From a virus, in the IMG/VR virus record IMGVR_UViG_3300033571_015671, positions 1 through 26,259 of that record: 26,259 bases of DNA; one strand, given 5' to 3'. How positions within the stretch are numbered: position 1 is the stretch's first letter; every line of letters begins with the position of its first letter. Below the pieces are notes generated by a model. It was given only the letters and a program-made list of their open reading frames with translations. It had not been told where the DNA came from and made no database searches. Shown piece after piece: positions 1 to 26,259 of this stretch. Position numbers and translations under genes: made by a program.

Positions 1-117
1 AAGAGCATTAAAAATGTACGAACCTGTATCCACAAAAGTTTCAGTTTCATCAATATCTGCAGCAAGTTGGGTGTATTCTCCACCAATTTCTTTTACAATA
101 TCTTTAAGGAAGTCCAT
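1..117 (-). CDS. uvsX: UvsX RecA-like recombinase, N-terminal fragment
   Basis: Only the first 39 codons lie in the window; the gene runs off the left edge. The visible protein begins MDFLKDIVKEIGGEY and ends in DTGSYIFNAL, which matches the N-terminal pattern of T4-type UvsX (a FIDTGS-FIFNAL-like stretch just before the ATPase core). UvsX is the phage strand-exchange protein that forms filaments on gp32-coated single-stranded DNA, loaded by UvsY. The ATG at 115-117 follows the gp43 stop after 3 bases, so the two are probably co-transcribed and translationally coupled; I see no clear Shine-Dalgarno of its own. The Walker motifs lie outside the window, so the call rests on the N-terminus and on gene order. 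Confidence 0.85.
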   Translation of the reverse strand, partial: MDFLKDIVKEIGGEYTQLAADIDETETFVDTGSYIFNAL

Positions 118-120
118 AGT

Positions 121-2616
121 TTATATAAAAAAAGATTCTAATGTGTTGGTTTTTTCAGTTTTCCATCCAATACATTGAAGGATTGTCTTCAGTGGATCTA
201 GAAAACTTTTATCAAATTGAAGTTCATAATCAACATACTTATTAAGATTTAACTCTTTAGGGAATTGTTGAATGAAGGACAATACATTTTCATGTATTGG
301 ATTTGCTGCTTTTAAATAACAGAATTTAATTTTCTCTCCATTATTAATAACAGGATATTTATTATCTAAATTATTTTTTTTAATATAGTAATTATACAGC
401 AATACCCCTCTAATGTGAATAGGTGTTCCCTTTTCATAGATTGAATTTACTGATCTATACTTACTGATATTATTAGCAGTCCTAGGGAAAGAAATGTCTT
501 CTGGGGGAAGATTGTAAAATTTAGTTCTACTCTTATCGATGAACTCAATCATATCATCTTCAGTTTTATTCATAATGATCTGGAATGCTTCTTTAATCAT
601 TGTCCTGCAAGGAGCAGGAGTTGAAGATTTAATTGCCTCAAGACCCATGATTTTAAGTTTAGGTTCTGAATAACGAACACCTTCACTATCCCAAACATTA
701 AGAATGTATCTTTTCTTTGCAGTCCAAATTCCTCTTTCTGCAATATTCTCCCTCTTCATCTGCATCTTTTGGTCATAAGCATTTACATACTTAGCCAATT
801 CTTGGTAAGAACTTTCAATATACTTTTCAAATTCCAACTTACAGATCTTATCAAGGAACGAGACAATGCCCTCAGTAGTTTTCTCTCTTCCCTGGTATAC
901 ACTTTCAACCAAAGGACCCATATTAAGATAGATGGAATCAGTATCAGAAGCAATAACATAATCAACACCCTTAGTTTTAAGAATCTTATTAAGATATAAA
1001 TTCATCTTACTCTCAATCCAACGAATTGAGACTTGTCCAGAAAGAGTTACTGCTTCAGCATTTTCAATACGAAAATATCTAAAATACTCATTACCAACAG
1101 CACCATAAGCAGAGTTCAAAGAAATTTTCTTTGCCATCTGAATATTGTTACATCTAGAAATTTCTTTCATCAATTCAACAGTAGGAGTTTTTTCATACTG
1201 TTGTTTTGCTTCAATCATTTTCTTTTTATAGATTACACGATCAGTGTACATCTTTTCCATCAACTCTGGAAGAAATCCTCTAATGTCTTTCTTATATTGT
1301 GCCCCATTAGCACATACTGCATATGGATAATTCTCTGGAATGGTAACTTCCTTTTTAAGAAGTTTGTCTACTGAAATTGAAGGGAATCTATCTTCAACTA
1401 AAGTTTCTGGTGAAATGTTATATTGCATAATCAAATGAGGATATAGAGAGTTGAGGTCAAATGAAACCACCCACTCATGCTTTCCTATAATTGGATCCTT
1501 TACATAGGCTCCTTCATATCTTTGATCTTTCTTAGATTCTTTTTTGAAAGGGATTACTACATTTTTAGATCTTAGATAATTGTAAATGATGGCATCCCAC
1601 ATTCTAACTTGATAGAATACATCATTGTAATTACTTTTAGCATCATATGCCATAGTGATAGCAAGTTCAATAAGACGCATCTTATCCTCAAGTCTATCTA
1701 CTAGTTCTACGTCAACAATGTTATATTCTACAAATTTTTGCCAGTTTTTTGTATAGAACTCTTTAAAAGTATCATACTCTGAGTGATCTAGTTTTTTCTG
1801 TCCTAGTTCAACATTAGCAATATGATCAAGTCTATATGATTCCTGATTAGTATAAGTAAATTTCTTATACAGTTCCATATAATCCAAAATTGTAATGCCA
1901 GCAATCTCAACTCGTGTTTGAGTTCTACCTGCAATAACAACCTCAGTTTCTGTTACTATTCCCCAAGGAGAAAGTTTTTTTACTGCTTTCTCCCCAAACA
2001 TTTTATTAATTCTTCCAGATAGATATGGAATATCATAAAGATCACAATTCCATCCAGTGATAACATCTGGATGATTTGAGTCCCAATAAAAAAGAAATCT
2101 ATCCAACAAATCATACTCATCCTTACAAAGGATATAAGTTACATTTGGTTTAGTATTGACAAAAGGTTTAACTCCCCAAGTAATAATATTTTTAGTATTA
2201 TAATCTTGAATGGAAATTGTCAAGAGTTCTTCTTGACAACTTTTAACATCAGGGAATCCATTTTCTGATGCAACCTCAATGTCAATGGTTATCAGTTGGA
2301 TTTTACTAATATCAAATTTAATAGCATCTTCTGTATAGTTATCTGAGATGTATTGATTGATGTATCTAGTATTTCCGTATAGTTGAAAGTTATCAACATT
2401 TTTATACTTGTCTATAAATTCTCTAGTTTCACGAATTGTGCCTGGTTTAACTTCACCTACAAAATTGCCATCTAATGTTTTAAATTTTGTTTTTTTATTA
2501 GTGCTTACATAAATTGTGGGATAGAAAGTTTCTCTGTTTTTAAAATGTTCTCCATTATAAAACCCCCTGGAGAGAATTTCATTTCCCACCAGGACAACAT
2601 TTGTGTAAAACTTCAT
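121..2616 (-). CDS. 43: gp43 DNA polymerase (family B) with 3'-5' exonuclease
   Basis: Replicative DNA polymerase, 831 aa (T4 gp43 is about 900). The exonuclease domain shows Exo I (DIEVAS, D112 and E114), an Exo II-like stretch HPDVITGWNCDLYDIPYL near 182-199 and Exo III (YNIVDVELVD near 298-307). Polymerase motif A is DLNSLYP (387-393), motif B KKISLNSAYGAVGN (496-509) and motif C ASDTDSIYLN (556-565, catalytic DTD). All catalytic residues appear intact. The last residues, TLESFFI, are in the position of the T4 clamp-binding tail. The start overlaps the preceding small Sm-like gene by 4 bp (ATGA), implying translational coupling. No intein, split or insertion is apparent. A late-type promoter lies upstream of the three preceding genes. 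Confidence 0.98.
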   Translation of the reverse strand: MKFYTNVVLVGNEILSRGFYNGEHFKNRETFYPTIYVSTNKKTKFKTLDGNFVGEVKPGTIRETREFIDKYKNVDNFQLYGNTRYINQYISDNYTEDAIKFDISKIQLITIDIEVASENGFPDVKSCQEELLTISIQDYNTKNIITWGVKPFVNTKPNVTYILCKDEYDLLDRFLFYWDSNHPDVITGWNCDLYDIPYLSGRINKMFGEKAVKKLSPWGIVTETEVVIAGRTQTRVEIAGITILDYMELYKKFTYTNQESYRLDHIANVELGQKKLDHSEYDTFKEFYTKNWQKFVEYNIVDVELVDRLEDKMRLIELAITMAYDAKSNYNDVFYQVRMWDAIIYNYLRSKNVVIPFKKESKKDQRYEGAYVKDPIIGKHEWVVSFDLNSLYPHLIMQYNISPETLVEDRFPSISVDKLLKKEVTIPENYPYAVCANGAQYKKDIRGFLPELMEKMYTDRVIYKKKMIEAKQQYEKTPTVELMKEISRCNNIQMAKKISLNSAYGAVGNEYFRYFRIENAEAVTLSGQVSIRWIESKMNLYLNKILKTKGVDYVIASDTDSIYLNMGPLVESVYQGREKTTEGIVSFLDKICKLEFEKYIESSYQELAKYVNAYDQKMQMKRENIAERGIWTAKKRYILNVWDSEGVRYSEPKLKIMGLEAIKSSTPAPCRTMIKEAFQIIMNKTEDDMIEFIDKSRTKFYNLPPEDISFPRTANNISKYRSVNSIYEKGTPIHIRGVLLYNYYIKKNNLDNKYPVINNGEKIKFCYLKAANPIHENVLSFIQQFPKELNLNKYVDYELQFDKSFLDPLKTILQCIGWKTEKTNTLESFFI

Positions 2617-2879
2617 TTAATAGCCTTCAAGTATTTTTCAATTTGATCTGATTTAGGGTCAACAATAGTAAGTATAGAATCTGAATGAATCTTAATTTCT
2701 TTTTGGTCTGTAAAGTCTGGCCATCTTTTTACAGTATATTCTCCAAAAGGTTCTTTGACCATCTCAACAGGATTTACCAGTTTGCAATCAGGTTCTCCTA
2801 GATCTGCCCCTCCAACCTCATGAATTTCAGTAACTAAAATAGTATCATTCTTCAGGAGTAAAATCTTGAGGTTCTGCAT
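2613..2879 (-). CDS. Small Sm-like (LSm) family protein, paralogue D
   Basis: An 88-aa protein. The ATG at 2879 is chosen because an earlier in-frame start (2927) would add a 16-residue Trp/Asn/Leu-rich extension lying inside the upstream gene, and a GGA-containing SD sits about 8 nt before 2879. It overlaps the upstream 101-aa gene by 35 bp and gp43 by 4 bp. The layout KILLLKND-ILVTEIHE, then a W-P-hydrophobic stretch, then KEIKIHSDSILTIVDPKSDQIEKY matches its neighbour (KEIPIPCDWVVSIVEPLDEV) closely, suggesting tandem duplication. The pattern of short beta strands ending in 'vvxIxxPxDxVxxxY' resembles small Sm-like proteins described from putative cyanophage sequences. The Sm fold is inferred from pattern; the function (RNA binding or replication accessory) is unknown. 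Confidence 0.75.
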   Translation of the reverse strand: MQNLKILLLKNDTILVTEIHEVGGADLGEPDCKLVNPVEMVKEPFGEYTVKRWPDFTDQKEIKIHSDSILTIVDPKSDQIEKYLKAIK

Positions 2880-3150
2880 TAAATTGTTCCAAATAAGATT
2901 GTTTAACTTCGTCCAAAGGTTCCACAATAGAAACTACCCAATCACAAGGAATAGGAATTTCCTTTTGCTTTGACAATGCTGCATATGGGTAAAAACTTAC
3001 CTTTGCAGATTCACCTTCTAGACCTTGCTCTAGTTTAGTAATAAATGGATTATTGAGCAAATAACCAATTACTTTATCGCCAGACATCATTTCTTTGACA
3101 TCAGCAATAACATCTTCGTATGATTTAAGAATCAAAAGTTTAACTGACAT
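2845..3150 (-). CDS. Small Sm-like (LSm) family protein, paralogue C
   Basis: A 101-aa protein starting MSVKLLILKSYEDVIADVKE, which is like the start of the 95-aa protein at 6326-6613 (MNVKLVRFSFGQEVIAELIE). The C-terminal half shares the family pattern: FYPYAAL, then KEIPIPCDWVVSIVEPLDEVKQSY. A GGAGAACT Shine-Dalgarno directly precedes the ATG at 3150. It overlaps the upstream nucleotidyltransferase-like gene by 11 bp and the downstream paralogue by 35 bp. It has an acidic C-terminal tail (EPQDFTPEE). Sm-like rings usually bind U-rich RNA; whether this protein does cannot be told from sequence. It lies in the same transcription unit as DNA polymerase. Confidence 0.8.
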   Translation of the reverse strand: MSVKLLILKSYEDVIADVKEMMSGDKVIGYLLNNPFITKLEQGLEGESAKVSFYPYAALSKQKEIPIPCDWVVSIVEPLDEVKQSYLEQFNAEPQDFTPEE

Positions 3151-3859
3151 AGTTCTCCAATGTAAGTGATTTATCTTGCAGTTTTAAAATATAGGTTGCA
3201 AGTTTATCTATATACCCCTTATTTCTAAGTTCTTTAAAAACAAGATTTTCAAAGGCATATTCTCCTGCTTTATCCAACCCAGAGTTTCTCATATCTCTAA
3301 TTTTTTTCAGAAGTTTTTCTAAAACCTCCTCATTGTTTGATGACTGGATAGACCTATTGATCTTACCAATCATATCATTGACCTTCTGATTTAGCAAGTC
3401 CTTGTCCAGTTCTCCAGAAAACTTTTCAGGTTTAATTAACCATTTATTTGACTTTAAAGAAAAGACTCCTTGACTTTTTCTTCTATCCTTCCCAGGCTCT
3501 TCAACATATGGTTCTACATCATGTCCATACACTTTTACATTATGAGTCAAAGACCAAAGTTGCTTCTTGGCCTGATAGTAATCAGACATTACATCTGGGC
3601 AAGATTTTGTATCAGCAACTATATGAAGATCTAAATCAGAGTACTTAGTATAATTATATCCAGCATTTCCACCAAGAAGAAGAATGTCTTTAACCTTTGA
3701 CTTCTTTATATCAACAAAATCTGCCCAAGCCTGAGCAACTTTTAACAAATGAGATCTTACCTCTGGTTTTATTTTTTCCCCATTCCAGAAAGCAGGATTT
3801 AATTTATCATGAACTCTAAATGATATTGATTCTTCAAGGAAAGTCTTATAATTCTTCAT
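3140..3859 (-). CDS. Nucleotidyltransferase-fold protein (MNT/pol-beta-like)
   Basis: A 239-aa protein with the minimal nucleotidyltransferase signature LLLGGNAGYNYTKYSDLDLHIV around 61-81. The Gly-Gly turn (63-64) and the metal-binding D75-x-D77 pair are present; the usual Ser after the Gly is Asn. An N-terminal helical stretch (LNPAFWNGEKIKPEVRSHLL, about 20-39) precedes the catalytic region, a layout I recognise from predicted nucleotidyltransferases in large T4-like phages. The C-terminal half (130-235) is helical and rich in Lys and Asn. Substrate is unknown: nucleotidylation of tRNA, protein or a small molecule are all possible. Unlike most of the replication genes it has its own late promoter (TATAAATA at 3876-3883) and an AAGGA ribosome site, so it is probably expressed late together with the genes below it. 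Confidence 0.8.
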   Translation of the reverse strand: MKNYKTFLEESISFRVHDKLNPAFWNGEKIKPEVRSHLLKVAQAWADFVDIKKSKVKDILLLGGNAGYNYTKYSDLDLHIVADTKSCPDVMSDYYQAKKQLWSLTHNVKVYGHDVEPYVEEPGKDRRKSQGVFSLKSNKWLIKPEKFSGELDKDLLNQKVNDMIGKINRSIQSSNNEEVLEKLLKKIRDMRNSGLDKAGEYAFENLVFKELRNKGYIDKLATYILKLQDKSLTLENYVS

Positions 3860-3875
3860 TAATCCTTTTTATAGG

Positions 3876-3883
3876 TATTTATA
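3876..3883 (-). promoter_or_regulatory. T4-type late promoter upstream of nucleotidyltransferase gene
   Basis: An exact TATAAATA on the minus strand, 16 nt before the ATG at 3859. With T4-like spacing the transcript would start near 3870, giving a leader of about 10 nt that carries the AAGGA ribosome site. It sits directly after the T-run of the hsp20 terminator, so the unit 3859-1 looks like a separate late transcription unit. Confidence 0.7.
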
Positions 3884-3922
3884 AAAAGGGGGGAACAGGA
3901 TGGTCTTAGTCATCCTTCCCCC
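3884..3922 (-). terminator. Rho-independent terminator after hsp20
   Basis: On the minus strand, GGGGGAAGGATG (3922-3911) pairs with CATCCTGTTCCCCC (3902-3889) with a 2-nt bulge and an 8-nt loop, and is followed by TTTTT. The reverse orientation lacks a T-run, so it acts on leftward transcripts from hsp20. Confidence 0.9.
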
Positions 3923-3946
3923 AGCGGCGACGATATTCAATAATAT

Positions 3947-4381
3947 TTATAGATAATTTTTACGAGCATGATGTTCAGGAACAACTTTTCCTAGTGTAAT
4001 GGTAAGTAGTCCATCTTCAAAAATTACTTCTCTAACTTCTGTATCATCAGAAAGTGACCATGCCCTCTTAAAGGATCTTTGTCCAACTCCTCTATGAATA
4101 TAAGAATCTGAAGATCCTTTATCTTCTCTATCACCTTCTACAAATAGTTTACCATACTCAGTGTAAACTGTAATTTCAGATTTCTTAAATCCTGCAAGTG
4201 CTAATTCAAGTCTAGATTCTACAGCACTAACTTGAATCAGATTATACGGTGGATAATTTGAAGAAGTTTCATGTAGATTAAATAAGCGATCAAAGTATTC
4301 ATCCAGTCCAATACTATTGCGTGTAATCTTATCCATTAGTGTAGGAAGATCAGACGCAGTGTATCTAGCAAGACTTGTCAT
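3947..4381 (-). CDS. hsp20: Hsp20 small heat shock protein
   Basis: A 144-aa small heat shock protein of the alpha-crystallin family, an ATP-independent holdase that keeps unfolding proteins soluble. The alpha-crystallin domain runs from about 45 (YPPYNLIQV) to 135. It contains LALAGFKKSEITV (60-72), GKLFVEGDRE (77-86), YIHRGVGQRSFKRAWSL (94-110) and the conserved GLLTITLGKVVPEHHARK (124-141). Start at 4381 is supported by AAGGAG 8-9 nt upstream. Phage hsp20 genes are characteristic of marine T4-like cyanophages, where a capsid assembly or host stress role has been suggested but not shown here. The gene stands alone between two terminators, with an extended -10 promoter upstream and a leader that could pair with its ribosome site. 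Confidence 0.95.
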   Translation of the reverse strand: MTSLARYTASDLPTLMDKITRNSIGLDEYFDRLFNLHETSSNYPPYNLIQVSAVESRLELALAGFKKSEITVYTEYGKLFVEGDREDKGSSDSYIHRGVGQRSFKRAWSLSDDTEVREVIFEDGLLTITLGKVVPEHHARKNYL

Positions 4382-4442
4382 TATAGTAATCTCCTTAAAA
4401 AGCGAGTTTGTGTTTTGTGGACCCCTAAGGCATCCAATACTA

Positions 4443-4448
4443 ATTATA
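4443..4448 (-). promoter_or_regulatory. Extended -10 promoter for hsp20
   Basis: The minus strand reads TGTTATAAT, a perfect -10 hexamer with the extended TGn element. The position of a -35 box is occupied by the regA terminator stem, so no -35 is recognisable. Predicted start is near 4436, giving a leader of about 55 nt before the hsp20 ATG. Such a site would be read by host sigma70-type polymerase. Confidence 0.55.
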
Positions 4449-4459
4449 ACACATTCAAT

Positions 4460-4483
4460 AAAAAAGGGGGTGTTGAACCCCCT
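4460..4483 (-). terminator. Rho-independent terminator after regA
   Basis: A perfect 7-bp stem AGGGGGT/ACCCCCT with a 5-nt loop, followed on the minus strand by TTTTTATT. It lies just past the regA stop (4490) and closes the long replication operon before hsp20. Confidence 0.92.
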
Positions 4484-4489
4484 ACAAAA

Positions 4490-4930
4490 TTATTCTGTTA
4501 CCTCTACCTTTTTCTTTTTTGACCCAATATTATATTTGGTCTCAAGAGTCCATTCATTTTTTTCCTTATATGAAAGGACTTTAATCTGGTTAAGTGGGGC
4601 AATATCAGAAATTTTATTTACATCTACAATAGTAATTAATCCCCAATCAGCAAGAAGTTGTGCAATCCTATTACGTCTCTGAACATCATTGACAGTAAGA
4701 TTTGCATGTTTGCCATCAAGAGCAAACAACTCTTTGAAATGCACCAGATAATATCTACCTTGCTTATGTAGAATATGGCAAGATTGATAAATCTTTTTTT
4801 CCTTTCTAGATGCTACTCCAATACGAGTAAGTGTCTCACGAACCTTCAAAAAGTCATCGGGTTCATTTAGGACTACTTCCACCATTTGGTCTGGAGTCCA
4901 ATTCACTTCAGGTTCTTGAACAACACTCAT
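4490..4930 (-). CDS. regA: RegA translational repressor
   Basis: A 146-aa RegA, the phage protein that binds ribosome-binding regions of early mRNAs (in T4 including genes 44, 45 and 62) and blocks their translation. The core EPDDFLKVRETLTRIGVA (23-40), IYQSCHILHKQGRYYLVHFKEL (47-68) and RRNRIAQLLADWGLI (85-99) aligns with T4 RegA. Compared with T4 (122 aa) it has about 15 extra N-terminal residues and a Lys-rich then acidic tail (SKKKKVEVTE). The upstream start at 4930 is preferred over the internal Met16 because GGAGGAA lies 5 nt before it, and it overlaps the gp62 stop by 4 bp (ATGA). It is last in its operon, as in T4 (45-44-62-regA). Confidence 0.96.
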   Translation of the reverse strand: MSVVQEPEVNWTPDQMVEVVLNEPDDFLKVRETLTRIGVASRKEKKIYQSCHILHKQGRYYLVHFKELFALDGKHANLTVNDVQRRNRIAQLLADWGLITIVDVNKISDIAPLNQIKVLSYKEKNEWTLETKYNIGSKKKKVEVTE

Positions 4931-5313
4931 TTTGTTCCTCCAATTTCAAGTTTCTGTGTTATAAAATTAAGTTGGTCTTTAGTCAGAATTTTCAAAGCTT
5001 GTTCTGCTTTATCTTTACTATACCCATAGTAAGATTTAACTAAATCAATATCTTTAAGTTTATCCTTACGAATCCAAGGAGAATATCTCTTTTTGATCCT
5101 GAGAATATTTATAAGAAAATCATATTGTAACTTTTTGTCTAATGAATGATTCTTATTGAGTTCATTAACATACATCAGACAATCAATGTGACCAGATAAA
5201 CACTTGTTAATAATATATGGAGAGTACTCTTTAGTAGAAGAAGGATCTTCATCCATAATATGTTTTTTAGTTTGATTAATTGAATTCAACCAATCTTTCA
5301 ATTCATACTTCAT
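4927..5313 (-). CDS. 62: gp62 clamp loader small subunit
   Basis: A 128-aa protein matching the short marine form of gp62 (T4 gp62 is 187 aa). Supporting residues are LKDWLNSINQTKKHIM (5-20), YSPYIINKCLSGHIDCLMYVNEL (31-53) and ILRIKKRYSPWIRKDK (70-85). It partners gp44 in the complex that loads the gp45 clamp onto primer-template DNA. It lies immediately before regA, its usual place, and overlaps the Dam-type methylase gene upstream by 11 bp. Unlike T4, it is separated from gene 44 by three other genes, so balanced synthesis of the two loader subunits depends on that longer message. Confidence 0.92.
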   Translation of the reverse strand: MKYELKDWLNSINQTKKHIMDEDPSSTKEYSPYIINKCLSGHIDCLMYVNELNKNHSLDKKLQYDFLINILRIKKRYSPWIRKDKLKDIDLVKSYYGYSKDKAEQALKILTKDQLNFITQKLEIGGTK

Positions 5314-6133
5314 AATTAATAAGAACTAATTCTTTTCGTTCATGTTGGTCTTTCATGTATTCTCCAACTGATCTCATAGTATAAGTATGAGCAAATTCAA
5401 TTGCTTTCCATGTATTAAATCTTTCTTTGATCAACTGAGTTGAATTATAACTGACCATCATATCCATATTATTAGAATCACAATCAGCAGCAAACTTATC
5501 GTGATCAAATCCTTTGTGCATTGATCCTCTGTTCCCATAGAGATTATCCTTAATATCATAAGGAGGGTCAAGATACATAAAAGCACCTGTGTCTCCATCC
5601 ATGAGGTAATCATAGGAGTAATTAGTAATACGCCAATTTGCAATCAACTCTGAGTATTCTCGCAATTTGTAGATTCCCCTCAAGGAGAAATTGGAACTAC
5701 TTGCTTGTGCAGAAAAAGATGAACTTTCGGTAAGACCACTAAAAGAACATTTGTTAACAATATAGAAAGCGACAGCACGATTAAAGTTAGTTTCAGACTC
5801 ATCATTGATATGCTCCTTTGACTTTGTAAATAATTCTCTTGCTAATTCTGGAGTATTGTAAGCAAGTTTACAATCAACTAATTCGCTCTGTAGATCATAT
5901 CCAAACATCTGGAGTTGCTGCCAGAAGTTTACCAATGGTTCATAAAGGTCATTTACCCAAATATCTAACAAAGGAAACATCTTGGTGATGTAAATTGCAA
6001 CACTTCCACCGCCAAGAAATGGTTCACGAAACTCTCCATAACAATCTCTAAGATTAGGAAAGTATTGTGCTAGTTTTTGCACTGCTCTGGATTTTCCTCC
6101 AGGGTAGCGTAATGGTGTCTTAAGTTCCTTCAT
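5303..6133 (-). CDS. dam: Dam-type DNA adenine methyltransferase
   Basis: A 276-aa D12-class N6-adenine methyltransferase. The AdoMet motifs are present: motif X TPLRYPGGKSRAV (6-18), motif I REPFLGGGSVAIY (36-48) and catalytic motif IV DPPYDI (189-194). The length is typical of the Dam/DpnM family. Its likely role is protection of phage DNA from host nucleases or marking of replicated DNA. The target sequence cannot be read from the protein. GATC occurs at several places in the window, so no strong site avoidance is visible. It is embedded in the clamp-loader operon, overlapping the 69-aa gene by 14 bp and gp62 by 11 bp. No restriction endonuclease gene is nearby, so it appears to be a solitary methylase. 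Confidence 0.93.
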   Translation of the reverse strand: MKELKTPLRYPGGKSRAVQKLAQYFPNLRDCYGEFREPFLGGGSVAIYITKMFPLLDIWVNDLYEPLVNFWQQLQMFGYDLQSELVDCKLAYNTPELARELFTKSKEHINDESETNFNRAVAFYIVNKCSFSGLTESSSFSAQASSSNFSLRGIYKLREYSELIANWRITNYSYDYLMDGDTGAFMYLDPPYDIKDNLYGNRGSMHKGFDHDKFAADCDSNNMDMMVSYNSTQLIKERFNTWKAIEFAHTYTMRSVGEYMKDQHERKELVLINYEV

Positions 6134-6329
6134 AATCAGGTTTATGATATTTTAAATATTCCCAAAATGTGAGTTTCATTTCCTTCTGCGTCATACCACA
6201 ATGGTTTGCAGCAGCAGGAAGGGTCATTTTAGCACGAAATAAACATTCATTTGCTTCTCTGACATTTTCTGGAGTAGTTTTCACTACAGGTTCTTTTAGA
6301 TGTTTATATGAAATTTTATAAGGGTTCAT
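6120..6329 (-). CDS. Small conserved-type protein with HTH-like segment
   Basis: A 69-aa protein starting MNPYKISYKHLKEP. The second half, from about 31 to 60 (FRAKMTLPAAANHCGMTQKEMK), has helix-turn-helix spacing: a helix with small residues, then a Gly-Met-Thr turn, then a second helix. It could bind DNA or be a small helical adaptor; I do not recognise a named family. The start at 6329 overlaps the stop of the Sm-like gene by 4 bp (ATGA), and the end overlaps the methylase start by 14 bp. Translation of the three genes is therefore likely to be coupled. The tight fit argues for a real gene despite its size. Confidence 0.75.
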   Translation of the reverse strand: MNPYKISYKHLKEPVVKTTPENVREANECLFRAKMTLPAAANHCGMTQKEMKLTFWEYLKYHKPDYEGT

Positions 6330-6613
6330 AGAATCAAAGATTTTTCTGTAGTAATGACTCTACCAAAAACACTTTTATGATACTTGATGACATCATCATC
6401 TGGTGTTGCAATATAAACAACAAATGATTTGCCAATAGTTAATTGATTATCTGTCTTACTGATAATTGGTGCCCAAGGAACAAATCCAAGTTGTCCTTGC
6501 CCTGTAGGAACTGCTGCAAGAGCATCCTTAATAATAATATAAGTATCGAACTCTTCAATAAGTTCTGCAATTACTTCTTGACCAAAAGAAAATCTAACAA
6601 GTTTTACATTCAT
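6326..6613 (-). CDS. Small Sm-like (LSm) family protein, paralogue B
   Basis: A 95-aa protein, MNVKLVRFSFGQEVIAELIE at the start, resembling the 101-aa protein at 2845-3150. The C-terminal half FVPWAPII, LTIGKSFVVYIATPDDDVIKYH carries the family pattern of an aromatic-Pro pair, a beta strand, then 'VVxIxxPxDxV'. The start overlaps the gp44 stop by 4 bp (ATGA) and the end overlaps the 69-aa gene by 4 bp. This is the most central member of the four-protein Sm-like set, placed between the two clamp-loader genes. Sm fold and nucleic-acid binding are inferred from pattern; oligomeric state is unknown. Confidence 0.8.
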   Translation of the reverse strand: MNVKLVRFSFGQEVIAELIEEFDTYIIIKDALAAVPTGQGQLGFVPWAPIISKTDNQLTIGKSFVVYIATPDDDVIKYHKSVFGRVITTEKSLIL

Positions 6614-7557
6614 TTAAAATTACACTCCACCATAATTTCTGTAAGGGCAGCAAGAATATTTATTTCTTGGTCTGCCACAAATGCGCTTTGGTACTGGTAC
6701 TTAGCAATAATAAGAACTGCAGCAGCAATTCCAGAACCATCTAATTTATCATACAAGGCATCATAAACATTACGAAGAACAATGCCTGCATCATTATCCA
6801 AATTTTCTACAACCCATTTACGAACTTCACCAAAGTTCTTTTCCTTCAAATGTTTGACTAGATCATTTAGTTTTACATTACTAAAGGATGCAAGGATTGC
6901 AGAATCAATAGATCCACCAACTGAATATCTTTGACATTCATTTAAAACTCTTCTCCAATCTGGGAAGTGCTTATTGATCAGTTGTGCAATAACTTTTGGA
7001 TCATATTTTACAGATTCTTTATCCAAAATAGTCTGCAGACGAATGAAAAATGATTCTGCTAGAGAAACTTTTTCTTTAGTCTTAATAGCAAAATCAACAA
7101 CTGCACATCTAGAATGGAGAGGATCAATGATCTTATTTTTATAATTACATGTAAAAATAAATCTACAATTATTATAAAAAGTTTCTATATTAGCTCTAAG
7201 AAGTAGTTGCACATCAGTAGTAGTATTATCAGCTTCATCAATGATAATAACTTTTGGTTTTCCATTTCCCTGAAGGGAGACTGTTGATGCAAAATTCTTT
7301 GCCTGATTTCTAACTGTATCTAGAAATCTTCCTTCATCTGATCCATTAATGATGTAAAAATCTACTCCTAATTCATTACACAATGCCTTTGCCACTGTAG
7401 TCTTACCACATCCAGCAGGACCAGATAGGAGAAGATTTGGAACTTCTCCAGCATCTACAAACTTTTGAAATGTTTGTTTGATGGCATCTGGCAAAATACA
7501 ATCTTTAATTGTTTTGGGTCTATATTTTTCAACCCAAAGAAATTGGTCACGACTCAT
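6610..7557 (-). CDS. 44: gp44 clamp loader large subunit (AAA+ ATPase)
   Basis: A 315-aa AAA+ ATPase (T4 gp44 is 319 aa), the motor of the clamp loader. Motifs in order are FLWVEKYRPKTIKDCILPD (6-24), Walker A GPAGCGKT (46-53), Walker B VIIIDEAD (103-110), sensor 1 FIFTCNYKNKII (134-145) and the arginine-finger SRC motif (149-151). With gp62 it opens the gp45 clamp and loads it at primer ends. It follows the 48-aa gene after a 16-nt gap and overlaps the next Sm-like gene by 4 bp. In T4 gene 44 is followed directly by 62; here three genes intervene. Confidence 0.98.
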   Translation of the reverse strand: MSRDQFLWVEKYRPKTIKDCILPDAIKQTFQKFVDAGEVPNLLLSGPAGCGKTTVAKALCNELGVDFYIINGSDEGRFLDTVRNQAKNFASTVSLQGNGKPKVIIIDEADNTTTDVQLLLRANIETFYNNCRFIFTCNYKNKIIDPLHSRCAVVDFAIKTKEKVSLAESFFIRLQTILDKESVKYDPKVIAQLINKHFPDWRRVLNECQRYSVGGSIDSAILASFSNVKLNDLVKHLKEKNFGEVRKWVVENLDNDAGIVLRNVYDALYDKLDGSGIAAAVLIIAKYQYQSAFVADQEINILAALTEIMVECNFK

Positions 7558-7573
7558 AATTTAAAAATCAGGA

Positions 7574-7720
7574 TTAAACTGGTTGGGGTCCTCCAACTAT
7601 TCTTGCTGAAGGTATTTGTGCCTGAGATACTTTAACTGCATGGCACTGATTATTTGCTTCAACAATAAGTTCTAGATATCTAGAATCTTTTGGAAGTTGG
7701 TATCTTACTCTAAATTTCAT
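7574..7720 (-). CDS. 48-aa small protein between clamp and clamp loader
   Basis: A small gene encoding MKFRVRYQLPKDSRYLEL at the start and IPSARIVGGPQPV at the end. It fills the otherwise empty 160-bp space between gp45 and gp44. Its ATG overlaps the gp45 stop codon by 4 bp (ATGA), the same coupling used elsewhere in this operon. Codon use looks like that of its neighbours and the predicted fold is a beta-beta-alpha type unit (a basic strand, VEANNQCHAVKVSQAQIP as a helix, then a strand). I do not recognise a family. Its place suggests a clamp or loader accessory, but that is inference only. Confidence 0.72.
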   Translation of the reverse strand: MKFRVRYQLPKDSRYLELIVEANNQCHAVKVSQAQIPSARIVGGPQPV

Positions 7721-8382
7721 TCAAAGGTTGAATCTGGTTCAAGAGCAATAAAGTATGTTAGATTGTATTTTTCGTTAGTGAATTTGGCAACATTCTTTTC
7801 TGAAATAATTACACTATAGCAACCAGGAATAATTTTAATGTTTTCTACTTTAAAATTAAACACAAATGTATTTAAAGTTTCACCAACAACAATTGAAAAC
7901 TCATTAGATGTATCATTCTTTTTATCTCTAACAACAAGTCTAATTACACCAGACTCTCCAACAACAGAAAGATCATCAAGATCATATACTGATGCTGCTT
8001 TCTTAAGTTTATCTAGTTGTGAATGCTCCAGTTCAAAACAGACATCTTCAGATGGAAGTTTCATCTCTCTATTTGGAGGTGATACAATCACTTCAGGGTC
8101 TGCATAAAAATATTTTACCTTCCTCTTCCCTTCACGAATAATAAGATAGTTTTCATTATCAAAATCCAGTTCAGGATCTTGGTGAAGATTTAGTCCATTT
8201 AGAAATTGATTAAGATCATAGATTGCAAAATCTTTTGGAAAACTTTCTTCCACTTCTGCTTCAGCAAAGATATTAGTCATTACTGAAATAGTCTTCAATT
8301 TAGACCCTTCTTTAAAAACAATAGACTGATTAATAGAAGAAAAATTCTTCAGGATATTAATAGTATTTTCAGAAAGTTTCAT
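7717..8382 (-). CDS. 45: gp45 sliding clamp
   Basis: A 221-aa DNA sliding clamp (T4 gp45 is 228 aa). It forms the trimeric ring that tethers gp43 and, in late transcription, activates gp55-bound RNA polymerase. The start MKLSENTINILKNFSSINQSI aligns with T4 MKLSKDTTALLKNFATINS, so the ATG at 8382 is chosen over in-frame starts 11 and 6 codons earlier. FAIYDLNQFLNGL is conserved and the C-terminus ALEPDSTFE matches T4 ALEADSTHDF. It overlaps the upstream DUF3310-like gene by 14 bp and the 48-aa gene by 4 bp. Confidence 0.95.
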   Translation of the reverse strand: MKLSENTINILKNFSSINQSIVFKEGSKLKTISVMTNIFAEAEVEESFPKDFAIYDLNQFLNGLNLHQDPELDFDNENYLIIREGKRKVKYFYADPEVIVSPPNREMKLPSEDVCFELEHSQLDKLKKAASVYDLDDLSVVGESGVIRLVVRDKKNDTSNEFSIVVGETLNTFVFNFKVENIKIIPGCYSVIISEKNVAKFTNEKYNLTYFIALEPDSTFE

Positions 8383-8905
8383 AGGTGCTCTTAGTTTCAT
8401 TGTGTAGTCCAGCAAAGTTATATAGAAGAATGCAGTAATGGATTGCTTTCAAAATATCAAGCCTTGACTTTCCATTCTTTTTACCAAATCTAGAAAGATA
8501 TTTAATAGCATTAGACCTTGTAAAAGGTTCAGCATCGCCAATACTTTCAATCAGATCAAGAGTTTGAGTCTTGGACTGTTCAGAAGTATAATGTGCCTTG
8601 TAAGTGCTGGCAAGATACTGCTCAATATCTTTTAGAGTTTTATCTTCATTATATTTCCAAAATCCATTTTTATTAGTATTTTCAGTCATATTCAAATTAA
8701 AAGTATGAGGGTCATCTGGCATTTCTGTAAGAGTATATTTTACAGATCCATCAGGATATGTGTGTTTATAACAACCCAATTCAGGATTGTCTGAGGTTGT
8801 GGTAATTGGATTATTAGATGGTTTAAACCAAAATCCATCTGCAGTCATTCTATATCCTTTGTTTGTCATGCTTACATAATTTTGTTCATCATCAGGACCA
8901 AACAT
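8369..8905 (-). CDS. DUF3310-like protein
   Basis: A 178-aa protein. The C-terminal region (about 100-163) matches the DUF3310 pattern: HYTSEQ (105-110), NAIKYLSRFGKKNG (132-145) and DILKAIHYCILLY (150-162). This small helical domain is widespread in phages, and its biochemical role is not settled. The first 90 residues are a separate, probably beta-rich part (GYRMTADGFWFKPS, CYKHTYPDGSVKYTLTEMP) that I do not recognise. The ATG at 8905 lacks an obvious Shine-Dalgarno, but a 6-codon SD-led reading frame ends just upstream, so reinitiation is possible. It sits between gp46 and gp45 and overlaps gp45 by 14 bp, tying it to the replication operon. Confidence 0.75.
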   Translation of the reverse strand: MFGPDDEQNYVSMTNKGYRMTADGFWFKPSNNPITTTSDNPELGCYKHTYPDGSVKYTLTEMPDDPHTFNLNMTENTNKNGFWKYNEDKTLKDIEQYLASTYKAHYTSEQSKTQTLDLIESIGDAEPFTRSNAIKYLSRFGKKNGKSRLDILKAIHYCILLYNFAGLHNETKSTYETF

Positions 8906-8913
8906 AGTAAATT

Positions 8914-8934
8914 TTATAATTTGTCAGTAATCAT
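8914..8934 (-). other. Six-codon minicistron ahead of the DUF3310-like gene
   Basis: The minus strand has AGGTGG (8944-8939), a 4-nt spacer, then ATG and a 6-codon frame (MITDKL) ending in TAA at 8914, 8 nt before the ATG of the DUF3310-like gene. The good ribosome site belongs to the minicistron and not to the gene, which suggests coupled reinitiation. It could also be chance. Confidence 0.35.
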
Positions 8935-8947
8935 AATACCACCTATA

Positions 8948-10669
8948 TCAATTAGAGTCAACCATCATACTGAATCCTTTTTTCTTTTCAAATCTAATTG
9001 TCTTGTCAAATTTTTCAAGTAAATCATCTACTTTATGAGAAATAACAAATGTATTTGAATTTTTAATTACAAATTTAATAATTTTAGTAAAGTAATCTGT
9101 TCCAGCTTCATCCAGTGAGCTATCAAATATCTCATCTAAAATTAATAAATTTGTGTTGATTGAATTTTTAATTTTGGCAACTTCTCTCCAAGTAAACAAA
9201 AGTGCAAGATCTATTCTCATTTTTTCTCCTTCGGAAAAAGACGAATAAGAAAAATCTTGATAACTTGGGTTTAAAGCCTTTTCATTGAACTCTTCATCTA
9301 AAACAAAATGAACAGGGAAATCTAAAATTTCCAAATACTTATTTAAATTAGTATTAATGATTGGTAAGTATTTTTTGATAATTTTAGATTTTGCCCCATC
9401 ATCTTTAAGAAGTAGATTGATAAATTCGTAATTTTGAAGCTCTTCTTTTTTAGTAGAAATATCTTGAAGTAAATCTTCTAAAGATTCTTTAAGTGATTTT
9501 AATTTTTCATGTTCAATATTTGTGTCTTGATTTTGGGAGGTAAGTGTTTGAATTTCAGATTCAATAATTTTGATCTGTTTTCTAAATCCAGAAATTTCAA
9601 CGTTGTTAAAATTAATGTCATTGATTAATTTTGATACCTCTTTAGTAATTTGAATGAACTCATTTTGTTTTTTCTTTTCCGACTTAATAGAATTTAAAAG
9701 ATGTTTTTGATCTTCTTGAATTTCCTTTGCATTGCTCTCAATGGTTTCAATTTTATTTAACCGAAATTCTTCTTCAATATTTTGAGTGCATGTAGGGCAA
9801 ACCCTATTCTTTTTAAAAAATTTATGCTCATCAATTAAAGAAGATATTTTTTGATTAATAGCAGCATTAGAATTTTCAAGATTAGTTAAGTCATCTTCAG
9901 AATAAGTAAGAAGAATAAGATCATTATTCAACACTTCAATTTTTTTCTGAAGTGATTCTATATTTGTATCCAACTTAATTATTTCATTTTCAAATTCTAA
10001 TACTCTATTAGATTTATTTTCTATATCTTGTTCTGTTCTTTTTTGCAACTCTAAAATAAAGTTAGATTGAGAATCAATTTTATCTTGAAGGTTTTCTTTT
10101 TTATATGAAAAGTCTCTAACTTCATCTCGCAATTCTTTTATCTTTACTTTTGCAACATCATTCATAGAAGAAAATACTTTAATGTCAAGTAAATCTTCCA
10201 CAACTTCTCTTCTATGTTGAGAAGACAGTTGCATGAATGGAACAAAATTAGAAGATCCTAAGACTATAATCTGAGTGAAGGATTTATAATTTAATTTTAA
10301 TAGCGACTGTTCTATCCACTTTTGTTGATCATTTGAAGATGATGCCTGATCCAATAAAACATTATTTCTATAGATTTCAAAAATAGCTGGTTTAATTCCT
10401 CTAATAATTTTCCAGTTTTTTCCACTAACAGTAAATTCAATTTCAACCTTACAATCTTTTTCGTTGCAAGTGTTGACTAATTGATTTTTATTAATTTTCC
10501 TAAAAGGTTTATTAAACAAGGAGAATGTAAGAGCATCTAACATAGTGCTCTTTCCAGCCCCATTATATCCAACTACTAAAGTTGCATTACTCTCTGATAG
10601 ATTAATTTCTGTCCAATAATTACCAGAAGAAAGAAAATTTTTATATCTTAGTTTTTGAAACTTTATCAT
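8948..10669 (-). CDS. 46: gp46 recombination endonuclease subunit (Rad50/SbcC-like ATPase)
   Basis: A 573-aa SMC-type ATPase that pairs with gp47 to process DNA ends for recombination-dependent replication. Walker A is GYNGAGKST (34-42). Long coiled coils flank a zinc hook CPTC near residue 291. The ABC signature SSFSEGEK lies near 480, Walker B LLILDEIFD near 507 and the His switch VISHK near 546. The ATG at 10669 is chosen, giving MIKFQKLRYKNFLSSGNYW, because the frame upstream of it has only a TTG and a Leu-rich extension. It overlaps the upstream DUF3110 gene by 29 bp. It is one of the most AT-rich genes in the window. Confidence 0.97.
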   Translation of the reverse strand: MIKFQKLRYKNFLSSGNYWTEINLSESNATLVVGYNGAGKSTMLDALTFSLFNKPFRKINKNQLVNTCNEKDCKVEIEFTVSGKNWKIIRGIKPAIFEIYRNNVLLDQASSSNDQQKWIEQSLLKLNYKSFTQIIVLGSSNFVPFMQLSSQHRREVVEDLLDIKVFSSMNDVAKVKIKELRDEVRDFSYKKENLQDKIDSQSNFILELQKRTEQDIENKSNRVLEFENEIIKLDTNIESLQKKIEVLNNDLILLTYSEDDLTNLENSNAAINQKISSLIDEHKFFKKNRVCPTCTQNIEEEFRLNKIETIESNAKEIQEDQKHLLNSIKSEKKKQNEFIQITKEVSKLINDINFNNVEISGFRKQIKIIESEIQTLTSQNQDTNIEHEKLKSLKESLEDLLQDISTKKEELQNYEFINLLLKDDGAKSKIIKKYLPIINTNLNKYLEILDFPVHFVLDEEFNEKALNPSYQDFSYSSFSEGEKMRIDLALLFTWREVAKIKNSINTNLLILDEIFDSSLDEAGTDYFTKIIKFVIKNSNTFVISHKVDDLLEKFDKTIRFEKKKGFSMMVDSN

Positions 10670-10922
10670 AATCAGGAGGAATAACAATATCGTCTGAGGT
10701 GATTATAGCATAACTATAATCTAATTGGTCACATGCTGCTACAGCTACTTCAGTATTTACTTCAATGATATCCATATCTGGATAATCTAATTCTTCTAAC
10801 ATCATTTTATATCTAACAGCATCATCTTCTTCCTCAAATAGAAACAAAACTTTTTCTCCGTTTCTATTTTCTACTGCAAATGCTCCGTTTTGATCTTCAT
10901 CTGAAACTGTTAATATATACAT
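10641..10922 (-). CDS. DUF3110-type small protein
   Basis: A 93-aa protein, MYILTVSDEDQNGAFAVENR at the start. The central stretch EKVLFLFEEEDDAVRYKMMLEELDYPDMDIIEV matches the DUF3110 pattern of cyanobacterial proteins (VLMFEdeDDAxRYAxLLEAqdFP). The C-terminal part YSYAIITSDDIVIPP is the phage version. It is acidic and soluble, with no membrane segment. Function is unknown. It lies between the two subunits of the recombination nuclease: its ATG is 1 nt after the gp47 stop, and its 3' end overlaps gp46 by 29 bp. A cyanobacterial-type family in this place supports a cyanophage origin. Confidence 0.82.
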   Translation of the reverse strand: MYILTVSDEDQNGAFAVENRNGEKVLFLFEEEDDAVRYKMMLEELDYPDMDIIEVNTEVAVAACDQLDYSYAIITSDDIVIPPDYDKVSKTKI

Positions 10923-10923
10923 G

Positions 10924-11952
10924 TTAAATCTGAAATGATTCTTGATATATTGATTGTATCAAGGTTTTTATTCTATTTTTATTTAACTTAATTTCAGATT
11001 CATCAACATATTTTTTCAGAAGAGATAGAGTATCTTCATTCTCTACATGTTCACATGCATCAAATTCATGATTGATTTGAATATTTTCTATGATTTTAAG
11101 TTCTTGAATATTTGCTTCCAATAAAAAGTCTAAGAATTTTTCATACTTAACTTTATCTTTCTTTTCATTTACTATCAACTTAACCATGCAGTTTTCATAA
11201 TCTTCAAGATTAATAAACATATCATCAACATAATTGATAATTTTAAACATTTGATATGGATTATCTATTTTAATAATCTCAAGTGTTTCTGTGTCAAATA
11301 TAGAAAATCCTCTAGTATCAGAATAATCATTCCAATATAATTGATATGGATTGCCAAGATAATATATTTTTCCATCATCACTTCTAGTATGATAGTGTCC
11401 TGAAAATACTCTATCAAACTTTTCAAATATAGATTTGTCTCTTCCATTTTCTTGAACATGCCCTTTATGGGCATAAAACCCTGACAATTCAAGGTGTCCC
11501 ATAGCAACCCTAGCAGAAGTGTTTTGTATTGCTCTGAGGGTCTCAGACTCCCCATCTGAGGTTATCCAGGGAACAAACAGCACTTCCTGTCCATCAAAAT
11601 GTACATTAGATGGTTTAGTGTATATGTTAATGTTCTTATAATTTCCAATTAAAAGTTCTGGACTGTTGAGTTTATTTGTATTCTTATAAAAGATGTCATG
11701 ATTACCAAGAACCAAATGAACTTTATATTTTTTAAGTGGTTCTAAAATAACTCTCTTTGTCCAATCAATACTCCAATAATCTGTAGATTTACGATTGTCA
11801 AAAATATCACCAAGGTGTATGACAGTATCAATTTTGTATTTTTTTAGTGTTGGAAAAAATACTTTGCTATAAAATTTCTCAAAGTAATCATGAAATATCG
11901 TATTTCCCTTTTTAAAATTAAAATGGGTGTCAGTTATAATAGCTATTAGCAT
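10924..11952 (-). CDS. 47: gp47 recombination endonuclease subunit (Mre11/SbcD-like)
   Basis: A 342-aa calcineurin-type metallophosphoesterase (T4 gp47 is 339 aa). Metal-binding motifs are DTH (8-10), GDIFD (48-52), GNHD (83-86), MGHLELSG (151-158) and GHYH (185-188), followed by YYLGNPYQLYW. It is the nuclease partner of gp46 in end resection and host DNA breakdown. All catalytic motifs are intact. It follows gp55 after 23 nt and precedes the DUF3110 gene by 1 nt, so gp55 and gp47 are expressed on the same message. Confidence 0.97.
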   Translation of the reverse strand: MLIAIITDTHFNFKKGNTIFHDYFEKFYSKVFFPTLKKYKIDTVIHLGDIFDNRKSTDYWSIDWTKRVILEPLKKYKVHLVLGNHDIFYKNTNKLNSPELLIGNYKNINIYTKPSNVHFDGQEVLFVPWITSDGESETLRAIQNTSARVAMGHLELSGFYAHKGHVQENGRDKSIFEKFDRVFSGHYHTRSDDGKIYYLGNPYQLYWNDYSDTRGFSIFDTETLEIIKIDNPYQMFKIINYVDDMFINLEDYENCMVKLIVNEKKDKVKYEKFLDFLLEANIQELKIIENIQINHEFDACEHVENEDTLSLLKKYVDESEIKLNKNRIKTLIQSIYQESFQI

Positions 11953-11975
11953 TTTAAAAAATTCACTTAGTATTA

Positions 11976-12452
11976 TTATGAAAATCTATAATTAATATTA
12001 TCTTTAATATTATTCATATTAGCAGAATCATAACCTAATTCTGAAGTATCTGCAAAGAATACTTCATCAAATCCAGATCTTTCGATAATTTTGGTTTTAA
12101 TTTCAAGTTGCTTTTTCTCTTTTGCAATTCTTCTTAGAAATGCATAGTAAACTATTTGAGTAAAATATGCAAAAGGATTTGTTCTTTCAACATCAAAGTT
12201 ATCAATGTATTGAATACAATTTTCTATTCCATCACATATCATATCATCTTTGAACATATAGTTTACAAAGTTTGGTTTATATGATAAATGTGTTGCAATT
12301 TTTAAAAAGCATTCTCCAAGATAATTTGTAATCCTTGGTTTAGGAAGATCATTTTTTTTGGCGTGAATTACTTTTCTTTTATACTCAGTAAGAGCTTGAT
12401 GGAATTCTTTGTTGTTTACGTAATGTTCTGACCTTTTCTTTCCTTTAGGCAT
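11976..12452 (-). CDS. 55: gp55 late sigma factor
   Basis: A 158-aa late-transcription sigma factor (T4 gp55 is 185 aa). It binds host core RNA polymerase and recognises TATAAATA promoters, several of which are found in this window. Conserved parts are HYVNNKEFHQALTEYK, FKDDMICDGIENCIQYIDNFD and NPFAYFTQIVYYAFLRRIAKEKK, corresponding to the reduced sigma region 2. The Met at 12452 (MPKGKKRSEHYVNN) is preferred over one 4 codons upstream because AGGA immediately precedes it. The C-terminus (KDNINYRFS) does not show the SLDFLYE-type clamp-binding tail of T4 gp55. A sigma70-type promoter lies upstream, consistent with early or middle expression. Confidence 0.93.
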   Translation of the reverse strand: MPKGKKRSEHYVNNKEFHQALTEYKRKVIHAKKNDLPKPRITNYLGECFLKIATHLSYKPNFVNYMFKDDMICDGIENCIQYIDNFDVERTNPFAYFTQIVYYAFLRRIAKEKKQLEIKTKIIERSGFDEVFFADTSELGYDSANMNNIKDNINYRFS

Positions 12453-12487
12453 TATTCCTAACATAAAATATTTTTATAGGTGTTCAA

Positions 12488-12516
12488 ATAGTAGCATAAG
12501 AACACAAAAATGACAA
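12488..12516 (-). promoter_or_regulatory. Sigma70-type promoter upstream of gp55
   Basis: On the minus strand, -35 TTGTCA (12516-12511), a 17-nt spacer and -10 TACTAT (12493-12488) precede gp55. Start would be near 12481, giving about 28 nt of leader. A second TTGTCA lies 5 nt further upstream. This is the only convincing two-box promoter I found for the replication operon. Confidence 0.7.
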
Positions 12517-12579
12517 GTAGTTGACAAGAATTTGTATTTTAAGTAGAATCACTCTGTTAGGTTTCAAGAAAAATAATAT

Positions 12580-12957
12580 CTAACTTTCTCTATAAGCTTT
12601 TTCTAAAGATCTTCTTGCCTCATCAACTTTGGATATTAATCCCATAGTTCTATCTATATTTACTTTAGAACTGCTTCTATTGAATTTATGATATATTTTA
12701 ATAATTTCTTTATTAGTAATTTCAGTCATAGTAATGACTTTATCCATATCAATAATATACATACTGTCATCAGGGATAGTCATCCAAGGTTCAACCTTAT
12801 ATCCAGCAATTGCACCAGATTTAGTGGTTATATGTGATATTATAATAGGACTGTCTAGAAGTAATAGAGTTCTTTCATCTTCATCCAACACAGAAAGAAA
12901 AGTAAAGATCTCTTCTCCAGATACCAACTTAATTGAAGCGTAAAATTCCTGTTCCAT
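12580..12957 (-). CDS. Small Sm-like (LSm) family protein, paralogue A
   Basis: A 125-aa protein. Its N-terminal 95 residues follow the Sm-like pattern seen in three other genes here: SIKLVSGEEIFTFLS at the start, VEPWMTIPDD, then MYIIDMDKVITMTEITNKEIIKIYH. A C-terminal helical tail of about 30 residues (STVN-type basic region then KVDEARRSLEKAYRES) is unique to this member. The ATG overlaps the UvsW stop by one base (TAATG), indicating coupling to UvsW. Function is unknown; binding of RNA or single-stranded DNA is a reasonable inference for the fold. About 60 bp of non-coding sequence separates its stop from the gp55 promoter, with no hairpin terminator seen. Confidence 0.75.
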   Translation of the reverse strand: MEQEFYASIKLVSGEEIFTFLSVLDEDERTLLLLDSPIIISHITTKSGAIAGYKVEPWMTIPDDSMYIIDMDKVITMTEITNKEIIKIYHKFNRSSSKVNIDRTMGLISKVDEARRSLEKAYRES

Positions 12958-14420
12958 TATTTTTTAAAATTTATTGTAATTATTTCGTAATCAAAATTTT
13001 CTTCATTGTATATTTTAATTCTTTCAACTAAGTGATTGAGAGTGTAGTTTCTTGTGCTATTATGAGTCATATCATCTGCAATATCATATAATGTTGCTGA
13101 TAATTTCTCTTTTCCTTTTCTAAGAACTCTGCCTATACTTTGAAGATTTCTTATTCTAGATTTACTAGGTGATGCAAATACCACATTGTGCAAATTTTTT
13201 ATATTAATTCCAGTACTAAAGGTTCCATAAGAAGCAATAATAATCGCATTACTTTCTTCTTCTGTAATTTTTCTAACTAATTCTCTTTCTTCAGTATCAA
13301 CTCCACCATGAATAAAGAATATCTTTCTATTTTTATTACCATCTTTATTTATTATCTCATAAAGAGGCTCTCCATGAGTGGAAACCCTACTGAACAATAC
13401 TAAGGTATTTCCCTTAAGATCTAGAACTAAATTCTTTATAAAATTATTTCTCCTAGAATTTCCAATTAAATATTGAACTTCTTCCTCATAAACATTAAAC
13501 TTTTGGGGTTCATGCTTTAGAAGAAGAACTTTAATTTTTAATTTGGATAAAAATCCTTGCTTTATTAACTCATCTGTTTTGATCAATTTATAAGTAGGTC
13601 CAAATAATCCTTCAAGAACTAATTTATGGGTTTGAGATCCATCAAGAGTTCCAGTAAATCCAAATCTATATTTGGCATTATGCAGATTAGACATAATGTT
13701 AATTAAGGATTTAGATTTAAATTGATGAGCCTCATCTCCAATAACAACATCAAACCTATCAAAAAACTTTTTATCTAGTTTGTAAATAGACTGCCAAGTT
13801 GAAATGGTAACTTGCTTTTCTGAAAATCTATCACTGCCACCATAAACTTTGTGACAATATTCAGAAGAGTTCCAACCATAGTCTTCAAAGTCCTTGTACA
13901 TCTGCTCTACTAGAGATGTAGTAGGAACTACTAATAAAATGTTTTTTCCTTTTTCTACAAAGTATCTAACTACTGAATAAATCATCAATGATTTACCAGA
14001 AGCTGTTGGAGATAAAATGAGTTTTCTCTGATACTTCAAAGCATCATATACTCCTTGTACTTGATAATCTCTAGGAGCATGTGAACATATACTTACCATA
14101 TAGTCTTTAATACCTTCCATTGAAATGGAATTGTCCATTTCTCCAGGAAGACCATAATACTTATTTTCTACAAATTCAAATTTATAATTGTGATTCTCAC
14201 AAAAGGTTATTAATTTATCCAATAACCCAATATAAATTTCTCCAGTCTGTATATTAAATAGACGAATTTTTCCATCCCAGTGCTTGCTTCTAAATTGAGG
14301 CATGAACTTAGCACCAGGGACATCAAATGTAAATTGATCGCTTAGTTCATATTTAATATGAGCATCACAATCAATCTTGAAATAAATTTCATTTTTTTTG
14401 CTAATAACTAAATCAGACAT
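12957..14420 (-). CDS. uvsW: UvsW DNA/RNA helicase
   Basis: A 487-aa superfamily 2 helicase (T4 UvsW is about 500 aa). UvsW unwinds R-loops and branched recombination intermediates, shutting off origin replication in favour of recombination-dependent replication. The N-terminal domain (1-115) contains FRSKHWDGKIRLF. Then come Q-like PRDYQVQGVYDAL (116-128), Walker A SPTASGKS (137-144), Ib VVPTTSLVEQM (164-174), DEAH (229-232), motif III TGTLDG (256-261) and the C-terminal QSIGRVLRKGK motif VI. All motifs are intact. Start is 1 nt after the UvsY stop. In T4 uvsW is a late gene, and the late-type promoter at 15423-15430 would fit that here. Confidence 0.97.
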   Translation of the reverse strand: MSDLVISKKNEIYFKIDCDAHIKYELSDQFTFDVPGAKFMPQFRSKHWDGKIRLFNIQTGEIYIGLLDKLITFCENHNYKFEFVENKYYGLPGEMDNSISMEGIKDYMVSICSHAPRDYQVQGVYDALKYQRKLILSPTASGKSLMIYSVVRYFVEKGKNILLVVPTTSLVEQMYKDFEDYGWNSSEYCHKVYGGSDRFSEKQVTISTWQSIYKLDKKFFDRFDVVIGDEAHQFKSKSLINIMSNLHNAKYRFGFTGTLDGSQTHKLVLEGLFGPTYKLIKTDELIKQGFLSKLKIKVLLLKHEPQKFNVYEEEVQYLIGNSRRNNFIKNLVLDLKGNTLVLFSRVSTHGEPLYEIINKDGNKNRKIFFIHGGVDTEERELVRKITEEESNAIIIASYGTFSTGINIKNLHNVVFASPSKSRIRNLQSIGRVLRKGKEKLSATLYDIADDMTHNSTRNYTLNHLVERIKIYNEENFDYEIITINFKK

Positions 14421-14421
14421 A

Positions 14422-14853
14422 TTACATTCCTGCTTGGAATCTTAAAAAATCAATTGAATTTTTTATTTGATAAGATCTATTGGAAATCATTTTTATAATT
14501 TCTTCAAGATACTTTAATATTGTATCATAGTAATCAATCTTAAGTAAGACTTTATTTAATTCCTCATCGGCCTCAAGATATCTTGTTAGTGTTTCTTTAT
14601 CTCTAATTTTATATGGAAATGGATCATCTTTATAGACTTCTGGATCTGCCTTCCCATTATAATAATTAGATCTTGCTAATTTTTTTGTTTTGAATGTAAT
14701 TAGTGCCTGTTTTCTTAAAAGTGATACATTGTTGTAAATTTCATAATATTTTGAATGTAGTAGTGGAACTTTTAAAGACTCATTGTGTAAATCATCTATA
14801 TTAATTTCAGAGTCTTCTTTCCACATCATTTGAATTTCATCAAGAGAAATCAT
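14422..14853 (-). CDS. uvsY: UvsY recombination mediator
   Basis: A 143-aa protein (T4 UvsY is 137 aa) that loads UvsX on gp32-covered single-stranded DNA. Recognisable features are the start MISLDEIQMMWKEDSEI, LLHSKYYEIYNNVSLLRKQAL, RSNYYNGKADPEVY and the C-terminal RSYQIKNSIDFLRFQAGM, which matches T4 RGFAIKHIQDMRAFEAGK. It is predicted to be all-helical and forms hexamers in T4. It overlaps the upstream tube-like gene by 4 bp (ATGA) and lies 1 nt from uvsW, so all three are probably coupled. Confidence 0.95.
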   Translation of the reverse strand: MISLDEIQMMWKEDSEINIDDLHNESLKVPLLHSKYYEIYNNVSLLRKQALITFKTKKLARSNYYNGKADPEVYKDDPFPYKIRDKETLTRYLEADEELNKVLLKIDYYDTILKYLEEIIKMISNRSYQIKNSIDFLRFQAGM

Positions 14854-15413
14854 AAAGGAGTTCCTGTTGGGCTAACTATTCTATAATAAGTATACTTAAA
14901 TGTTACTTCTGCTGTAAAGTATTGGATATCAGTTTGTGTAGCATCAAACTGAAGAGTTGATAGGTAATATGGAAATAATCCAGTATAAATTACCTGAGCA
15001 TTTGGAACAAAATTACTGTTTAAAATTTGAAGAGTTCCATCAGACTCTTCGTAAAATCTTCCTTCTATTGCTGGAGAATTGTATCCAGTATCTTCAGTTT
15101 GAAGATCACTGTATTGTTCTAAGCTATATGGGAACCCCAGTCCCCTCATCCAGTTCTGGATTTCCATATAATTTTCTAAGTCTTCATCTACCAAAAATCT
15201 CAAACTAAAATCTTCAAAATTCATTTTATCGCCAGGAATATCTATGTTCTTTCCATAGCGAGTTTGGATAGCAGTTCCTAAAGTTATTGAAGGAATGTTT
15301 GCAGAGTTTGAAAAAAAATCTACTTTAGGTGCTTTTGCTAAAGTAAATTTAAACCCAAGTGGGGATAGAAAATTTCTATTTGTTACTTGAGTTTGCCAAG
15401 GACTTGTTGCCAT
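14850..15413 (-). CDS. Tail-tube-like virion protein (gp19/gp54-type fold)
   Basis: A 187-aa protein whose first half follows the tail-tube pattern of the gp19 encoded in this window. It has FKFTLAKAPKVDFFSNSANIPSITL, then a basic strand, IDIPGDKMNFEDFSLRFLVDEDLENYMEIQNWMRGL. gp19 shows the parallel order FEVTF...IKAASMPASTI...VPFRGRTLKIAGDRTFDVWTITVINDTDFRWRSFFERWMNF. It is therefore probably a tube-terminator, baseplate-tube junction (gp54-like) or neck protein. The latter half, beta-rich (FYEESDGTLQILNSNFVPNAQVIYTGLFPYYLS), differs. It is headed by a late-type promoter only 9 nt from the ATG, with no Shine-Dalgarno, and precedes uvsY with a 4-bp overlap. Exact virion position is inferred. 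Confidence 0.75.
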   Translation of the reverse strand: MATSPWQTQVTNRNFLSPLGFKFTLAKAPKVDFFSNSANIPSITLGTAIQTRYGKNIDIPGDKMNFEDFSLRFLVDEDLENYMEIQNWMRGLGFPYSLEQYSDLQTEDTGYNSPAIEGRFYEESDGTLQILNSNFVPNAQVIYTGLFPYYLSTLQFDATQTDIQYFTAEVTFKYTYYRIVSPTGTPL

Positions 15414-15422
15414 TTTTTGAAC

Positions 15423-15430
15423 TATTTATC
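15423..15430 (-). promoter_or_regulatory. Late-type promoter ahead of the tube-like gene
   Basis: The minus strand reads GATAAATA, one base from the T4 late consensus, ending 9 nt before the ATG at 15413. With usual spacing the transcript would have a leader of only 3-4 nt. It lies just past the T-run of the gp23 terminator. Confidence 0.55.
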
Positions 15431-15433
15431 CCA

Positions 15434-15463
15434 TAAAAAAAGGACCCCCAAAAAGGAGGTCCC
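15434..15463 (-). terminator. Rho-independent terminator after gp23
   Basis: On the minus strand GGACCTCC (15462-15455) pairs with GGGGGTCC (15449-15442), one T-G wobble, around a 5-nt T loop, followed by eight T. It closes the capsid transcription unit and would favour discrete gp23 messages. Confidence 0.9.
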
Positions 15464-15482
15464 TGAAGAGTTGAAAAGAAAC

Positions 15483-16928
15483 TCACATGAGGTTCTTGAC
15501 TTGTACTCTTCTGTAGTATCTGTTGGTATTCTGTTGGATTCTGCCAAGACCTTGATCGGTACCTTCTGCAAATGGGTTTGCAACCATACCATATCTGGTC
15601 TTGAAGCCAATCTTAGGCTGGAAGGTGTCCTGACCAACAGCACGTACCATCTGGAGAGGTACATAAGGGCAGTAGAACAAACCAGCATCATAAGGATTGG
15701 TTCCCTTGTAACCTACAACATAATACTGCTCAGCAGCAAGGTTTGCAGAATATGGGTCAATATAAACCTTGAACTTACCATTGAGAACACCAGCAAAAGT
15801 ATTGCCAGTATCATCAACATTCAGGTTAGCATTGAGTGCAGGGGTGTAATCAAGTAAACCTGCCATGGTGAGTGCAGAAGCAACATCAGCAGAGCAGAGG
15901 ATTACATTACCCTTCCCTCTTCTTGTTCTTTGAGCGATAGCATTAGCATCTCTCTCAAGTTGGAACAGAAGACCCTTGAACTTCTCAACTGACCATCTAC
16001 CATTGGAGTCTACATCCAGGTCAAAGATACCTGAAGTAGCAACATTGGTCTGTGCACCAGTTTCAGCAACCTTATAGATGGTTCTGATGATCTCTCTGTT
16101 GATCTCAGCAAGGATTTCAGTTGAGAGAATGTTTGCTAACTCAGCTTCAGCATCAAGACCATGAATTGCCTTGAGGTCTTGTGCAAGCTCAAGGGTGTAC
16201 TCAGCTTTGAGTGCTCTTGACTTTGCAGTAACTGCAAGCTTCTCAATACTGAATGCCATCTGGTTGAACTGATTTCCATCAGCATCACCAAGTGCCTCAG
16301 CAGAAGCAGTGCCCATGCCTTGACCAGTCTTATAGTTGACTCCAAGAGCACCAGCACTGTTAAGGTCTGCAGGGTTTGATCCAGCAGCAGATCCACCAAG
16401 TGCAAAACCAGTAGTACCAAAACCTACAGATGCACCACCATCTGAACCACCAGTGTAGTCACCTTGAGTTAGGTTTGCACCACTGTTCTGAGCAGAGTAT
16501 GCAGTATCAGGCTCATTGAAGAGTGCTTCCTGACCATTCTGGTTAACATATCTGCTTCTCATTGCAAAGATTAGTCCAGTTGGACCATTCATTGGCTGAA
16601 CGCCAGCAAGATCATATGCAACCAAATTAGGCATTGAACGTCTGATCAGTGAGATCAGAACAGGATCAAAACCAGCAACAGGACCACCAGCAGTTGCGTT
16701 TCCTGAGAAACCTGCATTGCCTGAACCTGCACCAGGAGTTGCACCTGATAGGGTGTTGATGTTAGGAGCAGCTTCAGAAATGAAGGCTCTCTCTTCTCTT
16801 AAAAATCTTTCTTGGTTTTCTAGCAGTTGAGCGGTAACAGCTCTCTTATAAGGATCTGAAATCTTGTTAAGACCTTCAGCCTCAAGTAGAGGTTCCCACT
16901 TTCTCTGCAATTGTTCTGAAAGGAACAT
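15483..16928 (-). CDS. 23: gp23 major capsid protein precursor
   Basis: A 481-aa HK97-fold major capsid protein (T4 gp23 is 521 aa). The N-terminal helical delta region (MFLSEQLQRKWEPLLEAEG...NQERFLREERAFISE) ends in an I-x-E site, matching the gp21 protease rule, so maturation is expected after E52. Downstream SMPNLVAYDLAGVQPMNGPTGLIFAMRSRY (94-123) matches T4 MVRRAIPNLIAFDICGVQPMNSPTGQVFALR. The start has AAGGAGAA 7 nt upstream, and a late motif CTAAATA lies about 50 nt before it. GC content is visibly higher than in the replication genes, as expected of a very highly expressed gene. A terminator follows. No gp24 vertex paralogue is present in the window. Confidence 0.98.
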   Translation of the reverse strand: MFLSEQLQRKWEPLLEAEGLNKISDPYKRAVTAQLLENQERFLREERAFISEAAPNINTLSGATPGAGSGNAGFSGNATAGGPVAGFDPVLISLIRRSMPNLVAYDLAGVQPMNGPTGLIFAMRSRYVNQNGQEALFNEPDTAYSAQNSGANLTQGDYTGGSDGGASVGFGTTGFALGGSAAGSNPADLNSAGALGVNYKTGQGMGTASAEALGDADGNQFNQMAFSIEKLAVTAKSRALKAEYTLELAQDLKAIHGLDAEAELANILSTEILAEINREIIRTIYKVAETGAQTNVATSGIFDLDVDSNGRWSVEKFKGLLFQLERDANAIAQRTRRGKGNVILCSADVASALTMAGLLDYTPALNANLNVDDTGNTFAGVLNGKFKVYIDPYSANLAAEQYYVVGYKGTNPYDAGLFYCPYVPLQMVRAVGQDTFQPKIGFKTRYGMVANPFAEGTDQGLGRIQQNTNRYYRRVQVKNLM

Positions 16929-16977
16929 TTGCTTTTCTCCTTGTTAAGTCTTGGTAAAGTGTTTGTTTAACTACAAA

Positions 16978-16984
16978 TATTTAG
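16978..16984 (-). promoter_or_regulatory. Late-type promoter ahead of gp23
   Basis: CTAAATA on the minus strand in the 69-bp space between gp22 and gp23, about 49 nt before the ATG at 16928. It is a one-base variant of the T4 late motif and shares its form with the site ahead of gp20. Confidence 0.6.
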
Positions 16985-16997
16985 TATAACCTAAAGT

Positions 16998-18155
16998 TCA
17001 CTTTGAGAATTTGTTAAGTGCTCTCAGATAAGCGTTCATTTGAGGAGTATACTCCTCAACATTTTCTTGAATCAGCACTTCTTCTCTTGTAGAACCTGTT
17101 GCTCTTGGGAAGTATGACTCCTTTAGAGTTTCCAGTTTCTCACGATAGTCTGTCTCACCTTCAAACTCAACACCTTCTGCAAGACCTGCAAGTTTTTCCT
17201 TCTGAGTTAAAGCTAACCCTTCAGTTACATTATTAAAAATGGTATCACTTACAGCCTCACTTAGTCTTTGATTTAATTGAACATTTCTTTCGATCTGTTC
17301 GTTGAGTTTTGACTCCATTTCATCTAGTCTTTCGACCATGCCTTCTAGCACATTATATTTATCTTCAGGGATTTCTACATAATGTTCTTCAAAAAGTTCA
17401 AAGAGTTTGCTCATGAAGGATTCTGAGATTTCTCCCTTAATCCCTGATTCAATCTGAAGAGCGTTTTCTTCAATCCACTCTTCAGATACATACTCAAGAT
17501 AAGCATCAACTCTACTTGTTAGTTCTGATCTTATTTCTGTAACTTCTTCTACAAGATCTTTTTGATATTGATCTTGTAGTGCTTCCATAGCAGAAATAAG
17601 TTTTGATTTAACAGCAGCTTCAAAAATTGTTGCTGCCTTCTTCATAAACTCTTCTGAAAGATTTTCACCTTCCATAAGAGCATTGATATCATCAGAGTAA
17701 TCAATATTTTCGTTTGCAATCTGATCTAACTTTTCTTTCAGTGAAAGAGTGTCTTCTTCTACAACTTCTTCACCTTCTGCTTCACCATCTACAACTTCAT
17801 CTTCCTCAGACTCTTCTGATTCTAAAACTAAATCTTCTTCTTCAGATTCAGTTTCTTCATAAGACATTGCTGCTTTGTTAGCATGTTGCATTGGGTCAGG
17901 AGACTTAGCTCCTTTATGCTGAACATCTCTAACAGCCTTTAGTTTTCCAGAAGGAGTCTTATACTTGTTTGACTCATCATCAGGTCTTGAATTCTGGGGA
18001 GTTGGACCTCCTAAATCTTCCACTCCAGCAACAAGACCTTCGCCTGGAATGGTTGCTTTATGCATACCTTCTGCAGACTTGGCACTCCTATTTACAGCAG
18101 TGACAGATTTTTTAGTAGATACTTCCATTTCTTGTAAATCGTTACCGACACTCAT
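16998..18155 (-). CDS. 22: gp22 prohead scaffold (core) protein
   Basis: A 385-aa scaffold, longer than T4 gp22 (269 aa). The N-terminal 95 residues are low-complexity and polar. Then comes a strongly acidic stretch (100-135, ETESEEEDLVLESEESEEDE and on), then long helical coiled-coil segments (KEKLDQIANENIDY, EFMKKAATIFEAAVKSKLISAMEAL, MVERLDEMESKLNEQIERNVQLNQRLSEAV) typical of gp22. It forms the assembly core for gp23 and is later degraded by gp21; several L/I-x-E sites such as NLSE and EISE are present. Start at 18155 has CGGAG 8 nt upstream and a TATAAATA late promoter about 45 nt before it. It lies in the standard 21-22-23 order. Confidence 0.94.
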   Translation of the reverse strand: MSVGNDLQEMEVSTKKSVTAVNRSAKSAEGMHKATIPGEGLVAGVEDLGGPTPQNSRPDDESNKYKTPSGKLKAVRDVQHKGAKSPDPMQHANKAAMSYEETESEEEDLVLESEESEEDEVVDGEAEGEEVVEEDTLSLKEKLDQIANENIDYSDDINALMEGENLSEEFMKKAATIFEAAVKSKLISAMEALQDQYQKDLVEEVTEIRSELTSRVDAYLEYVSEEWIEENALQIESGIKGEISESFMSKLFELFEEHYVEIPEDKYNVLEGMVERLDEMESKLNEQIERNVQLNQRLSEAVSDTIFNNVTEGLALTQKEKLAGLAEGVEFEGETDYREKLETLKESYFPRATGSTREEVLIQENVEEYTPQMNAYLRALNKFSK

Positions 18156-18200
18156 TTGTATGCTCCGAATAAAAATCTCTTTTTTGATTTATTCTATATT

Positions 18201-18208
18201 TATTTATA
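18201..18208 (-). promoter_or_regulatory. T4-type late promoter ahead of gp22
   Basis: Exact TATAAATA on the minus strand between the gp21 stop (18211) and the gp22 ATG (18155), 45 nt upstream of the start. It gives a leader of about 40 nt containing the CGGAG ribosome site. Confidence 0.75.
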
Positions 18209-18210
18209 AT

Positions 18211-18867
18211 TTAAAGATTTAAGAGATAATCAGAAAATGCTTTGAGCTTTGTTTGCTCATTTAACTTTCTCTGTTTTACTAATCTTTCGATCTTTTGCTT
18301 TGTTTGTTGAGCATTCATTTCTTTCAAAATTCCACCATCCCAAACCCATTCTTTACCTTCCATAATACCTTCAACAAATGCATCTGGTGCTGAAGGATCT
18401 GCAACTATATCTGCTGCAGTTGCAAGCATAAAATCATCGCCAATATATTTAATTCCATTTCTTTCAACTAAAGAACCAATTCCTCTAGAAGAAACTCCAA
18501 GCTTTACTCCTTCCCCAAGAAGTGATTTTGCAATGTTGCCCATTGGGGTATCAAGGATTTTTGCTTTACCAACAAAATTATTTCCCTCAGACTTGAGGCT
18601 AGTGATCATATGAGATACTCTATCCAGATTTACTGTTGGACCATCTGGATGTCCAAGTTCTCCAAGTGCTCTACCTTGCTTGATAAAAGTTTCATTATAT
18701 TTGGTTACTTCTCTAGCAAGTACTTCCATTGGATAGCATCTGCCATTTCTATTAGTTACTTCTGCTTGTAGAAATGGTCCCTGAATGTACAGGGTTTGTT
18801 TACCATTCTTTTCCTCAGTAATAATTTCTACTGATTCAATTTCTTCCGTGATTAGTTTCATGGTCAT
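18211..18867 (-). CDS. 21: gp21 prohead core protease
   Basis: A 218-aa serine protease (T4 gp21 is 212 aa) of the herpesvirus-like prohead family. It cleaves gp22, gp23 and itself after L/I-x-E. YIQGPFLQAEVTNRNGRCYP (27-46) matches T4 YIEGIFLQAEVVNRNKRLYP. The catalytic His is in GELGHP (H73), and the catalytic Ser lies in GVSSRG (S126 or S127). ADPSAPDAFVEG corresponds to T4 WGPSAPDAWV. It starts by a 4-bp ATGA overlap with the upstream beta-rich gene, so it has no promoter of its own; a second Met two codons later is possible. Confidence 0.95.
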   Translation of the reverse strand: MTMKLITEEIESVEIITEEKNGKQTLYIQGPFLQAEVTNRNGRCYPMEVLAREVTKYNETFIKQGRALGELGHPDGPTVNLDRVSHMITSLKSEGNNFVGKAKILDTPMGNIAKSLLGEGVKLGVSSRGIGSLVERNGIKYIGDDFMLATAADIVADPSAPDAFVEGIMEGKEWVWDGGILKEMNAQQTKQKIERLVKQRKLNEQTKLKAFSDYLLNL

Positions 18868-19394
18868 CCTTGTGATGTGGTTTGTACTTCTGAAATGTAA
18901 ACACCTGTTGCTACTGCTCCCAATCCATATGCAGCAATTTTTACACTTCTTGCCACAATTGCATTTGTAACAGTAACTGCTCCACCAACTGCACTACTAT
19001 TAAATGCTATAGTAATTGATGAATCAGTTTTAGATATGATTTGATTGTGATCAGTATTCAATCCTACAGGTTGAGACCCACTCACAGATACATGATCCCC
19101 AACAATAAATGGATTTCCAGAATTTTCACCAAAACTAATAATAGTTGTTGTTCCAGTAGTAATACCTGAAATTTTTTGTCTGGCAACTCTTTCTTTCAAC
19201 ACTTCAGGTTGATATTGAGAAATTGGAAAATCACTAGTTGTTGCAGTTGGATTAGTGCCAATAGAAACAGCAACAGTAGCACCAACTGGAACTATTCTAA
19301 TAAAACCACTTTGAAGAGTGATTGCAGCACTTTGTGTAGATGCTGCACCAGCACTTGTAATTGGTGCTAGTGTCTGTACTATTTTGTATGACAT
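18864..19394 (-). CDS. Beta-rich probable virion protein of unknown role
   Basis: A 176-aa protein rich in Thr, Ser, Gly, Ala and Val with no Cys or Trp. The outer parts (FIRIVPVGATVAVSIGTNP near 32-50, ARSVKIAAYGLGAVATGVYI near 147-166) look like one beta domain. An inner segment (about 75-145) contains GNPFIVGDHVSVSG, a pattern common in beta-sandwich modules of phage structural proteins. It sits between the gp67-like gene and gp21, where T4 has gene 68, but does not resemble a helical core protein. It could be a head decoration or neck protein. A late-type motif lies 22 nt upstream, supporting late virion expression. The gp21 start overlaps its stop by 4 bp. Confidence 0.8.
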   Translation of the reverse strand: MSYKIVQTLAPITSAGAASTQSAAITLQSGFIRIVPVGATVAVSIGTNPTATTSDFPISQYQPEVLKERVARQKISGITTGTTTIISFGENSGNPFIVGDHVSVSGSQPVGLNTDHNQIISKTDSSITIAFNSSAVGGAVTVTNAIVARSVKIAAYGLGAVATGVYISEVQTTSQG

Positions 19395-19416
19395 ACTTAT
19401 GTGGACTTATATTAAT

Positions 19417-19424
19417 TATTTATT
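19417..19424 (-). promoter_or_regulatory. Late-type promoter ahead of the 176-aa virion gene
   Basis: AATAAATA on the minus strand, 22 nt before the ATG at 19394, inside an AT-rich near-palindrome in the short gap after the gp67-like gene. Weaker evidence than the exact TATAAATA sites because of local AT richness. Confidence 0.5.
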
Positions 19425-19431
19425 AATTGTA

Positions 19432-19599
19432 TTACTCCTCATCAAGCATAGAGGAAAACATATTTTTAGATACTACGGGTTTTAATCCATCAATTATTTC
19501 AGATGACTTAGTGTAGAGAATTTCTTTAATCTTATCTGAAACTTCCTCAGGAGATCCATCAGTAAGTATCATGTCCATTAATTCAGCAGTAGATTCCAT
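19432..19599 (-). CDS. 67: Small prohead core-type protein (gp67-like)
   Basis: A 55-aa protein encoded between portal and the 176-aa gene, starting MESTAELMDMILTDGSPEEV and ending MFSSMLDEE. It has an acidic amphipathic helix (SPEEVSDKIKEILYTKSSEMIDGL) like those of prohead core proteins. In T4 the gene directly after portal gene 20 is 67, an abundant small core protein cleaved by gp21; I assign gp67-like by position, size and composition, not by clear sequence match. An exact TATAAATA lies 20 nt upstream, but no Shine-Dalgarno is evident. It explains most of the 228-bp space between gp20 and the 176-aa gene. Confidence 0.68.
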   Translation of the reverse strand: MESTAELMDMILTDGSPEEVSDKIKEILYTKSSEIIDGLKPVVSKNMFSSMLDEE

Positions 19600-19619
19600 A
19601 AAAAAATAGTATTTTGAAT

Positions 19620-19627
19620 TATTTATA
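19620..19627 (-). promoter_or_regulatory. T4-type late promoter overlapping the gp20 stop codon
   Basis: Exact TATAAATA on the minus strand, 20 nt before the gp67-like ATG. The TAA stop of gp20 (19625-19623) is part of the motif. Confidence 0.72.
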
Positions 19628-21275
19628 TCTCAGCTCCCTTGATATTTGTAATTTTATTATCAGTGGATAGAGTATCTGGTTCTTTTGGTGCCACTCCCAT
19701 AGGTTCATTTCCTGCTGCCATTGGATCTAAAGGCATACCATCTGGACCTACTGGTGGCATTAATTTTGGATCTATATACAATCCATCTTTAATTTCCTTT
19801 TTAATTAAATTATCTTCATCAAAGATTTCTTGATCAGTCTGCCTTAGAATTTTTCTTCTTACATAATCTCTTGAATAGTAAGTTCCAATATAAGGTTCAA
19901 TAGCAACCATAAGATTGAGTCTCTCATTCATCAACTCAGTATCTTTTAACTCGGAAAAATGACCATCATAGAGATAATCATATTGAATATGATCACTCAT
20001 TTTGTCCCAATCTTCTGGGGTTACAATATTTTTTAAGATTAACTGAGTTTTTAGCATGTCATGGAAAACATTGCTAAATCTCTTTCTTAGTCTTCCTACA
20101 AACTTACCAAACATCAGTTCATCTCTAAGAATTTCAGATGATCTTCCTAGATTAAATCCTCCATCTGATGCAGTTCTCGACTCAGGAACATTCAATGCTC
20201 TGAATAGTTTCTTTTGGAAATACTGAACATCAGTTAACTCTCCAAGATTTTGACCACCTGGAAGAGTAGTGATTTCAGTGCCTCTGCCACCTTCTCTACG
20301 AGGCAACCAGAAGTCTTCCATCATACTCATGAACTTCTTATCGTCCCTCATTTCACCAGTGCTTGCATCATACACTAGTTTATTTCTATAGCGATTCATC
20401 ACATCTCTAAGGTATTGCTCTGCCTTTACCTTAGGAAGGTTGCCTACATCAATGTAAAAGATTCTTCTTTCTGGTGCTCTAGAAAGTCTGTAGATAACAA
20501 GCGCATCTTCAATCATCCTTAATTGATTGAGTGCTTTAATTGCTTTATGTAGATAAGAAAGAGTAAGTTGCCTATTTCTATCTACAAGACCAGATGTTAC
20601 AAAGGTAACTGCATCTTTTGAAATGGGAATTCCTTTGTTTGCTGCAGCAGTTTTTTGGATGTGTCCTAGAGGAAAATACAGAAAATATTCTTCTATTTCT
20701 GGTTCATTGAAATCAGAAGCTTCTTGTCTGTTGTTATAAACTCCAGCATAATTATCAGATCTTTTCTTTTCCTTTCTGATAAATTTAGTTTTCAAGGCAT
20801 CCATAAATCTAATGTCTTGAATACCTTCTTCTGGTTTTTTCAAGTCTATAACTTTATGATATAAAATTCTTCCATCTACGTACCAATTCTTAAAGATCTC
20901 ATGAGATTTTTTATCAAAATCCATAAGATCTTTAATGTATTTAAATTCTTGTCTAATGATTTTCTTTAAACCATCACTAGCATTTAAATTACTTAATTCA
21001 ATTTCAACTGGAGAATCATTAAGATCACTTACAATAGCCTCATTAACTACATTTTCAATAGCACTATCACACTCTGGATGAAGAGCCATCTCCCTATATC
21101 TTTTGATTAAATCATATTCATTTCTATAAACACCTTCAATATCTACATATTGACCATAAAAACCACTAGTTAAATAATAATCAACCCCATCCTCATTATT
21201 ATCTGGGACAGGGGAGATCGCTTCTTTTGGTAATTTATTATCGTCTTCAAGTGAAAACCCAAAAAGTCTTGCCAT
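19623..21275 (-). CDS. 20: gp20 portal protein
   Basis: A 550-aa portal protein (T4 gp20 is 524 aa), the dodecameric vertex ring through which DNA is packaged and to which the neck binds. Recognisable stretches are YVDIEGVYRNEYDLIKRYREMALHPECDSAIENVVNEAI (43-81), LSYLHKAIKALNQLRMIEDALVIYRLSRAPERRIFYIDVGNLPK and EGGRGTEITTLPGGQNLGELTDVQYFQKKLFRALNVP. These blocks are used as marker regions for cyanophage gene 20. The C-terminal 60 residues are Pro/Asp/Met rich (LMPPVGPDGMPLDPMAAGNEP). It has a CTAAATA late motif that overlaps the gp19 stop codon, 23 nt before the ATG. Confidence 0.97.
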   Translation of the reverse strand: MARLFGFSLEDDNKLPKEAISPVPDNNEDGVDYYLTSGFYGQYVDIEGVYRNEYDLIKRYREMALHPECDSAIENVVNEAIVSDLNDSPVEIELSNLNASDGLKKIIRQEFKYIKDLMDFDKKSHEIFKNWYVDGRILYHKVIDLKKPEEGIQDIRFMDALKTKFIRKEKKRSDNYAGVYNNRQEASDFNEPEIEEYFLYFPLGHIQKTAAANKGIPISKDAVTFVTSGLVDRNRQLTLSYLHKAIKALNQLRMIEDALVIYRLSRAPERRIFYIDVGNLPKVKAEQYLRDVMNRYRNKLVYDASTGEMRDDKKFMSMMEDFWLPRREGGRGTEITTLPGGQNLGELTDVQYFQKKLFRALNVPESRTASDGGFNLGRSSEILRDELMFGKFVGRLRKRFSNVFHDMLKTQLILKNIVTPEDWDKMSDHIQYDYLYDGHFSELKDTELMNERLNLMVAIEPYIGTYYSRDYVRRKILRQTDQEIFDEDNLIKKEIKDGLYIDPKLMPPVGPDGMPLDPMAAGNEPMGVAPKEPDTLSTDNKITNIKGAEI

Positions 21276-21298
21276 TGTATAATTTTAAACTGTAATAG

Positions 21299-21305
21299 TA
21301 TTTAG
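21299..21305 (-). promoter_or_regulatory. Late-type promoter overlapping the gp19 stop codon
   Basis: CTAAATA on the minus strand, 23 nt before the gp20 ATG. The TAA stop of gp19 (21304-21302) lies inside the motif, as at the gp20/gp67-like junction. Confidence 0.6.
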
Positions 21306-21952
21306 ACTATGCTGGAGTTAGCTAATCCTGCAGCATCATTAGCTTCCCACCATTGAACTTGAAGATCTACAGTAAATTCTTCAATTTCATTTTCATTGTT
21401 ATATGATAAATCAATAGCAGAAACACTGGTTGGAAATACACCATGAACAGTGTACTTTCTTAAAACTTGAATTTCAGTGGCATTTTGGTCTCCTCTGGTT
21501 CCCAATGAACCTACAGGACCTCTTGAGAGTTGTGACACACTCATGTCTGTCATGTAATCAGAAGGAGAGATAGTTCCAGACCCATCAGATACTTTAGTGA
21601 TGAAATTCATCCATCTTTCAAAAAAGCTTCTCCATCTGAAATCAGTGTCATTAATGACTGTGATTGTCCAAACATCAAAGGTTCTGTCTCCAGCAATCTT
21701 AAGAGTTCTACCTCTAAAAGGAACTGGAATTTCAGCAATAGTTGATGCAGGCATACTAGCTGCCTTAATCAACATTAGATCTCCCTGATCAAATGAAATT
21801 CCAATTTCCTGGAAAAATCTTCCACTTGGAACACCACCACTTGCTCCAGAATTATTACTGTCAAAAGTAACTTCAAATAAGTTACTGCGTGCACCACCTC
21901 CCTTTAATTTTGTTTTAAAGGCATCAATAGTTCTGTCTTGAAATCTAGCCAT
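21302..21952 (-). CDS. 19: gp19 tail tube protein
   Basis: A 216-aa tail tube subunit (T4 gp19 is 163 aa, so this is extended). Hexamers of gp19 stack inside the sheath to form the DNA channel. The tube pattern is SNLFEVTFDS near the start, then LMLIKAASMPASTIAEIPVPFRGRTLKIAGDRTFDVWTITVINDTDFRWRSFFERWMNFI (59-118), then KYTVHGVFPTSVSAIDLSYNNENEIEEFTVDLQVQWWE (167-204). It follows gp18 after 20 nt, with CGGAG before the ATG and no late motif in that gap, so it is read from the gp18 promoter. Confidence 0.96.
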   Translation of the reverse strand: MARFQDRTIDAFKTKLKGGGARSNLFEVTFDSNNSGASGGVPSGRFFQEIGISFDQGDLMLIKAASMPASTIAEIPVPFRGRTLKIAGDRTFDVWTITVINDTDFRWRSFFERWMNFITKVSDGSGTISPSDYMTDMSVSQLSRGPVGSLGTRGDQNATEIQVLRKYTVHGVFPTSVSAIDLSYNNENEIEEFTVDLQVQWWEANDAAGLANSSIV

Positions 21953-21972
21953 GTTAGTTTCTCCGATTTAAA

Positions 21973-24126
21973 TTAAACTGTACCTACAACTGTCTCAAAT
22001 GAAACCCCAGTTCTGGTGGCAACAAATGTAAGACCAATAAAGTTAATTGATCTTGCAGGTTTCACATAAATATCAGCAATAAATTCATTTCTATCAATTA
22101 CATCTGGAGTGTTATTTGATTCATCACAAATTAACAAGTAATCACTAATTCCTCTCTTAACTTGTACATCTCTTAAGTATGGTTCAACAATGTTAATGAA
22201 GTTTGCTCTTGTGGTTGCATCATTAAATTCAAATAATTGATCATCTGCAGCAGATTCTACTGCTTGTTCAATAGCAATAAAGAGTTTTCTAACATTGATT
22301 CTATCAAATGCGGATTGATAAGATAGTGCAGTTTTATCTCCAAATAGGATAATTCCAGATCCTGGAGAAGAAATGATAGGATTAATTCTTTGAGCATATA
22401 GCTCATCTCTATCGGATTGACCTGGGTTGTATGCTAATTTAATTGTAAATTTCAGAGAACCTCTAGTTTTTCCTGCTGGAGAATACCAGGGGAATTGATT
22501 TAGATCAGTTCTAACACACAGTCCTGCAATGTCAGATGAACATGGGATGTAGACAAACTGTTGATTAAATCTGTCATAAACATATTGATATCCACTGTCA
22601 AATACTGCATATGATGAGGATGATAGTGGACTGAAGAATGAAAGAACATTATCAAGTTGAGTAGATTGTGGGACAACATTTACAACAGTGCCTCTTGATG
22701 GAGAAATAAATGCAATACAATCTTTTCTAGTCTCTGCAATACTAATCAGTTTGTTAGCTTTAGCTTGCTCTTCTTCCTTACTTAAAGAAGCTCCACCTTG
22801 AAGTAAATAAGTAATATCTACTTCAGCATCATTAGCAAATCTATCATATGCTGTAGTAAGATCTGATAGTGATACTAAGAACCCTCCTTCTGCTCCATTA
22901 TAATCTTTACCATTACTTAAAGTAAATGAAGCATTGCCAATTGAGTTAAATGTAGTATTTTCTGATTCTACTCCCCAATATCCTGCAGTTTCTGATTGTA
23001 CAGTAAATGCTGATGAGAATTTAACTGCAACTGGATCTATGCCCCAGTAAGAATCTGTAGCATTTCCAAGAGATTTACCTGCAAAAATGTATCTGGAATT
23101 TAATCCAATATAATCTCTATAATAAATTTTAGTTGATGGAGAAATTGTAGCATCTGTAGCTTTTGATAGGTTTACAAACTTCTCAAGAATAGTTTGAGAT
23201 GTTCCTGAAATGTTTCCTGACTTTTTGCTATCAATAACAACAATATGCATTGCATCATTAGAACCACCTCTTTCTGTCACATAAGCATTAGTGGTTGGTT
23301 TTGGAGCAATACTCTTCCATGGAATAGTTGCTGAATCACCTTTTGCAATGTCTAGGATATTTTGACTATTGTACCAATCATTGACCCTAGAAGGAGTTGC
23401 TGTTGATGCTGTGGTCCCAGCATTATTAACTACATTTAAAGATGCTGCTGTGAATGAATAAGAACTATTTTCTGTATAGTTTTGAGTAGTCTCTACACCA
23501 CCAACAACTTTAGAAACTACTCTAACATAAAGTTCTGAAGAACCTACCCCAGTAATGATTCCCTTTAAGAATCCAGATGCTACTGAAGTTGTTCCAACTC
23601 CAGCAATAGTTCCAGTTAATGTTTGAGTAACTCCATATCCAACACTAACTCCAGTAGTATTGATTCCAGAAAGAGTTTGGTCTGCAAGATAGTCAATAAC
23701 ACAAACTTTTAACTCTTCTGCCCAATATCCAGGTTCTCTTGCTGCCCAATAGAATGCTGTTGAATTTTCATAAGTTTCTTTATAAACATCATAATTTTCA
23801 ATTTTGAGTGCTGTTGAACCTACTCCAACACCAGCATTAGCATTTTTGAGATCAGTTCCATTACATCTTACTACTTGTAAACTTCCTCCATATGACAGGA
23901 AGTTTGATGCTGAATACCAATACTCATAATGATAATTGTTGATAGATGGAGTTCCAAAAACTCTTTTTAATTCATCTTCATTTCTAATAGTAATAATCTG
24001 ATTAACAGGTCCTTTCGCGAAAGGTGCTGCAATTCCTGCAGATATTGAAGAGGTATTTTGAATACCACCTCTAGTTAAATCTACTTCCCTTACGCTAATC
24101 CCTGGAGATGATAAGCTTAAAGCCAT
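21973..24126 (-). CDS. 18: gp18 tail sheath protein
   Basis: A 717-aa contractile sheath subunit (T4 gp18 is 659 aa). The N-terminus SLSSPGISVREVDLTRGGIQNTSSISAGIAAPFAKGPVN is the family start with the strand that links neighbouring subunits. SYGGSLQVVRCNG follows. A variable Thr/Ser/Gly/Val-rich middle portion (about 160-240) forms the outer, host-facing domain. The C-terminus is conserved: PWYSPAGKTRG, ERIN/LAYNPGQSDRDELYAQRINPI and GIILFGDKTALSYQSAFDRINVRKLFIAIEQAVE. An exact TATAAATA lies 36 nt upstream and an AGAGGAG ribosome site precedes the ATG. Confidence 0.97.
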   Translation of the reverse strand: MALSLSSPGISVREVDLTRGGIQNTSSISAGIAAPFAKGPVNQIITIRNEDELKRVFGTPSINNYHYEYWYSASNFLSYGGSLQVVRCNGTDLKNANAGVGVGSTALKIENYDVYKETYENSTAFYWAAREPGYWAEELKVCVIDYLADQTLSGINTTGVSVGYGVTQTLTGTIAGVGTTSVASGFLKGIITGVGSSELYVRVVSKVVGGVETTQNYTENSSYSFTAASLNVVNNAGTTASTATPSRVNDWYNSQNILDIAKGDSATIPWKSIAPKPTTNAYVTERGGSNDAMHIVVIDSKKSGNISGTSQTILEKFVNLSKATDATISPSTKIYYRDYIGLNSRYIFAGKSLGNATDSYWGIDPVAVKFSSAFTVQSETAGYWGVESENTTFNSIGNASFTLSNGKDYNGAEGGFLVSLSDLTTAYDRFANDAEVDITYLLQGGASLSKEEEQAKANKLISIAETRKDCIAFISPSRGTVVNVVPQSTQLDNVLSFFSPLSSSSYAVFDSGYQYVYDRFNQQFVYIPCSSDIAGLCVRTDLNQFPWYSPAGKTRGSLKFTIKLAYNPGQSDRDELYAQRINPIISSPGSGIILFGDKTALSYQSAFDRINVRKLFIAIEQAVESAADDQLFEFNDATTRANFINIVEPYLRDVQVKRGISDYLLICDESNNTPDVIDRNEFIADIYVKPARSINFIGLTFVATRTGVSFETVVGTV

Positions 24127-24162
24127 TTTGACTCCTCTAATGCTTCAGTTTTGCTCTAAAAG

Positions 24163-24170
24163 TATTTATA
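24163..24170 (-). promoter_or_regulatory. T4-type late promoter ahead of gp18
   Basis: Exact TATAAATA on the minus strand in the 55-bp gap between gp17 and gp18, 36 nt before the ATG at 24126. It probably drives gp18 and gp19 together. Confidence 0.75.
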
Positions 24171-24181
24171 AATTTCTAAGT

Positions 24182-25831
24182 TTACCTGTAGTCCCACATA
24201 TATGACATATCTCCATACTCATCAGTGTGCCAAACATCTCCTTCAGAGTCTATTTCTACTGCACTTCTTTCTGTTCCATCAACAATAAACCCAAATGGAG
24301 ACATATCTTGTTCTATTTGATTCTTTTGTTCTTCATATAGTCTTTTTCTTACATCCTGCTCAGTGAGTTCTTTAAAATAATCTTGAGCAACTAACCAAGC
24401 ATAGATTACCAAACACATAGCGAGGTCATCATTACAACCTTCTTCTGCTTCAAATGAGTTATGTTTTTGTATAAAAGTTGTCAGCTCACTAATAATTTCA
24501 TAATCATTGAATATAAGTTTGTCTTCCTCAATCATTGTCTTCAAATTAAGACATCCAACTTTCTTAACTGTCTTAGACATCTTAAGTCCAAGTTGAGTTT
24601 TCTTTCCAGAAAAACCTTGCCCAACAATTTGACCAGCTCTACCTCTCATGGAACACATAAGAAGATTTTGGTACTCTAAATCATATTGAATGATTGCTGC
24701 TACTTGATCACCAACATCATTCACCTCACATAAAATAAATGCACTATTATATGCCTTTGCAACCTCATGAATAATGTTTGGGAAAATCATAGGTTTAATT
24801 TCATTATTCCTATATTTTGCTACTATAATATGTGGAAACTCAGTTATGTCATATACTACAAAAGCAGAATAGTCACCACCAACTCCTCTGGCAACATCGA
24901 CAGTAATTAAATAATCGTGTCCATCTTTATATTCTTGATAAACATCTAATCCTTTACTTCTTTTTATTGGATCATCATATACTAGACTTTTTAATTTACT
25001 TGGCGCAATTAAAGTATCTACTGATCCTAAAAATTCACATTCAAATTCTACTTTAAATTGTTGTTCACTGGTGTTTGCAATAGTTTGCTTTTTCCATTCA
25101 GTATCTCTTCCTGGAACTTCTGACCAATGAACTTCTGTTGCTACATATTGGTTTTTGCCTCTTTCAGCATCATGCCAATATCTATAAAAATGATTCATCC
25201 CATGAGGGGTTGAAACCATAATTACTTTAGTTTTTGTACCAGACGAGATAGTAGGATAAACAGAGGCAAAGAATTGGTCTGCAATATGGTTTGGAATAAA
25301 TGCGAACTCATCAAGAAATATGATATTATAGGATCCACCACGAACAGCAGATGCAGATGTAGAAGCAGCCAATATCTTTGATCCATTTTCCAATTCCATA
25401 GAACCTTTATTCCATGCTAAAATTCCCTGTTGTAACCATTTAGGTAAATTTTCATATGCAGTTTGCAATCTATTGAGCAAATCTCTTGCAGTTGATGCTT
25501 TGTTAGCCAGAATTGCAATATTTACATTATCATTAAAAATTGCATAATGTAAAAGATAAGAAACAACAGTTGTAGATTTACCTGTTTGACGAGGCATCTT
25601 ACAAATATTGAATCTGTGATCATGGAAGTTTTTAATTAACTTCTCTTGAAAATCGTAAGGTTTAAAAAGTTGTAGTCCATGATCTAGTGTAACAATTTGA
25701 ACATAATTTTTTGCAAAGTAAACAGGGTCATTCTTACACTTAACAAATTCAATAATTTGTTCTTGTGAAAAATCAATTGAGGTATTTGCCTTTTTTAAAA
25801 GGGGATTACCTAAGTAAATATTATCAGCCAT
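24182..25831 (-). CDS. 17: gp17 terminase large subunit
   Basis: A 549-aa DNA-packaging ATPase and nuclease (T4 gp17 is 610 aa). The ATPase domain has Walker A MPRQTGKST (79-87), Walker B NIIFLDEFAFIP (169-180) and coupling motif VSTPHG (206-211). The RNase H-like nuclease has an acidic triad candidate: D312 in TVDVARGVGGDYSAF, E369 in LCEVNDVGDQ, and a late Asp in CNDDLAMCLVIYAW. All motifs are intact, so packaging should be functional. It starts 2 nt after the upstream structural gene stop with a weak AGGT ribosome site, implying co-translation. No gp16 small terminase is seen in the window. Confidence 0.97.
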   Translation of the reverse strand: MADNIYLGNPLLKKANTSIDFSQEQIIEFVKCKNDPVYFAKNYVQIVTLDHGLQLFKPYDFQEKLIKNFHDHRFNICKMPRQTGKSTTVVSYLLHYAIFNDNVNIAILANKASTARDLLNRLQTAYENLPKWLQQGILAWNKGSMELENGSKILAASTSASAVRGGSYNIIFLDEFAFIPNHIADQFFASVYPTISSGTKTKVIMVSTPHGMNHFYRYWHDAERGKNQYVATEVHWSEVPGRDTEWKKQTIANTSEQQFKVEFECEFLGSVDTLIAPSKLKSLVYDDPIKRSKGLDVYQEYKDGHDYLITVDVARGVGGDYSAFVVYDITEFPHIIVAKYRNNEIKPMIFPNIIHEVAKAYNSAFILCEVNDVGDQVAAIIQYDLEYQNLLMCSMRGRAGQIVGQGFSGKKTQLGLKMSKTVKKVGCLNLKTMIEEDKLIFNDYEIISELTTFIQKHNSFEAEEGCNDDLAMCLVIYAWLVAQDYFKELTEQDVRKRLYEEQKNQIEQDMSPFGFIVDGTERSAVEIDSEGDVWHTDEYGDMSYMWDYR

Positions 25832-25833
25832 AA

Positions 25834-26259
25834 TTACCTACTAATCTCTTCCCAGTCCATTGATGCATGAATATCTGCACCATTAGCACTAGAAGCACAT
25901 ACAATAGAAAGTTCATAAGGTGTTCCTGTTAATGCATCCCTTTCCAACTGAAACTTAAATAATGCCTCTTTAAGAATATCTATGGATGTTGAACCTTGAT
26001 TAGAACCATATGCATATCCAGATGCTAGTATTCTTCCGCCAGTATAAGTTCCCTCACCAATCTTATATTCAACAGCACTATCAACACCAGCATCAGTCCA
26101 AGTTGCACCACTAGATGCTCCAGATGCTCTTACTTGCCAGTTATAAGTTGCATTATTTGTAATGCCTAGAATAGAAAGTGCAGTCATAATTACAATTGCA
26201 TCTAATCTATTTGGTGTTGCTTTAAGACGAATTGATACAACTGTATAATAAGTTCCTGC
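25834..26259 (-). CDS. Virion structural protein, C-terminal part
   Basis: The frame is open to the right edge of the window, so this is the last 141 residues of a longer protein. An internal ATG at 26187 is not a convincing start because the codons before it (AGTYYTVVSIRLKATPNRL) continue the same kind of sequence. The visible part is beta-rich with aromatic and Gly-Ser repeats (YNWQVRASGASSGATWTDAG) and ends in ALFKFQLERDALTGTPYELSIVCASSANGADIHASMDWEEIS. That last stretch is a pattern I recognise from C-terminal domains of marine T4-like phage structural proteins. It might be a fibre, whisker or head-associated protein; its place next to gp17 does not decide this. Confidence 0.65.
   Translation of the reverse strand, partial: AGTYYTVVSIRLKATPNRLDAIVIMTALSILGITNNATYNWQVRASGASSGATWTDAGVDSAVEYKIGEGTYTGGRILASGYAYGSNQGSTSIDILKEALFKFQLERDALTGTPYELSIVCASSANGADIHASMDWEEISR

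Follow-up and report, generated by a model that had tools for sequence, protein, structure and literature searches.

Introduction

In T4 (Tevenvirinae), the replication genes follow the order 45-44-62-regA-43, with 44 and 62 separated by a 1-bp gap and no cargo. P-SSM2, Syn1, P-HM1 and other cyanophages carry a gene, known as 'dam' or T4-GC 161 and labeled as adenine-specific, which is the same gene, in the same place, as the methylase described here; none of the titles and opening lines of abstracts listed in literature searches states a target for its product. The nearest characterized relatives of this enzyme are M.CbeI from Caldicellulosiruptor bescii (PDB 7M6B) and DmtB from Anabaena variabilis, which are alpha-class N4-cytosine methylases of GGCC. 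M.CbeI, although annotated as an adenine D12 enzyme and containing DPPY, is reported to make N4-methylcytosine at GGCC (PMC3425538; PMC8616854). We analyzed a cyanophage window of 26,259 nt, that is, the whole stretch from position 1 to 26,259 of IMG/VR record IMGVR_UViG_3300033571_015671, which keeps the core T4 gene order but, in contrast to T4, has three genes between 44 and 62.

Three genes lie between gp44 and gp62

All the genes of this region are on the minus strand. The sliding clamp gp45 (7717-8400; phrog_223, E 1e-89) and a 48-aa protein (7574-7720; phrog_16595, E 1e-8) precede gp44, the large subunit of the clamp loader (6610-7557; phrog_168, E 4e-131; PF21328 Gp44_lid; PF00004). 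For gp45, we used the ATG at 8400; a TTG at 8415 is also open. The interval then encodes a 95-aa Sm-like protein (6326-6613; phrog_527, E 8e-26), a 69-aa protein with three predicted helices that may be HTH-like (6120-6329; phrog_1920, E 7e-31), and a D12-class DNA methyltransferase of the M.CbeI/DmtB type (5303-6133), whose predicted target, from homology, tree and site statistics, is RGCY (R, A or G; Y, C or T). It is followed by gp62, the small subunit of the clamp loader (4927-5313; PF16790, E 5e-11; phrog_225, E 5e-47), and by the translational repressor regA (4490-4930; PF01818, E 3e-45).

The coordinates, which we re-checked, confirm the preliminary description of three same-strand genes joined to each other and to gp44 and gp62 by overlaps of 4, 4, 14 and 11 bp (gp62 and regA overlap by 4 bp), and Pfam or PHROG profile matches for all six genes from gp44 to regA indicate that these are real. 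That description also held that this is not a loose insertion: while the interleaved overlaps are genuine, tight packing is ordinary in the window, where 14 of 31 gene pairs overlap (9 of 26 outside the block of these six genes). The gene order makes it likely that the interval genes are expressed jointly with the clamp loader.

The gp44-gp62 interval is an exchangeable cargo site

Genes 44 and 62 abut in T4, in BUCT-ZZ01 and in 4 of 59 IMG/VR loci (L004, L040, L062 and L078, as judged by stop-to-stop ORF limits), the remaining IMG/VR loci having cargo or a gap between them. The contents of these 59 intervals are mixed, with the Sm-like gene only in 18, none of the three genes in 15, the methylase only in 14, Sm-like gene and methylase in 6, HTH-like gene and methylase in 4, the HTH-like gene only in 1, and all three in 1. 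If anything, the association between Sm-like gene and methylase is negative (odds ratio 0.35, p 0.07), while that between HTH-like gene and methylase is positive (odds ratio 8.3, p 0.07). Of 19 phage records with the methylase, 18 have it in this interval, which bears out its membership of the clamp-loader operon. Independent carriage of the three genes at unrelated loci, which the preliminary description had said would count against a module, is indeed seen across 24 phage records for the HTH-like gene (14 of its 21 carriers have it elsewhere) and the Sm-like gene (4 of 12), but for the methylase in only 1 of 19 carriers.

A fixed three-gene module is thus ruled out by the mixed interval contents and by the HTH-like and Sm-like genes placed elsewhere, and the module originally proposed falls with it. 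The trio order is nevertheless also seen in L055, in L054 (cut before gp62), and in S-CAM3 and S-CAM1, where further annotated ORFs lie among the three. In cyanophages, the gp44-gp62 interval of the T4-type clamp-loader operon is a known, exchangeable cargo site, occupied most constantly by a D12-fold methyltransferase. The Sm-like and HTH-like genes move as cargo in their own right and do not form a single machine.

The methylase groups with M.CbeI and not with GATC enzymes

Membership of the D12 family (PF02086, E 9e-30) is common to the window methylase and to the GATC N6-adenine enzymes T4 Dam and DpnM. Unlike these, the window enzyme scores only 91.8 bits against the NCBI dam model TIGR00571, below the cut-off of 114.85, and has no GxFNVPFG-type segment, the target-recognition segment of GATC Dam enzymes, with SFSGLTESSSFSAQASSSNFSLRG standing there instead. 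Such a segment is present in DpnM (as FNVPYG) and in a second D12 protein of S-RIM8 and of ACG-2014b. Against PDB entries, the window methylase matches 7m6b (M.CbeI) with an E value of 9e-40, DpnM with 1e-8 and T4 Dam with 5e-4. In a quick tree with some long branches, the phage enzymes, M.CbeI and cyanobacterial homologs form one group (97% SH-aLRT), with DmtB on the same side and DpnM and T4 Dam outside. The DNA adenine methylase label given previously, and with it that of the P-SSM2, Syn1 and P-HM1 genes, is not supported by the TIGR00571 score, the missing FNVPFG and this grouping.

The features common to the window methylase, M.CbeI and DmtB are the D12 fold, F-x-G-x-G (in EPFLGGGS), DPPY (189-192, invariant in A1) and, after it, LYG...H..F.H..F. 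DPPY is a motif of adenine enzymes too, which counts against an N4-cytosine reading. At 34% identity, too low for base or target to be transferred from M.CbeI, the window enzyme also differs in that no restriction partner was found for it and in that the sites avoided in phages, RGCY, are wider than GGCC. A single-protein scan of bacterial genomes found no relative. In a phage collection, 426 records contain one, 414 of them named Synechococcus, Prochlorococcus or cyanophage; annotations among the matches listed are Dam, cytosine-specific, or plain DNA methyltransferase.

Phages carrying the methylase avoid RGCY

Site frequencies were compared between 17 carriers and 11 cyanophages without the enzyme. 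S-RIM14, a near copy of S-ShM2, was excluded from k-mer tests, T4 and ACG-2014f from the pooled carrier figures, and S-N03, which has a D12 gene sharing just 22% identity with that of the window, was placed among the 11. Among 224 four-base degenerate palindromes, none has a lower z-score in the carriers than RGCY (observed/expected 0.27, each genome ≤0.41), although the pooled ratios of CCGG (0.14) and GGCC (0.20) are smaller. Relative to synonymous codon shuffles, RGCY stands at 0.09-0.32 (z -17 to -31), and AGCC, AGCT, GGCC and GGCT are each depleted. Codon usage is ruled out as the cause by depletion in all three codon phases (0.14/0.18/0.23), and deamination by the lack of a C-to-T footprint at RGCY sites (RGTY/RACY 0.939 vs 0.943).

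Among the cyanophages without the enzyme, 9 of 11 have RGCY ratios to shuffled sequence of 0.47-0.94, the others being S-SRM01 (0.13) and MITS9220M01 (0.24). Values below 0.4 are thus found in 17/17 carriers versus 2/11 non-carriers (Fisher p 8e-6). Locus medians are 0.28 with the enzyme (n=47; 36 IMG/VR loci and 11 phage stretches), 0.81 with a DruA-like protein (n=24) and 0.79 with neither (n=17), 8 IMG/VR loci without gp62 being left unclassed. In the window itself, RGCY depletion is only moderate (0.43 of shuffled), and GATC is at 0.96. Across cyanophages, GATC frequency shows no link to the presence of the gene, which together with the TIGR00571 score and the missing FNVPFG makes GATC specificity improbable. 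As a control, T4, which has a true Dam, is at 0.37 for GATC, and the two lowest of 28 cyanophages, S-RIM8 (0.14) and ACG-2014b (0.69), are those whose second D12 protein has the FNVPFG-type segment. T4 Dam and these second GATC-type enzymes fit the rule that the avoided motif is that of the phage's own enzyme, a rule that offers cheap target guesses for other phage methylases.

Several results run counter to an RGCY methylase. S-SRM01 and MITS9220M01 avoid RGCY, yet have no D12 gene anywhere, and the non-carriers ACG-2014f (0.47) and RN05-S (0.55) are moderately low. When corrected for phylogeny, with only 8 safe independent pairs on the gp44 tree, the association is not significant (median p 0.125): 4.4 pairs go with the enzyme, 0.1 against, and 3.5 show no difference (2.5/0/5.5 at a 0.6 cut-off). 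CCGG avoidance tracks the enzyme too, with CCGG absent in 15/17 carriers and a rank test giving p 0.0009, versus 0.002 for GGCC. The exceptions are the carriers Bellamy and S-SKS1, which keep some CCGG, and the non-carriers S-PRM1 and RN05-S, which are nearly without it.

A probable RGCY methylase and its alternatives

The product of the 'dam' gene is, judging from these comparisons, probably an RGCY methylase and not a GATC one. We lean toward an orphan D12 enzyme, probably making N4-methylcytosine, that is produced together with the clamp loader and guards phage DNA against restriction. It belongs with the GGCC N4-cytosine enzymes M.CbeI and DmtB, but in phages its specificity would have relaxed to RGCY. 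Translated together with gp44 and gp62, it would thereby be present while phage DNA is copied, and RGCY sites of progeny DNA would become methylated, probably at N4 of cytosine, so that this DNA would withstand restriction by cyanobacterial hosts with an RGCY-, GGCC- or AGCT-cutting system. That same pressure may have stripped most RGCY sites from phage genomes; we propose that sites were lost despite the methylase because fast-replicating DNA is incompletely methylated.

A less probable reading, although one with real weight, is that the enzyme has another target and that RGCY avoidance is a host-range effect, RGCY-restricting hosts happening to coincide with the carrier lineages. The two RGCY-avoiding phages without the gene and the non-significant phylogenetic pairs would fit this, as would the avoidance of CCGG and GTAC, for which no phage enzyme was identified; however, RGCY is avoided in every carrier, the nearest characterized relatives are reported to target GGCC, and T4 Dam, like the second D12 enzymes of GATC type, goes with the same avoidance of its own motif. 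The preliminary description favored fork-coupled methylation by a true GATC adenine methylase, in a fixed trio whose other members are a candidate nucleic-acid-binding ring and an HTH-like protein. D12 membership, DPPY and the recurrence of the trio order agree with it, but we consider it very improbable in view of the TIGR00571 failure, the missing FNVPFG, the unlinked GATC frequency and the scattered HTH-like and Sm-like genes. Finally, as chlorella viruses with CviJI exemplify, a virus may degrade host DNA with its own nuclease, from which a methylase would shield the viral genome. A methylase timed to replication and a residual loss of sites might be accounted for in this way, but the HaeIII-type nuclease (PF09556) searched for as a partner was found in 0 of 30 phage records, and we give this idea slightly less credit still.

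If the enzyme is indeed an RGCY N4-cytosine methylase, the adenine label would be wrong throughout, cyanophage DNA would be expected to resist HaeIII and AluI, and stock enzymes together with long-read sequencing would allow a direct test of restriction pressure on marine picocyanobacterial viruses.

Other occupants of the interval

Where the methylase is missing, a DruA-like protein often takes its place, being present between gp44 and gp62 in 0/25 IMG/VR loci with the methylase and 20/34 without (Fisher 6e-7). S-SRM01 and MITS9220M01, the phages that avoid RGCY without a methylase, have the same DruA-like subtype, the MITS9220M01 protein being 74% identical to that of S-SRM01 and 48% to that of S-CAM9; S-PRM1, with the S-CAM9 subtype, does not avoid RGCY. 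The structural model of the DruA-like protein is of low confidence (pLDDT 67.8), its PDB matches all having E > 0.01. Mom of phage Mu is a GNAT-like protein that modifies phage DNA. It is conceivable, if rather doubtful, that the gap serves as a DNA-protection slot, filled by either the RGCY methylase or a DNA-modifying DruA/DUF4338-like protein with a GNAT-like core.

For the 69-aa protein, the model (pLDDT 74.5) has helices at 20-35, 37-44 and 48-61, and a PDB fold search returned no significant match (best E 0.7, rmsd 11 Å); HTH-like is thus a tentative description drawn from a predicted three-helix fold. The Sm-like label that the 95-aa protein had received is supported by its match to PDB 3by7 (E 1.8e-7, 88/95 residues aligned), which we take to be an Sm-like protein (the record itself reads 'uncharacterized protein'). 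No Pfam match was found for it at E ≤ 1, and hence none to Sm_like (PF16243). The 95-aa protein is accompanied in the window by three more Sm-like paralogs, all on the minus strand: at 2845-3150 (phrog_431, E 1e-27; phrog_527, E 7e-11; 3by7 at only E 0.034), at 2613-2882 (phrog_483, DUF6561; 3by7, E 2e-4; PF20198, E 2e-26), and at 12580-12957 (phrog_471), which does score above the cut-off of PF16243 Sm_like (E 8e-9) and also matches TIP60/3by7 (E 2e-5/6e-4) and phrog_527 (E 1e-4).

Gene order between gp44 and gp62

The minus strand of the window, a virus record of 26,259 bases, carries T4-like cyanophage core genes (gp43, regA, gp62, gp44, gp45, gp46, gp47, gp55, uvsW and uvsY, plus genes for head and tail, some named from the translated sequence only), and its closest annotated phages are Synechococcus and Prochlorococcus cyanophages, with ~65-73% DNA identity across the operon among the best matches listed. 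Between the clamp-loader genes gp44 (6610-7557) and gp62 (4927-5313) lie genes for a 95-aa Sm-like protein (6326-6613), a 69-aa HTH-like protein (6120-6329) and a D12 methylase (5303-6133). Recomputation on the window reproduced the coordinates, direction and overlaps of this trio in the preliminary description, and the T4 record bears out that gene 44 adjoins 62 there. The interleaved starts and stops, which had been read as the sign of a unit, are by themselves weak evidence of one because overlaps join 14 of the window's 31 neighboring gene pairs, 9 of them among the 26 pairs that lie outside the trio block. By eye, a purine-rich stretch precedes the 95-aa gene and regA (4490-4930), and none is obvious in the sequences upstream of the 69-aa gene, the methylase gene and gp62, a pattern that is compatible with coupled translation rather than a demonstration of it. 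A 48-aa protein (7574-7720, minus strand; phrog_16595) lies between gp45 and gp44, and its relatives adjoin gp45 in 10 scanned loci, the window counted.

Using profiles built from the window proteins, we scanned 16 phage stretches and the 80 IMG/VR loci whose gp44 is nearest to that of the window among the matches listed, a biased sample. In the 59 of these loci with both gp44 and gp62 (the other 21, without gp62, were not counted), the interval holds the Sm-like gene only (18), none of the trio (15), the methylase only (14), Sm-like gene and methylase (6), HTH-like gene and methylase (4), the HTH-like gene only (1) or all three (1, locus L055); a further locus, L054, has the trio and ends before gp62. 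The 15 phage stretches with both genes show the methylase only (5), HTH-like gene and methylase (3), none (3: S-CAM9, BUCT-ZZ01 and T4) and, once each, Sm-like gene with methylase, HTH-like gene, Sm-like gene and all three (S-CAM3). S-CAM1 has the trio with additional ORFs. Pairwise associations, again among the matches listed, gave odds ratios of 0.35 for Sm-like gene and methylase (p 0.07), 8.3 for HTH-like gene and methylase (p 0.07) and 0.24 for Sm-like and HTH-like genes (p 0.23). The trio, proposed earlier to be a single module, is thus complete in 1 of 59 IMG/VR loci (among the matches listed) and 1 of 15 phage stretches; the gene arrangement first described is real, yet ordinary in this virus group.

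In 24 whole phage records (T4 and 23 cyanophages), a fixed resident stands apart from two genes that move. The methylase is present in 19 of the 24, and in 18 of these it lies between gp44 and gp62; the one relative outside the interval (40%) is that of ACG-2014f. The 69-aa family, single-copy in 21 records, is inside the interval in 7; in the other 14 it lies outside, frequently around 16-23 kb. The close Sm-like family (≥100 bits) occurs in 12, with 8 inside and 4 elsewhere. Independent carriage at unrelated loci is thus seen in part, in most carriers of the HTH-like gene, a minority of those of the Sm-like gene and one of those of the methylase. A gp44 tree of 96 rows, 88 of them labeled, requires at least 17 changes of the occupant label, with at least 8 methylase changes forced by well-supported branches, and we therefore conclude that turnover at the site is frequent. 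Further annotated cargo includes DenV, 2OG-Fe(II) oxygenases and others.

Identity of the methylase

The window methylase is a D12 enzyme (PF02086, E 9e-30), whose closest solved relative is 7m6b (E 8.8e-40), followed by DpnM (1.4e-8) and T4 Dam (5e-4). PMC8616854 identifies 7M6B as M.CbeI, an enzyme that was annotated as an adenine methylase and has DPPY, yet was reported to produce N4-methylcytosine at GGCC, as was its relative DmtB of Anabaena (PMC3425538). A quick tree built from 42 D12 proteins unites the phage enzymes in one set (97% SH-aLRT) with M.CbeI and with homologues from Nostoc, Anabaena, Calothrix and other cyanobacteria, which are 35-38% identical. DpnM and T4 Dam fall outside this set, as do the second D12 enzymes found in S-RIM8, ACG-2014b and ACG-2014f; the outgroup rows have long branches and some are partial. 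An FNVPFG segment, present in the second enzymes of S-RIM8 and ACG-2014b, is absent from the window methylase, which scores 91.8 bits against the NCBI dam model, under its cutoff of 114.85. The label of DNA adenine methylase is not supported, and the useful outcome is that a gene very common in cyanophages can probably be re-assigned. GGCC is also the target of M.Ssp6803II, an N4-methylase cited here for its target and not as kin; according to PMC6560206, nearly every clade of cyanobacteria has homologues of it, and losing it affects both the stability and the replication of DNA. L254, L255 and L256, contigs from assemblies of Saprospiraceae, Prochlorococcus and SAR86, encode copies inside the phage set of the tree, which may be phage DNA within those assemblies.

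Avoidance of RGCY

We compared tetranucleotide counts with maximal-order Markov expectations, taking 60 kb per phage from T4 and 22 cyanophages. In the 17 carriers of the window-type enzyme, RGCY (R, A or G; Y, C or T) has the lowest z of 224 four-base degenerate palindromes, with 2,940 sites on both strands versus 10,735 expected (0.27; highest carrier at most 0.41). The ratios of AGCC, AGCT, GGCC and GGCT are 0.33, 0.32, 0.23 and 0.19 in carriers versus 0.91, 0.81, 0.88 and 0.78 in four pooled non-carriers, and that of GATC is 0.82 versus 0.79. When synonymous codons were shuffled within each phage, keeping proteins and codon usage, with long open frames as genes and 50 kb from each of six further phages, RGCY stood at 0.09-0.32 in 17/17 carriers (z -17 to -31) and at 0.14, 0.18 and 0.23 by codon phase. 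By this test the window has 65 sites versus 151 expected (0.43, z -10) and T4 gives 1.01. Two non-carrier cyanophages avoid RGCY (S-SRM01 0.13, MITS9220M01 0.24); the others are ACG-2014f 0.47, RN05-S 0.55, BUCT-ZZ01 0.77, B23 0.83, S-PRM1 0.85, S-CRM01 0.86, S-CAM9 0.91, S-CAM7 0.94 and S-N03 0.94. Values below 0.4 are thus found in 17/17 carriers versus 2/11 non-carriers (Fisher p 8e-6, the genomes not being independent). Across IMG/VR loci (among the matches listed) and reference loci, medians are 0.28 with the enzyme (47), 0.81 with a DruA-like protein (24) and 0.79 with neither (17). ACG-2014f, which has a divergent D12 enzyme, shows a low ratio for GGCC (0.16) and not for AGCT (0.83).

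An avoided motif can be read as a pointer to the target because GATC stands at 0.37 in T4, whose enzyme is a true Dam, and because S-RIM8 (0.14) and ACG-2014b (0.69), which carry a second enzyme of GATC type, have the lowest GATC ratios among 28 cyanophages. In S-RIM2, where the second D12 is a weaker one, the ratio is 0.85, and a few phages in which no GATC-type enzyme was found go down to 0.82-0.88. Likewise, the five cyanophages lowest in GCGC (P-SSM2 0, P-HM1 0, P-SSM7 0, P-RSM4 0.26 and S-SKS1 0.30) are all among the six of 24 records with a PF01555 methylase, which suggests GCGC as its target in these five; the sixth, S-CAM3, has 0.95. PMC6286503 describes that lytic phages respond to type II restriction by avoiding sites. 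In S-CAM3 (L090, 7993-9263), a gene whose annotation is type II restriction enzyme lies beside a PF01555 methylase gene, between regA and hsp20. GTAC is wholly absent in Syn1 (L206-L208) and S-SM1 (L233-L235), with 0 of ~190-220 expected in the codon shuffle.

By raw count, RGCY avoidance is strongly linked to the enzyme, yet this link is not proven free of shared descent, and some results go against RGCY as the target: S-SRM01 and MITS9220M01 avoid it with no D12 gene anywhere in their records, CCGG is linked too and the pair test is not significant. CCGG is missing in 15/17 carriers by codon shuffle, and its rank-test p (0.0009) is lower than that of GGCC (0.002; Markov counts). Among eight usable independent pairs on the gp44 tree, avoidance went with the gene in 4.4, against it in 0.1 and was the same in 3.5 (median p 0.125), the window (0.55 by Markov count) being placed among the non-avoiders; a laxer cutoff gave 2.5, 0 and 5.5. 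DruA-like loci nested among carriers have intermediate RGCY, mostly 0.38-0.6, and the groups of locus L006 and of S-CAM9 have 0.9-1.4, a pattern that could equally reflect avoidance fading after gene loss or subtypes differing in function. Not one CCGG site is seen in 15 of the 28 cyanophages, where 30-118 are expected, nor in the window, where 10 are expected.

Given the gene order, the methylase would most likely be produced together with the clamp loader, a timing that we infer. Homology and avoidance, both observed, point to RGCY as the target and suggest cytosine as the base most likely marked in progeny DNA, and the purpose would most likely be to block host restriction. Incomplete marking would let selection against RGCY sites persist.

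Other occupants and small proteins

A ~370-aa protein occupies 20 of 34 methylase-less IMG/VR intervals (e.g., L006, L011, L081, L085 and L086) versus 0 of 25 with the methylase, all among the matches listed (Fisher 6e-7). It belongs to phrog_19197 in three tested and matches DruA (PF14236; DruA/DUF4338-like) at E 1e-7 to 3e-13 in five tested. Four of 30 whole phage records encode it (S-PRM1, S-CAM9, MITS9220M01 and S-SRM01), none with a D12 gene. AlphaFold models it with middling confidence (pLDDT 67.8), and the model has weak PDB matches, nearly all to GNAT-fold acyltransferases. That the interval is a DNA-protection slot, filled by either methylase or DruA-like protein, is a tentative idea that we consider rather unlikely, and we claim no function for the latter.

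The 95-aa Sm-like protein aligns along its length with 3by7, a cyanophage-type Sm-like protein reported in 2009. Three additional Sm-like genes on the minus strand adjoin replication, recombination or late-transcription core genes, two beside gp43 (2613-2882 and 2845-3150) and one between gp55 and uvsW (12580-12957), a position that suggests nucleic-acid work. The phrog_527 profile finds at least one relative in 23/23 cyanophages and none in T4. The 69-aa protein has a predicted three-helix model with HTH spacing (pLDDT 74.5), for which a fold search returned no significant PDB match. In MITS9220M01 its gene directly precedes the DruA-like gene and gp62, and in S-SM1 the 69-aa match overlaps an annotated tRNA-Leu.
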